Shown here one piece after another: positions 1 through 64,000 of a DNA stretch of 64,000 nt. The notes beneath the pieces were generated by a model that ran no database searches, was not told the DNA's origin, and saw only the letters and a list, made by a program, of their open reading frames with translations. Source of the DNA: Thiovibrio frasassiensis (GTDB lineage Bacteria > Desulfobacterota > Desulfobulbia > Desulfobulbales > Desulfurivibrionaceae); the NCBI RefSeq assembly GCF_029607905.1, contig NZ_JAPHEH010000001.1, positions 1,641,530-1,705,529 on the forward strand, written 5' to 3'. Position 1 is the stretch's first letter, and every line of letters starts with the position of its first letter. A program made the translations under genes and the position numbers.

Positions 1-623
1 AGGCCACCACCGCCCTGAAGCTCGCTTTGGAGAAAAAAGGGTTGGCCTATGAGGTCGATCCCGGGGAAGGGGTCTTTTACGGCCCGAAGATTGATATCAA
101 GATCAAGGATGTTTTGGGACGCAGCTGGCAGTGTTCCACCATCCAGGTGGATTTCAACCTGCCCGAACGTTTTGAGATGAGCTATACCGGGGAAGACGGC
201 AAGGAGCATCAGCCGATCATGATCCATCGGGCCCTCATGGGTTCGCTGGAGCGTTTTATCGGGGTGCTTATCGAGCATTATGCCGGCGCCTTTCCGGTGT
301 GGCTTGCGCCGACACAGGCCAGGATTATGAACATCACCGATGCGCAGATGGGCTATGCGGACGAGGTGTATGCCGAGTTGCGCCGCGCTGGGGTGCGGGT
401 GGAAAAGGATCTTCGCAACGAAAAGCTCAATTACAAGATTCGTGAAGCCCAGATGCAGAAGATTCCTTTCATGCTGATCATCGGCGACAAGGAAGTAGAA
501 GCCCGTCAGGTCACGGTGCGGCTGCGCAATGGCGATAATCTGCCCGGTATGTCCATCCCTGAGTTTGCGGCCATGATTGCCGATGAAAATGAAGCCGGCC
601 GAACTGGTGCTTGCAATAGCTAG
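1..623 (+). CDS. thrS: Threonyl-tRNA synthetase, C-terminal part (5' end outside window)
   Basis: Class II aminoacyl-tRNA synthetase that charges tRNA-Thr in the cytoplasm. The window opens inside the gene: the reading frame is already open from base 3 and gives 206 residues to the TAG stop. Visible are the catalytic-core segment GPKIDIKIKDVLGRSWQCST, the class II motif 3 region HRALMGSLERF, and the C-terminal anticodon-binding domain that begins near FPVWLAPTQARI and contains the usual RVEKDLRNEKLNYKIREAQ helix. It is followed by infC, rpmI, rplT and pheST, a gene order conserved in many bacteria that confirms the assignment. The N-terminal editing and TGS domains are not in the window. Confidence 0.96.
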   Translation, partial: ATTALKLALEKKGLAYEVDPGEGVFYGPKIDIKIKDVLGRSWQCSTIQVDFNLPERFEMSYTGEDGKEHQPIMIHRALMGSLERFIGVLIEHYAGAFPVWLAPTQARIMNITDAQMGYADEVYAELRRAGVRVEKDLRNEKLNYKIREAQMQKIPFMLIIGDKEVEARQVTVRLRNGDNLPGMSIPEFAAMIADENEAGRTGACNS

Positions 624-700
624 GTGATTCAGAGTATTATGATATATTTCAGCGTGCGGATGCGTAGCATCGTGTGCGGTGGTTCAAGAATCATGTTTGC

Positions 701-715
701 GGAGGTATGAGTATC
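701..715 (+). promoter_or_regulatory. infC ribosome binding site with AUC start codon
   Basis: A strong Shine-Dalgarno GGAGGT (701-706) directly abuts an in-frame ATG at 707, which leaves no spacer. It sits exactly 6 bases before an in-frame ATC at 713. The codons after ATC read K-G-K-K-V, which matches the start of E. coli IF-3 (AUU start, then K-G-G-K-R-V). The sequence therefore supports initiation at AUC. In E. coli infC the non-AUG start is the basis of IF-3 autoregulation, so the same control is inferred here. Confidence 0.75.
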
Positions 716-1258
716 AAAGGGAAAAAAGTTGGCGATCGACCAGAGCGGGAAGTGCGGGCCAGAATCAACCATGAGATTGATTGCAAGGAAGTTCGTCTCA
801 TTGATGAGGACGGAAGTCAGGTAGGGGTTGTGCCTGTTCGCGATGCACTGGCAAGGTCCGAAGCGGCAGGGCTTGATCTTGTTGAATTGTCGGCTGCGGC
901 CGATCCTCCGGTTTGCCGGATTATGGATTTTGGCAAATTTCGCTACGAGCAGAGCAAGAAGCAGCAGGAAGCCAAGAAAAAACAGACGGTTATCGAGGTC
1001 AAAGAGATCAAACTCAGGCCTAAGACCGAGAAACATGATCTTGAATTCAAGATCAAGAATATCAAGAAGTTTCTGCAGCAGAAGAACAAAGTGAAGATCA
1101 CCCTGCGCTTCCGTGGCCGTGAGATCGTCTATGCCGACACTCTCGGCATGGAGGTTTTGAACAAGGTGGTCGAGGAATTGAAGGACGATGCGGTTATTCT
1201 ACAGTCCCCCAAGATGGAAGGGCGGCAGATGGCCATGTTTGTTGGGCCTAAATCATAG
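713..1258 (+). CDS. infC: Translation initiation factor IF-3
   Basis: Binds the 30S subunit, prevents premature 50S joining and checks start-codon and initiator-tRNA pairing. From the proposed AUC start it is 181 residues, matching the usual 180. The N-terminal domain carries RINHEIDCKEVRLIDEDG. The Lys-rich linker QSKKQQEAKKKQ leads to the C-terminal domain with VKEIKLRPKTEKHDLEFK. The frame is open further upstream to GTG 674, but that extension (MRWFKNHVCGG) has no family counterpart. Lies 89 bases after thrS and is probably co-transcribed with it and with rpmI-rplT. Start choice rests on the Shine-Dalgarno position and homology. Confidence 0.95.
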   Translation: MKGKKVGDRPEREVRARINHEIDCKEVRLIDEDGSQVGVVPVRDALARSEAAGLDLVELSAAADPPVCRIMDFGKFRYEQSKKQQEAKKKQTVIEVKEIKLRPKTEKHDLEFKIKNIKKFLQQKNKVKITLRFRGREIVYADTLGMEVLNKVVEELKDDAVILQSPKMEGRQMAMFVGPKS

Positions 1259-1325
1259 TTCTGCCAGGGTTGGCGGGTAAGCCGTTGAAAAAAAACTTTG
1301 TCGTCTGAATGGGAAGGACGGCATA

Positions 1326-1375
1326 AGGAGCCGTAACGGACAGCTTGACAAGCATGTTTGTCCCGTACGGCTCCT
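1326..1375 (+). promoter_or_regulatory. Long imperfect hairpin in the infC-rpmI intergenic leader
   Basis: AGGAGCCGTA (1326-1335) pairs perfectly with TACGGCTCCT (1366-1375). A second inner stem GGACA (1338-1342)/TGTCC (1359-1363) lies inside the 30-base loop. The 3' side is not followed by a T-run, so this is not an ordinary terminator. Many bacteria autoregulate rpmI-rplT through an L20-binding structure at this place, so a leader role is plausible. No family-specific L20-leader consensus was verified here. Confidence 0.5.
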
Positions 1376-1436
1376 AAACATAGAGTGCTGGCCGGGGCGT
1401 TTCTGCCGGCTAAGATATGAAATAAGGGAGAACACC

Positions 1437-1634
1437 ATGCCGAAGATGAAAACAAACAGAGGGGCTGCCAAACGGTTCAAGTGTACCGGTACCGGCAAGA
1501 TTGTCCGCCGCAAGGCCTTCACCAGCCATATCCTCACCAAGAAGAGCACCAAGCGGAAAAGAAATTTGCGACAGTCCGAGATTGTTGACGCCACCAATCT
1601 TAAGGGAATCAAACGGCTGTTGCCCTATATGTAA
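1437..1634 (+). CDS. rpmI: 50S ribosomal protein L35
   Basis: 65-residue, strongly basic ribosomal protein of the large subunit; length is typical of L35. It begins with [15 protein letters not shown], the standard L35 N-terminus, and ends with the conserved segment [10 protein letters not shown] Shine-Dalgarno AAGGGAGA sits just upstream of the ATG. It follows a 178-base leader with a long hairpin after infC and precedes rplT by 100 bases. Confidence 0.97.
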
Positions 1635-1689
1635 AAAAAAACGGCAGGACCGACTGTCCGCCTCAGACGATTACCAAGTATAAACACTG

Positions 1690-1710
1690 CCGACGCTTTG
1701 ACAGCGTCGG
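1690..1710 (+). promoter_or_regulatory. Perfect 8-bp hairpin between rpmI and rplT
   Basis: CCGACGCT (1690-1697), loop TTGAC, AGCGTCGG (1703-1710). No T-run follows, so it should not terminate transcription. It ends about 10 bases before the rplT Shine-Dalgarno TAAGGAG and could modulate rplT translation or RNA stability. Confidence 0.45.
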
Positions 1711-1734
1711 AGAATGTCAATAAGGAGAAGTACG

Positions 1735-2088
1735 ATGCCTCGCGTAACACGTGGATTTAAAGCGCGCCGGAGAAGAAAAAAGGTTTTGAATCTGGCCAGT
1801 GGCTTCATTGGTGGCCGCAACCGTCTGTACCGGACGGCAACCGAAGCCGTTGACCGGGCTCTCTGCTACGCCTACCGTGATCGTCGCCAGAAAAAGCGCG
1901 ATTTCAGGAAGTTGTGGATTGTCCGGATCGGCGCTGCGTGCCATGAAAACGGCACCACCTACAGCCGGATGATGGGCAGCTTGAAAAAGGTAAATGTGGA
2001 GTTGGACCGTAAGGTTCTCGCCAATCTGGCAGTTCTTGATCCGGGTGCCTTTTCCCAGGTTGCCAAGCTGGCCGGCGTCAGCAACTAG
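1735..2088 (+). CDS. rplT: 50S ribosomal protein L20
   Basis: 117-residue basic protein needed for early 50S assembly, and the usual autoregulator of the infC-rpmI-rplT operon. The ATG at 1735 follows TAAGGAG with ideal spacing and opens with [18 protein letters not shown], the canonical L20 start. An in-frame upstream start would add seven residues with no homology. The rRNA-binding basic N-terminal helix and the globular domain ([20 protein letters not shown]) are both complete. pheS begins only 8 bases or so after the stop. Confidence 0.97.
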
Positions 2089-2096
2089 TTGTTGCC

Positions 2097-3137
2097 GTGC
2101 CCTCCGTCATGCCCAGCATGCCCAGCATGCACGAAGAACTCCTTCGCCTGAAAGCCGCTGCCGGTGAAGAGCTCGCTGCCATCTCTCGGATCAGCGAGCT
2201 CGAACCGTTTAGGGTCAAGTATCTGGGCAGGAAAGGGGAGTTCACCCTTGTGATGCGCCAATTGGGCCAGGCTCCTCCTGAGGATCGCCCACGGCTCGGA
2301 CAACTGGCAAATGAGATAAAGCAAGAGCTGGAATCCGCGTTTGGTGAGCGGGAAGCTCAGCTTTCCGCGGTTGGTGGTGGCGGGGCTCCGGCGACTTTTG
2401 ATTTGACTTTGCCCGGACGGGCAGTTCCTTTTGGCAAGCTGCATCCGGTGACCCAGGTCATGGATACGGTGTGCGCTATCTTCGAAGGCTTAGGTTTTGC
2501 GGTGGCTGAGGGGCCGGATGTCGAGGTCGATTTTTATAATTTCGAGGCCTTGAACATCCCGCCGCATCATCCCGCCCGGGCCATGCACGACACCTTCTAT
2601 ATCAGCGACAGCCTGTTGCTCAGAACCCATACCTCGCCCATGCAGGCCAGGATCATGGAGAAAGAGCAGCCGCCCCTGCGGATGATCGCGCCGGGCAAGG
2701 TCTATCGCTGCGATTCGGACATTACCCATACCCCGATGTTTCATCAGGTGGAAGGGTTTCTTGTTGATCGTCGTATCTCTTTTGCCGACCTTAAGGGCGT
2801 GCTCTCGGTGTTCATCAGCAAAATGTTTGCTGAAAACACCCCCATCCGTTTCCGTCCCAGTTTTTTCCCTTTTACCGAGCCCAGCGCCGAGGTTGATATC
2901 GCCTGTGTGATCTGTAGCGGTAGGGGATGTCGTGTCTGTAAGCACACCGGTTGGCTCGAAATTCTTGGCGCCGGCATGATTGACCCTGAGGTTTTTAAAA
3001 AGGTCGGCTATGATCCGGAAGAGTACAGCGGCTTTGCCTTTGGCCTCGGGATCGAGCGGATTGCCATGTTGAAATACGGGATCACCGATATCCGGCTTTT
3101 CTACGAAAACGACCTGCGTTTTCTTTCCCAGTTTTAA
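2097..3137 (+). CDS. pheS: Phenylalanyl-tRNA synthetase alpha subunit
   Basis: Catalytic alpha subunit of the alpha2-beta2 enzyme that charges tRNA-Phe. An N-terminal coiled-coil region (about residues 11-95) is followed by the class II core. Motif 2 is around RFRPSFFPFTEPSAEVD and motif 3 is GFAFGLGIERIAMLKYGI. A Cys cluster CVICSGRGCRVC lies between them. No clear Shine-Dalgarno is visible. There are four in-frame candidate starts: GTG 2097, ATG 2109, 2118 and 2127. The last three arise from a tandem ATGCCCAGC repeat, and ATG 2127 (MHEELLRLK) best matches the E. coli length. Probably translationally coupled to rplT. Confidence 0.95.
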   Translation: MPSVMPSMPSMHEELLRLKAAAGEELAAISRISELEPFRVKYLGRKGEFTLVMRQLGQAPPEDRPRLGQLANEIKQELESAFGEREAQLSAVGGGGAPATFDLTLPGRAVPFGKLHPVTQVMDTVCAIFEGLGFAVAEGPDVEVDFYNFEALNIPPHHPARAMHDTFYISDSLLLRTHTSPMQARIMEKEQPPLRMIAPGKVYRCDSDITHTPMFHQVEGFLVDRRISFADLKGVLSVFISKMFAENTPIRFRPSFFPFTEPSAEVDIACVICSGRGCRVCKHTGWLEILGAGMIDPEVFKKVGYDPEEYSGFAFGLGIERIAMLKYGITDIRLFYENDLRFLSQF

Positions 3138-3174
3138 GTCCCTTGCGGGACGACGACCATAAAAGATACGATCC

Positions 3175-5598
3175 ATGAAGTTTACGCTCAACTGGTTGCG
3201 CGAATACATTGACACGGACATGGAGCCGACACGTATTGCCGAGCATCTCACCATGCTCGGTCTTGAGGTGGACGCTTGCGTTCCGTGTTATCCGGACCTG
3301 ACCGGGGTTGTCGTTGCCAGGATCGATTCGGTATCCCCGCATCCCAATGCAGACAAGCTGGTTCTCTGTGATGTCAATGTGGGCCAGGAGCGCAAGCGCG
3401 TGGTCTGCGGCGCACCCAACGCGCGGGCCGGATTGGTCACGGCTCTTGCCTTGCCGGGTGCGGTGATGCCGGGGGGCTTTACCATCAAGCCGGCAAAGAT
3501 CCGCGGTGAGGAATCTTACGGCATGTTGTGTTCCGCCAAGGAGCTTGGTATCACCGAGGACCAGATCGGGATCATGGAATTGGCCGCGGACTTGCAACCG
3601 GGGCTGCCGCTCACTGAGGCCCTTGGCTTGGTGGACACCATGATTGAGGTGGATCTCACCCCGAATAGGCCTGATTGTGCCAGTGTCCTCGGGATTGCTC
3701 GGGAGGTGGGCGGAGTGATCGGCAAGCGGATCAGGCCGCCGGTTGAGACTATCCCTGCCTTGACCGGAGAGAACCTCCCTTTCAGCGTTGCCGTTGAGTC
3801 TGCTGCCGATTGCCCGCGTTATGCCGCTCGGCTTATCAAAAATGTCAAGATCGGGCCTTCGCCGTGGTGGCTGCAACAGCGGTTGCTTGCGGTGGGTATG
3901 CGTCCGATCAGTAATATCGTCGATATCACCAACTTTGTCATGTTGGAGTATGGACAGCCCCTGCATGCCTTTGATTTCAGCAAATTGGCTGGGGGCAGGA
4001 TCGTGGTCCGCCGGGCGAAGAGTGGCGAAAAGCTTGTCACCCTGGATGGCGTTGAACACCAGATTGACAGTGAGATGCTGATGATCTGCGATGCGGAAAA
4101 GCCTGTGGCCGTGGCCGGAATCATGGGCGGGGCCAATTCCGAGGTTGATGCCCAGAGTACGGACATCCTGCTTGAGAGTGCCTGTTTTTCCGCGATCGGT
4201 ATCCGCCGCACTGCAGGCAGGCTCAATCTGAGTACCGAGGCCTCCTACCGTTTCGAACGGGGCGTTGATCCGCAAGGCGTACCCAAGGCTTTGGAGCGGG
4301 CTGTCCAGCTCATTGCCTTGCTGGCTGGCGGTGAGGTTGTTGCCGGTGGCGTTGACTACAGTGACGGGGTTATCGCCCCTTCTCCCATTACCCTGCGGGG
4401 TGAGCGGACCCGTGCCTTGCTGGGCATGGAGTTGACCCTTGCTCAGATCGGTGACGCCCTTACCGGCATTGAAATCGGGGTGGAAAAGATTGATGCAGAT
4501 ACCCTGCGGGTGACCCCCCCGAGTTTTCGCGTCGATCTTGAGCGGGAAATTGACCTCATTGAAGAGGTGGCCCGGGTCGTGGGCTACAACTTGCTGCCGA
4601 CTACCCTGCCCATGGTGCCCATGATTTTTGCCGAACAGGACCCTCTGCGGGAAGTTCGGCAAAAGGTGGCCCGGATCTTGACGGCCCTCGGGTTTTATGA
4701 GGCTATCAATTACAGCTTTGTGACTCCCCAGCATTGTGATCTGCTGGGTTTGGGGGCAGACGATGCCCGGCGCCAGAGTGTGCATCTTTTGAATCCTCTG
4801 GCGGAAGATCAGAGCGTATTGCGGACCACCTTGTTGCCGGGGCTTCTTGAAAATCTCCGCCGCAATTTGAATCATCAGAACCATGATGTCCGGCTCTTTG
4901 AGGTCGGCAAGGTTTTTCACCCCAAGGAAAGCGGTCAGCCCAACGAACCTTTCCGTTTGGCCGCGGTTGTCTCCGGGCGGCGGAATCCCGGGGCGCCTGT
5001 GCTCCATGCCGGGGAAACGCCTGTGGACATTTTTGATGTCAAAGGGGTTGTGGAACAGATTCTTAAGAGTCTGCGCTGTATCGGCACTATTACCCGTGAG
5101 ACGGATGTTGTCCGGCAGGAACTTCCCTTTGCCGAATCTGGCAGTGTCCTCACCGTTCGGGTCGAGGAGCAATTGCTTGGCTGGTGTGGGGCTTTCAGTC
5201 AGAAAACGCTGAAGGGCTTTGGGGTCAAACAACAGGCGTTTTTTGTTGATCTTGACCTAGGGATACTCTCCAGTTTGCCGACACAGGCGAAGAGTTTCGC
5301 GGTGTTGCCAAAATTTCCCTTTGTGAAATGGGACATGGCGCTCATCGTGCCGGAACCGGTTGCCGCCGGGGAAATGCTTTCCGCCATCCATGGTTGTGGA
5401 GAGAAGCTTATCGAAAAGGCGGAAATCTTTGATGTGTTCCAGGGCAAAAATATTGAGGCGGGCAAAAAGAGTGTCGCTATTTCCATTACCTATCGGGCGC
5501 TTGAACGAACCTTGGATGATGAAACAGTCGGCAAGGTCCACCAAAAAATTATCGAGATGATGATTTCTCGTTTTAACGGTCAGTTACGTGAGGCATAA
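3175..5598 (+). CDS. pheT: Phenylalanyl-tRNA synthetase beta subunit
   Basis: 807-residue beta subunit with full family length. Domain order seen: N-terminal region MKFTLNWLREYID, an EMAP/OB-fold tRNA-binding domain (about 40-150, with SVSPHPNADKLVLCDVNVG), the B3/B4 editing domain (about 210-390, with DITNFVMLEYGQPLHAFD), the B5 domain, the catalytic-like core, and the C-terminal ferredoxin-like anticodon-binding domain (last about 95 residues, ending GQLREA). Lies 37 bases after pheS and runs into ihfA with only three bases between. Confidence 0.97.
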   Translation: MKFTLNWLREYIDTDMEPTRIAEHLTMLGLEVDACVPCYPDLTGVVVARIDSVSPHPNADKLVLCDVNVGQERKRVVCGAPNARAGLVTALALPGAVMPGGFTIKPAKIRGEESYGMLCSAKELGITEDQIGIMELAADLQPGLPLTEALGLVDTMIEVDLTPNRPDCASVLGIAREVGGVIGKRIRPPVETIPALTGENLPFSVAVESAADCPRYAARLIKNVKIGPSPWWLQQRLLAVGMRPISNIVDITNFVMLEYGQPLHAFDFSKLAGGRIVVRRAKSGEKLVTLDGVEHQIDSEMLMICDAEKPVAVAGIMGGANSEVDAQSTDILLESACFSAIGIRRTAGRLNLSTEASYRFERGVDPQGVPKALERAVQLIALLAGGEVVAGGVDYSDGVIAPSPITLRGERTRALLGMELTLAQIGDALTGIEIGVEKIDADTLRVTPPSFRVDLEREIDLIEEVARVVGYNLLPTTLPMVPMIFAEQDPLREVRQKVARILTALGFYEAINYSFVTPQHCDLLGLGADDARRQSVHLLNPLAEDQSVLRTTLLPGLLENLRRNLNHQNHDVRLFEVGKVFHPKESGQPNEPFRLAAVVSGRRNPGAPVLHAGETPVDIFDVKGVVEQILKSLRCIGTITRETDVVRQELPFAESGSVLTVRVEEQLLGWCGAFSQKTLKGFGVKQQAFFVDLDLGILSSLPTQAKSFAVLPKFPFVKWDMALIVPEPVAAGEMLSAIHGCGEKLIEKAEIFDVFQGKNIEAGKKSVAISITYRALERTLDDETVGKVHQKIIEMMISRFNGQLREA

Positions 5599-5601
5599 TA
5601 G

Positions 5602-5895
5602 ATGAAACGATCCAATCTTACCCGAAAAGAGCTTGCCCAGACCATCAATGATAAGATGGGTTTTTCTCAGCGGAGCGCCGGAGAAATGGTTGATGCTGTT
5701 TTTGATGCGCTGAAGAAAACCCTGCTTCAAGGCGAAGCGATCAAGATCGTGCAGTTCGGTACCTTTACCGTGCGGAAAAAATCCTCGCGGGTGGGTCGTA
5801 ACCCCAGAACCGGTGAAACCATGGAGATTTCCAAGCGACACATGGTTTCTTTCAGGCCCAGCAAGGTGGTTCGGGAGAATCTGAATAAGGAATAA
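5602..5895 (+). CDS. ihfA: Integration host factor alpha / HU-family DNA-bending protein
   Basis: 97-residue member of the HU/IHF family that bends DNA. It shows NLTRKELAQTI at the N-terminus, the dimer core KIVQFGTFTVRKK, and the DNA-contacting arm region GRNPRTGETMEISKRH followed by SFRPSKVVRENLN. Length and the position directly behind pheT match ihfA in E. coli and many proteobacteria. IHF also assists sigma-54 promoters by DNA bending, which is relevant to the sigma-54 locus near 36.7-39.7 kb. The alpha versus generic HU label rests mostly on gene position. Confidence 0.9.
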   Translation: MKRSNLTRKELAQTINDKMGFSQRSAGEMVDAVFDALKKTLLQGEAIKIVQFGTFTVRKKSSRVGRNPRTGETMEISKRHMVSFRPSKVVRENLNKE

Positions 5896-5904
5896 AGGGA
5901 CAGA

Positions 5905-6327
5905 GTGACCAAACCATCTTGCGGAACTTTTGATACTGCTCAGGGTATAGCCCAGGTTCTGCCTGGGATTCCCGAGAAGCGCTATTTCAAAATCGGCGAG
6001 GTGTGCGCGATAACCGGGGTGAAGCAGCATGTGCTTCGCTACTGGGAATCGGAATTCAGGATCCTCCATCCGCAACGGGCCCAGTCCAAACAGCGGCTCT
6101 ATCGCCGGGCGGACGTGGAAACGGTTCTGGCGATCAAAAGGCTGCTCAAGGACGAGGGTTTTACTATCAGTGGCGCCAAAAAAGCGCTGGCAAGGGATGG
6201 CGGTGGCCAGGAACAGACTGCTCTGGCGCTCGAAGCGGAGCAGGAAATCTCATCAGGGACGTCACGAGACATTTTCATGCAGGTTAAGGCGGAACTCCTG
6301 GCCTTGCAGAAAATTCTCGAGGAATAA
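5905..6327 (+). CDS. MerR-family transcriptional regulator
   Basis: 140 residues starting at GTG. After a variable leader of about 26 residues there is a complete MerR winged-helix DNA-binding domain: [20 protein letters not shown] with [20 protein letters not shown] and the wing. A short helical C-terminus follows. No ligand-binding or metal-binding Cys pattern is visible. A MerR gene between ihfA and tRNA-Pro is a recurrent arrangement in delta-type proteobacteria; its target is unknown. It lies 9 bases after ihfA and is very likely co-transcribed. Confidence 0.88.
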
Positions 6328-6409
6328 GTGTCCTTGGGTGAGTCCAGCTTGACAGGCGCTTCAGGTCATGCTAAATAGGGGCCAACCTGTTGAGAGATAA
6401 ATATTTTGT

Positions 6410-6486
6410 CGGGATGTAGCGCAGTCTGGTAGCGCACTTGGATGGGGTCCAAGGGGCCGGAGGTTCGAATCCTCTCATCCCGACCA
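6410..6486 (+). tRNA. tRNA-Pro (anticodon GGG)
   Basis: A 77-base cloverleaf with encoded CCA. The acceptor stem CGGGATG pairs with CATCCCG. The D arm carries AGTCTGGTAGC. The anticodon stem CTTGG/CCAAG encloses the loop ATGGGGT, which gives anticodon GGG. The T arm contains GGTTCGAATCC. The C1-G72 acceptor pair is typical of bacterial tRNA-Pro. Confidence 0.97.
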
Positions 6487-6497
6487 GCAATAGCAAA

Positions 6498-6531
6498 GGG
6501 GGTTAACCGTTTTCGGTTAACCCCCTTTTTT
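6498..6531 (+). terminator. Rho-independent terminator after tRNA-Pro
   Basis: A perfect 12-bp stem GGGGGTTAACCG (6498-6509) / CGGTTAACCCCC (6514-6525) with a TTTT loop, followed by a T6 run. It closes the thrS-to-tRNA-Pro transcription unit. The convergent glycosyltransferase gene ends 14 bases further on and may also use the stem, but its strand lacks a T-run. Confidence 0.93.
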
Positions 6532-6544
6532 GTTTACTTGAAAA

Positions 6545-7591
6545 TTAAGCGCTTATGTTTTTTTGTCGCACTTCTAGCCCAGCCTTGAAGAGAAACGCGC
6601 AGAAGATCAGCGGCGAATAGGCGATCAGCAGCCCGGTCGAGCCAGGAAGCGAACCGAAAGTTACCAGCAGCGCCACAGGCAATAACCAAAAGAGATTAAT
6701 CATTCCGACCACAACGGACACAGGTCGGTGAGCATCAAAACGGCGTGAGGCATGTTGGTAGGCATGGCTGCAATGGGCTTCGTAAATGGCCTTTCCTCGT
6801 ATTGCTCGGCGTAATAATGTCGTGGTGGCATCAACAATGAAGACACCGAGGAGAATGAGCCAGCACCAGAACAGTTCCGGGTTAACCTGGCTGGCCTGAA
6901 TTGAGAGGAGCCCCAAGGTCAGGCCCAGGAATCCACTCCCGGAATCGCCCATGAATATTTTGGCTGGCGGGAAATTCCAACAGAGGAAGCCGGCAACAGC
7001 AGACAGGAGTAATGCCGGGACCAGCCATTCCTGGCTGGCCGGAGCAAAGAGAGCAGAGACAATACCCCCGCCCAAGCAGACTGTAATCGCCTCAATGCCG
7101 GCAATACCATCAATGCCGTCCATGAAATTGTACAAGTTGAGTACCCAGACAAGATAGACTGCGGCCAGTAAATAGCCCGCCCAGCCGAGATGCACCAGAT
7201 GTCCGAAAACAGACAGGGGCGGCAGATCGCCGAGCCAGAAAATCCCCCAGGCCGCACCGAGAAAGTGGGCGCCTAAACGCCATTTGGGCGGGATATGGCG
7301 GCGATCATCCAAAAAGCCAATCCAGGTAACCAGGCTTCCGGCCCCGAAGAGGGCAAATAATACCTTTGTTGGCAGAGAACCGATCATCCACAGGGCGAGC
7401 AATCCGGGAAAAAAGGTCAAGACAATAGCCAGCCCACCAGCCCGTGGAGTTGGAACCGCATGCGAGCTTCTGTTGTTGGGAATATCGAGAAGATTCCGTG
7501 ATAAAGCATAACGGCGGATGACTCCGGTAAGCAGCAAGGATACCACTGCGACAAGAGGGAAAATCATCCAATAATTTAAAAGAACAGGCAT
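6545..7591 (-). CDS. Family 4 glycosyltransferase, WecA/WbpL-like (undecaprenyl-phosphate sugar-1-phosphate transferase)
   Basis: 348-residue polytopic inner-membrane protein with about ten hydrophobic segments. Enzymes of this MraY/WecA superfamily start lipid-linked O-antigen or capsule synthesis by moving a HexNAc-1-phosphate to undecaprenyl phosphate. Family motifs seen are the cytoplasmic loop DIPNNRSSHAVPTPRAGG, the Asp-rich FLDDRRHIPP, the NFMDGIDGIAG motif, and FMGDSGSGFLG. The combination resembles WbpL/WbcO more than MraY, because the peptidoglycan-specific pentapeptide neighbours are absent. It follows the LTA-synthase-like gene by 26 bases in a two-gene minus-strand unit. The sugar donor cannot be read from sequence. 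Confidence 0.88.
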   Translation of the reverse strand: MPVLLNYWMIFPLVAVVSLLLTGVIRRYALSRNLLDIPNNRSSHAVPTPRAGGLAIVLTFFPGLLALWMIGSLPTKVLFALFGAGSLVTWIGFLDDRRHIPPKWRLGAHFLGAAWGIFWLGDLPPLSVFGHLVHLGWAGYLLAAVYLVWVLNLYNFMDGIDGIAGIEAITVCLGGGIVSALFAPASQEWLVPALLLSAVAGFLCWNFPPAKIFMGDSGSGFLGLTLGLLSIQASQVNPELFWCWLILLGVFIVDATTTLLRRAIRGKAIYEAHCSHAYQHASRRFDAHRPVSVVVGMINLFWLLPVALLVTFGSLPGSTGLLIAYSPLIFCAFLFKAGLEVRQKNISA

Positions 7592-7617
7592 AGTGTTTTA
7601 CCGGAATTGTATGGTTT

Positions 7618-9369
7618 TCATTGCACGCACTGCGTCTTTGCGCCAAGCACGCGGATGGCTGAGGCGGCATCCATGGCCTGGGACATGATGTCCAGATAGT
7701 CATCCCGGTAGGCGGTTTTTGCGAACGGGGTATCGTGGGTCGTGAAGTCGCAGTCGTGCTTCTGGCAATATTTTCCTTTGCTCGCATAGTTGAGAACAAT
7801 GCGGGGGATGTCGAAATGGTGGATGGTGTTCTGCCGGACAGGGCGGCCATTTTCGATGATAAATATCCGGTTGAGAAAGGTGGCATCCTCGGTGCCGCCG
7901 AGATAGTTAAGATCCTTGTAAGTTTGGCTCCCAGAGAGGCTTGGCAGGTGGTCGCTTACCAGGATGATCAATGAGTGGGGATCTACGGCGATCAACCCTT
8001 TTACATAGGCGGCGATGGCCTCGGTGCGGTAGTAGTATTGGTTGGCGGCCTTTTCCAGCCCCTCGTCGCGAAATTTCCCGCACATCTTGATGACCATTGG
8101 CCTTTTATCCAGGTTGAGATCGTGGGGGCTGTGGCCGTACATGCCGATTACGTAGTTAAAGATGGGGAGCGTGGGATTTGTCTTGATCCGTCTGGTGATG
8201 AATTCGAGGTTTTGGGAGAAAAGCACCCCGTCAAACATATAATCCTCTCCCGTCACGTCCCCGGTGGAGAAATAGGTGTCGTACCCTGCGGCGAATTCTT
8301 GCGGGTAGTATCTTTTTTCAAAGCCAATCCCGGTGTAGGCATTGGTTGAATTAAAAAAATCCGGCTTGTAGGAGTTGGTGGCGTTGGTCTCGTAACCGCC
8401 TTGGGAGAGAATTTGCGGCAGGCACGGGGTTTTGGCTCCGGTGAATACATCGAATTCAATGCCGGAAAACTCCCGCAGGGCCGGGGCCCCACAGAGAATC
8501 TCAAACTCGGCCTGGGCCGTGCCTCCGGCAAATACCGGGGAGATGGAGATGCCCCCTTTTTGGCCGAGCAGTTTTCTGAAGGCGGGATGGGTGGGGTTGC
8601 TCGAAAAATTGGCATCCTTGAGAAGTCCCGGGTCCAGAAAGCTTTCAAGTACGATGAGGTGGATATTGCCTTTTCTTCGCTGGCCTTTGAGCCCGGCAAT
8701 CACCTTGTCGAAATCTTCGAGCGAGGCAGAATTCATCTGATGTCCGGCAATTTTTTCATGAAAACTTTTCCGCTTGGCCTCGTTGTAGAGCATCATGCTC
8801 AGCCGGCCGTTATTGCGGGCACTGGCAGTGTCGGAATAGAGAATTACCTCCTGCTGGGTCGTTTGAAACGCGTTCATGAAGAAATCGGGGGTGATTTCGA
8901 CCATCAGCAGCAATGCCAGGAGCGGCAGAGAGGCCATGATGGTGCGGCGGGGGCGGAATTCAAAGGCGGCCAGAAAAGCCAGGAGCGGGAGGCCGATCAA
9001 CAGTGCGATCAGGGTGAGGGGCAGGGGGGGAAGCACCTGGAACATCTCGGGCAGTTCGGTTATTTCGGTGATGCGGAGCATCCGACCAAACATGATGTGG
9101 TAGGCATCGAAGACCGCGTACATGAGAAGGATCGGTGCGGCAGCTACCAACGGTTGCCAGCGTGATTTGCGGAGAAACTGATTGAGCAGGAAATAGAGAT
9201 AGAGGAGCAAGGGGATTTCGAGGCGCCAGGCTGGCAGCAATGAAGGCAGACCGCCGTACTGTTGGCTCATCTCGGTATAGCCGAGCAGCAGCAGCAGAAA
9301 GGCGGTATAGCGATTTGTCAACACGTTCAGTCGGGAGAAATATGGGGGTAAGGTTGGGGGCATGGTCAT
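7618..9369 (-). CDS. LTA synthase-like membrane sulfatase-superfamily protein
   Basis: Alkaline-phosphatase/sulfatase-superfamily transferase with an N-terminal membrane bundle (hydrophobic segments within about residues 15-180 of the 583-residue form) and an extracytoplasmic catalytic domain. Visible are IHLIVLESFLDPGLL, which carries the first metal-site Glu, and GGTAQAEFEILCGAP, which contains the Thr nucleophile in the LtaS-type context. VSDHLPSL supplies the late Asp-His metal pair. Such proteins transfer phosphoglycerol or phosphoethanolamine to envelope glycans. The start is uncertain: ATG 9369 (MTMPPTLPP) is chosen, but the frame is open to ATG 9477 and neither has a good Shine-Dalgarno. 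Upstream partner of the glycosyltransferase. Confidence 0.82.
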   Translation of the reverse strand: MTMPPTLPPYFSRLNVLTNRYTAFLLLLLGYTEMSQQYGGLPSLLPAWRLEIPLLLYLYFLLNQFLRKSRWQPLVAAAPILLMYAVFDAYHIMFGRMLRITEITELPEMFQVLPPLPLTLIALLIGLPLLAFLAAFEFRPRRTIMASLPLLALLLMVEITPDFFMNAFQTTQQEVILYSDTASARNNGRLSMMLYNEAKRKSFHEKIAGHQMNSASLEDFDKVIAGLKGQRRKGNIHLIVLESFLDPGLLKDANFSSNPTHPAFRKLLGQKGGISISPVFAGGTAQAEFEILCGAPALREFSGIEFDVFTGAKTPCLPQILSQGGYETNATNSYKPDFFNSTNAYTGIGFEKRYYPQEFAAGYDTYFSTGDVTGEDYMFDGVLFSQNLEFITRRIKTNPTLPIFNYVIGMYGHSPHDLNLDKRPMVIKMCGKFRDEGLEKAANQYYYRTEAIAAYVKGLIAVDPHSLIILVSDHLPSLSGSQTYKDLNYLGGTEDATFLNRIFIIENGRPVRQNTIHHFDIPRIVLNYASKGKYCQKHDCDFTTHDTPFAKTAYRDDYLDIMSQAMDAASAIRVLGAKTQCVQ

Positions 9370-9670
9370 TGTGTGGGGAATAAAGATCTCGCCGACGATA
9401 ATCCTGGCATCTTCCGGACAGACGCGTGCTCCCGGAAATAAAAAGAAAATATACCATACTGCCCGGCCTGCCCGCATATATTCTTTTTTAGAGAAGATGC
9501 GGAGCCCCTCTTTTTCTCGGGAAAGTTCTGATTGCCGGTTATTCCTTGGCCTGCTACTGTTATATGAGCTTTTTAGCTGACGCCAAGCTTGGATGGGGGA
9601 TAATGGATAAACCTGCGGTCTTGGTTATTCGATTCTGAGCGTGGCAGGTATTTTTTGGGACATGGTGGGC

Positions 9671-10345
9671 ATGCGTATACTCGTAGTCGAAGATGACCCT
9701 AAAATTGCCTCTTTTATCAGTATGGGGCTCCGACAGGCGGGCTTTTCCGTTGATGTCGCAGACAATGGAGAAGATGGTCTTGTCCGGGCGTTGGATGGCG
9801 CCTATGGCCTTGCCATTCTTGATATCATGCTGCCAAGGCTTGATGGCCTTTCCCTCCTTGATCAGCTCCGCCGCCGACAGGTGAACACCCCGGTGATCAT
9901 TCTCAGCGCCAAACGTTCGGTTGAGGATAGGATCAAGGGTTTGCAGGCCGGCGGAGACGATTATCTCACCAAGCCCTTCTCTTTTTCCGAACTGCTGGCC
10001 AGGGTACAGGCCCTGATCCGTCGGGCAGGCGCCGCACCCGAAGCAACGATCCTACAGGTGGAGGATCTCTCTCTTGATAAGCTGACCCGGGAGGTTTATC
10101 GGGCAGAGCGCAAGATTGAGCTCCAACCCAGAGAGTTTTCCCTTCTTGAATACCTCATGAGTAATCCGGGGCGGGTCATTTCCAAGGCCATGATTTTGGA
10201 GCATGTCTGGGATTATAATTTTGACCCCCAAACCAATGTGGTGGATGTGCTTATCTGTAGGTTGCGCAATAAAATCGACCGTGATTTCGAACGCAAGCTG
10301 ATTCAAACGATTCGCGGGGTAGGCTATGCCCTTGGCAAGGATTAA
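9671..10345 (+). CDS. OmpR-family response regulator
   Basis: 224-residue two-component regulator. The receiver domain begins MRILVVEDDPKIASFI. The phospho-acceptor Asp lies in LAILDIMLPRLDG, and the conserved Thr/Ser and Lys are in VIILSAKR and DYLTKPF. The C-terminal OmpR/PhoB winged helix ends with ICRLRNKIDRDFERKLIQTI and RGVGYAL. Possible starts are GTG 9641, ATG 9662 and ATG 9671; the last places the receiver fold at the N-terminus. The stop overlaps the start of the cognate kinase by 20 bases. The pair sits between two LTA-synthase-like genes, so envelope stress is a plausible input (inference). Confidence 0.93.
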   Translation: MRILVVEDDPKIASFISMGLRQAGFSVDVADNGEDGLVRALDGAYGLAILDIMLPRLDGLSLLDQLRRRQVNTPVIILSAKRSVEDRIKGLQAGGDDYLTKPFSFSELLARVQALIRRAGAAPEATILQVEDLSLDKLTREVYRAERKIELQPREFSLLEYLMSNPGRVISKAMILEHVWDYNFDPQTNVVDVLICRLRNKIDRDFERKLIQTIRGVGYALGKD

Positions 10346-11741
10346 ACAGCTGGCAAGAACCACGGGCTTTCGCCTGGCCCTGTGGTATTCCCTTATTTTC
10401 ATCTCAAGTGCGCTCTTGCTTTTTTCCCTGCTCTATTTCCCCATGCGCGCCGCGATCATGGAAAAGGATCGCAACATCATCCTGGCCAAGCTCAACGAAT
10501 ATGTCCTGCAGGAGGAGCAGAGCGGTCTGCAGTCCATGCTTGCCGAGATCCGTTTGGAGGACGGGCAGAACAGCCAGGCAGGTTTTTTTGTCCGGGTTGC
10601 CGACCCCACCAATCAGTCACTCATTGTTACCCTGCCGCCGGAATGGCACCAGTTGGACAGTGAAGCGTTTCCCCTGTTCCCCAGCGGAGTTGGCGCCGAT
10701 GGTTGGATCTTGCTGCCGGCAAAAGGGAGAGAAGATGCCCTTGAGATCATCAGCCGACGGTTGCAGAGCGGCTATCTGCTCCAGATCGGGCGGGGGTCTC
10801 GGGAGCGGCAAAAAATTCTCGAGTATTTCGGCCGAGTCTTCGCCGGGACCATGGTTCCGTTAATAATTTTTGCTTTTGGCGGCGGGGTTTTTCTTGCTTT
10901 CCGCTCTCTTCGGCCGGTGCGCGACCTTATTCAGGTGGTGCGCAGCATCGATATCGGCAAGATGGACGCCAGGGTGCCATCGCGGCAGACCGGCGATGAG
11001 CTGGACGAGCTGGTTCGCCTCTTCAATATCATGCTGGCAAGGATTGAACAGCTGCTTGCCGGCATGCGCGCCGCGCTGGATAACGTGGCCCATGATCTGC
11101 GCACTCCGGTGACCCGTCTGCGGGCCGGGATCGAAACCGCCCTACAGTCCGACAACACGGCAGAGGTGTTGCGCGAAGCCCTGTTGGATTGTGCCGAAGA
11201 GTCGGAGCGGATCATGACCATGCTCAATACCCTGATGGACATCTCCGAGGCGGAGACCGGGGCGATGAAGCTGCACCGCCAATCCATCGATATCGTTTCG
11301 CTTCTTGGAGAGGTGGTCGATCTGTACCAGTATGTGGCAGAGGAAAACGGGGTGGAGGTTTCTGTGGTCGGTCCGGCTGATCTTACGGTGTCGGCGGATA
11401 GAGACCGGATGCGGCAGGTTGTCGCCAACCTATTGGATAACAGCCTGAAACATACGCCGCGCGGTGGCCGCATTGAACTCAGTTGTGATCGTCAGGGTGA
11501 AGAGGTGGTAATCCAGGTGCGGGATTCCGGCACAGGTATTCCGCCGCATGATCTCCCCCTGATTTTTGATCGGCTGTATCGGGGAGATCACAGCCGCAGC
11601 CAGCGCGGTCTTGGCCTCGGTCTGAGCCTTGTCAAGGCAGTCATCCAGGCCCATGCGGGCAGGATCAAGGTGGAAAGTGCGCCAGGTCAGGGTACGACCT
11701 TCATCCTGCAGTTGCCAGGGGAGTCCCCACCGCAATCTTGA
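10326..11741 (+). CDS. Membrane sensor histidine kinase (HAMP-HisKA-HATPase)
   Basis: 471 residues. TM1 (about 15-38, FRLALWYSLIFISSALLLFS) and TM2 (about 178-198) enclose a periplasmic sensor domain of about 135 residues. A HAMP linker (RSLRPVRDLIQVVRSIDIG) follows. The phosphorylated His is in NVAHDLRTPVTRL. The ATPase domain has the N box QVVANLLDNSLKHTPRGG, the G1 box DSGTGIPP and the G2 region GLGLGLSLV. Translationally coupled to the response regulator just upstream. The periplasmic domain has no recognisable ligand signature. Confidence 0.93.
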   Translation: MPLARIKQLARTTGFRLALWYSLIFISSALLLFSLLYFPMRAAIMEKDRNIILAKLNEYVLQEEQSGLQSMLAEIRLEDGQNSQAGFFVRVADPTNQSLIVTLPPEWHQLDSEAFPLFPSGVGADGWILLPAKGREDALEIISRRLQSGYLLQIGRGSRERQKILEYFGRVFAGTMVPLIIFAFGGGVFLAFRSLRPVRDLIQVVRSIDIGKMDARVPSRQTGDELDELVRLFNIMLARIEQLLAGMRAALDNVAHDLRTPVTRLRAGIETALQSDNTAEVLREALLDCAEESERIMTMLNTLMDISEAETGAMKLHRQSIDIVSLLGEVVDLYQYVAEENGVEVSVVGPADLTVSADRDRMRQVVANLLDNSLKHTPRGGRIELSCDRQGEEVVIQVRDSGTGIPPHDLPLIFDRLYRGDHSRSQRGLGLGLSLVKAVIQAHAGRIKVESAPGQGTTFILQLPGESPPQS

Positions 11742-11827
11742 GCGTCTTCTTCTTGATGCGCCATCGTTCTCCAGGCGCCAACCTTTCACGTTTGTAATGT
11801 TCCGGAAATCTTCTGGTAATTATTGCA

Positions 11828-11836
11828 TGCTATAAT
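11828..11836 (+). promoter_or_regulatory. Candidate extended -10 promoter
   Basis: TGCTATAAT: a perfect TATAAT with the extended TG one base upstream, 90 bases before the proposed ATG of the following LTA-synthase-like gene. No good -35 is visible, which is acceptable for an extended -10. No terminator is seen between it and the kinase gene. Confidence 0.45.
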
Positions 11837-11926
11837 CCGCCAACTCACTGCTCTTCCTTGGAAAATCCGCGCCCATTTCGAGCGCCAACAAGGGACAGCG
11901 TTTCAACGGAGCAGCGTATTCCTCTC

Positions 11927-14005
11927 ATGGTAAAGATCATACAACCCCTGTTGTCAGGATTTTCCCGCCTGCCCTCTCTTGGCCGTTTTCAGCTTCTCCG
12001 TCTTTTTTTTCTCAGCTACACCCTGTATGCCTTTGGCATACGCCTGGTGTTGCTGATCCGCAGCTGGCCGGAGATAGGACATTCTCCCCTGACCGTGGGC
12101 ACCATCTTTTTGGTCGGGCTGTTCTATGATCTGGCCAATGCGGCCTATTTCGCCATTCCCCTAGTCCTCTATCTGCTGCTCATACCCCAGCGGTTCTTTG
12201 TCAGCCGGTGGCACCGGCTGATCCTCTATCCCCTGGTTTTTGCCATCTGCTATGGCCTGCTTTTTTCCGCTCTGGCGGAATGGCTGTTCTGGGATGAGTT
12301 CGGGGTGCGTTTCAACTTTATCGCCGTGGACTATCTGATCTATACCAATGAGGTCATCGGCAATATTCGCGAATCCTATCCGGTTCCGTTGCTGATGAGT
12401 ATTGTTGGCATTGGAGCCGCCCTGATTTTTCTTGTCCTTCGGCCCCGGCTTGAGGTCGTGATGGCCTCGGTACGACAACAGGACCGCTCCGCTGCCAAAC
12501 TTTCCGTCCGGCTCGGGACCGGCGCAACCTTTTTGTTGTTGCCGGTCCTGGTGTTTTTGGCCGTGGATGGCTCTTTTGCCAGCAAAACCTTTCAGAACCG
12601 CTATGAAACGGAACTGGCGGAAAATGGGATATACCAGCTCTTTTCCGCCTTTCGCAATAACAGCCTCGATTATGCGACGTTTTATAAAAACATGGAGGAG
12701 AAGGAGGCCCTCGGTGAGCTGCGGACCCTGCTGAAGACCAAAAATAGTCGTTATGTCGATGACAACCCGACAGATATAGAGCGGGTAATTGGTTCAGCAT
12801 CCCCGGAAAAACGGCATAACGTCGTCTTAATCATGGTGGAAAGTCTGAGCGCGGAGTATCTCGGTGCTTTTGGCAACACCGCAGGTCTTACCCCCAATCT
12901 TGACGCCTTGGCCAAGGACGGACTGCTTTTCAATCGGCTGTATGCCACCGGCACCCGGACCGTTCGGGGGATGGAGGCAGTCACCCTTTCGGTGCCGCCG
13001 ACCCCGGGGCGCTCCATTGTGAAGCGGACCAATAACGATAACCTCTTTTCCCTGGGCTTTGTTTTTCGCGAGAAAGGATACGACACCAGGTTCTTTTATG
13101 GAGGCTTCGGCTATTTTGACAACATGAACGCCTTTTTCGGCGGCAACGGGTTTGATATTACCGATCGGAGTGATCTCAGTGCGGAAGAGATCTCCTTTGC
13201 CAATATCTGGGGCGTATGCGATGAGGATATCCTGGGCCGGGCTCTGCGTGAATTTGATCAGTCCGCAAGCCGGAAAAAGCCATTTTTCGGGTATGTCATG
13301 ACCACCTCAAACCACCGGCCTTTTACCTATCCCGAGGGGAAAATCGACATCCCCGTGAAAACCGGGCGAGCGGGGGGGGTCAAGTATACCGATTACGCCA
13401 TTGGCAAATTCATCGAAGAGGCACGACGCCATTCCTGGTTTGACAACACCATCTTCATTGTTGTCGCGGATCATTGTGCCGGCAGTGCCGGTCGACAGGA
13501 ATTGCCAGTGCATAGCTACCATATCCCTATGATTTTTTATGGGCCGGGGATCGTTCCCCGGGGGGTGAACACCACCCTGGCCAGCCAGATCGATCTGGGA
13601 CCCACCCTGTTTGGCCTTTTGAAATGGCAATACCACAGCAAGTTTTTTGGCAAGGATATCCTGGCGTCAGATTTTACCCCCCGCGCCTTTATCGGCAACT
13701 ACCAGCGCCTCGGCTATCTGGAGGATGGATATCTGGCTATCCTCAATGAACGAAAGGGGCTTGCCCAGTATCAGGTGGTCCGTGAAACAATGCATGATGC
13801 GGTCCTGGTGCCGGTTGCCGAGAATGCGGAACTGAGCCGTAAGGCCATCTGCTCGTATCAGGGGGCCAGCCTCCTGTACCAGAGAGGTTTGGGCCGGTGG
13901 TCGGGTGGCGAGAAGCTTCCCGTAATGAGCCAGGCTGCGGGCAAGCCCACCCGCTCCGGAATTGGGAAAAATGCGATAACCGTGGACTCCCGCTCTTCAT
14001 TGTGA
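11927..14005 (+). CDS. LTA synthase family protein (membrane sulfatase-superfamily transferase)
   Basis: 692 residues from ATG 11927; an in-frame TTG at 11858 is possible but less likely. Five predicted TM segments lie in about the first 220 residues, followed by a large extracytoplasmic catalytic domain. NVVLIMVESLSAEYLGAFGN gives the metal-binding Glu. GTRTVRGMEAVTLSVPPTPG contains the probable Thr nucleophile. VVADHCAGSAG supplies the late Asp-His. Lipoteichoic acid itself is not expected in a Gram-negative, so phosphoglycerol or phosphoethanolamine transfer to envelope glycans or lipid A is a better guess. It lies 185 bases behind the two-component pair. It shares domain architecture with the 7618-9369 gene but little sequence. 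Confidence 0.85.
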   Translation: MVKIIQPLLSGFSRLPSLGRFQLLRLFFLSYTLYAFGIRLVLLIRSWPEIGHSPLTVGTIFLVGLFYDLANAAYFAIPLVLYLLLIPQRFFVSRWHRLILYPLVFAICYGLLFSALAEWLFWDEFGVRFNFIAVDYLIYTNEVIGNIRESYPVPLLMSIVGIGAALIFLVLRPRLEVVMASVRQQDRSAAKLSVRLGTGATFLLLPVLVFLAVDGSFASKTFQNRYETELAENGIYQLFSAFRNNSLDYATFYKNMEEKEALGELRTLLKTKNSRYVDDNPTDIERVIGSASPEKRHNVVLIMVESLSAEYLGAFGNTAGLTPNLDALAKDGLLFNRLYATGTRTVRGMEAVTLSVPPTPGRSIVKRTNNDNLFSLGFVFREKGYDTRFFYGGFGYFDNMNAFFGGNGFDITDRSDLSAEEISFANIWGVCDEDILGRALREFDQSASRKKPFFGYVMTTSNHRPFTYPEGKIDIPVKTGRAGGVKYTDYAIGKFIEEARRHSWFDNTIFIVVADHCAGSAGRQELPVHSYHIPMIFYGPGIVPRGVNTTLASQIDLGPTLFGLLKWQYHSKFFGKDILASDFTPRAFIGNYQRLGYLEDGYLAILNERKGLAQYQVVRETMHDAVLVPVAENAELSRKAICSYQGASLLYQRGLGRWSGGEKLPVMSQAAGKPTRSGIGKNAITVDSRSSL

Positions 14006-14108
14006 TAATCGGAAACAGTTGGGCAAGAAGTACATGCCGCATCCGGATTTGAGCGGACGTTTATAGTCGGATCAAGAATAGTGTCGGGGGGAAGGGAAAA
14101 GAACTCGC

Positions 14109-14843
14109 ATGGCTAAGGATAAAATTTTTGCCACACCACAGGGCACGGTGGCCGATTTCAGTTTTGACGCCAAAACCGCGTCCGTCTTTGACGACATGCT
14201 GGTCCGCTCGGTTCCTTTTTATCTTGAAGTGCAACGGATGGTGTCGGAGTTGGCCCGGGATTTCGCGGTGCCTGGCACCAATGTCTATGACCTGGGCTGC
14301 TCCACCGGAACGACCCTGATCCAACTTGATCCGTTATTGCCCCGCGGGGTGCATCTGGTGGGCTGCGATTATTCCGAGGAAATGCTGAAAAAAGCCGGAG
14401 AAAAGCTGCAGGCATACGGCATGCAGCATGATTACAGCTTGGAGTGCATGGATCTCAACAAAGAGGTTCATGTTGAAAACGCCTCAGTTGTGATCATGAA
14501 CCTCTCCCTGCAGTTTGTCCGGCCTCTGAACCGGGATCGTTTGATTCAGAGTATAGCCAAGGGAGTCAACGAGAATGGCTGCTTGATCCTCATTGAAAAG
14601 GTATTGAGCCGGGATTCGCTGCTGAACCGGTTTTTTATCAAGTATTACTATGATTTCAAGGAGGCAAACGGCTACAGCAAGCTTGAGATCAGTCAGAAGC
14701 GCGAGGCTCTGGAGAATGTCCTCATCCCCTACCGGGTGCAGGAAAACGAGGATCTCGTCTTGCAGAACGGCTTCAGCGACTGTGAGATCTTTTTCAAGTG
14801 GTACAACTTTTGTGGCTACATCATCCGTAAAGGGATGATGTAG
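14109..14843 (+). CDS. cmoA: Carboxy-S-adenosyl-L-methionine synthase
   Basis: 244 residues with the CmoA pattern. ADFSFDAKTASVFDDML and RSVPFYLEV are followed by the SAM-binding motif I, VYDLGCSTGTT. NLSLQFVRPLNR comes next, and the highly conserved YYYDFKEANGYSKLEISQKR segment carries prephenate-contacting residues in characterised CmoA. The enzyme converts SAM and prephenate to carboxy-SAM, which CmoB uses to make cmo5U34 in tRNA. cmoB is not in the window. ATG is preceded by GGGGGGAAGGGAAAAGAACTCGC, giving a purine-rich ribosome binding site. Stands alone, convergent with phoU. Confidence 0.93.
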   Translation: MAKDKIFATPQGTVADFSFDAKTASVFDDMLVRSVPFYLEVQRMVSELARDFAVPGTNVYDLGCSTGTTLIQLDPLLPRGVHLVGCDYSEEMLKKAGEKLQAYGMQHDYSLECMDLNKEVHVENASVVIMNLSLQFVRPLNRDRLIQSIAKGVNENGCLILIEKVLSRDSLLNRFFIKYYYDFKEANGYSKLEISQKREALENVLIPYRVQENEDLVLQNGFSDCEIFFKWYNFCGYIIRKGMM

Positions 14844-14992
14844 GCGGAACAAAGGATTCAGCTTCTGTCTCAAGAGATTGTCCCCCCCTGTGCTGTGCCA
14901 AGGCGTTACCTTTCCTGGTCTTTTGTTCCAATCGATATCAATTGCAATCAACCTAAGGCGGGCAAGGCTCGCTCTGTCAGAGGCTTTCAGGT

Positions 14993-15661
14993 CTACTCGT
15001 CGTAAAGCTCGGGGGTGTGCCGGATGATCTGGGCATCGACCAGGTAGATGACATCCTCGGCGATGTTGGTCGCATGGTCGGCAATTCGTTCCAGATGGCG
15101 GCCCACCGAGAGAACATGCAGCAGGTTGTTCACATGTTCGGTATCGGTGGTGAGCATCCCCTTGAGCTGGGTGTACATCTCCCGGTTCATGGCGTCCATG
15201 GTGTCGTCCGCTGCCCGGATATGGTGGGCCAAGCGCACATCATGGTTGATCAGCGCATCAATGCTTTCCGTGACCATTTTTTCGGCCAGATTGACCATGG
15301 CTGTCAGGTCAAAGGGGATTGCAAATTGCTCCTGTCCGGCGAGGAATAATCCCCGTTCGGCGATATTCACCGCCAGATCCCCGATCCGCTCCAGATCGCT
15401 GTTGATTTTCAGGACCGCCACGATGAAGCGCAGGTCGATGGCCACCGGTTGATACAGGGCGAGAATCTTCAGGCAATCCTCCTCGACCTCCACCTCCATG
15501 TCGTCAATCTCCCGGTCTCCCTTGATCACCGCGTTGGCCTTGGAGGGATCACGGTTGATCACGGAAAGCGTGGCTTGATAGACGCGATCTTCCACGGCCT
15601 CTCCCATGGCGATGATCTTTGCCTTCAGTTTGTCGATGTCGTGCTGCATGTGTTTTGGCAT
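14993..15661 (-). CDS. phoU: Phosphate signalling protein PhoU
   Basis: 222 residues, all-helical, with two tandem PhoU repeats. Family metal-binding motifs are visible, such as DREIDDMEVEVEEDCLKIL in the first repeat and a matching region near RAADDTMDAMNREMY in the second. PhoU links the Pst transporter to PhoR kinase and limits phosphate uptake. ATG 15661 is chosen because AAGGGAG lies 6-7 bases upstream on the minus strand; the frame continues 12 codons further. Last gene of pstS-pstC-pstA-pstB-phoU. The gap to pstB holds a 17-bp inverted repeat. No phoB/phoR pair is adjacent. Confidence 0.95.
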   Translation of the reverse strand: MPKHMQHDIDKLKAKIIAMGEAVEDRVYQATLSVINRDPSKANAVIKGDREIDDMEVEVEEDCLKILALYQPVAIDLRFIVAVLKINSDLERIGDLAVNIAERGLFLAGQEQFAIPFDLTAMVNLAEKMVTESIDALINHDVRLAHHIRAADDTMDAMNREMYTQLKGMLTTDTEHVNNLLHVLSVGRHLERIADHATNIAEDVIYLVDAQIIRHTPELYDE

Positions 15662-15675
15662 GATGTTTACTCCCT

Positions 15676-15807
15676 TGTAACTGTTAAGCAGTACCACATC
15701 TGCTTCGTAGTCTCACTTGTCCGCTTAACTGTCATCGGCCTGCTTATGTGCAATAGCACACGCCGCAGGCCTCTTTCGCGCATCTGCGGCACTGCTTAAC
15801 AGTTACA
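15676..15807. repeat. 132-bp element bounded by a perfect 17-bp inverted repeat
   Basis: TGTAACTGTTAAGCAGT at 15676-15692 is the exact reverse complement of ACTGCTTAACAGTTACA at 15791-15807. The 98 bases between also contain GGCCTGC/GCAGGCC arms. The element has no coding frame. It lies within the pst operon between pstB and phoU, and its left end abuts the phoU Shine-Dalgarno. Candidates are a MITE/REP-type insertion or a large RNA stem that uncouples phoU expression. A clean target duplication is not evident: flanks are ...CTCCCT and TTCCCT.., offset by two bases. Confidence 0.8.
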
Positions 15808-15860
15808 TTCCCTGTTTTGCATATAGTCCTGGCATCAAGCGGGATAGTTGCACTCCATTT

Positions 15861-16646
15861 TCATCCGAAGCGGCCGGTTATGTAATCTTCTGTCTGTTTC
15901 TGCCGAGGGTTGGTAAATATTTTCGGGGTTGCATCACATTCAATCAGGCGCCCTTCATAGAAAAAAGCGGTGTAATCGGAAACCCGGGCGGCCTGTTGCA
16001 TATTGTGGGTGACGATGACGATGGTGTAGTTGGTGCGCAACTCGCCGATGAGATCCTCGATCCGGGTGGTTGATTTGGGGTCAAGGGCCGAGGCGGGCTC
16101 GTCCATGAGTAGAATCTTCGGTCCTACGGCCAGGGCACGGGCGATGCAGAGCCGCTGCTGTTGGCCGCCGGAGAGGCCCATGGCATTGGCGTGCAACCGA
16201 TCCTTGACCTCGTCCCAGATGGCAGCCTGCTGCAGGCTTTGTTCCACGATCTCGGTAAGACGTTTGTGGTCTTTTTCGCCGTGAATCCTGGGGCCGTAGG
16301 CAACGTTGTCGAAGATGGATTTTGGGAAGGGGTTGGATTTCTGGAAAACCATCCCCACCTCCTTGCGCAGTTCCACGACATCGGTTCCCGGCGCGTAGAT
16401 ATTTTTTTGGTTGATGGAGATATTCCCTTCCACCCGGCTGTGGGGGATGGTGTCGTTCATCCGATTCAGGCACCTGAGAAAGGTGGACTTGCCGCAACCG
16501 GAGGGCCCGATCAGGGCAGTGACATGTTTGGCCGGCATCAACAGGGAGATGTCAAAAAGCGCCTGGGTGACCCCGTAGAAAAAGTTGACCTGGCTGGTGG
16601 TGATGACCATCTCCAGATCTTTTGGGTAAATCGACTGTTCTACCAT
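15861..16646 (-). CDS. pstB: Phosphate ABC transporter ATP-binding protein PstB
   Basis: 261-residue ABC ATPase that powers high-affinity phosphate uptake. It has Walker [10 protein letters not shown], a Q-loop in [20 protein letters not shown], signature LSGGQQQRL, and Walker [14 protein letters not shown] with the H-loop [20 protein letters not shown]. Phosphate specificity follows from these typical PstB segments and the operon. The proposed start overlaps the end of pstA by 7 bases. Confidence 0.97.
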
Positions 16647-17491
16647 CGGTATTTTTTCCTGAAATGTGTTCGGATGAGTATCGCGCCAAGGCTTAAGCCC
16701 AAGACCAGTAAGAGGAGAATCAGGGCGGTGCCGTATTGCATATGTCTGATCCGGTCCGCTTCTGGATGCTGGGTCGCGAGGATGTACAGATGGTAGGGCA
16801 GGGCCATGACCTGATCAAATACAGACTTGGGCAGCCTGGGGAGATAAAAGGCGGCCACCGTCAGGAGGATGGGGGCGGTTTCTCCCGCCGCCCGGCCAAT
16901 ACCCAGGATCGAGCCGGTTATCATGCCGGAAAGGGAATAGGGCAGGATGTTCGTGCGGATCATCTCCCACTTGGTGGCCCCCAAGGCGAGGCTCGCATCC
17001 CGGAACCCCTTGGGCACGGCGCGCAGCGATTCTTCGCTGGCCACGATAATAGTGGGCAGGACCATGCAGGCCAAGGTCAGACTGCCTGCCAGGATTGAGG
17101 GGCCGAAGCCGCAGAAGAGGACAAAGATGCCGAGGCCGAAGAGACCGAAAACGATGGAAGGCACGCCCGCCAAGGTGACAATGGCCAAGCGGATCAGGCT
17201 GTTGAATCTCCCTTGATCCGCATATTCGGCAAGATAGATGGCGCCGCCGATTCCCAGCGGCAACGAAACGGCGATGGTGCCCACCACCAGATAGAGGGTG
17301 CCGACAATGGCGGGATAGATGCCGCCTTCTGCCCCGCTGCGTCGGGGAAAGCTGCTGACGAACTGCCAGTTGAGGGCCGAGGCGCCGTTTTTGATGATGT
17401 CGAAGAGGATATAGCCGATCACCAGGACAATGGCGTAGGTGATGAGCCGCAGGGAGAGAAGAATAAATTTGTCCGCAGTGTTGTTCATCAT
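16640..17491 (-). CDS. pstA: Phosphate ABC transporter permease PstA
   Basis: 283-residue inner-membrane permease with about six TM segments. The EAA-like coupling loop is [20 protein letters not shown], which docks with PstB. IPLG-type family features appear in [19 protein letters not shown] and [16 protein letters not shown]; the conserved Arg/Glu there match residues needed for Pi transport in E. coli PstA and PstC. Stop and start codons of pstC, pstA and pstB overlap, showing tight translational coupling. Confidence 0.96.
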
Positions 17492-18375
17492 TTCATCATG
17501 CCGTATTTCTTGAGCACGCGCTGGGCCACGATGTTAAGGGCAAAGGTGATGCCGAGCAGGATGATGCCGATCCAGAAAAGCGCCTGATAATGGACGCTGC
17601 CAAAAGGCACCTCGCCCATCTCCGCGGCGATGGTGGCGGTCATGGTCCGGACCGAGGCCAAAGGGGAAAAAGTGAGGATCGCGGAATTGCCGGTGACCAT
17701 CAGCACCGCCATGGTTTCCCCGATAACCCTGCCGATCCCGAGCATGACCGCAGCCACGATTCCTGGCAGGGCCGCAGGCAAGGTAACCCGGAAAATGGTC
17801 TGCAGATGGCTGGCACCCAAGGCCAGGGAAGCATTTTTCAGGGCATAGGGCACGCTGACCAGGGCATCCTCCGAAAGGGAGATGATGGTGGGGATGGCCA
17901 TGAGCGAGAGGAGCAGGGCGCCGGTCAGGGCGGTGAGGCCGGTGGTGAGGCCGAAGAGTGCCTTGATGAGGGGGGCCACCACCAGCAGGCCGAAAAAGCC
18001 CAGCACCACCGAGGGGATGCTGGCCAGGATTTCAATGAAAGGTTTGAGGAACTCGCGTTCGGTGGGGTGGGCAATTTCTGCGATGTAGATGGCCACCAGC
18101 ACGGAGATCGGGACCGTGACCAGCATGGCCAGCGCGGTTACCAGGGCGGAGCCGGAAAGCAGGGGGCCAACGCCGAAATGCTCTTCCTGAAAAGAAACAG
18201 GAATCCACTGGCTGTCGAAGAGCTTTTCCAAGCCTGGCTGCAGCGCAAACGGCCCCGCCTCCTTGAAAAGAAAGAGGAAAATCAGGCAGACGATGAGGAC
18301 GCTGGTCGATGCGGCGCTGACCAGCAGCAGCCGCATCAGCTTATCGGTTATGTGCAGTTTACGAGACCGGGACAT
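17488..18375 (-). CDS. pstC: Phosphate ABC transporter permease PstC
   Basis: 295-residue permease partner of PstA. Six TM segments, with TM1 at about 15-38. The coupling loop is EDALVSVPYALKNASLALGA, and the conserved GIGRVIGETMAVLMVTGN carries the Arg-Glu pair important for transport in this family. The start overlaps pstS by 17 bases and the stop overlaps pstA by 4. Confidence 0.96.
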   Translation of the reverse strand: MSRSRKLHITDKLMRLLLVSAASTSVLIVCLIFLFLFKEAGPFALQPGLEKLFDSQWIPVSFQEEHFGVGPLLSGSALVTALAMLVTVPISVLVAIYIAEIAHPTEREFLKPFIEILASIPSVVLGFFGLLVVAPLIKALFGLTTGLTALTGALLLSLMAIPTIISLSEDALVSVPYALKNASLALGASHLQTIFRVTLPAALPGIVAAVMLGIGRVIGETMAVLMVTGNSAILTFSPLASVRTMTATIAAEMGEVPFGSVHYQALFWIGIILLGITFALNIVAQRVLKKYGMMK

Positions 18376-19219
18376 ATCCCGTTTCTCTCACAATCTTCTG
18401 GCCTGCCGGACTGAGGCAGAAATCGATGAACTGTTTTGCCGTCTCGTTTGGCGTGCCATTGGTATAGAAGAAAAGCGGCCGGGAAACCGCGTAAGCTCCG
18501 GAGCGAACCGTCTCCTCACTGGGGATCACCGGGCTCGGCTGGTCGCTGGCCTGCACCCCAAGGGTTTTTGCCTTGCCTTGCGCTTCCGCGGCAAAACCCA
18601 ACCCCACATAAGCGATGGCGCCACGGTCGGCGGCTACGGCCTGGACCAGGGCCGAGGTTCCGGGCAGCAACCTGGCGGAGGGGCTGAAGTCTTCCTTGTT
18701 CAGGACATGCTCTTGGAAGAAGACAAAGGTGCCGGAGCTGGACTCGCGGGACAAGAGCAGGATGGGGGTATCACTGCCGCCGACCTCCTTCCAGTTGGTC
18801 ACCTTGCCTGTGTAGATGAGACGCAGCTGGTCAATGGTCAGGCTGGTTACCGGATTTTCCGGATGCACGATCAGAGCGATGCCGTCGCGGGCCACCGAGA
18901 GCTCCACCGGGGAAACCTTATTCCCTTCCGCCTGTTTTCTCTCTTTTTCTTTCATGTCTCTGGAGGCCGCGCAGATATCGGTGGTGCCGTTGATCAAAGC
19001 GGCGATGCCGGTGCCGGAGCCGCCGCCGGTTACGGAGATGTCAACATCGGGGTGGCTCTTCATGAATTCTTCCGTCCAGGAGCTGACCAGATGGACCATG
19101 GTGTCGGAACCCTTGATGGAAAGGGATTGGACGGGCGTAGATTGCTGCGAGGGGCCGGAATCGCAGCCGGTTAGCGCGGTTGCGAGCAGCAGGCCAAGAG
19201 CCAGGGCGACTTTTTTCAT
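18359..19219 (-). CDS. pstS: Phosphate-binding lipoprotein PstS
   Basis: 286-residue periplasmic solute-binding protein. The ATG at 19219 follows GGAGGAG at ideal distance and opens a lipoprotein signal, MKKVALALGLLLATALTGC, with lipobox LTGC. This start was preferred over one 15 codons upstream that lacks a signal. Phosphate-cage motifs typical of PstS are seen: KGSDTMVHL, TGGGSGTGIAALINGTTDI and SRESSSGTFVFFQEHVL. First gene of the pst operon. No Pho box could be found upstream. A TATAAT on the minus strand (19378-19383) might be its -10, but the -35 is unclear. Confidence 0.95.
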   Translation of the reverse strand: MKKVALALGLLLATALTGCDSGPSQQSTPVQSLSIKGSDTMVHLVSSWTEEFMKSHPDVDISVTGGGSGTGIAALINGTTDICAASRDMKEKERKQAEGNKVSPVELSVARDGIALIVHPENPVTSLTIDQLRLIYTGKVTNWKEVGGSDTPILLLSRESSSGTFVFFQEHVLNKEDFSPSARLLPGTSALVQAVAADRGAIAYVGLGFAAEAQGKAKTLGVQASDQPSPVIPSEETVRSGAYAVSRPLFFYTNGTPNETAKQFIDFCLSPAGQKIVRETGYVPVS

Positions 19220-19259
19220 GATCTCCTCCGTGTGCGGTGAACACAGTGATTGGTGAAGT

Positions 19260-19272
19260 CCCACACTGTGGG
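19260..19272. promoter_or_regulatory. Palindrome upstream of pstS
   Basis: CCCACA-C-TGTGGG, a perfect 6+6 palindrome around one base, 41 bases before the pstS ATG. Could be an operator or a small hairpin in the pstS leader; nothing ties it to a known regulator. Confidence 0.3.
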
Positions 19273-19444
19273 AAGGTGTGGGGGGCTGATATCTGTAACC
19301 CTTTGATTTTATGGGGGCGGACGAATTTATTCCTGCACTGACCCGATACCAGAAATTCGAGGTGTTTGCCAGTATAAAATTATAGCGAAGATTGTCGGAT
19401 GTGGGTGCAAAAAAAAATCAGCCGCTCTGTTTGGTGGGAGAAAA

Positions 19445-20089
19445 TCAGCCGGTTCGATCCACGTGGCAGAGGATGGCGATGACGATCAGGGTGCCGACGA
19501 GAAGCCAGCCAGGGCCGAAAAGCCATAGGGCCAAGGGGACGGAGAGATAGTAGCCCCGCATTCCCAGGGTGTAGTGCGCGGCTCCGTACTGGACCGTTTG
19601 CACCACCGAGGCGGGGGGGAGTCCGGTCGAACTCTGGGGGACATTGATCATGAAGCCCAGATGGTTGTAGTAACGGATGGCCATGGTGAAATTAAAGAAG
19701 GTAAAGAAGAAATCCACCGAGAGGATGAGCAGCTTGATCTGGTGAAAACTCTCGAGCCGTGTGCCCATGAAATTGAGCATCTGCAGGCCGGCATCGTTTT
19801 GGTGGGGCGGGGTCAGGACGATATTGAGCAGGGCCAGGGCGATGAGGATTGCCGTGGAGGCGAGAAAGCTTGCGGCCATGGTCCAGTTGCGCAGGGTCTG
19901 TACCGCCAGGAGGCCATGTTCTTTTCCCATCATTTCCCGGACCCAGGCGGCCCTGGTTCTGGCGTTGCGGGCATAGATCGTTGCTTCCGGAAAACGGAGT
20001 TTTACGAAGAGTAGCCCCAGGTGATAGGCAAACAACAGCAGAAAGGCTGATGCCGTCAAGGCGCTTATTTCAAGGGGCAGTGGGTTCAT
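19445..20089 (-). CDS. DUF599 family membrane protein
   Basis: 214-residue integral membrane protein of the DUF599 family, whose biochemical role is unknown. Family landmarks are [14 protein letters not shown] near residue 43, followed by [20 protein letters not shown], then [20 protein letters not shown] and [20 protein letters not shown]. Four or five TM segments. The start overlaps the RND pump stop by 4 bases, so it is the last gene of the efflux operon; a link to the pump is positional only. Confidence 0.85.
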
Positions 20090-23000
20090 GGGCTTTTCTC
20101 GGCAAGCTGGGGCTTCGCCTCTGTGGGCTGATGGCGGTGGCGGCGGAGCATGAAATAGAGCACCGGGACCGCCATGCGGCTGATCAAAAGAGAGGCGATC
20201 TCTCCGAACATCAGGGAAATGGCGAGCCCTTGGAAGATCGGGTCGGCCAGGATCACCGAGGCGCCGACCACCACGGCCAGCGCAGTGAGGAGCATGGGCC
20301 GGAAGCGGATGGCTCCGGCTTCCACCACCGCCTTTTCCAGCGGCAGGCCGTGGCTGATGCGCAATTCGATGAAATCCACGAGGATGATGGAGTTGCGCAC
20401 CACGATTCCGGCTCCGGCCATGAAGCCGATCATGGAGGTGGCGGTGAAAAAGGCGCCGAAACCCCAGTGGGCCGGGAGGATGCCGATCAGGGAAAAGGGG
20501 ATGGCGGCCATGACCACCAGGGGCACGGTGTAATCCTTAAACCAGCCCACCATGAGCATGTAGATGAGAATCATCACCGCGCAGAAGGCGAGCCCCAGAT
20601 CGCGGAATACCTCCAGGGTGATGTGCCACTCGCCGTCCCACTTGATGGCAGGTTCCAGCTCGGAAAAAGGCTGCTTGAGGTTGTAGATGGTGACTTCCTT
20701 CTGGTCGCCCCCGTAGTCGCGGCCGTCGAGTTGCGCCAGCTGTTTGTTCATGGCGAAGATGGCGTAGGCCGGGCTTTCCGCCGCGCCGGCAACGTCAGCG
20801 GTCACATAGATAACCGGTTTCAGGTTCTTGCGGTAAATGGGTTGGTCAATGGGCGCCTCGCTGACCGTGACCAGCTCCCGCAGGGGCACCAATGGGCCGG
20901 ACGGGTTCAGGCCCGAGCGCAACTGGAGGTTCAAGATGCTTTCTACCCGTGCCCGCTGCCCCCGGGGCAGTTCCAGGAGAATACTGACCCCTTCCTTGTC
21001 CTCGGGCTGGTGGAAAAGGCCGACGGCCATCCCCTTGACCGCCAGATCAACGGCCTGGGTGATCTCCCCTTCGGAAATGCCGTTGAGGGCCGCTTTTTCC
21101 TTGTCCACGGCAATAACGGTTTTGCTCCGTTGCGCCTCCCGGTACCAGTCAACATCGACAACCCCTTCCGTGCCGCTGAGGAGTTCCTTGACCTTGGTGG
21201 CCAGTTTCAGCCGCTGCGCATCGGTTTGCCCATAGATTTCGGCGACCAGGGTTTGCAGCACCGGAGGTCCGGGGGGTACCTCGGCCACGGCCACGGTTGC
21301 GTCGTATTTTTTTGCGATGGGAGCAATCTTGGGGCGGATGCGTTTGGCGATTTCGTGGCTTTGGGCCTTGCGCTCTCCCTTGGGCAGCAGATTGATCTGA
21401 ACATCCGCCAGGTTCGTGTTGTTGCGCAGGTAGTAATGGCGGACCAGCCCGTTGAAGTTATACGGAGAGGCTGCCCCGGCGTAAACCTGATAGTTGATCA
21501 CCTCAGGCTCTTGGCCAATGACCGCGGCCATCTCCCTGGCCGCCTGGGTGGTTTCCTCCAAGGTGGCCCCTTCGGGCAGATCCAGGATGATCTGGAACTC
21601 GCTTTTGTTGTCAAAGGGCAGCATCTTGACCTTGACCAGTCCGAAATAGACCATGGAGCAGGAGGCGAGGAGCAGTCCGGTAATGCTGAGAAAAAAGATC
21701 AGCCGCCAGCGGGCCTGGCCCAGGAGGGGGTCCATGACCCGATGATACAAGCGGGTAAAGAAATCGTCCGGGGCGTGGCCGTGTGCGTCTTCCTGTAGTT
21801 CCGCCTCCTCCTCGGCATCAATGGGGCATTCCTCTGGGGAGCAATTTTTTTTCAGGATCCGGACGGCGGCCCAGGGGGTCACGGTAAAGGCGATGATCAG
21901 TGAAAAGATCATCGCCGCGGAGGAACCGATGGGGATCGGGCGCATGTACGGCCCCATCAGCCCGCCGACAAAGGCCATGGGCAGGATGGCGGCGATTACC
22001 GCCCAGGTGGCGAGGATGGTCGGGTTGCCCACCTCGTTCACCGCTTCGATGGCGATCGTGAGCAGGGGTTTTCGGGTGTTGCCCGGCAAGCGGATATGGC
22101 GGACGATGTTTTCCACCACGACAATGGCGTCGTCCACCAGGATACCGATGGAAAAAATCAGAGCGAACAGGGTGATGCGGTTCAGGGTGTAGCCGTACAG
22201 GTAAAAGAGCAGCAGGGTCAGGGCCAGGGTCGAGGGGATGGCGAGGATGACGATGATCGATTCCCGCCAGCCCAGGAAGAAGAGGATCAACAGGGTTACC
22301 CCGAAGACGGCGATCCCCATGTGCAGCAGGAGCTCGTTGGATTTTTCCGCCGCGGTCTCCCCGTAGTTCCTGGTCACGCTGATGGTGACGTCGCCGGGGA
22401 TGACGGACCCCTTGAGGGTCTCGATCTTGGCCAGCACCGTCTCCACCACCTGCACGGCGTTTGCGCCCGGCCGCTTGGCAAGCGAGAGGGTAACCGCCGC
22501 TTCTTCCGCATGTCCCTTGCCCTGGCCGAAAAGGACATAATTGGTCGGCTCTTCCGGGCCGTCCAGCACGGTGGCCACCTCGTCGAGATACACCGGTCGG
22601 TTGCCGTAAACGCCCACCACCAGACGGCCTATTTCCTTGGCCGAGGCAAGAAACTGGCCGGTTTGCAGGAGAATTTCCTTGTTCAGCGATTGCAGGGTGC
22701 CGGAGTAGGATTGAAGATTCCCCTGTTGCAGTCTGGGGATGAGCTCCGTTGCGGTCAGCCGCCGGGCGGCAAGACGGGCGGGATCAAAAAGAACCCGCAC
22801 CTGACGCCGGGCGCCGCCGATGAGCTTGGTCTCGGCCACTTCGTGGATATTCTTGACCGCGTCATCGATCTGGGCCGCGAGGCGGCGGAGGGTGTAGTGA
22901 TCATAATTCGGGCTGTGCAGGGTCAGGGCGAGCACCGGCACGTCGTCGATGGTGTGCGGCTTGATCAGTGGCGGGAAAACGCCGTGGGGAATGCGGTCGA

Positions 23001-23382
23001 AATTGGTGGCCAGCTTCTGGTTGAGGCGGACAATGGCGTCCTCCATCTTCTCGCCCACGTAGAAACGGGCGATGAGCAGGCACTGGCCCGGCATGGAGGT
23101 GGTGTAGATGTATTCCACTCCGCCCAGTTCGTACAGGAGCTTTTCCATGGGGATGGAAACCCGTTCCTCTACCTCCTTGGCGGAGGCGCCGGGCATGGCG
23201 ACCATGACGTCGATCATCGGCACCTTGATCTGCGGCTCCTCCTCCCGTGGCAGCATGGTTATGGCCATGATCCCGAGGAGCAGGGAGGCAATGATCAGGA
23301 TGGGAGTCAGCCTGGACTGGACAAAGATCGAGGCGAGCCTGCCGGCAAAACCGTCTTGGTTGCTGGGGGAAGGGTTCATCAT
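20086..23382 (-). CDS. RND-family efflux transporter permease
   Basis: 1098-residue inner-membrane proton antiporter of the resistance-nodulation-division family, full length with 12 predicted TM segments and two large periplasmic loops. Seen: N-terminal [20 protein letters not shown], then [20 protein letters not shown], the proton-relay motif [14 protein letters not shown] in TM4 with its Asp pair, and a second membrane half beginning near the RWRLIFFLS segment. A His/Glu-rich loop ([20 protein letters not shown]) interrupts the cytoplasmic connector. The PREEEPQI family differs from classical AcrB and from CusA; substrate is unknown. Operon order: TolC-like, adaptor, pump, DUF599. Confidence 0.95.
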
Positions 23383-24413
23383 TGCACGATGCGCACGGGT
23401 TGACCATCAACGAGCCGCTCGCCGCCCTGGGCCACGACCTGCTCACCACCATTGACTCCGGCAAGAATCTCCACCTGCCCATTCCGGTGTTCGCCGCTGC
23501 GGACCAGACGTAAATGGGCCGTGTTCTCCTGCACTACAAAAAGCCGTTCCATCTGGCCGAAACGGAACACCGCTGTTTCCGGGACCAGGAAGGTATCGGC
23601 CGCAGCGCCGCCGGGGAGGGCGACCCGCGCATACTGGCCGGGACGCAAGGAGGCGTCGCCTTCGATCCGGAGCTTTACCAGAGCGGTGCGGGAGGCACTG
23701 TCTGCCGAGGGACTGATCTCGGTTACGGTTCCGGTCTGGGAAAACTCGGCGGCGGGGATGCTCACCGGCAGCGTATCCCCTTGTTTAATTTTTAGGGCCA
23801 TACCCTCCGGAGCCGCGACAACCACTTGTAATTGTTCGGTGTTTTCCAGTACCAGGAGAGGCGTTCCCGGGGTGGCCAGATCGCCGGTGTTTGTCATTTT
23901 TTGGGTGATGATCCCGGCAAAGGGCGCGGTGATCATGGCATAGTTGCGCATGGCCCTGGCCTCGCTTGCACCGGCCTCTGCCACCCGGTAGGCGTCTTCC
24001 AGGGACTTTACCGTTTCTCGGGTGGAGGCGTCTTTTTCCAGCAGCCGTTTTTCACGTTCAAAATTCCGTTGTGCCTGGGCGAGCTGCGTCTCGGCCTGGG
24101 ACAGCCGGGCGGTTATCTCTCCGGCGCTGATTTTTACCAGAAGTGCCCCTTTTTTCACTACGGCCCCGAGGGCTACCGGCAGTTCCTCGATGACCCCGCT
24201 TATTTTGGCGGCGATGGTCGCCTTCTGGACCGCCTCGACGGCGCCGGCCACCTCGATTTGTCGCTGGCTCGCTTGGCCGGCCACGGTGATCACCCGTACT
24301 TCTGCACTGGGAAGTGTTTGGGTCTTTGTCCGGGCATGGTTTGGGTCCTTGCACCCGACAGCGGTGAGGAGCAATCCCAGGAGAAGTGCGGAAGAAAGAT
24401 ATTTATGGAACAT
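23379..24413 (-). CDS. RND efflux periplasmic adaptor (membrane fusion) lipoprotein
   Basis: 344 residues with a lipoprotein signal, [21 protein letters not shown]. The domain order is typical of HlyD/AcrA adaptors: beta-barrel and lipoyl halves ([20 protein letters not shown] and [20 protein letters not shown]) on either side of an alpha-hairpin (about residues 110-165, [20 protein letters not shown]...). Links the RND pump to the TolC-like channel. The stop overlaps the pump start by 4 bases. Confidence 0.94.
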
Positions 24414-24436
24414 GGTTGTCTATCCTGTTTCAGGGC

Positions 24437-25873
24437 TTATCTGGAAGCCGTCGTTGTTTCTGGCTGGGGTTTGCTCGGCATTTCCAATGCTTCGGGAAAC
24501 TGGGGCAGTCCCAAGGCGCGACGCAGGTCCGCCACGGCAATCCGATGGGAGGTTTCCGCCACAATGCGACGCACCAGGGCATCGGTCAGGCGATTTTCCA
24601 CCCCGATGAGATCCGCGGAAAGCAGCACCCCTTCCGTAAAACGGAGGCGGTTGATCCTGGCGCTTTCCTTGGCTTGGGCCACGCTTTTTTCCGTAACCTG
24701 CAAACGTTCCTTGGCATCCTGCACCGCAAATTCCGCTTGTTTTACCTCAAGGGCGATGGCCAGTTCGGTCTTGCGTTTGCGCTCCTGTGTCTCGGCGAGC
24801 ATGGCGGTGGCGCGGCTGATCTCGGCGGAGGTTCGTCCCCCTTCGGAAAGGTTGAACTGCAATTTGACCCCGGCCTGCCAGGAGTCGCCCGAGCCGTCCG
24901 TGACATAGCCCTTGTCTTCATCGTATCCGGCATACCCTTCCAGGGAGGGGTAATAGCCGCCTTGGGCTTGCCTGACCCGCGCTTTTGCCGCCCGGATCAG
25001 GGCGTCCATGCTTTTTAATTCAGGACGCGGCGCATGCTCGGCGGCCTGGGGAATTTCTTGGGGCGCAGACTGGGCCGGGTCGAGGGTTACCTGGCCATCG
25101 GCAAGCCCCAGCAGGCTGAGGAATATCCTCCGGCTTACCTCAAGGCCGTGCTTGGCCTGGCTCAGACCTTCCTGCGCCTTGGACTGTTGCACTTCCAGGT
25201 CGAGGAGGTCGGATTTGAGCAGGACCCCTTCCTGGTAACGGGCCTGAGCCACGTTCAACGAGGCGGTAATCGCTTGCACCGTTGCCTGCTGCGCCTTGAC
25301 AAGTTCCTCCGCCTGAACGATGAGCTGAAACGAGCGGACCACCTCAAAGGCGAGCTGGGCTTGTACTGCTTCAAGCTCCATCTCCGAGGAAACCGCTTGG
25401 GCCTTGGCTGCCTTCAAGCCGGCGAGGTCGCGGCCGCCATTGAAAAACCGGTAGCCGAGCCGGACACCCATGTTCAGATTATCGGTGCGGCCGGGATTGT
25501 TGAAGTCGATACTATTACTAAAGGTTCCCTGGTTGAGGATATTGCCGAAGGAATACATGGGATTATTGGTTTGGTCGTACCGGGAGTTCAGGTCAAGCCT
25601 TGGGAAAAAAGAAGACCGCTCCATGGTGATAGCGGCCTGGGCCGCCTCGATGCGATTTTTCCCCATCCGGCTGTCCGGGTTGTTTTGTAAGGCAAAGCGT
25701 ACCGCATTGCGGACAGTCCAGACCTCAGGTGTTGCCATGGCGGTATTGCTTTCGGCGGCCTGGGAAAATGAAAAGCCGGCCAGCAGCAGAAGGGTGGTGC
25801 AGAAGAGGCTGATTATGCGCGGGAAGGCAAGGGAGCGGCCGGTATTTTTGTTGTGTGTTGTTTGTGGGGACAT
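24437..25873 (-). CDS. TolC family outer membrane efflux protein
   Basis: 478 residues with a long N-terminal Sec signal (about residues 1-39, ending SFSQAAES). Two repeats each contain paired long helices rich in Ala, Gln and Glu (for example AAKAQAVSSEMELEAVQAQL and EVKQAEFAVQDAKERLQVTE) with beta-strand insertions, the TolC fold. First gene of the efflux operon, 23 bases before the adaptor. Confidence 0.93.
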   Translation of the reverse strand: MSPQTTHNKNTGRSLAFPRIISLFCTTLLLLAGFSFSQAAESNTAMATPEVWTVRNAVRFALQNNPDSRMGKNRIEAAQAAITMERSSFFPRLDLNSRYDQTNNPMYSFGNILNQGTFSNSIDFNNPGRTDNLNMGVRLGYRFFNGGRDLAGLKAAKAQAVSSEMELEAVQAQLAFEVVRSFQLIVQAEELVKAQQATVQAITASLNVAQARYQEGVLLKSDLLDLEVQQSKAQEGLSQAKHGLEVSRRIFLSLLGLADGQVTLDPAQSAPQEIPQAAEHAPRPELKSMDALIRAAKARVRQAQGGYYPSLEGYAGYDEDKGYVTDGSGDSWQAGVKLQFNLSEGGRTSAEISRATAMLAETQERKRKTELAIALEVKQAEFAVQDAKERLQVTEKSVAQAKESARINRLRFTEGVLLSADLIGVENRLTDALVRRIVAETSHRIAVADLRRALGLPQFPEALEMPSKPQPETTTASR

Positions 25874-25935
25874 GTGTTGTGGTCTCTTTTTAGAATCCGT
25901 CCGGTGTTGAAGGGATCCAGTGGATATTCAGTATT

Positions 25936-25949
25936 TAATTATATAATTA
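25936..25949. promoter_or_regulatory. 14-bp AT-only palindrome upstream of the efflux operon
   Basis: TAATTATATAATTA is self-complementary and lies 63 bases before the start of the TolC-like gene, in the promoter zone. It could be an operator for a TetR- or MarR-type repressor, but no such gene is adjacent. AT-rich palindromes also arise as -10 or UP elements. Confidence 0.35.
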
Positions 25950-26103
25950 TAAACCGAAATATCTGCCACAATTTTTTTGTTTGCGCACGGTCGTCGTGCT
26001 ACTTTTTTTGCGAGGCCGCGACGCTGTAATTCATTATATCATAAAGGTAAAGAAGGGGAGCAAGTGTATTCCGCCAGTCAGGTAAAACATGACAGAGGAG
26101 TAG

Positions 26104-26142
26104 AGCCAATCCGTCCCTCGGGAACTTCGGGAGATCTTGGCT
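26104..26142. other. Structured non-coding segment between corA and the efflux operon
   Basis: AGCCAA (26104-26109) pairs with TTGGCT (26137-26142), and TCCC/GGGA can pair inside. It sits in a 294-base gap without a convincing gene, downstream of corA. No T-run follows on either strand, so it is not a standard terminator. It might belong to the 3' untranslated region of corA or to a small RNA. Confidence 0.3.
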
Positions 26143-26167
26143 GGAGATTATTCAGGCTGCGGGAGGT

Positions 26168-27250
26168 TCAGAACCATTTTTTCTTTTTAAAATAGATCAG
26201 CATGACAATGGCCGTGCCCGCCATGAGCGAGAGGGCGAAAGGGTAGCCGAAATACCAGTTGAGTTCCGGCATGTTCAAGGGGCTCTTGCTGGTATTGAAA
26301 TTCATCCCGTATAACCCGGCGATGAAGGTGAGGGGGATGAAGATCACGGCGAAGATGGTCAGCACCTTCATGACTTCATTCATCCGGTTGCTCACCGAGG
26401 AAAGGTAGATATCGATCATGCCCGAGATGATGTCCCGGAAGGTTTCCACCGTGTCCAGCACCTGGATGGTATGGTCATAGAGATCCTTGAGGTAGACCCG
26501 GATGGCTTCGCCCATAAAGGCGGTCTCGTCCCGTTGCAGACCGTTGATCACCTCCCGAAGCGGCCAGACCGATTTGCGCAGCAGGATCATCTCCCGCTTC
26601 AGGGTGTGGATGGACTGGAGGGTTTCCGGCGTTGGCTCGGCAATGAGCTCCTCTTCCAGATCTTCGACTTCCTCGCCGATTTTTTCCAGGACGGAAAAGA
26701 AATTGTCCACCACCCGGTCCAGCAGGGAATAGAGGAGATAATCAACGCCCATCTTTCGGCTGCGCCCCTTATTCGTTTGGAGACGGGCCAGGACATCGTC
26801 AAAGATATCGTCGTCCTTTTCGTGAAAGGTGAGGAGGTAGCTGGGGCCCAGCACGAAGCTGATCTGCTCCATGCTCATCTCTCGGGTGGCGTCGTTATAG
26901 TTGATCAGGTTGATGACCAAAAAAAGGTAGTCGTCATAGTGATCAATCTTCGGGCGTTGGCCGGTATGGAGAATATCCTCGATGGTCAGGGGATGCAGGC
27001 CGAAGCCGAGGCAGAATCGGTCCACGGCCTGCGCGTCGTGCAACCCGTGGATCCTGATCCAGGTGTTACTGGGTTTTTTTTTCAGCAGATGGAACTCTTC
27101 GAGCCGGACAGGGGTGGTGAGGGAGATATTCTCGGTATCGTAATCGACCATGTCCAAGCCGAATGTTTCAGTGACTTTTTCCCCGATGAACACGGGGCTG
27201 CCCGGCGGGAGGCCCGCTTTGCGTGAGGTTGTCTTGACAAGCTTCAGCAT
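26168..27250 (-). CDS. corA: CorA-type magnesium/cobalt transporter
   Basis: 360 residues from ATG 27250. A GGGAG Shine-Dalgarno lies 8 bases upstream, and KKAGLPPGS-type N-termini are usual for this CorA subgroup; the frame also has an ATG at 27307. A large cytoplasmic funnel domain with the long stalk helix leads to TM1 with the signature YGMNF (IAGLYGMNF), a short acidic loop (NMPELNW) and TM2 (GYPFALSLMAGTAIVMLIYF). The Lys-rich tail KKKKWF is also typical. Channels of this family form pentamers in the inner membrane. Monocistronic. Confidence 0.95.
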   Translation of the reverse strand: MLKLVKTTSRKAGLPPGSPVFIGEKVTETFGLDMVDYDTENISLTTPVRLEEFHLLKKKPSNTWIRIHGLHDAQAVDRFCLGFGLHPLTIEDILHTGQRPKIDHYDDYLFLVINLINYNDATREMSMEQISFVLGPSYLLTFHEKDDDIFDDVLARLQTNKGRSRKMGVDYLLYSLLDRVVDNFFSVLEKIGEEVEDLEEELIAEPTPETLQSIHTLKREMILLRKSVWPLREVINGLQRDETAFMGEAIRVYLKDLYDHTIQVLDTVETFRDIISGMIDIYLSSVSNRMNEVMKVLTIFAVIFIPLTFIAGLYGMNFNTSKSPLNMPELNWYFGYPFALSLMAGTAIVMLIYFKKKKWF

Positions 27251-27514
27251 CTTTTTCTCCCGAGCACGGAGGTGTTTTTCATAGGGGCTGCGTGAAATAA
27301 AGCCCATGGTTTCCCTGGACAGGATACCATATCCGCTGGCTGTCCGTGCACCCGATTGTTCGCAGGGGATGAATATCGCGGGTATTGTCGAAAACTGGGA
27401 AGACTTTTTTGCAAAAACACGCTATGGATTTTTAGCCTAATATGCGAGGATGGAAAATAAACGAGGGAGCGAGGCAGGGAGAAGATCTCCGGTGAGGCAG
27501 AGGCAAGGGAAGTG

Positions 27515-27916
27515 ATGGGTCCGAAACAGCCCGGTCCGCAGTATCTGAAAACCATGGTTGAAACCGCGAGTGCGGTGGGCAACATTATCGCTCTGTACGA
27601 AAGGAGCCTCTTTCATCTGCGCAATGCCCGGGAAAGCCTGGTTGCCGGGGATATTGCTCGTAAGGCGGAAAGTCTGCGCAAGGCCATGGATATCCTCTAT
27701 TATTTGGACAATACCCTTGGCTCCGTTGAGTCGGAAGCCACGCATATATTGCACGACAGCTACCAAATGCTCTTGGCTCAGTTGAGTCTGGCCAACAGTG
27801 AAAATTCTCCTAAATCGCTGGCTCTGGCCGAGAAATGGCTGGCAGGATTGCTTGAGGCGTGGCAGGGTATTGCCTCTGCCGAGAAGGATCAGGACCCGGC
27901 GGGGCAAAGCCCTTGA
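27515..27916 (+). CDS. FliS-like flagellar export chaperone (orphan)
   Basis: 133 residues, mainly helical. The start YLKTMVETASAVGNIIALYE matches the FliS pattern in which TAS precedes an L-Y-[DE] helix, and the next helix HLRNARESLVAGDIARKAES matches FliS helix 2-3 (basic, then GD). FliS caps the C-terminus of flagellin in the cytoplasm until export. ATG 27515 follows AAGGGAA; a GTG one codon earlier is possible. No flagellin, fliD or other flagellar gene is nearby. It could have another helical-bundle chaperone role. Confidence 0.7.
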   Translation: MGPKQPGPQYLKTMVETASAVGNIIALYERSLFHLRNARESLVAGDIARKAESLRKAMDILYYLDNTLGSVESEATHILHDSYQMLLAQLSLANSENSPKSLALAEKWLAGLLEAWQGIASAEKDQDPAGQSP

Positions 27917-28043
27917 AGCCTCCTCCCGCGGGGGGATGTTCTGGTAAGCTGTGCAGGGCAGACTATTGAAGATTCCCGTTGTCGGCCAGAGACCCCGTGT
28001 ATCTGCATGGGGTGCAAAAAACAACAATAGACCCATCGAGATT

Positions 28044-28652
28044 ATGACGCTATCCCTTCCCTCTTGGTTGACCCTGCCCGTTTTGGTTTTTTTCTATCGG
28101 CCTCTGACCCGTTTTTTTCCGAAGATGGACAAGGATGGCTATGTTCGGAAGGTCGTGGCGGCAGGGAACCGCTTTTTTCGGCAAAGGTTTGTCAGTACCC
28201 CTTACGGAGAAAGGATGCTTTTTTTGCCCTATTGTCTGCGGGGCGAAGGGTGTCCAACGGTTATTGATCAGGAAAAGGGGTTGGCTTGTCAGCCCGATTG
28301 CCGGATTCCCTGCCGGTTGCGGGAGATGCGGGAGATGGCATTGGCTTTAGGGTACCTGGATGTTTCCGTGGTGGTGAGCGGCAGACTGCATAAGAAGGAC
28401 GGGGTGTTGCGCAGTCGGGATTTCCTCGTGCGTCGGATCGAAGAGCGGAAGCCGCGCGCGGTCCTCGGCTGTCTGTGTACCCGGGATCTGCGGGAAAAAT
28501 ATCTCCGTTCCGCCAATATCTCTCCCGAGGGCTCCCTGGGAGGGCATGGACTGAAGGTTATTCCCCAGGTGTGTCTGCTCAAGGATTGCAACTGTCGGCA
28601 AAGCTCCGTGGACTGGCAGGAGCTTGAATCGCTTATTCGGGCGAAGGAATAA
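28044..28652 (+). CDS. DUF116 family Cys-rich protein
   Basis: 202 residues from ATG 28044 (the frame is open upstream). A hydrophobic N-terminus (LTLPVLVFFYRPLTRFF) could be a membrane anchor. The Cys-rich region LPYCLRGEGCPTVI then CQPDCRIPCRLREM matches DUF116, a family suspected of binding a metal or iron-sulfur centre. A Rossmann-like half with further Cys (AVLGCLCTRDLREKYL; PQVCLLKDCNC) completes the domain. Function unknown. It follows the FliS-like gene by 127 bases on the same strand. Confidence 0.75.
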   Translation: MTLSLPSWLTLPVLVFFYRPLTRFFPKMDKDGYVRKVVAAGNRFFRQRFVSTPYGERMLFLPYCLRGEGCPTVIDQEKGLACQPDCRIPCRLREMREMALALGYLDVSVVVSGRLHKKDGVLRSRDFLVRRIEERKPRAVLGCLCTRDLREKYLRSANISPEGSLGGHGLKVIPQVCLLKDCNCRQSSVDWQELESLIRAKE

Positions 28653-28808
28653 ATGCAGTCTTGGGTGTAAATGGCAAAGAGAAACAAACTAAAGCAAGCA
28701 TGAAATTCTTGCTCTCAAATTCTCGTTAAATGTGAGGGGGCAGGGTATTGTGGCTTAGGATATTTCCGGCAGGACAAGATCAACGGCATTAAAAAAATTG
28801 GATACAGC

Positions 28809-30689
28809 GTGGATAATCAGGAACTGAGCGCACTATTCATGCGTGTTGTCGATACGGCAAACGTGGAGTTTTATCTGATCAATGCCGAAGGCGGCTTTGC
28901 CTATGTGAACCGGGCTGCCGCCGGAAGCCTCGGCTATACCGAGGCAGAATTCCTTTCCTTAACCCTTGCCGATATTGATCCGGAAGTCGGCCCCAGGGTC
29001 GGGGAGCTGTGGCCCGAGTGGAAAAAACAGGGGGACCTGCATCTTGAAACCACGCACCGAACCAAGAGCGGCGAGATTGTCCAGAAAGAAGTCAATGCAA
29101 CCTGCATCACCGTTGACGGGGTAGATTATATCGGCGCTTTTGTTCGGGATATCACCGAGCGTAAGCGCATGGAAACAGCTCTGCGGGAAAGCGGGGAGCA
29201 ATACCGGGATCTTTTTGAAAGCGCCAGCGATCTCATTCAGTTCGTCCGTCCGGACGGCAGCTTTATCCAGGTCAACCCTGCCTGGCGGGCCACCTTCGGC
29301 TATACGGAGGAAGAGGTAAAGCATCTCACCATCTTTGATCTCATCGACTCGGAGTGTACGGATCATTGCATGGAGACCTTTCAAAAGGTTCAGGATCAGG
29401 GGCGGATCGACAGGATCGATACAACCTTTGTCGCGAAAAATGGCGAGAAGATTATGATCCAGGGCGCGGCCAACTGTCGGTACGAAAAGGGCAAACCCCA
29501 TTTGACCCGTTGTATTTTCCGCAACGTCACCGAGGAAAAAAAATTGCAGGCCCAATTGCTGCAATCCCAAAAGCTTGAGGCGGTCGGGCGTTTGACCAGC
29601 GGCGTGGCCCACGATTTCAATAACCTGCTCACCACCATTTTAAGTTACAGCGAGCTCTATCTCAGGCGGCTGCCAGAGAGTGATCCCCTGGCGAACGCCC
29701 TGCGTGCTATTCGTGAGGCCGGCATCCGGGGCGCGGCCCTGACCCGTCAGTTGCTCACCTTCAGCCGCCATCAGGTTGTGGATGTGCGGGTTATTGAACT
29801 GGGCAGTCTTGTCTCCGGTTTGAGCAGCATGATCCGGCGACTTATCCATCCAGGCATTCATTGTACGGTGGAGGTGGTGCCCGGCGGACAGGGACGGATT
29901 CTTGCCGATCAGCACCAGCTTGAGCAGGTACTGCTGAATCTGGCCATCAATGCGCGAGACGCCATGCCCGATGGTGGTGCCTTGACCATTTCCTGCCGTG
30001 AGGAAGTTCTGGAGCAGAGTGAATTTTCCAATTTTGCCAATATCGAACCAGGGCAGTATGTTGTTCTTGTGGTGAGCGACACCGGGCAAGGCATGAGCAC
30101 GGAGGTGCAGGAACATATCTTCGAGCCGTTTTTTACCACCAAGCCCCAGGGCAAGGGAACGGGTCTTGGCCTTGCCACGGCCTATGGTATTGTCAAACAG
30201 CATAGCGGCTACATTGCGGTTGAGAGCGAGCCTGGCAAGGGAACCACCTTCCGCCTCTATTTTCCCAGAGTAGAGGCTCCGGTGGAGGCCGTGGTAACAG
30301 GGGCGGCCCTGGAGGCATTGCAGGGGAATGAGGCCATTCTCGTGGTTGACGATGAACCCGAGATCCTTGCCGTTCTTCGCCACTCCCTTGAGTCCATGGG
30401 CTACACCGTGCTCACGGCAGCATCTTCCGCGGAAGCCCTGCTTCTGGTCGAACAGGGCAAGGAAAAGATCGACCTCATGCTCACCGATGTGGTCATGCCC
30501 GGGATGACCGGCCACGTTCTGGCCGCAAGGGTACAGGCGGTTGATCCTCGTATCCGGGTGTTGTTCATGTCAGGCTATACCGATTCCATGCTCGAAGAAT
30601 ATGGCGTTTCCCGAACGCATGCCAATTTCATCAGTAAACCGCTTTCGCCGGGTGAACTTGCCGTGAAGCTCCGCAAGATGCTGGCGTAA
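28809..30689 (+). CDS. Hybrid PAS sensor histidine kinase with receiver domain
   Basis: 626 residues, no TM segment, hence cytoplasmic. Two PAS domains (about 10-120 and 130-255, each ending in a PAC-like DITERKR or NVTEEKK) are followed by HisKA (His in [19 protein letters not shown]) and HATPase_c (N box [17 protein letters not shown]1 DTGQGMS; G2 [11 protein letters not shown]). A C-terminal receiver contains the Asp in [13 protein letters not shown] and the Lys in [10 protein letters not shown] at 28809 is the start. No output regulator adjoins, but the NtrC-type regulator lies four genes downstream. A terminator follows. Confidence 0.92.
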
Positions 30690-30741
30690 TTCCGCGGGGA
30701 ATGATTGTGGCTAGCGGTGCCAGCCTGGCTCCATCTCTTCG

Positions 30742-30761
30742 GTGCGGTTCCGCACTTTTTT
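30742..30761 (+). terminator. Short rho-independent terminator
   Basis: GTGCG (30742-30746), GTTC loop, CGCAC (30751-30755), then six T. It ends the hybrid-kinase transcript and so separates it from the DsrE-led operon. Confidence 0.7.
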
Positions 30762-30930
30762 CAGTGATCCTCTGACAGTTCTCCTTTCTCTACTATGAGA
30801 TCCCCAAGGCTCTTTTCGTGAGCGATGGAACATGATTTTTTCCGGTTTTTTGGAAAAAACATGGTAGTTTTTTTGGAGAAGCAATGCCCCCCATCTTATC
30901 ATTTACTATTGTCTTTAAAAGGAGGATGTC

Positions 30931-31281
30931 ATGGAGCATAAGATTGTGATCGTTGCCTTTGCCGGGGAAGCGCCCTGTTTTGCCCACGCCATGCTCAACG
31001 GCCTGGATATGCAGGCCAGGGGCTGGGATGTCAAGCTGGTTATCGAAGGAAAGGCCACAACCCTTATCAAGGATTTGGCTGAACCGGACGTCCCCTTTGC
31101 TCCGCTGTATGACAAGGTGAAAAAGGCGGGGCTTATTGATTGCGTCTGCCGGGCCTGCGCCAATAAGATGGGCGCTTTGGCTGCGGCCGAGGCGCAGGGC
31201 TTGCCCTTGGCCGACGAGATGCAGGGGCATCCGGCCATGGCTCGCTATGTGGAGGCGGGTTACACGATCATCACTATCTAA
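30931..31281 (+). CDS. DsrE-like sulfur-relay family protein
   Basis: 116 residues with the DsrE/TusD-like alpha/beta fold. KIVIVAFAGEAPCFAHAMLN forms the first strand and helix. A Cys motif CVCRACANKMG (C-x-C-x2-C) sits where DsrE family proteins carry reactive Cys. Family members shuttle persulfide sulfur or bind cofactors. A strong Shine-Dalgarno AAAGGAGG precedes the ATG. First gene of a five-gene operon; the rhodanese domain two genes downstream fits a sulfur-handling theme. Confidence 0.8.
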   Translation: MEHKIVIVAFAGEAPCFAHAMLNGLDMQARGWDVKLVIEGKATTLIKDLAEPDVPFAPLYDKVKKAGLIDCVCRACANKMGALAAAEAQGLPLADEMQGHPAMARYVEAGYTIITI

Positions 31282-31312
31282 ACAATGCAAGGCGGGGAGA
31301 GGAGGGAAGGTT

Positions 31313-32098
31313 ATGGAACTCTATGCGATCAAGCCCTACATCTATTGGGGCGGGGTTTTTATCTTTTTGTTGTGCGAACAGGGGTTTTCCTACCGGGAGC
31401 CCACCGTCCCCCGGCCCAGGCGCTGGCTCGCCAATCTGCCGCTCTCCATCGTGAATGGCGCAATCTATCACCTCCTTTATGCCAGTGCCATTGTCGCCTT
31501 GCTTCTTGCCGGGCAGGGAAAAAATATCGGGCTGCTCAATGCCTGGGGCTTGCCGGAATGGTTCAAGATTGTCGCGGGCATCCTGATCCTGGATTTTTTT
31601 ATCTATCTTTGGCATCTGCAAACCCATGTGCTCCCCTTTCTTTGGCGCTTTCACCGTGTGCATCACAGCGATATGAATATGGATGTAACCACGGCCAATC
31701 GGTTTCACCTGGGCGAGTTTCTTTTTACCGGCTTGATCCGGCTGGCGGTGATCTATACCTTCGGTATTTCGCTTACCGCCTACATTCTGTTTGAAATTAT
31801 AGTGAACCTGTCCGTGCAGTTTCATCACAGCAGCATCAGGGTTCCACCATGGTTTGAGCGGGTTTGGGTGCTTCTTTTGGTCCCGCCTTTTTTGCATCGG
31901 ATTCACCATTCCGTGCGGATCAAGGAGCGGGATTCCAATTACGGAGTGATCTTTTCCCTCTGGGACCGGTTGCTGGGCACCCTGACCACCGCGGTGGAAC
32001 AGGAAAAAATCGTCATCGGCATCGGTTCGCACCGGGATATCGAAAAACTGGGGTTCTGGCAGTTGTTGGCCCTGCCCTTCACGCGGAATACTCCCTGA
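31313..32098 (+). CDS. Fatty acid hydroxylase / sterol desaturase family membrane di-iron protein
   Basis: 261 residues; the ATG at 31313 follows GGAGGGAAGG. The frame is open upstream through the dsrE-like gene, but that part is a frame shadow. About four TM segments. The His clusters of the family are all present: WHLQTHVLP with FLWRFHRVHHSD, then VQFHHSSIR and LHRIHHSVRIKERDSNYG. These bind the two iron atoms. Enzymes of this family hydroxylate or desaturate lipids using O2, which is noteworthy in a presumed anaerobe. Lies 31 bases after the DsrE gene. Confidence 0.9.
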   Translation: MELYAIKPYIYWGGVFIFLLCEQGFSYREPTVPRPRRWLANLPLSIVNGAIYHLLYASAIVALLLAGQGKNIGLLNAWGLPEWFKIVAGILILDFFIYLWHLQTHVLPFLWRFHRVHHSDMNMDVTTANRFHLGEFLFTGLIRLAVIYTFGISLTAYILFEIIVNLSVQFHHSSIRVPPWFERVWVLLLVPPFLHRIHHSVRIKERDSNYGVIFSLWDRLLGTLTTAVEQEKIVIGIGSHRDIEKLGFWQLLALPFTRNTP

Positions 32099-32143
32099 AC
32101 CCGGGATGCGCTTGGCGGAAAACATCAAACCTTGGAGAGAGCA

Positions 32144-32965
32144 ATGAACTGGAAAAATCTGTTTATGCCGGGTGAGGATTTTAGCGTGGCCCAGGCAAAG
32201 GAGTACATGGACGCCCGGGGAGCGGAGGCATATCAGCTGCTGGACGTGCGGCAGCCCAAGGAATACGAAGCGGGGCATCTGGCCGGGGCTATCCTTATCC
32301 CGCTCAAGGAATTGCCGACTCGGCTCACTGAGCTTGAAAAGGAAAAGCCGGTTATCGTCTATTGCGCTATTGGCGGCAGGAGTAAAGCTGCCTCTCAGCT
32401 GCTGGCTGGCAAGGATTTTGCAAGCGTTTATAATATGGCCGGCGGTATTAAGGCTTGGCAGGGACAGCAGGCCACCGGACCGGAAGCAGCTGGGTTGGAA
32501 TTTTTTACCGGTCAGGAAGAGTATCCGGACGGGGTCTCTCTTGCCTATGCCATGGAGGATGGTCTGCAGGAGTTCTACCGGCTCATGGGTGAACGGGCGC
32601 AGGCTGAGGAGGAACGGCAGCTCTATATCCGCTTGATGGGCTTCGAGGACAAGCACAAGGCACGGCTGCTTGCCGAGTACCGGCAGGTGCATGGGCCGGA
32701 AGCCATGCCGGGCACAGGGGAGCGTGGGGTCATGGAGGGCGGTGCCAGGGTGGAGGAGTTCCTCGCCCGGGTCGAGGGGCATCTGCACACCACACAGGAT
32801 ATTTTTCAGCTGGCCATGGGCCTTGAGACTCAGGCGCTGGATTTATACAACCGCATGGCACAAAAGAGCGGTCGGCAGGAGGTTCGCACGTTTTTCCTGC
32901 AAATGGCCGATGAGGAAAAAGCGCATCTTGCCTATCTGGCCGAGGCGCTGGACAAGGTGTTGTAA
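32144..32965 (+). CDS. Rhodanese-rubrerythrin-like fusion protein
   Basis: 273 residues from ATG 32144, which follows GGAGAG. The N-terminal rhodanese domain (about 12-105) has YQLLDVRQPKEYEAGHL and the active-site loop VYCAIGGRSKAA with the persulfide Cys. The C-terminal ferritin-like domain (about 125-273) shows two E-x2-x2-H-type helices: the first contains EFYRLMGERA and FEDKHKARLL, the second ALDLYNRMAQ and MADEEKAHLAYL, consistent with a di-iron site. The fusion suggests handling of sulfane sulfur together with peroxide or oxygen detoxification (inference). Same operon as the DsrE-like gene. Confidence 0.88.
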   Translation: MNWKNLFMPGEDFSVAQAKEYMDARGAEAYQLLDVRQPKEYEAGHLAGAILIPLKELPTRLTELEKEKPVIVYCAIGGRSKAASQLLAGKDFASVYNMAGGIKAWQGQQATGPEAAGLEFFTGQEEYPDGVSLAYAMEDGLQEFYRLMGERAQAEEERQLYIRLMGFEDKHKARLLAEYRQVHGPEAMPGTGERGVMEGGARVEEFLARVEGHLHTTQDIFQLAMGLETQALDLYNRMAQKSGRQEVRTFFLQMADEEKAHLAYLAEALDKVL

Positions 32966-33010
32966 GGCTCTGGGCCGACGCGCATCCTTGAAAAATACAA
33001 CAGGTGGACG

Positions 33011-34588
33011 ATGGGAAACTTTGAGCAAGGGTGCGGAGACGCCAGGGAGCAAGAAATAAAGGGGTTGCTCCAGGCCAATCGGGATTTGCAGCAAGAACTG
33101 GAGGCGCATCGGCTGAGCGAAGCGCAGCTCGCCCGGGAGCTTGTCCAGGCCGAGCTTGCCCTGCGGGTTATTCCCAGCGCGGCCTTAAGCCTGGATCTCC
33201 ATGGCAGGATCACCAGCTGGAACAACAAAGCCGAGCGGGTTACCGGTTACAGCCGGGAAGAGGTGCTGGGCCATTCCTGCGAAATATTTGCCCTGGGTCC
33301 CTGCGCGCAGGAATGTGAGACTTTTATCGATGATCAGGGCAATGCCCTGATCGGCAAGGTCTGCCAGATCAAAACCCGGGACGGTAAGGTGCGGAGCGTT
33401 TCCAAAAATACCGACCTGTTGAAGGATCCGGATGGCACGGTGACCGGGGCGGTGGTGACCTTTACGGATATCACCGAGCAGTTGGAAGTCGAATTGCAGC
33501 TGCGCACCGAGCGGGATAAGTTCCGCGGGATTCTCTCCGCCCTCGACCAGGGCATGCACATTCTCAATCGTGATTATGTCATCGAATATCAAAACGAGAT
33601 CCTGCGCCGGACCTTTGGCGACAAGATCGGCGAGAAATGCTACGAGGTCTACAAACAGCGCGACAAGCCCTGCGAGGTGTGCCGCATGCATGCCGCCATC
33701 GAGCGCAACGAGATCCAGCGCACCGAGGAGATCATGTCCGACCGTCGCCACTATGAACAGAGTTATGTGCCCTTTGCCGATGTCGACGGCCAGACCAAGG
33801 CTCTGATTCTCCTGCGGGATGTCACCGAAGAAAAGATGTACCGGGCCGAAACCATGCGGGCCGGTCAGCTTGCCTCCATCGGTGAGCTGGCCGCCGGAGT
33901 GGCCCACGAAATAAACAACCCCATCAACGGCATCATCAACTACGCCCAGGTATTGCTCGACGACTCCAGCCAGGTGTCCATGGAGGACGAGGCAAGCAGT
34001 CCGATGCAGCGGGAGATGCTCGGCCGGATTATTAAGGAAGGGGAGCGAATTGCCTATATCGTGAGAAATTTGTTGTTTTTCGCCCGCCAGCGTGAGGAGG
34101 AGGCGGAGGTGGTCGCAATCGAGGCGATCATCCACGATTCCTTGTCCCTGATCAAACACCAGCTCCAGAAAGACGGGGTGACTATCAAGACCGATATCTC
34201 CCCTGACCTGCCATCCATCCGGGTGCATCCCCAGCAGCTGCAGCAGGTTTTTCTCAATCTGCTCAGCAACGCCCGTTACGCCCTCAATCAGCGATATCCT
34301 GGCAGAGATCCCGGCAAGAAGGTGGAAATCCGCTGCCAGGCCGTGGAAAATCAGGGCCGGCACCTGGTGCGTACGCAAATCACCGATTATGGCCCGGGAA
34401 TCTCGCCGGAGCTGCTTACCAGGATCTTTGAGCCGTTTTTCTCCTCCAAGAAACCGGGGGAGGGAACAGGCCTGGGGTTGTCCATCAGCGCCGGGCTGGT
34501 CAGGGATTTTCAAGGGCAGCTCAGGGTGGAGAGCGAGCCGGGCTCGCATACCACCATGACCGTTGATCTGCCGGCATATGCAGAGTGA
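33011..34588 (+). CDS. PAS-domain sensor histidine kinase
   Basis: 525-residue soluble kinase. A coiled-coil start (ELEAHRLSEAQLARELVQAE) leads to PAS 1 (about 55-160) with a Cys-containing segment GHSCEIFALGPCAQECETFI. PAS 2 (about 170-270) carries CYEVYKQRDKPCEVCRMHAA. These Cys could bind heme, a metal or an iron-sulfur centre. HisKA has His in GVAHEINNPINGIINYAQVL. HATPase is intact: N box QQVFLNLLSNARYALN, G1 DYGPGISPE, G2 GTGLGLSIS. The partner NtrC-type regulator begins 45 bases downstream. Closely related to the degenerate kinase at 42746. Confidence 0.93.
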   Translation: MGNFEQGCGDAREQEIKGLLQANRDLQQELEAHRLSEAQLARELVQAELALRVIPSAALSLDLHGRITSWNNKAERVTGYSREEVLGHSCEIFALGPCAQECETFIDDQGNALIGKVCQIKTRDGKVRSVSKNTDLLKDPDGTVTGAVVTFTDITEQLEVELQLRTERDKFRGILSALDQGMHILNRDYVIEYQNEILRRTFGDKIGEKCYEVYKQRDKPCEVCRMHAAIERNEIQRTEEIMSDRRHYEQSYVPFADVDGQTKALILLRDVTEEKMYRAETMRAGQLASIGELAAGVAHEINNPINGIINYAQVLLDDSSQVSMEDEASSPMQREMLGRIIKEGERIAYIVRNLLFFARQREEEAEVVAIEAIIHDSLSLIKHQLQKDGVTIKTDISPDLPSIRVHPQQLQQVFLNLLSNARYALNQRYPGRDPGKKVEIRCQAVENQGRHLVRTQITDYGPGISPELLTRIFEPFFSSKKPGEGTGLGLSISAGLVRDFQGQLRVESEPGSHTTMTVDLPAYAE

Positions 34589-34633
34589 ACCGGATAACGT
34601 GTTTGGCATTGAATTGCCAGGGGAGCAGCAATA

Positions 34634-36421
34634 ATGATTGATCTGGACAAATCAGAGACCAGAATACTGGTGGTGGATGACGAAGAAAGCCTGCGGCTGA
34701 CCTTTCAGATGTTTCTCGGCCGCGAAGGGTACGGGCCGGTATTGACCGCCTCGACCTTTGAAGAAGCCATGGAGCTCATCGAACAGCAGACCTTTGATCT
34801 GATCATCAGCGACATCGTCATGGAGGGGGCCTCCGGCATCGATTTGCTGCGGCGGGTCCGTGATCTGGGCTTGGAGTGCCCGGTGGTCATGGTCACCGGG
34901 TATCCCAATATCAACACCGCCTCCGAGGCGGTGCGTCTTGGCGCCTTTGATTATCTGGCCAAGCCGGTGAAGAAGGCCGATTTGCTCCGCACCGCGCGGA
35001 TGGCCTTACAGCAGTATGGGCTCTGGAAGGAGAAGGAGCGGCTCACCGAGGAGAAGGAGCGCTACCAGCAATATCTTGAAACGATCTTCCGCAGCGTTCG
35101 GGACATGATCATCACCGTCGATCATGATATGCGGGTGGTGCAGATGAATGATCAGGCCAAGAGTTGGGCGGCCATGCACATGCCCGGTCTTGCCATCGGT
35201 GCCAGTTTGGCGGAGGTGGCCGAGTGCTTCTCCGGTTTTGCCGCTGACGCGCAGAAGGTTCTGGAGTGTCGGGAAGCGGTGAGCGAACATCGGATTGAGG
35301 TGAATCCGGATGGTGGCGGGCATGTTGTTTTCCGGCTCTGTGCGGCGCCCTTGGAAAGCCAGCAGGGCAAGGATTTTCTTGGGGCGGTGCTGGTGTTTCG
35401 CGATGTGAGTCGGCTGGAAGATCTGGAAAAACGGGGCAAGCGCACCTATTTTCACCGGTTGGCCGGGGTAAGCCGGGCCATGCAGACCGTGTACACCCTC
35501 ATCGAGAATGTCGGGCAGGTGGACACCTCGGTTCTGATCACCGGGGAATCCGGGACCGGCAAGGAGCTGGTGGCCGAGGCCCTGCACGCGGAAAGCCCGC
35601 GCCGGGACATGCCCCTGGTGAAGTTCGATTGTACTTCCATCCCGGAAAATCTCATGGAGAGCGAGCTGTTCGGCCATAAGAAGGGCGCCTTCACCGGAGC
35701 GGATCGCAACCGCGAGGGGCGGATTCTCCAGGCGGACGGCGGCACCCTCTTTCTCGATGAGATCGGCGATATCTCCCCGCTCATGCAGCTGCGGTTGCTT
35801 CGTTTTCTCCAGGAGCGCACCTTCTATCCGGTTGGCGAGGACAGGCCAGTAACGGTTGATGTGCGGGTGGTGGCCGCCACCAACGCCGACTTGAAACAGA
35901 AGGTCCAGCGCGGAGAATTCCGGGAGGATCTCTACTACCGGTTGCGGGTGATTGACATCACCCTGCCGCCGTTGCGGGAGAGACAGGGGGATCTGCCCAT
36001 CCTGGTGGAGTTGTTCCTGGCCCGTTTCAGCAAACGGCTGAACAAGAATATCACCGGCATCTCCGATCAGGCACTGCAGCTGCTTGCCGCTTACCGCTGG
36101 CCGGGGAATGTCCGGGAGCTTGAGCATGTGGTGGAGCGCGCCTGTGTGTTGTGTCCAGACGATACCATCACCACGGGCAATCTTCCGGAAGAGGTGCGCA
36201 GCGGTGGCCGTGAGGGCGGTGCAACATTTATGGGCGCGGGAGTCGAAGCCCCAACCACTGTTGAGAGCAAGGGGGTATCTTCCCTCTCACCGGAAAACGA
36301 GAAGGCGCATCTCCTCAGCATCATCGCCCAAACCGATGGCAACAAGGCCAAGGCCGCCCGGTTGCTGGGCATTGACCGCAGCACCCTCTATCGGAAGATG
36401 AAGGCCTACGGCTTGGAATAA
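34634..36421 (+). CDS. NtrC-type sigma-54-dependent response regulator with internal PAS domain
   Basis: 595 residues. Receiver (about 10-125; Asp in LIISDIVMEGASG, Lys in LAKPVKK), coiled linker, PAS-like domain (about 155-265), AAA+ sigma-54 activator domain (about 275-515: Walker A GESGTGKELVAEAL, the sigma-54 contact loop KGAFTGADRN, Walker B GGTLFLDEIGD, sensor region YRWPGNVRELEHVVERA), and a Fis-type helix-turn-helix (NKAKAARLLGIDRSTLYRKM). GAFTGA is intact, so it should activate sigma-54 polymerase. Two sigma-54 promoters lie downstream at 36725 and 39735, the likely targets. Confidence 0.95.
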   Translation: MIDLDKSETRILVVDDEESLRLTFQMFLGREGYGPVLTASTFEEAMELIEQQTFDLIISDIVMEGASGIDLLRRVRDLGLECPVVMVTGYPNINTASEAVRLGAFDYLAKPVKKADLLRTARMALQQYGLWKEKERLTEEKERYQQYLETIFRSVRDMIITVDHDMRVVQMNDQAKSWAAMHMPGLAIGASLAEVAECFSGFAADAQKVLECREAVSEHRIEVNPDGGGHVVFRLCAAPLESQQGKDFLGAVLVFRDVSRLEDLEKRGKRTYFHRLAGVSRAMQTVYTLIENVGQVDTSVLITGESGTGKELVAEALHAESPRRDMPLVKFDCTSIPENLMESELFGHKKGAFTGADRNREGRILQADGGTLFLDEIGDISPLMQLRLLRFLQERTFYPVGEDRPVTVDVRVVAATNADLKQKVQRGEFREDLYYRLRVIDITLPPLRERQGDLPILVELFLARFSKRLNKNITGISDQALQLLAAYRWPGNVRELEHVVERACVLCPDDTITTGNLPEEVRSGGREGGATFMGAGVEAPTTVESKGVSSLSPENEKAHLLSIIAQTDGNKAKAARLLGIDRSTLYRKMKAYGLE

Positions 36422-36422
36422 C

Positions 36423-36446
36423 AGAGTGTTGCATCTGCAACACTCT
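36423..36446. promoter_or_regulatory. Palindrome, candidate enhancer site (or attenuator) after the NtrC-type gene
   Basis: A perfect 10+10 inverted repeat with ATCT in the middle. Its core TGTTGCA-TC-TGCAACA (36427-36442) is a dyad of the kind bound by Fis-type HTH domains, and another half-site TGCAACA lies at 36455-36461. The same half-sites recur as an inverted pair at 39466-39497, ahead of the second sigma-54 promoter. It lies about 285 bases upstream of the -24 element. It may also act as an RNA hairpin. Confidence 0.5.
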
Positions 36447-36463
36447 GCCACACATGCAACAGC

Positions 36464-36501
36464 AAAAGTGTGGCGCCACAATCGTTGGCGCCACACTTTT
36501 T
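36464..36501 (+). terminator. Strong rho-independent terminator after the regulator gene
   Basis: AAAAGTGTGGCGCCA (36464-36478), loop CAATCGT, TGGCGCCACACTTTT (36486-36500) plus one more T. The 15-bp stem has A and T tracts at its base, so it can terminate both strands. It ends the five-gene DsrE-kinase-regulator operon. The rest of 36502-36724 shows no gene. Confidence 0.9.
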
Positions 36502-36724
36502 GATTTTCCCCTTCCTGCCATGCCTCCTGCCAACCACCGGTTTTTGATCTGTGCCGAATATCGGAGCATTGCTCTCCTAGCATATTGATATTAAACGGTT
36601 TTATTTGAATATTTGCTACTCGCCACCCTCCTTTCCTGCAGTAATCCCATTTATTTTTATTCCCTGTGTAATCAGCGAGTTACGCCTACGCATTGGAAAA
36701 TTGCCTCCTCGATCCGGGGAGGTG

Positions 36725-36742
36725 TTGGCACACCCTGTGCAA
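36725..36742 (+). promoter_or_regulatory. Sigma-54 (RpoN) promoter
   Basis: TTGGCACACCCTGTGCAA: GG at 36727-36728 and GC at 36739-36740 with exactly 10 bases between, matching TGGCAC-N5-TTGCA in all key positions except one T. Transcription would start near 36752, about 58 bases before the first small membrane protein. The sigma-54 activator gene ends 300 bases upstream. Confidence 0.8.
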
Positions 36743-36809
36743 TGTCTCCTAATCAAATGAGATCAACATCGTGATAAGAACGAAAAAACAAAATCATAGG
36801 AGGCTCACC

Positions 36810-37025
36810 ATGAAGAACACATTGCAAAAACAGGGACTCGGTCTTGGCGAACTTGATCAGGCAGCAATCGGTGAGGGAGTATCCCAGGCAGGTGTGGGTG
36901 TCATTCTTGCCCTGGCAACTTTGATCGGTTTATGGGGTATTGCCTGTTTGATCGGCGGGATGAGCAGCATGGGCGGCATCATGGAACTGGGCCGCGGCTG
37001 GCTTACCGCTGTAACCGGAATGTAA
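36810..37025 (+). CDS. Small membrane protein, sigma-54-controlled
   Basis: 71 residues from ATG 36810, preceded by AGGAGGCTCACC; the frame is open 13 codons upstream but without a ribosome site. The soluble N-terminus is MKNTLQKQGLGLGELDQAA, followed by one long hydrophobic Gly-rich helix (about 30-55) with GVGVILALATLIGLWGIACL and GGMSSMGG. No known family recognised. It shares the IGLWG/A-x-A-x-L core with the next gene, so the two may be distant paralogues or helix-packing partners. First gene behind a sigma-54 promoter, with an excellent Shine-Dalgarno, so probably highly expressed. Confidence 0.8.
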   Translation: MKNTLQKQGLGLGELDQAAIGEGVSQAGVGVILALATLIGLWGIACLIGGMSSMGGIMELGRGWLTAVTGM

Positions 37026-37094
37026 ATAAACGGAAAATACACCAGCGATCAACTGTAGATCATAGAAAAACAGAATTCAACAAGGAGAAGGATC

Positions 37095-37403
37095 ATGACA
37101 CAGGCAACAGCAGAAAAGAAAGGCGCAGGGATTTTCATGGCAGTAATGGGCGGCATTGGCGCGGTGATCGGGTTGTGGGCACTTGCCGCCTTGAGTTTCA
37201 GCATCTCCAAGGCAGGTTTGGGTGAAGTGGTTCGCCAGTACATGGTGGCCATTGGCCTGATCGGCGAGCAGGCAACCCTGGTGGATTTCTACACCCATAT
37301 CAAGGGCGTTGAGTACCTGGTTTGTGTTGCCTTCTTTGCAGCATTCCCGGTGTTCTTCAAATATGTCAACACCCCGAAGGTTACGGTTCCCGGCCAACGC
37401 TGA
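37095..37403 (+). CDS. Small two-helix membrane protein
   Basis: 102 residues; ATG follows AAGGAGAAGGATC. Helix 1 (about 11-36) contains GGIGAVIGLWALAALSFSIS and helix 2 (about 70-88) contains VEYLVCVAFFAAFPVFFKYV. The segment between is amphipathic (GEVVRQYMVAIGLIGEQATL). No recognised family. It may be a small accessory subunit of a membrane complex, perhaps of the NrfD-like module encoded after ftsH, or a substrate or regulator of the FtsH-type protease. A terminator follows. Confidence 0.8.
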   Translation: MTQATAEKKGAGIFMAVMGGIGAVIGLWALAALSFSISKAGLGEVVRQYMVAIGLIGEQATLVDFYTHIKGVEYLVCVAFFAAFPVFFKYVNTPKVTVPGQR

Positions 37404-37417
37404 TTAGGAGCCGATTG

Positions 37418-37444
37418 CGGATGCTTTGTCCTCTGAAGCATCCG
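37418..37444 (+). other. Perfect 9-bp hairpin behind the small membrane protein genes
   Basis: CGGATGCTT (37418-37426), loop TGTCCTCTG, AAGCATCCG (37436-37444). Flanking AGG-GCCG (37407-37414) and CGGC-CCT (37448-37455) can extend the stem with one mismatch. No T-run follows, so it is not the terminator. The outer arms resemble those of the rpmI leader hairpin at 1326-1375. Confidence 0.5.
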
Positions 37445-37495
37445 TTACGGCCCCTGATGCCGCATAAACGGCTAACCTTGTAGTACCTCCCTCTG

Positions 37496-37522
37496 AGCCC
37501 GGGTTCGCCCGGGCTTTTTTTT
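37496..37522 (+). terminator. Strong rho-independent terminator before the FtsH-type gene
   Basis: AGCCCGGG (37496-37503), TTCG tetraloop, CCCGGGCT (37508-37515), followed directly by a run of T to 37522. The small membrane protein mRNA ends here, so the FtsH-type gene needs read-through or its own promoter. Confidence 0.93.
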
Positions 37523-37625
37523 GCTCTTTATCTGAGGGAGAAAGGCAGTCTGGTCAATAGGTATGGTCCGGATGTTGCAATATGTTTCAGTTACACAAAG
37601 CAGTCATCGTGTAAGGAGGGAGACC

Positions 37626-39434
37626 GTGGCCAAATACGTGCGAAATTATCTGTTGCTCATGCTGACGGCAGTCCTGGCGGTGGTCGGGTACAACATCTGG
37701 CTCGTGGAAAACCGACCGTCCATGCTGGAGTACTCCGCTTTTCTGCTCAGGTTGGACAACAACGAGCTCCAAGGGGTGCGGCTCCTGGGGCAGGAGATTA
37801 TCGCGACGGACAGCTACGGCCAGTCTTTCTCGACCTATGCCCCGGATGTGGCGCAGCTGCTCCCCAGGCTTGAGGCCAAGAAGGTCCGGATCTCCGCCGC
37901 GAAGCCCCAGTCAGCGTCGCCGTTCTGGTCTTCAACCTTTCCGGTTCTCCTGCTCATGGGCGGCTGGATGTTTTTCATGCTTCGCAGCCAGAAAGGCGGC
38001 AGCAGCGGTTTTGGCAAAAAAAAGGTCGCCATGGCCCCGGAAAAGGCCAAAGGGGTATCCTTTGCCGATGTGGCGGGCATTCCGGAGGCCAAGGAGGAAC
38101 TGGTTGAGATCGTGGAATTCTTGAAGGACTCCGAGAAGATCACCCGTCTCGGCGGCAAGATCCCCAAGGGCGTCCTGTTGCAAGGACCTCCGGGGACCGG
38201 AAAAACCTTGCTGGCCAAGGCCATTGCCGGGGAAGCCGGGGTGCCCTTTTTCAGCATCAGCGGTTCGGATTTTGTCGAGATGTTTGTCGGGGTCGGCGCC
38301 TCACGGGTGCGGGATCTTTTTGCCCAGGCCAAAAAAAGTGCGCCCTGTATCATCTTTATCGATGAAATCGATGCGGTGGGGCGCAGCCGTGGGGCAGCCG
38401 GGGCCATGGGCGGTCAGGATGAGCGGGAACAAACCCTCAATGCCCTGCTCGTGGAGATGGATGGGTTCGAGAGCGATCAAACCGTCATCATTGTTGCCGC
38501 CACCAACAGACCCGATGTTCTCGACCCGGCCTTGATGCGGCCGGGCAGGTTCGATCGCCAGGTCACCATCATGCCTCCCGATGTCAAAGGGCGGCGTAAG
38601 ATTTTAGAAGTCCATTCCCGCCACGTCCTCATGGACCCGGACGTTGACCTGCAGGTTGTGGCCCAGTCCACCCCGGGCTTTACCGGGGCAGAGCTTGCCA
38701 ATCTCATCAATGAATCCGCCCTGATGGCGGCGCGCAAGGGCAAGGCGGGCATCCAGCTCAGCGATATCGAGGATGCCAAGGATAAGATCCTCATGGGCGC
38801 CGAACGAACCGGGCTGGTGATCAGCGAGCAGCAGCGTAAGGTTACAGCCTACCACGAAGCCGGGCATGCGATCATCGCCAAGGTGTTGCCCAACACCGAT
38901 CCGGTGCATAAGATTACCATCATCCCCAGGGGGCAGGCCATGGGCGTGATGCAACAGGTGCCCATCGATGACCGCCACGCCTATTCCAAGGAATATCTGA
39001 CCAACCGGATCACCATCCTGCTCGGCGGCAGAACGGCTGAGGAAATCATTTTCAACGAATTCTCCACCGGGGCCAGCAACGATTTGCAGGCGGCCACGGA
39101 TATCGCCACCCGCATGGTCTGTGAGTTTGGCATGAGCGAACGGCTTGGGCCGCGGGCCTTTGTTACTCCGGATCAAGGGTTTCTCGGCAACGGTTCGCGG
39201 CAGCGTCCATACAGCGAAGAGATTGCCCGAACGATTGACGAGGAGGTCAACCGGATCATCGCCGAGTGCTACCAGGAAGCGATTATCGTCCTCGAAGGGC
39301 GAATCACCTTTTTGCATAAGCTGGCCGAGGTCCTTCTCCTCAATGAGACCATTGATGCGGAAGAGGTTGATATCATCGTGACCTGTCCGAAGTTGACCGA
39401 AGAAAATAAAGTGAAGACCGGGCTATCCGGTTGA
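37626..39434 (+). CDS. FtsH-type AAA+ membrane zinc metalloprotease
   Basis: 602 residues from GTG 37626, which follows AAGGAGG at good spacing; the frame is open 21 codons upstream without such a site. TM1 (about 5-26), a periplasmic domain of about 70 residues, TM2 (about 100-118). AAA module: Walker [14 protein letters not shown], Walker [14 protein letters not shown], second region of homology with [16 protein letters not shown]. The zinc site HEAGHAI is complete. Located in a respiratory-module locus rather than next to tilS/folP, so it is probably a specialised paralogue, although whether another ftsH exists cannot be seen. Confidence 0.92.
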
Positions 39435-39458
39435 CCTTGTCCGCCATTTCTTGGTCAC

Positions 39459-39510
39459 TGTCGCATGCAACACATGTGATGCTACACATCTGTTGCATGC
39501 GACACTTTTT
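39459..39510 (+). terminator. Terminator after the FtsH-type gene, also a candidate regulator-binding dyad
   Basis: TGTCGCATGCAACA (39459-39472) pairs with TGTTGCATGCGACA (39491-39504). After one C/C mismatch an inner stem ATGTG/CACAT closes an ATGCTA loop. A T5 run follows at 39506-39510. It contains TGCAACA and TGTTGCA half-sites in inverted order, matching those near 36427-36461. The remaining sequence up to 39734 shows no gene. Confidence 0.85.
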
Positions 39511-39734
39511 ACGCCGCATCACACACCCCCAGCCACACAATAAAAAGCAGGGCGGTCTATTTTTTTCTCATCCAAGGAAGAAGCTTTCCTCTTCCACAAT
39601 CAGCCAATAATCCTGTTTCATCCGCTTCGCCCGTTTTAATCGTGAACAGTACCCTGTTTTTGCCGCGGGAAATGAAGCCTGGTTTTCGCTTTTACAAGGT
39701 GGCGGCCTCCGTTCATGCAGGTTGAGGAAACCCA

Positions 39735-39751
39735 TGGCACAGGATGTGCTT
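39735..39751 (+). promoter_or_regulatory. Sigma-54 (RpoN) promoter of the cytochrome operon
   Basis: TGGCACAGGATGTGCTT: GG at 39736-39737 and GC at 39748-39749, 10 bases apart. It shares TGGCACA-N4-TGTGC with the site at 36726-36740. Start of transcription would be near 39761, leaving a leader of about 130 bases before the cytochrome ATG. Confidence 0.7.
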
Positions 39752-39890
39752 AAGCAGAAGCTGGAATACCCGGAAGTCTGCCTGGGAAAGGTTTGTCAAC
39801 TCGGCCTTGGCAAAGGGATTCCTCCTGTCGAACAGATAATGCAAACGAAGTTTGTTCTTTACGAGATTACTTTTTCAGAAGGAGACCAAC

Positions 39891-40424
39891 ATGGGAGGAA
39901 GAAAGAAGACACTCTTGGGCATGGCCGCGCTAATGCTCCTGACCGCGCCGCTTGCCGCGCAGAGCTGGGCCGCAGATGGCCCGGGCACGGTGGAACTTGG
40001 CACTCTGGCACACCATTATTCCCCAGTGACCTTTGACCATGCCATGCATACCACGGTGGCAGCCAGCTGCGCAGAGTGCCATCACCACACAACCGGGGCT
40101 GCCCCCACCGATCCAAGCTGTGCTCGCTGTCATGAAGCCGGGGCAAAAGCGAAAAGCGTAGCCTGCAAAGACTGCCATTCCGACTCGCGGTTCTCCGCGG
40201 AAGACCTGGCGAAGATCGAGGGAAATCCGCAGCGCTATCATAAGGGCAAGCCCGGTCTCAAAGGGGCTTATCATCAGAAATGCCTTGGCTGTCACACCAG
40301 CATGGGCGGACCGACCGGTTGCCAGGATTGCCACACCAGAAACGATAAGGGAGACGCCTTTTTCAATTCGGGCAAATATGCCCCGGCCCCAACCGCTGGT
40401 GGCGGACATGGCGGCGGGCATTGA
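39891..40424 (+). CDS. Pentaheme periplasmic cytochrome c
   Basis: 177 residues; ATG 39891 follows AGAAGGAGACC. A cleavable Sec signal, KTLLGMAALMLLTAPLAAQS ending near WAA, is followed by five CxxCH heme motifs: CAECH, CARCH, CKDCH, CLGCH and CQDCH. Extra His residues (HAMHTTVAA, HHHTTGAA, YHKGKPG, YHQ) can give bis-His ligation as in class III c3/c7-type cytochromes. The C-terminus is His/Gly-rich (GGGHGGGH). It would accept electrons from the iron-sulfur/NrfD-like pair encoded next. All intervals are CxxCH, unlike classical tetraheme c3, which mixes CxxCH and CxxxxCH. Confidence 0.92.
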   Translation: MGGRKKTLLGMAALMLLTAPLAAQSWAADGPGTVELGTLAHHYSPVTFDHAMHTTVAASCAECHHHTTGAAPTDPSCARCHEAGAKAKSVACKDCHSDSRFSAEDLAKIEGNPQRYHKGKPGLKGAYHQKCLGCHTSMGGPTGCQDCHTRNDKGDAFFNSGKYAPAPTAGGGHGGGH

Positions 40425-40479
40425 TTGAAAGTCACAGAGGCTTGGAGCTTGGGCTGAAACGATATCAGAGGAATACACT

Positions 40480-41406
40480 ATGAAAAAGTTAAACCGCAGA
40501 AGTTTCTTGAAAGGCGGACTGGCCGGTGGCGCTGCCATCGCCGCCGTCGGAACAAGCAAACAGGCCGTGGCCGGGACGCATAATTTTGGCGGCTACCCGG
40601 ACAGCATGGGGGTGCTTGTTGATCTTACCAAATGTGTCGGCTGCCGGACCTGTGAGGCCGCCTGCAACAAAGAGCAGGCGTTGCCGACGCCGGACAAACC
40701 CTTTGACGATCCTTCCGTATTTGAAGAGAGGCGCGAGGGTGGGTTGCCGAGAAGGACAACGGAAAAGGCCTATACCGTAGTGCAGAAGTATGATGTTCCG
40801 GGTCGGGAACACCCGCTGTTTCGTAAGGTGCAATGCAACCACTGCAATGAACCCGCCTGCCTGACCTCCTGTTTTGTGAATGCTTACAAAAAGACGCCGG
40901 AAGGCGCGGTTATTTATGATAAAACCGTCTGCGTTGGCTGCCGGACCTGCATGATCGCCTGTCCTTTCTATATCCCGGCCTACAGCTATTCCAGTGCCAT
41001 CAATCCGGTGGTGAAAAAATGCATCATGTGCTACGACACCCGCCTGAAATTCGGCCGACCTCCGGCCTGTGTCGAAGCGTGTCCCCAGGAAGTAATGACC
41101 TTCGGCAAGCGCAAGGATCTCCTCAAGCTGGCCCATCAGCGGATCAGTGAGAAGCCGGACAAATACGTGGATCAGGTCTATGGCGAAAACGAGGTCGGCG
41201 GCACGGCCTGGCTGTATATGTCCGATGTACCCTTCGACAAGATCGGCTATGACAACCATCTCGGGACCCAGCCGATCATCAGTTACGTCAAGGAGTTCCT
41301 GGCGATGGTGCCGATGGTGCTGACCATCTGGCCCGCGCTCTTCACCGGCTTTCATTTGCTGAGCAACCGGAAAGACGCCCTGAAAAACGACGATAATAAA
41401 AGCTGA
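40480..41406 (+). CDS. Tat-exported ferredoxin-like subunit with four [4Fe-4S] clusters (NrfC/HmcB-like)
   Basis: 308 residues. The Tat signal MKKLNRRSFLKGG ends near AVAG. Four Cys groups follow: CVGCRTCEAAC, CNHCNEPACLTSC, CVGCRTCMIAC and CIMCYDTRLKFG with PPACVEAC, the NrfC/PsrB/HmcB pattern for four cubane clusters. A C-terminal TM helix (FLAMVPMVLTIWPALFTGF) anchors it facing the periplasm, as in HmcB. It should relay electrons between the quinol site of the NrfD-like protein and the pentaheme cytochrome. Lies 55 bases after the cytochrome gene and 16 before the NrfD-like gene. No molybdopterin subunit is encoded nearby. Confidence 0.94.
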   Translation: MKKLNRRSFLKGGLAGGAAIAAVGTSKQAVAGTHNFGGYPDSMGVLVDLTKCVGCRTCEAACNKEQALPTPDKPFDDPSVFEERREGGLPRRTTEKAYTVVQKYDVPGREHPLFRKVQCNHCNEPACLTSCFVNAYKKTPEGAVIYDKTVCVGCRTCMIACPFYIPAYSYSSAINPVVKKCIMCYDTRLKFGRPPACVEACPQEVMTFGKRKDLLKLAHQRISEKPDKYVDQVYGENEVGGTAWLYMSDVPFDKIGYDNHLGTQPIISYVKEFLAMVPMVLTIWPALFTGFHLLSNRKDALKNDDNKS

Positions 41407-41422
41407 GGAGAGGTGGAAGACG

Positions 41423-42673
41423 ATGAATAGCTTAAAATCACAAGGGTTCGCCCCTGTTGTCTCCGATCTCAAGAAAGATGGGAGTACATGGACCGTAAAA
41501 GAGAAGATTATGCTGGGGCTCAGCCCCAAAGAGTACTGGGCTGTGCAGCTCCGCAACCCGTTTAATTGGCTGCTCTGGGCCATTTATGCCATCGGGCTGC
41601 CGATCCTCGTGGGTCGGTTTATCTTTGGCCTGGGCTGGGTCACCCATTCCTCCTATGACTATCCCTGGGGGCTGTTTCTCGGCTGGGGCTTGTTCGTCAT
41701 GGTGCCGCTCTCCGCTTCCGGCTTCATGATGGGAACCACGGTGGAGCTTTTCGGGCGCAAGGATTTCAAGCCCATCGAGCGGCTCGGCCTGTTGAACGGC
41801 CTTCTGGGCTATACGTTTGCGGTCATGTTTCTCCAGGTGGATCTTGGCCAGCCCTGGCGTCTGATCTACCCCATGTTCGTCTCCTTGGGACCTGCGGCAG
41901 TGCTGTTTCTCGTGGCCTGGCATGTGGCCACCTATCTTTCCTGTCAGGTGGCGGAGCTCGTTCCCGCCTTTTCCGAGTGGATGGGTTTCCCCAAAGCCAA
42001 GAAGTTTATCAAAAGCATCGTCCTCGGTTTGACTGTAGCCGGGATTATCCTTTCCACCCTGCATCAGGGGGCGCTAGGGGCGTTGTTTACCTATGCCCCG
42101 GGCAAGGTGCATCCGCTCTGGTATTCTTCACCCTTTCAATGGCTCCATTTCTTTGTGTCAGCGGTCTTTGCCGGATTGTCCATGCTCATTGTGGTCAGCA
42201 CCCTGACCAAATGGTTCATGCGCTGGCGGTGTGATGAAAATTACCTGAACAACCTGAGCAAATTGACCCTGGGTCTTGCCAAGGGCGCTTCCCTTGCCTT
42301 GATCACCTATCTGGTTATCAAGATCATCGGTATTGCCCATGACAATAACTGGGCGTATCTGCTCACCGGTTGGGGTGCCTGGTTCATGTTCGAGATGGTG
42401 GTGGGGGTCATTCTGCCGTTGATTTTCTACACCATGGCCGTGCGCAACAGCAACGCCTCCTTGGCCCGTTTCGCCGCTTTTATGGCGGTTTTCGGCCTGG
42501 CCCTGAACCGTTTGAATACGGCGCTTATCTCCTTCAACTGGCAATTGTATCAGGAGCTTCCCCATTGGCGGGAAGTGGTAATCGTGGTCACCGTGTATGC
42601 CACCTATATCGTGGTCTATCGGGCGGTTCTGGCCAGGATGCCGATCCTCTATACCTGGAAGGAAAAGAAGTAA
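41423..42673 (+). CDS. NrfD/HmcC-like integral membrane quinol-interacting subunit
   Basis: 416 residues with about ten TM segments. NrfD-superfamily features are visible, including NPFNWLLWAIYAIGLP at the first helix, the early acidic and Gly-rich helices (GLGWVTHSSYDYPWG), FLQVDLGQPWRLIYPMF and the His-containing STLHQGALGALFTY. Such subunits oxidise or reduce menaquinone and pass electrons to a partner iron-sulfur protein. Third gene of the sigma-54-controlled cytochrome operon. GAGGAGAGGTGG precedes the ATG. Confidence 0.93.
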   Translation: MNSLKSQGFAPVVSDLKKDGSTWTVKEKIMLGLSPKEYWAVQLRNPFNWLLWAIYAIGLPILVGRFIFGLGWVTHSSYDYPWGLFLGWGLFVMVPLSASGFMMGTTVELFGRKDFKPIERLGLLNGLLGYTFAVMFLQVDLGQPWRLIYPMFVSLGPAAVLFLVAWHVATYLSCQVAELVPAFSEWMGFPKAKKFIKSIVLGLTVAGIILSTLHQGALGALFTYAPGKVHPLWYSSPFQWLHFFVSAVFAGLSMLIVVSTLTKWFMRWRCDENYLNNLSKLTLGLAKGASLALITYLVIKIIGIAHDNNWAYLLTGWGAWFMFEMVVGVILPLIFYTMAVRNSNASLARFAAFMAVFGLALNRLNTALISFNWQLYQELPHWREVVIVVTVYATYIVVYRAVLARMPILYTWKEKK

Positions 42674-42699
42674 CGCTGCGGTAGCATTGATGGCAAATG

Positions 42700-42723
42700 G
42701 CAGGGCCGGATTTCCGGCCCTGC
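42700..42723 (+). terminator. Hairpin after the NrfD-like gene (weak terminator or attenuator)
   Basis: GCAGGGCCGG (42700-42709), loop ATTT, CCGGCCCTGC (42714-42723): a perfect 10-bp GC-rich stem, but without a T-run. It may reduce read-through into the degenerate kinase gene or protect the 3' end of the respiratory transcript. Confidence 0.55.
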
Positions 42724-42745
42724 TGCAACTTCATGGCTGACTGAA

Positions 42746-45073
42746 ATGGCATTTCCGCTGAAGAAAACGATTCCTGCCACCGCAGTCTCGGTCGCGGTGA
42801 TTCTTGTGGCCCTGCTCTGCCTGGGGATCAGGCAGTATCAACTGTACCGCAATTATGCCGAGGTCAGCCGACAAACCGAAAAACTCGTCTTTCAGTTCGC
42901 CGTCATCCGGGAACATGTGACCGAAAACCTGCTGGAAGGGCAGTATGGTGGCTTGGCCTCGGTGGGTGCGGAACTGGAGGAACTCAATCTCAATCTGGCA
43001 ACCGTTATCGGGAACCGGTTCATAGACGATCATTACAAACTCACTTTGGCCAATGCCATTGACCTGCCCGGCCTAGTCCTGCTGGTGCGCAAGATCAGCG
43101 GCGGCCCAGCCAAGCCGGAATACCTGCGGCAACTCAATACGGAAATCCGCACCCTGGGAGAGCGGCTCATGCTCTTCGATCGGGTGCTGGTCGAGCATGG
43201 CAAACGCGAACTGATCAGCTTTCAGAATGTGGTGATCGGGGCTCTGGCCATGGTGGTCAGCCTGATCATCGTGCTGCTGCTTTTTTTTCAACGGCGCTTG
43301 ATTGCGCCACTGTTGGCGCTTGTCCAGCAGGTGAAAGAGGTGGCCACCGGAACCAGGGGTGGGCTTGCCATTGGAGGGAGGAGCGGGGAGATCTCCGAGC
43401 TGGCCTATTCGTTTCATGATCTGTTAACGGCCCGCGACATCACCGCCCAGGGGCTGGCAAAGTTCCAGCGGGTGGCTTCGGCGGTCACCGGAGCGCAGCT
43501 GGCAATCGCTCGGAGTAAAAGCAGGGCTTCGCTTTTTCGCGAGGTATGCCGGGCCCTGCTGGCAAACCATGAGTATTGCCTGGTTTGGATCGGACAACCC
43601 GACGAGACCGGGGATATCATGCCGGTGACCGCGGACGGCGCGACCTCCATGAGCAATAAGGAATGCGAAACCTGCATGGCGGTATTGCTCACCGAGGCCG
43701 AGGACAAGGGGGGCGAGCGGAATCCTGCCGCCCTGGCTCTGCGTTCAAAGGCTCCGGTGGTGCGGGTGGATATCCTGGCCGGTATTCCCAAGGGATTGCT
43801 CAAGGGAACTCCTCTGGCCGACGGGCATGCGGCCTGTGCGGCCTTGCCGGTCATTTGGCAGAATACCGTTTACGGCGTGCTTTCCATCTATGCCCTCTCT
43901 CCCTCGGATTTTGACACCAAGGAGATGGAGCTGCTTGAAGGGCTGGCAGGGGATCTTGGCCTGGCCCTGCACACCATCGAGGGACAGCAGCATCTGCTGA
44001 GCAGAGAAAACCTGCATGCTCAGCTTTTTGAAGCCCTGCGGGTGATTCAGCTCTCCCTTTCGCCGGCCGGGGCTATTCTTGGCGTGAACCCTGTCTTTGC
44101 CGGCATGGCTGGGGTTGGTGCCGAGCAGATTGTTGGCCGCGACTGGCGCGATTTTTTTAGCCCGGTTCAGGCGGCGCCACCAGGCGACACATCGGATCTC
44201 TTGGAAAAACTGCGCTCGGATGCGGGGGCTGAACTGATGGTTTCTCGCCTGACTGGCTCCAGGCGGTTCTTGTGTCGGATTGTGCCGGAGCAAGAGGGGT
44301 CCGGTGAGCCTGAACGGTTGATTCTGGTAGGCTATCCCCTCGTCCGCGTTGAAGGGGTCGGCGGCTGCGAAGCGAACTTGGGGCTGGAAATGATCGCGGA
44401 CCTGGCCGGCGGAGTCTCGCACGAGGTGAGCGATCTCAGCAATGGCCTGATCAACTATGCGCAGGTGTTGGCCGATGAGGAGCAGCTCAGAAGACCTGGG
44501 CAGCCGGAGAACGAGGTGCTCGCCAAGGTCATTGAGGCTGGGGAACGGATTGCCGAAATAGTCCGAAAGTTCATCCTCTATGGACAGGACGAGGTCACAG
44601 CAGCGGGAGAGTTTTTGCCGGTGGCAACGGTGCTGGAGGATGCGCTGCTGCTCATCGGCTATCATCTGAAAAGCGAGGGCATCCAGTTGGAGACCGATCT
44701 TGAGGCGGTGCCGCCCGCGTTTCCCGTGCATGCCCAGCACATGCAGCAGGTTTTTTTGAGTATTCTCAGCACAATACGGACTGGCCTGGTCGAGAGGTTT
44801 GCCGCAAGGGATCCGCGAAAAAAACTCAGCATCACCACGCACACCAGGGTGGAGAATGGCCAGGGAAGAATGTTTGAGATCTCCATCATGGATCATGGGG
44901 CCGTGATTCCGCTTGAGTCCGGACACAACCAAGAACCACGGTCCGGCAGGTGGGGGCGCAGGCTTGGTGTCTGCCGCCGAATTGTGGAAGAGCACGGAGG
45001 CCGCTTGGTGATCGGCGGTGAGGAAGAGGAATATGTCAGGATACGCTTCAGTTTCCCGTTAAAGGGGGATTGA
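42746..45073 (+). CDS. Membrane sensor protein with degenerate histidine-kinase domain
   Basis: 775 residues. TM1 (about 8-27), periplasmic sensor (about 28-165), TM2 (about 166-188), HAMP-like linker, GAF-type domain (about 245-415, with CLVWIGQPDE and CAALPVIWQNTVYG), PAS-like domain (about 425-530), then a HisKA-like helix retaining His in GGVSHEVSDLSNGLINYAQV. The ATPase part aligns by eye with the 33011 kinase but has lost key boxes. QQVFLNLLSNAR there is QQVFLSILSTIR here, so the N-box Asn is gone, and DYGPGI there is DHGAVI here. ATP binding is therefore doubtful. Likely a pseudokinase sensor acting with the intact kinase/regulator pair (inference). Confidence 0.87.
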   Translation: MAFPLKKTIPATAVSVAVILVALLCLGIRQYQLYRNYAEVSRQTEKLVFQFAVIREHVTENLLEGQYGGLASVGAELEELNLNLATVIGNRFIDDHYKLTLANAIDLPGLVLLVRKISGGPAKPEYLRQLNTEIRTLGERLMLFDRVLVEHGKRELISFQNVVIGALAMVVSLIIVLLLFFQRRLIAPLLALVQQVKEVATGTRGGLAIGGRSGEISELAYSFHDLLTARDITAQGLAKFQRVASAVTGAQLAIARSKSRASLFREVCRALLANHEYCLVWIGQPDETGDIMPVTADGATSMSNKECETCMAVLLTEAEDKGGERNPAALALRSKAPVVRVDILAGIPKGLLKGTPLADGHAACAALPVIWQNTVYGVLSIYALSPSDFDTKEMELLEGLAGDLGLALHTIEGQQHLLSRENLHAQLFEALRVIQLSLSPAGAILGVNPVFAGMAGVGAEQIVGRDWRDFFSPVQAAPPGDTSDLLEKLRSDAGAELMVSRLTGSRRFLCRIVPEQEGSGEPERLILVGYPLVRVEGVGGCEANLGLEMIADLAGGVSHEVSDLSNGLINYAQVLADEEQLRRPGQPENEVLAKVIEAGERIAEIVRKFILYGQDEVTAAGEFLPVATVLEDALLLIGYHLKSEGIQLETDLEAVPPAFPVHAQHMQQVFLSILSTIRTGLVERFAARDPRKKLSITTHTRVENGQGRMFEISIMDHGAVIPLESGHNQEPRSGRWGRRLGVCRRIVEEHGGRLVIGGEEEEYVRIRFSFPLKGD

Positions 45074-45116
45074 GCGCGGTTTTTGTACACCTTTAAGAGA
45101 ACGAGAAGGATTGCCC

Positions 45117-45431
45117 ATGCGATGCCAAACCAACCCTTCAGTGTACCGGATTTCCGCGGCGGCCGAGATACTGGCCCTGCACCCGCGCACCTTGCGCAAT
45201 TACGAAAAAGCAGGGCTTGTCACCCCGAGCCGCAAGGGGAAATGGCGGTATTACAGCCTCGATGATATCGCCTGGATCAGGTGCCTTTTCAAAATGATCC
45301 ACGGCGGCATCACCATTGCCTCCATCGGCAAGCTCCTGCATTATGCCCCATGTTGGGAGGTGGGTGAATGCGACGGGGAAAAGCGCAACCAATGTCCGGT
45401 TTATCAGCGGCGCAGCAGAGAGTCTCGCTGA
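45117..45431 (+). CDS. MerR-family regulator with Cys-rich CWE tail
   Basis: 104 residues from ATG 45117 (AGAAGGA upstream; a TTG two codons earlier is possible). The MerR winged helix is complete: YRISAAAEILALHPRTLRNY with EKAGLVTPSRKGKWRYYSLD. Helix 5 is short, and the tail carries three Cys in APCWEVGECDGEKRNQCPVY. The CWE-x-C-x-C pattern recurs in delta-proteobacterial signalling proteins and may bind a metal or iron-sulfur centre, which would make it a redox or metal sensor. Follows the degenerate kinase by 43 bases. Confidence 0.82.
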   Translation: MRCQTNPSVYRISAAAEILALHPRTLRNYEKAGLVTPSRKGKWRYYSLDDIAWIRCLFKMIHGGITIASIGKLLHYAPCWEVGECDGEKRNQCPVYQRRSRESR

Positions 45432-45447
45432 AAAGGGGCATAGCCCC
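45431..45447 (-). terminator. Rho-independent terminator of prmA
   Basis: On the minus strand GGGGC, TAT loop, GCCCC (45447-45435) followed by TTTT (45434-45431), just past the prmA stop at 45454. The stem is only 5 bp but GC-rich. It overlaps the end of the convergent MerR gene. Confidence 0.6.
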
Positions 45448-45453
45448 CAGGGT

Positions 45454-46266
45454 TTATTGGCGCAACAGGGCCCAGGAGCACCAGCGGTCGTTGCGCCTTC
45501 TTTCCAGAAAGGTAATCCCTTCTTGCGGCAGGGCTGCCAGCAGTTCCTCTTCCATCCCGGAGATGAAGCCGGAGAGCAGGTAGAGTTTTGCCTGCCAGAA
45601 ATCTGGATTTCCAAACAGCTCAAGCATCAATCCCTTATAGAGATTGGCCATCACCAGATCCACCCGGGTGTCCGGGCATTGCCGACGCAGATCCGTCTCC
45701 CGCACGGTAACCTGGCCCGCCACCCCGTTGGTCTCACAGTTGGCGCGGGCCACCTGGCAGGCCAGTCGGTTGTTGTCGCAGGCGATAATTCGGCCCACCC
45801 CTTGTTTTGCCGCAGAAATGGCCAGCAATCCGGTGCCGCACCCCAAGTCCAGGGCGGTATTGATGGAGATTTCCGGGCTGCGCGCATATTTGAGCAGCCC
45901 TTCCAGGCAGAGGCGGGTGGAGGGGTGGAAGCCGCTTCCGAAGATAACGCTTGGGTCCAGCGAGATATCCGCCGCCCCTTTTTCCCAGACCGGGGCCACG
46001 GTGAAGCCGTCCAGCGTGAAGGTGGAAATTTCCCGCCCCGCCTCCCAATCCGTATAATCCAAATCCGCCTCATAAATAATTGTGGCCCCAGAGGCCTCGC
46101 AGAGTTTTTGCACCAGCCGTTCCTTGGGCCGGTGGAAAAAGAGGATGGCGGTGTCGTCCTCGATCCAGGTGCCGATGAGATCCGGATCATCGATGGCCGG
46201 AATATCCTTGAGGTCGAGATGGTAGGTGTAGAGGCGGTTGTAATGGGTATAGGGCGGGCGGAGCAT
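45454..46266 (-). CDS. prmA: Ribosomal protein L11 methyltransferase-like protein
   Basis: 270 residues from ATG 46266 (MLRPPYTHYNRLYTYHLDL); the frame is open 48 codons upstream into a region without family similarity. The PrmA signature DPSVIFGSGFHPSTRLCLEGL region is present (usual form DPGLAFGTGTHPTT). SAM motif I is ALDLGCGTGLLAISAAKQG. Motif IV is VMANLYKGL where classical PrmA has N-[IL]-x-A-N/P, so substrate choice could differ. PrmA methylates several Lys of ribosomal L11. It starts 13 bases after the DUF748-like gene. Confidence 0.82.
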   Translation of the reverse strand: MLRPPYTHYNRLYTYHLDLKDIPAIDDPDLIGTWIEDDTAILFFHRPKERLVQKLCEASGATIIYEADLDYTDWEAGREISTFTLDGFTVAPVWEKGAADISLDPSVIFGSGFHPSTRLCLEGLLKYARSPEISINTALDLGCGTGLLAISAAKQGVGRIIACDNNRLACQVARANCETNGVAGQVTVRETDLRRQCPDTRVDLVMANLYKGLMLELFGNPDFWQAKLYLLSGFISGMEEELLAALPQEGITFLERRRNDRWCSWALLRQ

Positions 46267-46279
46267 GGCGGTATCCAGG

Positions 46280-47227
46280 TCAGTGGGCAATGGGTATTGC
46301 CGGTCGGGGCACGACCGGCGGCTTAATGGGGTTTTGCAGGTATTGTCTGCCTGCTTGGCTGAGATCCCGGACCAGGGCGATGGCCTCTGTTGCTTTCGCT
46401 GCCGGGTCATCAGGCGTGGCTGGCTGGCCTTCTTCGCTTTCGGCTTCAGCAGGGGCAGGTGCTTGACCGGGATTGGCGGTCAGGCCCGTGGTGTCATCCT
46501 GGCTGATCGGGATCCCGTTGAGTGTCGCCTGGAGGCGGAAGGGGCTGGCCGGGGCGGACCCAGTGGCGCCGGAGGAGATAAGCAGGGAGATATCCTCACC
46601 CCGATGGGTTTTGCCGGACTGCGCATCGTCAAAAACGAGACGGCTGTCGCTGATGGCAACGGTTTTACAGGAAAAACGCAGAGGAATTACCGCCGCGGAG
46701 GTCAGGAGATCCGCCATTGCCTGGCCTGTGTTGTAGTTGCCGTCCTGTTGGCGTACCAGGTGCAGAAAGCAGTGTTCGGCGCTCAGAGTGAATGCGAGTT
46801 CTCCCTCCAGTACTCGTTTGGGCGCAAAAGCGATGGTCGTTTTTTCCGCTGAGAGCAGTGGATCCACCGGGTCATTGGCTCGGGAACGGTTTGGTCCGAC
46901 AATGAGATGGTGCAGGGTCAGGGTGCAGGAAATTGGGTTGAATTCCCCTCTGGGAATGGTCACCGAACGATTGAGGGAGGAGGAGAGCGCTTCGGCCAGA
47001 AGGGTGGAGGCCAGGTAGGGAACCAACAGCGGGCTGCCAAACCCAAGGAGGAGCGTCAAGATCAAAAGCAGGGTTACGAGTCGTTTCAGCCAGGTCCAGA
47101 GAAAAAAATTCTTTCGGCGGCGGGGCAGATGCGGGTGCGAAGAAAAGCTGTTTTCCGGCTTGCCGCCGCGAATGGGGATGGAGCCGAATCTGTCTCGAGG
47201 CTTTGGGGTAGTGGTAACACGTATCAT
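46280..47227 (-). CDS. Short AsmA/DUF748-like membrane-anchored protein
   Basis: About 315 residues from ATG 47227 (GTG 47350 is the longest option and neither has a clear ribosome site). One TM segment near residues 43-65 (LKRLVTLLLILTLLLGFGSP) is followed by an envelope-facing beta-rich domain. SSLNRSVTIPRGEFNPISCT and the FLHLVRQQDGNYNTGQAM-type segment are characteristic of DUF748/AsmA N-terminal regions. Full DUF748 proteins are about 1000 residues, so this looks like an N-terminal-only version or a decayed gene. It ends in a Pro/Ala/Glu-rich tail. Co-transcribed with prmA. Confidence 0.7.
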   Translation of the reverse strand: MIRVTTTPKPRDRFGSIPIRGGKPENSFSSHPHLPRRRKNFFLWTWLKRLVTLLLILTLLLGFGSPLLVPYLASTLLAEALSSSLNRSVTIPRGEFNPISCTLTLHHLIVGPNRSRANDPVDPLLSAEKTTIAFAPKRVLEGELAFTLSAEHCFLHLVRQQDGNYNTGQAMADLLTSAAVIPLRFSCKTVAISDSRLVFDDAQSGKTHRGEDISLLISSGATGSAPASPFRLQATLNGIPISQDDTTGLTANPGQAPAPAEAESEEGQPATPDDPAAKATEAIALVRDLSQAGRQYLQNPIKPPVVPRPAIPIAH

Positions 47228-47379
47228 CGTTAACTCGACGGGCAGATGTCCAGGGTCCATGGTCAGTGCTTGGCAGAAGCACAAGGGAATGATAAGATAC
47301 CAAGCCTGGGGGAAAACTAAAGCAAAAACGGCAGGCAATTTTCTCGACACGATACCATAAAGACAACGGAGAGTTCAAC

Positions 47380-48540
47380 GTGCTTACTTTTTTACGAGGG
47401 GTTCTGGTTCTGGTGTTCGCCCCCATACTCACCGGGATGGTCAGCATCGTGGCCATTGTCATGATTCTCATCTTCCGGCGGTCGGCGGCCGATGTGCAGT
47501 TTCTCCCCCGGGCTTTGGGGAGGATTGTCGCCCGGCTTGGCGGCGTTTCCGTCAGCATGCACGGCGCGGCTCTCCTTGAACAGGGAAGACCGTATATCTT
47601 TGCCGCCAATCACCAGAGTCAGTTCGACATCTTGGCGCTTCAGGGCTATCTGGGCTGCGATTTCCGTTGGCTGGCCAAGCTGGAGCTTTTCCAGATACCC
47701 ATCTTCGGCAAGGCCATGCAGCTGGCCGGCTATATTCCGGTGGACCGGGCCCATGGCCGCAAGGCGCTCAAGAGTCTGGACGAGGCGGCCCGCCGCATTG
47801 CCGACGGGACTTCGGTCATTATCTTCCCCGAGGGGACGAGAAGTCCCGATGGCAGGCTGGGGGAGTTTAAGCCCGGGGCCATGGTCCTGGCCATCAAGTC
47901 TGGGGTGCCGTTGGTGCCGGTGGCCATTCTCGGCACCCATCAGGTTCTGCCCAAGGGGCGGTTGCTGGCCAGGCCAGGCAGGGTGGAGATCCGGGTAGGC
48001 GCACCCATTGCCACCAGTGAATATACGGTCAAGCAGAAGCAGGAGCTGGCGGAACGGTTGCAGGGCAAAGTCGCGGAATTGCTGGAGGCTGAGGCGGGAG
48101 CGCACGCTGCGCCAAGAAAAGAAGCGAGGCAGTTGAAGATCAGGCCTGCCGTGGTGTTGGATGATGTTGGCAAAAGTCGCCGGGAATACCACGGGAAGAT
48201 AAAGGTGTTGGTCGGGATCCTGCTCTTTGCCGGGATCCTGGGGGGGCTTGGTGTCATCTGCGATTGGGCGCAGGCGCCCATTTTTACGGAGACGGCCTTT
48301 GTCCTTTTTGTTGCCGCCGGGTTTGCCTTTGTCTATTACATGGAAAAACTGAAGGAGTATAAGGCGATTGACGCCAGCGAGCAGGCCAAGATCGCGGAGT
48401 TAGCCCAAGAGTATCGGGAGGTTGCCGAATATTGGCAGAAGGTTGCCGACAGCGGCAGAGAGCTGGTTGCCGCGGAATATGAGGCGATCCTTGCCTTTGC
48501 GGATGCGAAAGGCGGGGGACCGGGGTGCCAGGGCGAGTAG
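47380..48540 (+). CDS. plsC: 1-acyl-sn-glycerol-3-phosphate acyltransferase with C-terminal membrane/coiled-coil extension
   Basis: 386 residues from GTG 47380 (ACGGAGAG upstream). The PlsC domain (about 1-230) has an N-terminal TM helix, the catalytic NHQSQFD (NHx4D), the GRDxxP-like region and the glycerophosphate-binding FPEGTRSPDGRL, then GVPLVPVAI. It makes phosphatidic acid from lysophosphatidic acid. The last 150 residues are unusual: two TM helices (KVLVGILLFAGILGGLGVIC and TAFVLFVAAGFAFVYYM) and a charged coiled coil. Ordinary PlsC proteins end near residue 245, so this is a fusion or extension of unknown purpose. Confidence 0.88.
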   Translation: MLTFLRGVLVLVFAPILTGMVSIVAIVMILIFRRSAADVQFLPRALGRIVARLGGVSVSMHGAALLEQGRPYIFAANHQSQFDILALQGYLGCDFRWLAKLELFQIPIFGKAMQLAGYIPVDRAHGRKALKSLDEAARRIADGTSVIIFPEGTRSPDGRLGEFKPGAMVLAIKSGVPLVPVAILGTHQVLPKGRLLARPGRVEIRVGAPIATSEYTVKQKQELAERLQGKVAELLEAEAGAHAAPRKEARQLKIRPAVVLDDVGKSRREYHGKIKVLVGILLFAGILGGLGVICDWAQAPIFTETAFVLFVAAGFAFVYYMEKLKEYKAIDASEQAKIAELAQEYREVAEYWQKVADSGRELVAAEYEAILAFADAKGGGPGCQGE

Positions 48541-48559
48541 GGGTTCCCTGCGTAATCGG

Positions 48560-49477
48560 TTAGCGCACCAGCTGATCGAGGATGGTGAGCCGGCCGCTGG
48601 AAGAGTCGAGTTGTGCCTGGGCGCCCAGGGGCAGGATCAGGTTTCTGCTGCCGTGGCCGCAGGGGAAATTGCCCCAGATCGGGATGGCTCGATGGGCCAG
48701 CAGGTCAAGGGCCCGCTGCCAGATGGCTTCCCGGTCGCCGCATTGGTCAAAATCTCCCAGGACAAGCCCGGCGATCTGTTCCAGTTTGCCGGCGGCCCAG
48801 AGATGGGTGAGCAGCCGGTCGATGCGGTAGGGCGCTTCGCCGATGTCCTCCAGGACCAAAATAGTATCCCGCCACTCCGGCTCAAAGGGGGTGCCCAGCA
48901 GGTGGACCAGACTGGTCAGGTTGCCGGCTAAAAGTCTCCCCGTTGCCTGGCCCCCTTTAAGGATTTCCAGCCCCGTTGTTTTAATCTCCGTCCTCGGTCT
49001 GCCGGTGAGCAGGTCGAAAAACCCCTCCTGCGAATCGCGGTCGCTCCGGGCTAAGGTGGTGAGCATGGGGCCGTGGAAGGTGATGAGTCCGGTTTTCTGC
49101 TGGATTTCGGAGAGCAAGACGGTAAGGTCGGAAAAACCGATGAACATTTTCGGCTGCTGACGGATAAGGTCGAAGTCCAGGTCCGGCAAGAGCCGCAGGC
49201 AGCCATAGCCGCCGCGCACCGCCAGGATGGCCTGGACCTCCGGGTCGCGCCAGAGTTCGTGGAACTCGCTCAACCGTTCCTGGTCGGTGCCGGCCAGGTA
49301 ATCGTGGTGCCGGAGGATGTCGCTCCGGTATCTGGTTTTAAAGCCAAGATCGGTGAGAAGCTTCAAGCCACCGCTGAAATCGGTTTCGTTGCGCACCGGT
49401 CCGGCCGGGGCGATAATCCCGATGGTATCCCCTTTTTTCAGGGGGGCGGCGAGGATGGGCTTAAGTGTTGCGTTCAT
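48560..49477 (-). CDS. ldcA: LD-carboxypeptidase, peptidase family S66
   Basis: 305 residues from ATG 49477. Family S66 enzymes remove the terminal D-Ala from the cytoplasmic murein tetrapeptide during peptidoglycan recycling. Seen are GDTIGIIAPAGPV, the conserved AVRGGYGCLRLLPDLD, and the nucleophile Ser in MFIGFSDLTVLL. The late catalytic Glu and His region is LVLEDIGEAPYRIDRLLTHL and LVLGDFDQCG. The start overlaps coaX by 17 bases, so the two are coupled; ldcA is the distal gene. Convergent with plsC, 19 bases apart with no visible terminator. Confidence 0.92.
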   Translation of the reverse strand: MNATLKPILAAPLKKGDTIGIIAPAGPVRNETDFSGGLKLLTDLGFKTRYRSDILRHHDYLAGTDQERLSEFHELWRDPEVQAILAVRGGYGCLRLLPDLDFDLIRQQPKMFIGFSDLTVLLSEIQQKTGLITFHGPMLTTLARSDRDSQEGFFDLLTGRPRTEIKTTGLEILKGGQATGRLLAGNLTSLVHLLGTPFEPEWRDTILVLEDIGEAPYRIDRLLTHLWAAGKLEQIAGLVLGDFDQCGDREAIWQRALDLLAHRAIPIWGNFPCGHGSRNLILPLGAQAQLDSSSGRLTILDQLVR

Positions 49478-50234
49478 GGAGCAGTCGCAGGCCGTTGAGG
49501 GTGAGCATGGGATCAACATGATCGAGGCTGGTGGTGTACGGGGCGATGAGGGCGGCCATGCCGCCGGTTGCCACGGTCTGGGGCAGTTCCGGGGCCATTT
49601 GCTCCCGCAATCGTCGGATCAGGCCGTCCACCATGCCGCCATAGCCGAAGAGGATGCCCGACTTGATTGCCGCCACGGTATTGGTGCCGATGGGGGCATC
49701 AGGCGCGGTGGAGATGTCAACCTGGGGCAGTTTGGCCGTGCGGCTGCCCAAGGCCTCCATGGCAATGGACAAGCCGGGGGCGATGGCGCCGCCCAGATAT
49801 TCTCCTGCTCCGGAAACGCAGTCCCAGGTGATGGCCGTGCCAAAATCAACGACAATGAGGGGACACTTAAACCGGTCGTAGGCCGCCACGGCATTGACCA
49901 GTCGGTCGGCTCCGATTTCCGCGGGGTTGTCGATGAGGACCTGCATGGTGGTCAGCACCGTATCGCCGCCGACCACCAGCGGAGCAGTGTGCAGGTATCG
50001 GGTGGCAAAGGCCGCCCAGGCGGCCTGCATCGAAGGGACCACGCTGGAAATGATCGTATCGGAAATATCGTTGAATTGGAGCCCTTCCATGGTAAAAAGG
50101 GTATGGAAAATGGCGGCCAGTTCATCCACCGTACTGCCTTTGTCGGTTTTTACCCGCCAGTGGCAGCGAAGCGACGGGCCGGAGAAAACGCCGATCACCA
50201 TGTGGGTATTGCCAATATCAACCGCCAGCAGCAT
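49461..50234 (-). CDS. coaX: Type III pantothenate kinase
   Basis: 257 residues. CoaX performs the first step of coenzyme A synthesis and belongs to the ASKHA fold. The phosphate-binding motif DIGNTHMVIGVF is at the N-terminus. GADRLVNAVAAYD, VVDFGTAITWD and GAIAPGLSIAMEAL are the conserved core motifs. GILFGYGGMVDGL and TGGMAALIAPY complete the C-terminal half. Unlike type I kinase it is not feedback-inhibited by CoA. Confidence 0.96.
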   Translation of the reverse strand: MLLAVDIGNTHMVIGVFSGPSLRCHWRVKTDKGSTVDELAAIFHTLFTMEGLQFNDISDTIISSVVPSMQAAWAAFATRYLHTAPLVVGGDTVLTTMQVLIDNPAEIGADRLVNAVAAYDRFKCPLIVVDFGTAITWDCVSGAGEYLGGAIAPGLSIAMEALGSRTAKLPQVDISTAPDAPIGTNTVAAIKSGILFGYGGMVDGLIRRLREQMAPELPQTVATGGMAALIAPYTTSLDHVDPMLTLNGLRLLHERNT

Positions 50235-50418
50235 GGACGACTCCCTGGTTGTGGTAAGGAATGCAGTAACGAATGTTCTGAATGTACCAGAGATCGGGGC
50301 TGACTGTCCATGCCCTTGGTCGCCTCGAGAAAAAACTTTGTCTGGCTACGATGGGTGACCGATTTCGGACGGGGAACAAGAAGAGAGAACGGGCTGTCTG
50401 TATGGTAAGGAGCGTGCA

Positions 50419-50745
50419 ATGAACGAATACATCCAGGTCGCCACCACGGTCGGTTCCGCGGAGGAAGCCGGGGCCATTGCCACGCTGCTGCTCGAGAAGC
50501 GGCTGGCCGCCTGTGTTCAGGTGGTGGGTCCCATGACCAGTCATTATTGGTGGCAGGGGAAGATCGAAACGGCCGCTGAATATCTCTGCCTTGCCAAAAG
50601 CCGCGGCGCGCTTTATTCTGATATTGAAGCGGCGATCAAGGAGATCCATCCCTACGAGATCCCGGAGATTATTGCCATGCCGATAATTGCCGGGAGCAAG
50701 GATTATTTGGCCTGGGTGGCTGCCGAGGTCCGGGAGCACGCGTGA
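50419..50745 (+). CDS. cutA: CutA1-family protein
   Basis: 108 residues, trimeric ferredoxin-like fold, linked in E. coli genetics to divalent-cation tolerance. Family segments are IQVATTVGSAEEAGAIATLL, KRLAACVQVVGPMTSHYWWQ, GKIETAAEYLCLAKS and HPYEIPEIIAMP. Divergent from coaX across 184 bases. First of a four-gene plus-strand cluster. Confidence 0.94.
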   Translation: MNEYIQVATTVGSAEEAGAIATLLLEKRLAACVQVVGPMTSHYWWQGKIETAAEYLCLAKSRGALYSDIEAAIKEIHPYEIPEIIAMPIIAGSKDYLAWVAAEVREHA

Positions 50746-50954
50746 ACATGGATGGGGCAAAACCGAAAAAAGCGGGTCGCCGCCGGAATCCAAAGGAGTT
50801 TCAGTGCCATTGCTGTCGGCGGAAATTGCCCTTCTGCTGGAACTGCCCCTGCGGCTTTCAGATCTGTGATGATTGCTTCAAGGAAAATATGTGGACCATC
50901 AGCAATGGTCCGACCTGGGTCTGCCCGGATTGCGGGAGGATCCGGATGATGTGA
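50742..50954 (+). CDS. Small Cys-rich zinc-ribbon protein
   Basis: 70 residues. GTG 50742 overlaps the cutA stop and has GGGAG 5 bases upstream; ATG 50748 is also possible. A basic N-terminus (KPKKAGRRRNPKE) precedes ten Cys in closely spaced groups: CHCCRRK, CWNCPC, CDDC and CPDC. This suggests two zinc knuckles or a treble-clef plus ribbon. No named family recognised. A nucleic-acid-binding or metal-sensing role fits the composition and the cutA neighbour, but is inference. Confidence 0.75.
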   Translation: MNMDGAKPKKAGRRRNPKEFQCHCCRRKLPFCWNCPCGFQICDDCFKENMWTISNGPTWVCPDCGRIRMM

Positions 50955-51013
50955 TTGTTGTCTGCGCGCTGTACAGGACAGGGGGTGTCCTGAAAAAAAT
51001 AGGGGGGACGAGG

Positions 51014-51370
51014 ATGGCTGAAAATCGGGAAAGCAGGCGGTGCCGGAGGTTTCCGGTCAAGGGCGGGGTGATTGCTCTTGATTCCGTATACGGCGAAATT
51101 ATTGAAATGAGCTTCGGCGGGTTGTCGTTCCGCTACACGGCGTATGATGACATGACCACGGAGCCTGCGGAGTTCGGGATCATCTTTGGCGGGGAGAAGC
51201 TCTTTTTTGAAAATCTCCCCCTCACCAATGTCTCTGATATTGTCATGGATGCAGAAGAAGGAGAAGGCGCGGGTGAAGTCAGGCGCCGGGGAATGGCCTT
51301 TGGTGAGCTTGTCCCGGAGCAGGTTGTTACCCTGGCTCGTTTTATAAAAGAGTTTTCCCTGAAACAATAG
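51014..51370 (+). CDS. PilZ-like domain protein
   Basis: 118 residues from ATG 51014, preceded by GGGGGGACGAGG. An Arg-rich start RESRRCRRFPVKGG resembles the RxxxR c-di-GMP clamp. IIEMSFGGLSFRY matches the [DN]xSxxG motif with Glu in place of Asp or Asn. The domain is short and single. Binding of c-di-GMP is plausible, but the altered motif leaves it open. Lies 59 bases after the zinc-ribbon gene. Confidence 0.7.
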   Translation: MAENRESRRCRRFPVKGGVIALDSVYGEIIEMSFGGLSFRYTAYDDMTTEPAEFGIIFGGEKLFFENLPLTNVSDIVMDAEEGEGAGEVRRRGMAFGELVPEQVVTLARFIKEFSLKQ

Positions 51371-51463
51371 GGGAGCTGTTGTGCGCCAAGTTAATTTGGC
51401 CGCAAAAAAATAGGCTGACGGGGCCGAATAGCGCCATAACTTTTGCCGGCCTCTTTTTTCTTT

Positions 51464-51910
51464 ATGGATATTTTTTTCAACCATCAGGGCTATCTGGCCC
51501 TGTTTCTCTTGAGTTTTCTCGCTTCCACTCTTGTGCCGCTCGGCTCGGAGTGGCTTCTTGTTGCCCTACTGCTCAACGGGCACCCTCTCGTCTTGTCGGT
51601 TGGTGTTGCCACGGCGGGCAATACTCTGGGGGCTTGTGCCACCCATGGGATCGGCCTCTATGGCGGTTCTTTTCTCTTGGGCAGGGTACTGCGGGTGAGT
51701 GAGTCGGCAAGACTCAGGGCTGAACGGATTTTTGCCCGGTATGGCTCCTGGTCCCTGTTTTTTTCCTGGCTGCCGATCATCGGCGACCCGCTGTGCCTGG
51801 TGAGCGGAATACTCAAGGTTCGCTTCGGATTTTTTTTCGCCCTGGTCTTGAGCGGCAAGCTCCTTCGGTATCTCTGTGTCGGCCTGCTCACTCTCCAGGC
51901 TGTCAGTTAA
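51464..51910 (+). CDS. YqaA/DedA-type small membrane protein
   Basis: 148 residues with about four TM helices. It has the YqaA features YLALFLLSFLASTLVPLGSE followed by WLLVALLLNG, the middle helix AGNTLGACATHGIGLYGG, then FARYGSWSLFFSWLPIIGDP and LCLVSGILKVRFGFFF, which match the VTT/SNARE-associated DedA fold. Bacterial relatives are implicated in lipid or carrier recycling. ATG 51464 (MDIFFNHQGY) lacks a clear ribosome site; TTG 51443 is the longest option. Confidence 0.85.
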   Translation: MDIFFNHQGYLALFLLSFLASTLVPLGSEWLLVALLLNGHPLVLSVGVATAGNTLGACATHGIGLYGGSFLLGRVLRVSESARLRAERIFARYGSWSLFFSWLPIIGDPLCLVSGILKVRFGFFFALVLSGKLLRYLCVGLLTLQAVS

Positions 51911-51972
51911 GGGCAAACCGACTTTCCTCAAGCCACACCCCAGGGTTATATGCTCCCCCGGTTTTCGTTATG

Positions 51973-52428
51973 CTAGGCAGTAGTTCCGTGACGGGTCAGG
52001 TATCTGTCCAGCTGATTGGCAAACGCTTGCAGATGCACCTTGCTCAAGGGTGACGGCCCACCGGTGATGGTGCCTGTTGAGCGCAATTCGTCCATGAAAT
52101 CGCGACGCGCCAGATGTTCTTGAATGGTCTCGGGGGTATAGAGCGTGCCCCGAGGATTCAGGGCAGTTGCCAAGGCGGCGACCACCTCGGCCGCCAGGGG
52201 GATATCTGCGGTGATCACCAAATCGCCCGGTTCAAGATTGTCGACGATCCGGGCGTCTGCAACATTGAAGCCTGCTTTGACCTGCACACTCTTGATAAAA
52301 GGGGAGCGAGGGATCTTCAGGGAATGGTTCGCCACCAGGATGCTCTCTATCCGCATCCGTTCCGCGGCCCGGAACAGGATCTCCTTAACTGGGCCGGGGC
52401 AGGCATCGGCGTCAATCCAAATGCGCAT
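51973..52428 (-). CDS. yaiI: YaiI/YqxD family protein (UPF0178)
   Basis: 151 residues from ATG 52428. Conserved segments are [47 protein letters not shown] and [18 protein letters not shown]. The fold is PIN/NYN-like with Asp clusters, so a nuclease activity has been proposed, but no function is established. The frame stays open 66 codons upstream; E. coli YaiI starts at the equivalent Met, which decided the start. Confidence 0.9.
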
Positions 52429-52458
52429 GGTCTTAAGCTTTTCCTTCATTCCTGAAAA

Positions 52459-52495
52459 ATTTTGGGGCGATACTCTCTGGTGAGAATATCGCCCC
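52459..52495 (-). terminator. Rho-independent terminator of the glycine-zipper lipoprotein gene
   Basis: On the minus strand GGGGCGATA (52495-52487) pairs with TATCGCCCC (52472-52464), with an inner GAGA/TCTC stem, and is followed by AAAATTTTT. Located 34 bases after the stop of the 52529-52993 gene and just before yaiI. Confidence 0.7.
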
Positions 52496-52528
52496 GGATA
52501 TCGTCTGCCTGTAATATTCCGACTATGA

Positions 52529-52993
52529 TTATTTCTGGATGACCCATCTGCCGTTATTGTCTCGGCAGGCCAGGGAAACCACCTTTTCCGGGCGGCCGTC
52601 AACGGTGGCGAGGATTTCCGCTTCACGGCAGACCTGGCCGGAGGGCGCCGTGTAAGCAGGTTTAGGGGTCACGGAGTAGGACCGGTTGGTGTCCGGGTTC
52701 ACCCATTGGGTGCGCTGATTGGAAGGGGAGGTCTCGTATACCTGGTTGAGTTGCGCCTGGTCGTATTTGTCCATCTCGTTGCCGATGATATAACCCAGCA
52801 GGCCGCCCACTGCCGCACCGAGCAAGGTTCCCTTGGTGTCGTGGCCGATGGCCTGGCCGGCGATGGCGCCGGTTGCCGCACCGATCGCCGCGCCGCTCGT
52901 GCCTTTCGATGGGGTGGTGGTGGCGCAGCCGGAGGTGATCAGCATGAAAATAACCGCCACTGTTGCCATCTGGAGCCCTTGTTTTTTCTGCAT
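52529..52993 (-). CDS. Glycine-zipper lipoprotein
   Basis: 154 residues; ATG follows TAAGGAGAACACC. The lipoprotein signal ends LITSGC. The next segment [20 protein letters not shown] continues into [20 protein letters not shown], a classical 2TM glycine-zipper repeat as in SlyB- and Rick_17kDa-type outer-membrane lipoproteins. The C-terminal 70 residues hold two Cys ([10 protein letters not shown] and [11 protein letters not shown]) that probably form a disulfide in a small SH3-like or surface-antigen domain. Role unknown; such proteins stabilise the envelope. Confidence 0.85.
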
Positions 52994-53074
52994 GGTGTTC
53001 TCCTTATATTGTGGGATTTTTCTTCTGGTTCATATCTTGCGCCGCAGCAGGGAAGATACCCCGTCGGAGCCGCT

Positions 53075-53110
53075 TGTCATTGTACTCTTCGCTGTCATTG
53101 TACTCTTCGC
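53075..53110. repeat. Tandem 18-bp repeat, two exact copies
   Basis: TGTCATTGTACTCTTCGC at 53075-53092 is repeated at 53093-53110. It lies 82-117 bases upstream of the glycine-zipper lipoprotein gene, which is read leftward. On that strand each copy contains TACAAT, a near-consensus -10. It could be a duplicated operator or promoter, or replication slippage. Confidence 0.75.
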
Positions 53111-53252
53111 TGCCCGGAAGCCTTCAACTTTTTAAATGATATAACGCCTCAAGGGAAAGGTCAATGGGGGCTATGCTTTAGGGGGGGTCTTTCTTGGGTT
53201 GGCTCGGTCTGGGGTGATGGGGGGAAGAGGTCCCTTTGATGTCAGGATGGAG

Positions 53253-54107
53253 TCAGCTCTTGCCTCGGAAGAGATGGTGGGCCAATGGGCCTTTTCCTTG
53301 GCCGAGGGTAAGGTTCGCACTCTGCCGCAAAAGGGTATCCAGGAAAGAGACCGTTTTGCAGAATGCCTCCTGGTCATTGCCGAGGAGCAGATGGTAAGCG
53401 GCAAAGGCTGAGGCAAAGGTGCAGCCGGTGCCATGGGTGTTTACCGTGGTGATCCGGGCATGATTGACCGAGAAAATCTCGGGCCCTGTTTCCTGTCTGA
53501 GGATCAGAAAATCCTCCACTTCAGCGTCCTGTTCCCGGATATGCCCTCCGGTGAGCGCAATGGCTCGTAATTTCGGGTATTGGCTCAGCAAACCGGTTGC
53601 CGCAGCGAGCGCTTCCTGCACCGTTTCGAGGTGTCGGCCTGTAAGAGTCGCCAGTTCGGGGAGGTTGGGGGTGAGAACCGTGGCGGTGTTGAGCAGGGCC
53701 AGCAGGCCGGTATTGTCTGCCGATTTTTGGAAGAGATCGTGACCGTCGCTTGCCCGCAACACGGGGTCGCAGATAATCTCACCGGAAAAATTGTGCAGGG
53801 CCTCGGCCATTGCCCCGGCGATTGCATCGGTGCCAAGCATGCCGGTCTTGATGTGGCTGACGGGCAGATCCGCTAGAACCAATTGGATCTGTTGTTTGAC
53901 AAACTCCGGGGCAATAGGCAGACAGGCGGCAACGCCGACACTGTTTTGCGCGGTCAGACAGGTGATCACCGCTCCCCCATAGACCCCGATGGCGGTGAAG
54001 GTTTTGAGATCCGCCTGGATGCCCGCCCCGCCGGAGGGGTCGGAGCCGGCAATACTCAGGATCGCCCGGGAAGGTCGTTGGCCCGGGAGAACTGCTTCTT
54101 GGGTCAT
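53253..54107 (-). CDS. thiD: Hydroxymethylpyrimidine/phosphomethylpyrimidine kinase
   Basis: 284 residues from ATG 54107; the frame is open 59 codons further but that would overlap slyD. Ribokinase-fold thiamine biosynthesis enzyme that phosphorylates HMP and then HMP-P. Seen: ILSIAGSDPSGGAGIQADLK with the substrate-binding region, TCLTAQNSVGV, HIKTGMLG, DPVLRASDG, and the C-terminal anion hole and catalytic Asp-Cys region NTHGTGCTFASAFAA (usually GTHGTGC/DTxGAGD). Lies 16 bases after slyD in a minus-strand operon. Confidence 0.94.
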   Translation of the reverse strand: MTQEAVLPGQRPSRAILSIAGSDPSGGAGIQADLKTFTAIGVYGGAVITCLTAQNSVGVAACLPIAPEFVKQQIQLVLADLPVSHIKTGMLGTDAIAGAMAEALHNFSGEIICDPVLRASDGHDLFQKSADNTGLLALLNTATVLTPNLPELATLTGRHLETVQEALAAATGLLSQYPKLRAIALTGGHIREQDAEVEDFLILRQETGPEIFSVNHARITTVNTHGTGCTFASAFAAYHLLLGNDQEAFCKTVSFLDTLLRQSANLTLGQGKGPLAHHLFRGKS

Positions 54108-54123
54108 GGGGAAAAGGCCCGGT

Positions 54124-54651
54124 TCAGGCGCAACCGCAGCCGCGGTTCGGGGTGCAGCCGCCCTTGTTGTCCGAACTGCCCGTGGCACAACCGCAGCCGG
54201 TGCTCGCGGGAGCTTCAGTGTCAATGGAAAGCAGGGTGATCTGATAGATGATATCCTGGCCAGCCAGGGGATGATTGAAGTCAACGGTCATTGTTTCCGC
54301 CTCAACCGAGAGTACCGTGGCCGGAATCTTGTGTTGTTGGCCATCCTGTTCCATGTCCATGCCGACGATCATCCCCGGGGCGATGGCTTGGTCGGCAAAG
54401 CCCTGCCGGGGCACGGTCATGATCAGGTCTTCATTTTTCAGGCCGTAGGCATCCTTGGCCGCAACGGTGATGCTCTTGGTTTCCTGGGCAGCCATGCCCA
54501 GCACCGCCTGTTCAAAGGCGGGCAGCACACTGCCGGTTCCGAGCTGGAACTGCAGGGGGCCGGTATCCTGGGAGGAATCAAATTTTTCTCCGGTGGAGAG
54601 AAGGCCATCGTAGACAATGGTGACGGAATCGTTTTCGCAAACTCGCTGCAT
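54124..54651 (-). CDS. slyD: SlyD-like FKBP-type peptidyl-prolyl isomerase
   Basis: 175 residues from ATG 54651 with AAGGAG upstream. The FKBP halves (VTIVYDGLLSTGEKFDSS and GTGSVLPAFEQAVLGM) surround an IF chaperone insert (about 70-125, GLKNEDLIMTVPRQGFADQA onward), followed by VDFNHPLAGQDIIYQITL. The C-terminal tail GCGCATGSSDNKGGC plus RGCGC is rich in Cys, resembling the metal-binding tail of E. coli SlyD (His-rich there), which supplies nickel to hydrogenases. Confidence 0.92.
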   Translation of the reverse strand: MQRVCENDSVTIVYDGLLSTGEKFDSSQDTGPLQFQLGTGSVLPAFEQAVLGMAAQETKSITVAAKDAYGLKNEDLIMTVPRQGFADQAIAPGMIVGMDMEQDGQQHKIPATVLSVEAETMTVDFNHPLAGQDIIYQITLLSIDTEAPASTGCGCATGSSDNKGGCTPNRGCGCA

Positions 54652-54721
54652 GGTATATTGCTCCTTTATCTGTAACGGAAGTGTTCTGATTGCATATAGA
54701 TAAGACCGCCGGGGCGTGGGG

Positions 54722-54949
54722 TCAAGGTCGACCCTGGGACAGCCACCACTTGAGGCCAAGGAGTAGCAGCGGCGCAAGATGAAACAAGAGGTCAAAGATG
54801 TCAATTGGCCGATGGAGCTGGCCGTTTTTTAGCATGAGAATCTTTTCCACCACATGCGGCATGGGGTGGAAGGGGGCCAGCAACATGAAGATCGCAAAAA
54901 CGATCAGGATCGAAAAAGGCAGTTGGTCAAGGAATTGGAGCATGGTCAC
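54722..54949 (-). CDS. Small two-helix membrane protein
   Basis: 75 residues from GTG 54949 or 73 from ATG 54943. Two TM helices (about 10-28, FSILIVFAIFMLLAPF, and 52-68, FDLLFHLAPLLLLGLKWWL) are joined by a conserved-looking loop PHVVEKILMLKNGQLHRPID. I recall similar short proteins in delta-proteobacteria that databases sometimes label as RND transporter, but at this size it cannot itself be a pump. Its start overlaps the stop of the 500-residue gene (GTGA), showing coupling. Confidence 0.7.
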   Translation of the reverse strand: MTMLQFLDQLPFSILIVFAIFMLLAPFHPMPHVVEKILMLKNGQLHRPIDIFDLLFHLAPLLLLGLKWWLSQGRP

Positions 54950-56448
54950 ACTCTGGCGCTTTCGAGGTTTGCGGTGCGGACTTCCAGCTTGGCGATAAGG
55001 CGGCCTACCGTGGTTTTGTGTGCCTGGCTGGGTTTTTCGTCCGTGTCGTCGGTGCTGAAATCGGTGGTCTCAAAGCTGTAGAGCATTTTTTCGACTCTGG
55101 AGCCGTAGGTGCTTATGGTTTCTTTGGCGGCCAGAAACAACCCCTCGTAAGGAAAGGGGCGTTCAAAGTCGGAGAGTTTGGCTTCGATGAAGTTGTGCAG
55201 CCTGCTGATGTCTGCCTTGGTGTTGCCATAGTAAATGTCGCAGGTGTTGAGGAGATCGATGAGTATATGGTGCAGATCCTCGGATTTTACGGTTTTCTGG
55301 CCGCCGGCGGCGCTGAACAGCAGTTTGATCGCTCGCACAAAACCTTTCATGCCCATGAAAAAATCGGCGGTTTTCTCGGCGGCAACCGTGTTTGGATTTA
55401 CCGGGGAGCCTGGTTCACTGATCCTCCGTTTCATCTCCGGCAGAATGGTGTTTTTTATGGTGTAATGCAGGGTGCGCGTTTCCTCCAGAACAATGGGAAG
55501 AAATTGAATCTGTTTCAGGCTCTGTGCCTTATTCCGCAGGCCGATAAGATTTTTGGCCAGGCTGGCGGTGATGGGCTCGATCCTTTCAAGAATTGCCCGG
55601 GCCGGTTTTTCCCGCAGGTCGATGAGCTCCTGTTGGAGTGTGTCAATCGCCTTACATTCTCCTGGGAGATTTTTCAGGAAAAACTCAATGAATTCCTTGA
55701 GTTGATCGGTGGCAGCGATTGCCGTCTGAAGATTATGGTCGACGATGGTCCGTGCGAGTCCGGGCAGGCTGTTCAGGTCGATATGGCGGATTCTTTTCTC
55801 CAGATCAATGGCCTGGAGGTGATAGCTATGGAGGGAGGGGGTATCGCTCTTGTCGTTTTTGTCTTTAACCATGCGATAAAAATCATACCCTTCAGTGACC
55901 ATTGGTGCGGTTCGACTGTTGAGTTCCTTGGTCAGGGGGAGCAGGCCGGCCAACGAAAGGTGGGCCCGAAGGGTTTTGTCCGCTTCGATCAAAAGGGTGA
56001 TCTGCTCGCGCCAGTTTTTTACGGTGTTTTGATAGTTCGCGCATTCTGTGACAATTGTTTGCGCCTGGCTGACAGCCTTGAAGGGCTGGATGGTTTTGCG
56101 GCGGATATCGATACTCAGGGAGCCCAGCTCGTTTTCGCATTGTTCGATATGCTTGAGGATCCTCGTTGCTTTTTCAGGATGCTGGTCCCTGGCTTCGGCC
56201 ATGGTATTCGGCAGACCGAGAGCCTCCATGATCTGGAGATAGCTGTTGCAATTGAAATCATGCCACTGGGTCACGCGGGGGTCGGCGGAGAGGGTGAGTG
56301 TTTCTTTTTTTTGCGCGGCCAGAGTCGCTTTGGCCTGGTTGATAACCCCTTCGGCTTGGCCAAGCGTGGCAGACTGGCCATGAGCCATCCCTGCCGGGGG
56401 TTGGTCAAGGTTGGGCTGCATGGAGGCAAAGGATACGGGGGTGATCAT
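54946..56448 (-). CDS. Hypothetical 500-residue alpha-helical protein
   Basis: No family recognised. No signal peptide and no TM segment, so probably cytoplasmic. Composition is helical with charged heptad-like stretches (VSQAQTIVTECANYQ, IKLLFSAAGGQKTV and SRLHNFIEAKLSDFE). Several aromatic-rich clusters occur (VTEGYDFYRMVKDK, NTCDIYYGNTKAD). The antisense frame over the same DNA is almost as long, but its composition (Gly/Phe-rich, His-rich) is not protein-like. First gene of a unit continuing with the small membrane protein, slyD and thiD. Confidence 0.8.
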   Translation of the reverse strand: MITPVSFASMQPNLDQPPAGMAHGQSATLGQAEGVINQAKATLAAQKKETLTLSADPRVTQWHDFNCNSYLQIMEALGLPNTMAEARDQHPEKATRILKHIEQCENELGSLSIDIRRKTIQPFKAVSQAQTIVTECANYQNTVKNWREQITLLIEADKTLRAHLSLAGLLPLTKELNSRTAPMVTEGYDFYRMVKDKNDKSDTPSLHSYHLQAIDLEKRIRHIDLNSLPGLARTIVDHNLQTAIAATDQLKEFIEFFLKNLPGECKAIDTLQQELIDLREKPARAILERIEPITASLAKNLIGLRNKAQSLKQIQFLPIVLEETRTLHYTIKNTILPEMKRRISEPGSPVNPNTVAAEKTADFFMGMKGFVRAIKLLFSAAGGQKTVKSEDLHHILIDLLNTCDIYYGNTKADISRLHNFIEAKLSDFERPFPYEGLFLAAKETISTYGSRVEKMLYSFETTDFSTDDTDEKPSQAHKTTVGRLIAKLEVRTANLESARV

Positions 56449-56682
56449 GGTCCGTGGCTTTATCTAAATTGATGAGAAAAAGGGGAAAAAAGGTTTTCTG
56501 GGCTCGAGTCGAGTCTGGTTGAGCAACATCGGAAACCTAAAAAAATAGTCTTTTTTCCAAGGATATGCTACTTTAATTTTCCCGAATTTCTGGGGGGAGA
56601 TGTTTCTGGATCCCTGCTCTTGCCGCAACTACTTGACAAGATAGAAAGATCGGCATATTTTGCATTTTTTTCAGGTGTCGGC

Positions 56683-56883
56683 ATGGAGCTGGTCTGCGAA
56701 AAATATCAAGAAAAGGTTGTTTCTCGAAAGGCTGTCTGCCGGAGGCCCCGGGAATATTGTAAGTTCAGAAGCGCCTGCTTGATCCATTTTCTGGCCAGGG
56801 AAAAAACTGGTGCGGAGAAAGGGGCGGAGGACATGGACGGAGCAGGCAGGGAGTCGATGCCTGGCGTTGCGGGAGAATTATGA
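56683..56883 (+). CDS. Small Cys-motif protein overlapping hisI
   Basis: 66 residues from ATG 56683, with AGGTG 5 bases upstream; the frame is open 21 codons earlier. It shows [19 protein letters not shown], then [18 protein letters not shown], a C-x14-C-x6-C-x5-C pattern that could hold a metal or iron-sulfur centre. The stop overlaps the hisI start as ATGA, which argues that it is translated and coupled. No assigned function. Confidence 0.6.
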
Positions 56884-57257
56884 GTGTGCTGCGATTTGAC
56901 AAAGGAGGCGGCCTGTTACCGGCCATTGCCCAGGATCACCTGACCAAGGAGGTCCTCATGCTTGCCTATATTAACGAAGAGTCCTGGCAAAAGACCCTGG
57001 AAACCGGCAAGGCCCATTACTGGAGCCGCTCCCGGGGAAAATTGTGGCTCAAGGGCGAATCCTCCGGGCATGTGCAGTTGGTAAAAGAAATCCTGGTTGA
57101 CTGTGACGCCGATACCGTGGTCTTTCTGGTGGAACAGTTGGGCGGGGCCGCCTGCCACAAGGGGTACCGGAGCTGTTTTTTTAGGAAGGTGCAGGGGAGC
57201 GAGCTAGAGGTAAACGATACGCCGGTGTTTGATCCCGGGAAGGTTTATAACAAATGA
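56880..57257 (+). CDS. hisI: Phosphoribosyl-AMP cyclohydrolase
   Basis: 125 residues, monofunctional (no HisE domain). Third step of histidine synthesis, opening the PR-AMP ring. Seen are [38 protein letters not shown], and the metal-binding segments [14 protein letters not shown] and [14 protein letters not shown], which carry the conserved Cys and Asp. The stop overlaps the hisG start by 4 bases. Confidence 0.96.
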
Positions 57258-58126
57258 ACATCTTGAAACTGGGTATTCCCAAGGGCAGTCTGGAAAAAGC
57301 GACCATCGAACTTTTTGAGAAGTCGGGCTGGCGGATCAAACTCTCCTCGCGCAATTATTTTCCGGAGGTGGATGATCTCGAGTTGTCGTGCTCCATCTGT
57401 CGCCCCCAGGAAATGTCCAGCTATGTGGAAAAGGAAGTGTTGGACGCGGGGATTACCGGCAAGGACTGGACCCTCGAGAATGAGTCCGACATCGTGGTGG
57501 TGGCCGACCTGATCTATTCCAAGGTCAGCAAGCGCCCGACCCGCTGGGTTCTTGCCGTGCCGGGGGATTCCAAGATTCAGAGACTTGAGGATCTGGAAGG
57601 CAAGAAGATCGCCACCGAGCTGGTGGGCTATACCCGGAAATTTTTCGCCCAAAAGGGCATCAACGTCGAGATCTCCTTTTCCTGGGGGGCCACCGAGGCC
57701 AAGGTCGTTTCCGGCCTGGCCGACGCCATCGTCGAGGTCACCGAGACGGAAAGCACCATCCGGGCCCATGGCTTACGGATCATCCACGAATTGATGACCT
57801 CCAACACCCAGTTCATCGCCTCCAAGGCCGCCTGGGCTGATCCCTGGAAACGGGAGAAGATCGAGAATATCGCCCTGCTGTTGCAGGGGGCGCTGCGGGC
57901 CGACAAGATTGTTGGTCTGAAGATGAACGTGCCCCAGACGCATCTCGACCAGGTGATCAGTATCCTGCCCAGCATGAATGGGCCCACGGTATCGCCCCTG
58001 TATCACTCCGAATGGTTTTCCGTGGAAACGGTCATCTCCGAGCATGAGGTGCGGGATCTTATCCCGAAGCTTTTAAAGAACGGGGCCGAAGGGATCATCG
58101 AATATTCCTTGAACAAGGTTATCTGA
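57254..58126 (+). CDS. hisG: ATP phosphoribosyltransferase, long form
   Basis: 290 residues, the HisG_L form with a C-terminal ACT-like regulatory domain (about 215-290) that binds histidine and does not need HisZ. Seen are [20 protein letters not shown], the PRPP-binding-loop region [20 protein letters not shown], and the late domain [20 protein letters not shown]. First and committed step of histidine synthesis, here grouped only with hisI. Confidence 0.95.
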
Positions 58127-58179
58127 GCTGTCGTTCACTGTGTGCTCTGCCGGTCTGTCCCGTAGATCGGCATAATGAC

Positions 58180-58217
58180 CCGTAACGCAGCAGCGTTGTT
58201 TCCGCTGTTGTTTACGG
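58180..58217 (+). other. Imperfect hairpin in the hisG-engB gap
   Basis: CCGTAA (58180-58185) pairs with TTACGG (58212-58217), and CAGCAGCG pairs with CGCTGTTG with one G-T pair around a 7-base loop. No T-run. The surroundings also carry CGTAACGG and CGCCTAA, words shared with the hairpins at 1326 and 37407. Confidence 0.4.
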
Positions 58218-58321
58218 AGAGGGCGACGAATCGAGCAGTTGTTTCGTAACGGCGCCTAAGTTTCATCCGGACAGGGCTGTCAATCAAGGTTGTGGCGACT
58301 GTGTTTCGCCAGGGAGAAAAT

Positions 58322-58918
58322 GTGACCGACTCTGCCGTGAATTACGCGAAGATCGAATTTGTGAAAAGCGCCTTCAAAATGGCGCAATTGCCCGAGGAGC
58401 CTTTGCCGGAAATCGCCTTTGCCGGACGCTCCAATGTGGGTAAATCGAGTCTGATCAACCGGTTGGTCAATCGCAAGGGGCTGGTCAAGGTCAGCGCCCG
58501 CCCAGGCAAGACCCAGAGCCTCAATTATTTTCTGGTGGACGAAAAGCTCTATCTGGTCGATCTGCCGGGCTACGGCTTTGCCAAGGTCTCCAAAAAACTC
58601 CAGGACGAGTGGCAGGGGCTGGTGACCGAGTACCTTTCCACCAGCCCAACCCTGCGTTGCGTGGTGGTGCTGATCGACCTCCGACACCTTCTGAAGGCCC
58701 AGGACCGGGAATTGGTCGAGTGGCTCAGGATGAGGGGCCGCCCTTTTATCATCGTCTATACCAAGCGGGACAAGCTTTCCAATAACGAGCAGGCCAAGCA
58801 GGCCGCGAACCTCGATGCCGCCCTCGGACTGAACAAGCAGGAGCGGGTGTTGTTTTCTGCGAAAACTGGGGAAGGAAAGGAAGCATTGATGGCGGCAATC
58901 GCCACTTTTCTCGGGTAG
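58322..58918 (+). CDS. engB: Ribosome biogenesis GTP-binding protein YsxC/EngB
   Basis: 198 residues from GTG 58322; AGGGAG lies 6 bases before it, and a GTG 10 codons upstream is the longest option. GTPase motifs: G1 GRSNVGKSS, G2/switch I ARPGKTQSLNYFLV, G3 DLPGYGFAKVSK, G4 TKRDKL, G5 SAKTGEG. EngB assists late assembly of the 50S subunit and is essential in many bacteria. Confidence 0.95.
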   Translation: MTDSAVNYAKIEFVKSAFKMAQLPEEPLPEIAFAGRSNVGKSSLINRLVNRKGLVKVSARPGKTQSLNYFLVDEKLYLVDLPGYGFAKVSKKLQDEWQGLVTEYLSTSPTLRCVVVLIDLRHLLKAQDRELVEWLRMRGRPFIIVYTKRDKLSNNEQAKQAANLDAALGLNKQERVLFSAKTGEGKEALMAAIATFLG

Positions 58919-58996
58919 TTTTTTTCTCGTTGTGATCAGGATGACAATGCCGCCGGTCTCTGGCTTGGGGCTTCTCTTTTTTTTGGAAGTGTGAGG

Positions 58997-59281
58997 ATGG
59001 AAGCAATGATTATACAGGATGAATGGCACTGTTGGCAGATTACCCTTTGCGGGAGCGAGGAGAGCTGTCTCGCCTGGAAGCAGGGGCTTGAGGAAAGGCC
59101 GTGCTGGGAGGTTGCCCAGGAACTGGACGATTACCGGAGCGCGCTCAATGTCTGCAAGGACTGTATCGTCTTTATCTCAAAAGAGAACAGCGCAGCCTTA
59201 AGCGAAGAAGAGGTGCAGGAAATCTTGGAGCGCAAGATTGAGTGCGTGCTTGCCACCCAATGTCCCAGGCGCAGGACATGA
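58997..59281 (+). CDS. Small Cys-rich protein with CWE motif
   Basis: About 94 residues; ATG 58997 and ATG 59006 are both possible starts. Six or more Cys: HCWQITLCGSEESCLAW, then PCWEVAQELDDYRSALNVC and KDCIVFI, ending ECVLATQCPRRR. The P-C-W-E ... C-x2-C spacing resembles the CWE motif at the tail of the MerR protein at 45117 and may bind a metal or iron-sulfur centre. Function unknown. Convergent with lepA. Confidence 0.65.
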   Translation: MEAMIIQDEWHCWQITLCGSEESCLAWKQGLEERPCWEVAQELDDYRSALNVCKDCIVFISKENSAALSEEEVQEILERKIECVLATQCPRRRT

Positions 59282-59360
59282 GAAGAAGGTGACGGTGGGG
59301 CGCCTGAATTCCGGCGGATGTTCCCGGGGTCTCTAGTGCAAAGACAAGATGGTCCGGGTC

Positions 59361-61154
59361 TTACTGATCTGACTTGAGCACCGCCAGGAAAGCGCTTTGC
59401 GGGATCTCCACGTTGCCCACGGTTTTCATCCGCTTCTTGCCCGCCTTCTGTTTTTCCAGCAGTTTCCGTTTGCGGCTGATGTCGCCGCCGTAGCATTTCG
59501 CCAGTACGTCCTTGCGCAGGGCGGAGATGGTTTCCCTGCCGATGATGGTGCCCCCCACCGCCGCCTGGATGGCGATCTTGAACATCTGGCGCGGAATTTC
59601 CTCTTTCAGCTTTTCGCAGGCATGGAGGCCGCGCGCTCTGGCGTTGTTGCGGTGCACCAATTGGGAGAGGGCGTCCACCCGCTCGCCGTTCACCAGGATG
59701 TCCAGCTTGACCAGATCGCTTTCCCGGTAATCCAAGAGATCAAAATCAAAGGAACCATACCCCTGGGTGATGGATTTGAGTCGGTCGTAGAAGTCGTAGA
59801 TGATTTCTCCCAAGGGCAGTTCGCAGGTGAACTCGATACGGCCGGGCATGGGGTAATGGTAATGGGTGTTTTCGCCGCGCCGCTCCATGCAGAGGGTCAT
59901 CACCACCCCCATGTAGCGTTCCGGGATGAGGATGGTGGCCTTGATATATGGCTCCTCGACGCGGTCGATGGTGGTCGGGTCCGGGTAATGGGCCGGATTG
60001 TCCACCTCTTTCATCGTCCCGTCCTTGAGGAAGAGGTGGTAGTTCACCGAAGGTACGGTGAGGATGAGTGAAAGGTCGAACTCCCGTTCCAACCGTTCCT
60101 GGACCACCTCCAGGTGAAGCAACCCCAAAAATCCGCAGCGAAAGCCGAAGCCCAGCGCGGTGGATGCGTCTTTTTGGAAGGAAAGGGAGGCGTCATTGAG
60201 GGTGAGCTTTTCCAGGGCTGTGGCCAGGGTTTCGTAGTCGTCGGTGGAGACCGGATAGATGGAGGAAAACACCACCTGCTTGACTTCCTGAAACCCCGGT
60301 AAGGCTTTGGCGCAGGGACGGTCCTTCAGGGTGAGGGTGTCGCCGGGCCTGGTGTCGGTGATGTTCTTGATCCCGGCGATGATGTAGCCGACCTGGCCTG
60401 CGCTCAATTCATTTTGGGGTTCGCGGGTCAGGCGGAAAAAGCCCACCTCTTCGACCCGGTAGGCGGCCTTGTTGGACATGAAGAGGATGGTGTCCCCGGC
60501 CTTGACCTTCCCTTCAAAGAGGCGGCAGGAAATGATGGTCCCCCGGAACGGATCGTAGAATGCGTCAAAGATCAGGGCCTCCAGAGGTTTTTCCGGGTCG
60601 CCCTTGGGCGGAGGCAGGAGATTGACCACCGCCTCCAGCACGCTCTCCACGCCCAACCCGGTTTTGGCGGAACAGAGCTGGATGTGGTCGGCGTCCAAGC
60701 CGAGGTCTTCCTCGATCTGCAGGGCAACTCCCTCCGGGTTTGCAGAGGGGAGATCGATCTTGTTGATGACCGGGATTATTTCCAGGTTATGTTCCATGGC
60801 CAGGTAGAGATTGGCCAGGGTCTGGGCTTCAATGCCCTGGGCCGCGTCAACAAGGAGCAGCGCTCCTTCGCAGGAGGCGAGGGCCCGGGAGACCTCGTAG
60901 CTGAAATCGACGTGGCCCGGGGTGTCAACGAGGTTGAGGATGTAGTCCTTGCCGTTCTTGGCCCGGTAAGGAAGGCAGATCGCCTGGCTTTTGATGGTGA
61001 TGCCGCGCTCCCGCTCGATATCCATGCTGTCGAGGAGCTGGTCGTGGAACTGGCGGTCGGTAACCATGCCGCAGAGTTGGATAAAGCGGTCGGCCAGGGT
61101 GGATTTTCCGTGATCGATATGGGCGATGATGCTGAAATTTCGAATGTTTTCCAT
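59361..61154 (-). CDS. lepA: Elongation factor 4 (LepA)
   Basis: 597-residue translational GTPase that acts on stalled or mistranslocated ribosomes. GTPase motifs: [14 protein letters not shown] (G1), RGIT (G2), VDTPGHVDF (G3), NKIDLPSA (G4). Domains II-III follow ([20 protein letters not shown]), then the EF-G-like domain V and the LepA-specific C-terminal domain with [18 protein letters not shown]. Divergent from rpoH across a 395-base gap. Confidence 0.97.
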
Positions 61155-61549
61155 GGGTAATCCGGGGAAGTCCTGTTTTTTCGGTCGGGCAGTTGTTGTA
61201 CTGTATCAGAAAAGAAGATGGACCGGGAAAAAGGGGAACAGGTCACAGGTCCGCAACACAAAAGATTAAGAGTATAAGGCAATAACCGCTGCCGGTCGTT
61301 TCCGCTTTCTGCTGTAATCGAGGTTTCTCGAAGTCTGCGCTTCTCTGCGACTTCAACAACCAGGGAAATCTGCGGGAAAAAGGTACTGATCCCACAGAAG
61401 AGGGTATCTATCATAAAAAGATAGCCTTGGAAAGGCAATTTAAAAAAGGGATTGGCGTTCCCTTCGTGATTGAATGCGATACGCGGCATGCGAGAGAAGC
61501 GTCTTGCCGTTGTGGAAAGAGATTGACCTTTGGCGCGGTTCTAATAATA
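61155..61549. promoter_or_regulatory. lepA-rpoH divergent intergenic region
   Basis: 395 bases without a convincing gene. It must hold promoters for lepA (left) and rpoH (right). A small hairpin CTATC/GATAG with loop ATAAAAA lies about 130 bases before rpoH. TTGACC (61523-61528) followed 16 bases later by TAATAA, ending in the A of the rpoH ATG, looks like a promoter, but that would make the transcript leaderless for ATG 61559, so it is doubtful. Confidence 0.3.
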
Positions 61550-62536
61550 ATGGCACTCATGAAAGAAGACCCGGAACTCCTTGATATAAGCAATGATGAT
61601 GCAGAAGAGCAGGAAGTGCTGCATCCCCTGGTCGCCCTGCCCGATGACGAGAATCTCCCGGCCCTGGGCAATGCGGGGCTCCATCGGTATCTGCAGGAGA
61701 TCAGCCAGTACAAGCTCATGACCCGGGAAGAGACCGATGAGCTGGCCCGTCATTTTCAGGAAACCGGTGACCCGGAAGCGGCCTATAAGCTGGTGACCTC
61801 CAATCTCCGGTTGGTGGTCAAGGTGGCCATGGATTTCCAGAAATACTGGATGCAGAACTTTTTGGATCTGATCCAGGAGGGCAATGTCGGGTTGGTGCAG
61901 GCGGTGAAAAAGTTCGATCCTTACCGGCAGGTGAAGTTTTCCTATTATGCCGCCTACTGGATTCGGGCCTATATCTTGAAGTTTATTATGGATAACTGGC
62001 GGCTGGTCAAGATCGGCACCACCCAGGCCCAGCGCAAATTGTTTTTCAGCTTGAATAAAGAAAAAAAACTGCTAGAATCGCAGGGCTTTGCGCCCGAGGT
62101 CAAATTGCTGGCAGAGCGCCTCAATGTCAAGGAAAGCGAAGTCATTGAGATGAGTCAGCGCATGGACAACTGGGATGTCTCCCTGGAAAGTCCGGTGCGG
62201 GAAGGCTCCGATGAGGAGCAGAAGAATTTTCTCCCCATGGTCGGGCCCACCGTGGAAGAACGGGTGGCGGAAAAGGAAGTGCAGGAATGGATGGGCACGG
62301 TTCTTGAGAAACTGCGGGAGACCTTAAACGACAAGGAAAAGGCCATTCTGGCCAGCCGGCTGTTGAGTGACGAGCCTCTTACCCTGCAGGACATTGCCGA
62401 CCAGTTTGGTATCTCTCGGGAACGGGTGCGGCAGATCGAGGTCAATCTCCTGAAGAAGATGCGGGAATATTTTGAAAAAGAAGTCCCTGATATTAAAGAT
62501 TTTCTTGCCGAATTTCTCAACCCCTGGCGCTCCTGA
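61550..62536 (+). CDS. rpoH: RNA polymerase sigma factor RpoH (sigma-32 type)
   Basis: About 328 residues from ATG 61550 (ATG 61559 also possible; the frame is open to TTG 61427). Region 1.2/2: LHRYLQEISQYKLMTREETD, NLRLVVKVAMDFQKYWMQNF, LDLIQEGNVGLVQAVKKFDP. The diagnostic RpoH box AQRKLFFSLNKEKK is present. Region 4.2 is LTLQDIADQFGISRERVRQI. Directs transcription of heat-shock genes. No strong ribosome site is visible, and E. coli rpoH translation is itself heat-regulated by mRNA structure. A lon/dnaK context is absent. Confidence 0.92.
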   Translation: MALMKEDPELLDISNDDAEEQEVLHPLVALPDDENLPALGNAGLHRYLQEISQYKLMTREETDELARHFQETGDPEAAYKLVTSNLRLVVKVAMDFQKYWMQNFLDLIQEGNVGLVQAVKKFDPYRQVKFSYYAAYWIRAYILKFIMDNWRLVKIGTTQAQRKLFFSLNKEKKLLESQGFAPEVKLLAERLNVKESEVIEMSQRMDNWDVSLESPVREGSDEEQKNFLPMVGPTVEERVAEKEVQEWMGTVLEKLRETLNDKEKAILASRLLSDEPLTLQDIADQFGISRERVRQIEVNLLKKMREYFEKEVPDIKDFLAEFLNPWRS

Positions 62537-62590
62537 TCGCTGGATAATATTCTTCCCCGCCTTCCTGTGCGAGGCCCTGGAAAAAAACAT

Positions 62591-63784
62591 ATGCGAGTTC
62601 CCCTCCTAGATTTGCATGGCCAGATGGCTCCCCTGCGTGACGAGATCCTTGCCGCAGTGATCGAGGTCATTGATTCGACCCAGTACATCCTCGGCCCCAA
62701 GGTCGAACAGTTTGAGAAAAATATCGCCGCTTACTGCGGTGCCGGGTATGGGATCGGGGTTGCCAGCGGCACCGATGCCCTGCTTGCCGCCCTTATGGCT
62801 CTGGGTATCGGGCCCGGTGATGCGGTCTTGACCACCCCCTATTCCTTTTTTGCCACCATGGGCTGTATCCTCCGCCTGGGCGCTCGACCGGTTTTCGCTG
62901 ATATCGATCCGGTGACCTACAATATCGACCCGGCGCGGATGGCCGAGGTTCTGGCTCAGGATGCCCTGGGTGACAAGCGGATCAAGGCGATTATCCCGGT
63001 GCATCTCTATGGCCAATGCGCGGACATGGATCGGATTCTTGCTCTGGCCAAGCAGTACGGTCTGCCGGTGGTGGAGGATGCCGCCCAGGCCATTGGCGCC
63101 GTGTATCCCATGAAAATGGGCGGCCATACCGCCTGGCACCGGGCCGGTTCCATGGGCGAGGCCGGTTGCTTTTCCTTTTTCCCCAGTAAGAATCTCGGCG
63201 GCATCGGTGACGGCGGCTTGATTACCTGCAACGATCCGGAACTTGCCGAGCGGCTCAGGATCATCCGGGTGCATGGCGGAGCGCCCAAGTACCATCACGG
63301 GGTGGTGGGGGGGAATTTTCGGATCGATCCCATCCAGACCGTGGTTCTTGATATAAAACTCTCCCGTCTGCCCGAGTGGCATAAAGCCCGCCGTCGCAAT
63401 GCCGCCGCCTACCGTCGGCTTTTTGCCCAGACCGACTTGCTTGCAAACGGTGCGGTTTCTTTGCCCGAAGCGGTGTATCAGGCAGAGGGGTTGACGGTAG
63501 GGGAAGAGTGCGATTACCATATCTATAATCAATTCGTCATCAGGGTCAAGGACCGTGACGGGTTGCTCCGCCATCTGCAGAGTCACGACGTCGGGGCGGA
63601 GATCTATTATCCCATTCCCCTCCACCGGCAGGGATGTCTTGCTGGTCTGGGCTACGAAGAGATCTCCTTCCCCGAAGCGGAGCGGGCTGCGCTCGAGACC
63701 TTGGCCTTGCCGATTTTTCCTGAACTCACGTACGAGATGCAATGTTTTGTTGTGGAAAAGATTGCCGAATTTTATACCCGGTAG
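62591..63784 (+). CDS. DegT/DnrJ/EryC1-family PLP-dependent sugar aminotransferase
   Basis: 397 residues from ATG 62591 (MRVPLLDLHGQMAPLRDEIL). Fold type I aminotransferase used for amino-sugars of envelope glycans. Seen: GTDALLAALMALGIGPGD, PVHLYGQCADM, VEDAAQAIGA with the PLP-contacting Asp, and the Schiff-base Lys in FSFFPSKNLGGIGDGG. VHGGAPKYHHG and NFRIDPIQ are also typical. Follows rpoH by 54 bases. The sugar substrate cannot be told; the WecA/WbpL-like transferase at 6.5 kb could be in the same glycan pathway. Confidence 0.93.
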   Translation: MRVPLLDLHGQMAPLRDEILAAVIEVIDSTQYILGPKVEQFEKNIAAYCGAGYGIGVASGTDALLAALMALGIGPGDAVLTTPYSFFATMGCILRLGARPVFADIDPVTYNIDPARMAEVLAQDALGDKRIKAIIPVHLYGQCADMDRILALAKQYGLPVVEDAAQAIGAVYPMKMGGHTAWHRAGSMGEAGCFSFFPSKNLGGIGDGGLITCNDPELAERLRIIRVHGGAPKYHHGVVGGNFRIDPIQTVVLDIKLSRLPEWHKARRRNAAAYRRLFAQTDLLANGAVSLPEAVYQAEGLTVGEECDYHIYNQFVIRVKDRDGLLRHLQSHDVGAEIYYPIPLHRQGCLAGLGYEEISFPEAERAALETLALPIFPELTYEMQCFVVEKIAEFYTR

Positions 63785-63854
63785 ATCAGGTTTTCATTTT
63801 TCCCGCTTTTTAAGCCGGTCCTTTTCATAATTGCCAAAAGGACACCTCCTGCTG

Positions 63855-64000
63855 ATGCGTATCAGATTGCCTATCTACCCGCCCTCCTTCCTGCCTTTCC
63901 TGGTTGCCTGCCGCGCGCGCGCCTTCGCCATCGTGGGGGTGTCTTTTCTGTGCCTCTTCGGGCAAATCCTCCTGCCTGCCTCGGGCTCTGCGGCAGAGCT
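63855..64000 (+). CDS. Start of an exported protein, truncated by the window end
   Basis: ATG 63855 opens a frame that stays open to the last base (48 codons). It begins MRIRLPIYPPSFLPFLVACR, then a hydrophobic core AFAIVGVSFLCLFGQILLP and ASGSAAE, a good Sec signal with a cleavage-like site. AAAAGGA lies about 11 bases upstream. Only the signal region is present, so the product cannot be named. Confidence 0.5.
   Translation, partial: MRIRLPIYPPSFLPFLVACRARAFAIVGVSFLCLFGQILLPASGSAAE

Follow-up and report, generated by a model that had tools for sequence, protein, structure and literature searches.

The window, a stretch of 64,000 nucleotides of contig NZ_JAPHEH010000001.1 of Thiovibrio frasassiensis, which is related to sulfate-reducing bacteria, carries on its forward strand a block in which a kinase and a sigma-54-dependent regulator are followed by two small membrane proteins (P1 and P2), an FtsH-type protease and the genes of a proposed short Hmc-like complex. 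Its features, in window coordinates, are as follows.

33011-34588, + strand: PAS-domain histidine kinase, the likely partner of the regulator (Pfam HisKA, HATPase_c and PAS; its order beside P1-P2 is kept in relatives)
34634-36421, + strand: sigma-54-dependent response regulator with receiver, PAS, AAA+ and Fis-type HTH parts (Pfam; conserved neighbour)
36427-36461, + strand: candidate regulator-binding site, palindrome TGTTGCATCTGCAACA plus TGCCACACAT (TGCYACACAT core; putative function)
36464-36500, + strand: terminator-like hairpin 3' of the regulator gene (hairpin scan)
36726-36741, + strand: sigma-54 -24/-12 promoter-like site TGGCACACCCTGTGCA 5' of P1 (10/12 consensus positions; aligned and conserved in same-genus relatives)
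36810-37025, + strand: P1, 71-aa membrane protein, a single hydrophobic helix followed by a short helix at the C-terminus
37095-37403, + strand: P2, membrane protein of 102 aa that has two hydrophobic helices, the N-terminal half P1-like and the C-terminal half HmcD-like
37495-37516, + strand: terminator-like hairpin with T-run at the end of the P1-P2 unit (hairpin scan)
37564-37579, + strand: sigma-54-like site TGGTCCGGATGTTGCA 5' of FtsH (10/12)
37626-39434, + strand: special-clade FtsH-type AAA+ metalloprotease (Pfam Peptidase_M41 and AAA; NCBIfam FtsH above cut-off; tree)
39460-39503, + strand: candidate regulator-binding site, inverted GTCGCATGCAAC / GTTGCATGCGAC flanking TGCTACACAT (TGCYACACAT core; putative function)
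39735-39750, + strand: sigma-54-like site TGGCACAGGATGTGCT 5' of the cytochrome operon
39891-40424, + strand: five-heme cytochrome c (five CXXCH motifs; weak Cytochrome_C7/HmcA/TmcA similarity)
40480-41406, + strand: HmcB-like iron-sulfur protein bearing a Tat signal (its 407.9 bits against NCBIfam HmcB narrowly miss the cut-off of 420; TAT_signal)
41423-42673, + strand: HmcC-like NrfD-family membrane subunit (NCBIfam HmcC 357.2 bits, cut-off 550; Pfam NrfD)
42746-45073, + strand: second kinase-like protein with GAF, PAS and weak HATPase_c parts (GAF_2 above cut-off; HATPase_c 20.8 bits, below the cut-off of 26.4; conserved position)

The cytochrome-HmcB-HmcC operon begins 2.5 kb 3' of P1-P2, and the sole further protein assigned between 39.4 and 45.1 kb is the kinase-like one. 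The whole block, from kinase and regulator through P1-P2 and FtsH to cytochrome-HmcB-HmcC, was found again in relatives, and in some of them (L024, L025, L027, L015, L034, L035) the P1-P2 pair is tandemly duplicated. The description of the two proteins as isolated in the original prediction is contradicted by this conserved neighbourhood and by the many paralogues of P1 (see below). Each of two P1 copies has a sigma-54-type site of its own in L002, L005 and L034.

Both open reading frames, of 71 and 102 residues, lie where they had originally been placed, and the strong ribosome sites claimed for them are present as AGGAGG 5' of P1 and AAGGAG 5' of P2. Differences at codon positions 1/2/3 among same-genus orthologues (225/82/496 over 28 pairs for P1; 190/74/633 over 21 pairs for P2) support coding and purifying selection on both genes. 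The predicted common core, IGLW[GA] followed by A-x-L, occurs as IGLWGIACL within P1 and IGLWALAAL within P2. Compared as single sequences the two give only a weak alignment (48 residues at 29%, pairwise E 5e-4), while their family profiles align in hhalign with a probability of 95.9 (E 5e-9) over the helix and the short helix after it, against 0.1 and 1.4 in control comparisons of P1 with two HmcD-type small membrane families. With controls this low, the IGLW core is common to P1 and P2 beyond chance and reflects homology; and since P1 aligns with P2 but not with the HmcD-type families, P2 is composed of a P1-like half and a different half. In an alignment of 31 P1 proteins W42, G56 and G70 never vary and C46 hardly does; the invariant positions of 24 aligned P2 proteins include W28, T61, Y66, I69, K70, G71, E73, Y74, F84 and P85. 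AlphaFold2 models, of low-to-moderate confidence, silent on partners and used for helix counts alone, place helices at residues 2-54 and 57-69 of P1 (mean pLDDT 72.1) and at 2-52 and 62-91 of P2 (low confidence, mean pLDDT 59.7). With E up to 10 allowed, a sequence search of solved structures gave P2 a single match (Otopetrin-2, E 0.27), and HmcC had none at E 0.01, so that no structure was at hand in which to place the subunit.

The different half of P2 is related to HmcD, a small membrane subunit of the respiratory complex Hmc that is encoded together with HmcA, HmcB, HmcC, HmcE and HmcF. The P2 of the window scores 14.8 bits (E 0.02) against NCBIfam HmcD (NF045712, sulfate respiration), below the cut-off of 34 bits, and is therefore not an HmcD under the curated rule; a search of Pfam at E up to 1 matched no family to P2, ActD-type families included. 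Each of the 24 aligned P2 homologues, however, gives a weak match to the HmcD model with E no higher than 0.1 (1.5e-6 at best), and the reverse search with that model retrieves P2 homologues in G028, as two copies (E 0.001), and in G055 (E 0.006). Profile comparison by hhalign links P2 to HmcD (93.8), P2 to stand-alone short proteins (99.7) and these short proteins to HmcD (89.5), so that homology to the HmcD helix is recognisable. Like HmcD, P2 shows a T..D-F..K-G..Y pattern in its C-terminal half and is a small membrane protein of a type encoded with HmcB and HmcC; unlike HmcD, it has roughly double the length, bears a P1-type helix in addition, falls below the curated cut-off and stands in a unit of its own in the window, where the block comprises a five-heme cytochrome, an HmcB-like and an HmcC-like protein rather than the full Hmc set.

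Searched across the phylum, the P2 profile has matches in 26 of 297 genomes, and nearly all of those outside the order cover the C-terminal half only (13 such loci were examined at length and eight weaker ones left out). In all 13 long loci (L238-L250) the stand-alone C-terminal-half protein adjoins HmcB and HmcC: in the ten loci L238-L247, from other families, it is a protein of 53-62 aa immediately 5' of a five-heme cytochrome-HmcB-HmcC operon, and in L250 it is a 43-aa HmcD-type open reading frame 3' of HmcC. Homologues of P2 likewise adjoin cytochrome-HmcB-HmcC genes in L266-L270. Judged on sequence comparison, P2 is homologous to HmcD over its C-terminal half, and we hold with good confidence that it is an HmcD-type subunit.

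Co-occurrence was assessed in 58 genomes, comprising that of the window and 57 relatives. Absence of conserved homologues had been set beforehand as the outcome that would count against the original prediction; conserved homologues were found, with P2 in 33 and the P1 family in 40 of these genomes. A close HmcC is encoded in 38 genomes, and P2 occurs with HmcC in 33, without it in none, HmcC without P2 in 5 and neither in 20 (Fisher 2.9e-11; because genomes and loci share ancestry, this and the other Fisher value below are descriptive and overstate significance). In four of the five genomes with HmcC alone (G015, G016, G048 and G057) contigs end in the interval expected for P2, and in the fifth (G031) HmcC is more distant and goes with a 15-heme cytochrome, with a 52-aa HmcD-like open reading frame behind it. 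The tie of P2 to the special FtsH described below is looser (26 of 33). Against P2 as an Hmc-like subunit stand the separation of the P1-P2 unit from the operon in the window and the location of P1/P2 elsewhere in the genome, away from HmcB/HmcC, in G028, G041 and G050; for P2 in L034 and L038 and for a diverged second P2 of G028 (L251), no HmcB or HmcC was found in the stretch examined.

P1 has a different distribution. A single-sequence search found its family in 40 of the 58 genomes, and a profile search raised this to 41 by adding G049. The P1 of the window matched nothing in Pfam, NCBIfam or PHROGs at E up to 1, and 31 P1 homologues searched against Pfam gave six families, each matched by one member only. 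Titles and abstract openings of the literature searched, which covered few subscription papers, hold no description of P1, P2 or the module; the P1 family is thus, as searched, without description in literature and libraries, and it is much duplicated. The genome of the window has one clear P1 paralogue, whose neighbours at 473.7 kb include a cytochrome b561 and a seven-heme cytochrome, and paralogues are numerous elsewhere in the order.

The FtsH gene of the window belongs to a special clade, split from 10 general FtsH rows with support of 100/99 in a tree and separated from them also by a two-profile comparison. This tree has 37 rows, as 7 of 30 P1- or Hmc-linked loci and 17 of 30 loci from the FtsH search contributed no usable or new complete open reading frame. 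Three rows labelled 'general' fall inside the special clade: two are the Hmc-linked FtsH of G032 and G055, and the third, on contig 9 of G028, has no P1 within 13 kb. In the 58 genomes P1 occurs with the special FtsH in 37, without it in 3 (G034, G042 and G051), FtsH without P1 in 1 and neither in 17 (Fisher 9.7e-11, again descriptive). The lone genome with FtsH and no P1, G049, has a P1 beside FtsH on profile search, so that all 38 genomes with special FtsH, three of them counted from partial matches, have P1. These two sets of counts show P2 tracking HmcC and P1 tracking the special FtsH, and thereby bear out, at the level of genome presence and absence, the original proposal of a link to FtsH or to the NrfD-like subunit. 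Among 15 further stretches with special FtsH, a P1-family open reading frame was found in 6 (L302, L308, L309, L314, L315, L316); the other 9 show no P1, and several of these sit at contig ends.

The surroundings of 80 P1-family loci were compared with 20 control stretches at arbitrary chosen positions in 10 genomes. FtsH of at least 51% identity occurs in 29 of the 80 loci and in 0/20 controls (31 loci were FtsH-positive, of which L072 and L134, with a match of 29% only, were not counted). A NapC-type multiheme cytochrome is present in 19/80 against 0/20, a sigma-54 AAA domain in 27/80 against 0/20 and an open reading frame with four or more CXXCH in 37/80 against 1/20, whereas kinase probes (17/80 against 3/20) are not clearly enriched. 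None of the marker genes lies nearby in 26 of the 80 loci, and P1 is present in 7 HmcC-negative genomes of the 40; HmcC alone therefore cannot be the partner of P1, and those 7 genomes led to the rejection of an HmcC-specific subunit role for P1.

Several P1 paralogues stand in recurring gene sets. The paralogue in the genome of the window (L063:6655-9282, contig 1, about 473.7 kb) is accompanied by a sigma-54 activator and by two tandem 139-aa proteins of one membrane-like family, of which the one scanned has no Pfam match; the set of b561, seven-heme cytochrome and 139-aa proteins recurs in L065, L071, L103, L119, L131 and L158. In L067, L153, L155 and similar loci, blocks of P1, FtsH and NapC-type cytochrome form a respiratory locus near a molybdopterin oxidoreductase, which in L067 also includes a nitrate-reductase-delta-type chaperone and a NosL-like protein. 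Outside the order, L256, L257 and L258 encode distant P1-like proteins with a C-terminal GGP..W..A..G motif and no marker neighbours except one kinase match in L256.

The sigma-54 promoter originally claimed for P1-P2 is borne out by the 10/12 site at 36726-36741. Seven sigma-54-like sites at 10/12 occur on both strands of the window, where about 5.75 are expected, so that it is the conservation of the P1 site in same-genus relatives that makes it credible, though one 10/12 site alone is not unusual. Across the family, a -24/-12 site of at least 10/12 lies 5' of 64 of 124 leading P1-family genes (not independent, as they include orthologues), where shuffled sequences gave 0.4 and 186 control open reading frames gave 1; the leading gene thus has the conserved 5' site that membership of a sigma-54 regulon entails. 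Sites at 8/12 were not used, given their high background (48/186 control open reading frames). The two other units of the block have comparable sites. Among 17 other loci whose DNA 5' of FtsH was usable, all but L263 and L271 have one scoring at least 9 at 50-105 bases from that gene (15/17), and one of at least 9 also stands 5' of the cytochrome in 18 of 20 other loci having both special FtsH and cytochrome (not in L261 and L271), and the cytochrome-operon site of the window is identical in L021, L023, L024, L028, L029, L232 and L233. Cytochrome upstreams carry no site of at least 9 in any of L266-L269 and in 9/10 of L238-L247, and the sigma-54 link is therefore missing outside the block. The predicted terminator of the P1-P2 unit is present as the hairpin with T-run at 37495-37516; since the hairpin scan found 2 where 1.5 are expected, a terminator-like hairpin alone is weak evidence.

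The motif TGCYACACAT occurs twice in the window, only 5' of P1 and 5' of the cytochrome (0.15 expected). It stands 5' of P1 in 8 of 9 same-genus loci, with L026 one base off; in these 8 the exact motif lies 5' of P1 alone. An inverted pair of its core was found between FtsH and cytochrome in L109 and L263, and the position of the core 5' of the cytochrome varies among species. None was seen in L032, L162, L262, L264, L265 or L270, and there were 0 in a 280 kb control; a palindrome pattern allowing 3 mismatches showed no enrichment over the window. As the motif precedes both units in the window only, a common binding site is a lead. The simplest reading, which these sites suggest, is that P1-P2, FtsH and the cytochrome operon may form one regulon under the adjacent kinase/regulator pair.

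Known systems offer partial precedents. In alternative complex III, which includes a pentaheme cytochrome, ActD is described as a two-helix subunit with both ends cytoplasmic that contacts the NrfD-type ActC close to the quinol pocket, and the single-helix ActG as seemingly not essential for catalysis (passages in PMC5928083). The places of P2 and P1 could be comparable to those of ActD and ActG, with the likeness of ActD to P2 confined to proposed position and topology; considerable portions of ActD lie on the cytoplasmic side. A sigma-54 enhancer-binding protein, DVU3142 of Desulfovibrio vulgaris, has been placed over the Ohc electron-transfer complex (PMC4641369), which gives a precedent for the proposed regulon in that a cytochrome/iron-sulfur/membrane complex comes under a sigma-54 regulator; it is another complex under another regulator, and the main text of that paper contains neither 'Hmc' nor 'FtsH'. 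Passages on Qrc/NrfD-family quinone modules (PMC6303296) describe HmcC as a close relative of QrcD and HybB that is probably electrogenic, as QrcD is; they call the direction of electron flow through HmcC uncertain and do not discuss a small HmcD-type subunit. HmcD itself is dashed in a proteomics table of PMC10920352, the text of which counts HmcBCDE among the detected proteins.

The homologies, gene order, co-occurrence and conserved promoter-like sites are direct results of computation, and the following joint reading, to which we assign a probability of about 0.6, builds on them: P2 would be a subunit of HmcD type extended by a P1-type helix, P1 its companion subunit or assembly factor, and both under common sigma-54 control. 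P2 would then belong to a short Hmc-like complex of five-heme cytochrome c, HmcB and the HmcC/NrfD quinone subunit, having acquired an N-terminal transmembrane helix of P1 type. It is likely a hairpin with both ends cytoplasmic, which would put the conserved T-x-V-D-F-Y-T-H-I-K-G-x-E-Y at the periplasmic face, where HmcC meets quinone and HmcB, and P2 could there stabilise or tune electron exchange between menaquinone and cytochrome. P1 would be a single-helix companion, most likely an accessory subunit or assembly factor, and the dedicated FtsH would police the complex containing it. The adjacent kinase and regulator would switch on P1-P2, FtsH and cytochrome-HmcB-HmcC jointly through sigma-54. 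P1 and P2 would associate physically with the complex. The original suggestion that such proteins are subunits or regulators missed by annotation is thus well supported for P2, as an HmcD-type subunit, and plausible for P1, for which a role mainly as companion subunit or assembly factor comes somewhat short of even odds.

The main rival makes P1, with the P1-like half of P2, the partner of the special FtsH, as an adaptor, inhibitor or dedicated substrate steering the protease to respiratory complexes. It draws on the presence of P1 in every genome counted with that FtsH, on the 29/80 against 0/20 of the locus comparison and on the pairing of P1-FtsH with varied electron-transfer partners (HmcB-HmcC, NapC-type multiheme cytochromes). 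Yet G034, G042 and G051 keep P1 beside P2 and hmc-type genes without special FtsH, the first helix of P2 is retained in G029 and G035, which also have none (it is diverged in G052 and G054), such an FtsH is absent from the stretch in 51 of the 80 P1 loci, and P1 is absent from 9 of the 15 further special-FtsH stretches, several of them at contig ends; we regard this rival as unlikely. A broader reading, likewise unlikely, is that P1 represents a new family of sigma-54-controlled single-helix proteins that pair this FtsH clade with any quinone-multiheme complex under construction, with P2 as such a helix joined to HmcD, which would fix the protease-linked module permanently in the respiratory complex.

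Two further accounts were weighed. P1 and P2 might be sigma-54-controlled envelope-stress proteins of a phage-shock-like kind, with the respiratory genes merely co-regulated. Sigma-54-type sites 5' of P1 paralogues in very different contexts, and a sigma-54 activator domain in 27/80 P1 loci and no control, would fit; the restriction of P2 to genomes with HmcC among the 58, the identity of its C-terminal half elsewhere as an operon-encoded HmcD relative and the lack of similarity of either protein to a stress family in Pfam, NCBIfam or PHROGs make this improbable. Small proteins of the MgrB type are the model for the other account, in which P1 and P2 modulate the adjacent sensor kinases and feed back from the respiratory complex to the regulator. 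A kinase and a sigma-54 regulator are indeed constant neighbours in the Hmc-type block, but kinase probes hit 17/80 P1 loci against 3/20 controls, and HmcD-like operons occur without a sigma-54 activator match in L266, L242 and L244-L247, of which L266, L244 and L246 also have no kinase match; this account we consider the least probable of all.

Under the joint reading, P2, blank in family libraries, gains an identity as an HmcD-type subunit masked by the gain of an N-terminal helix, and nature offers forms with the extra helix and forms lacking it, on which the part played by the small subunit can be tested. P1 defines a family that follows one FtsH clade, and if P1 does tie a private protease to respiratory complexes, it would represent a new form of quality control of multiheme electron-transfer chains.

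HmcD-like helices also occur in other fusions. In L089:1498-2211, L091:895-1614, L096:907-1602 and L097:1474-2169 such a helix is N-terminal to a soluble domain, which we take to resemble glycine-cleavage H protein, and in L095 it stands ahead of a multiheme cytochrome part.
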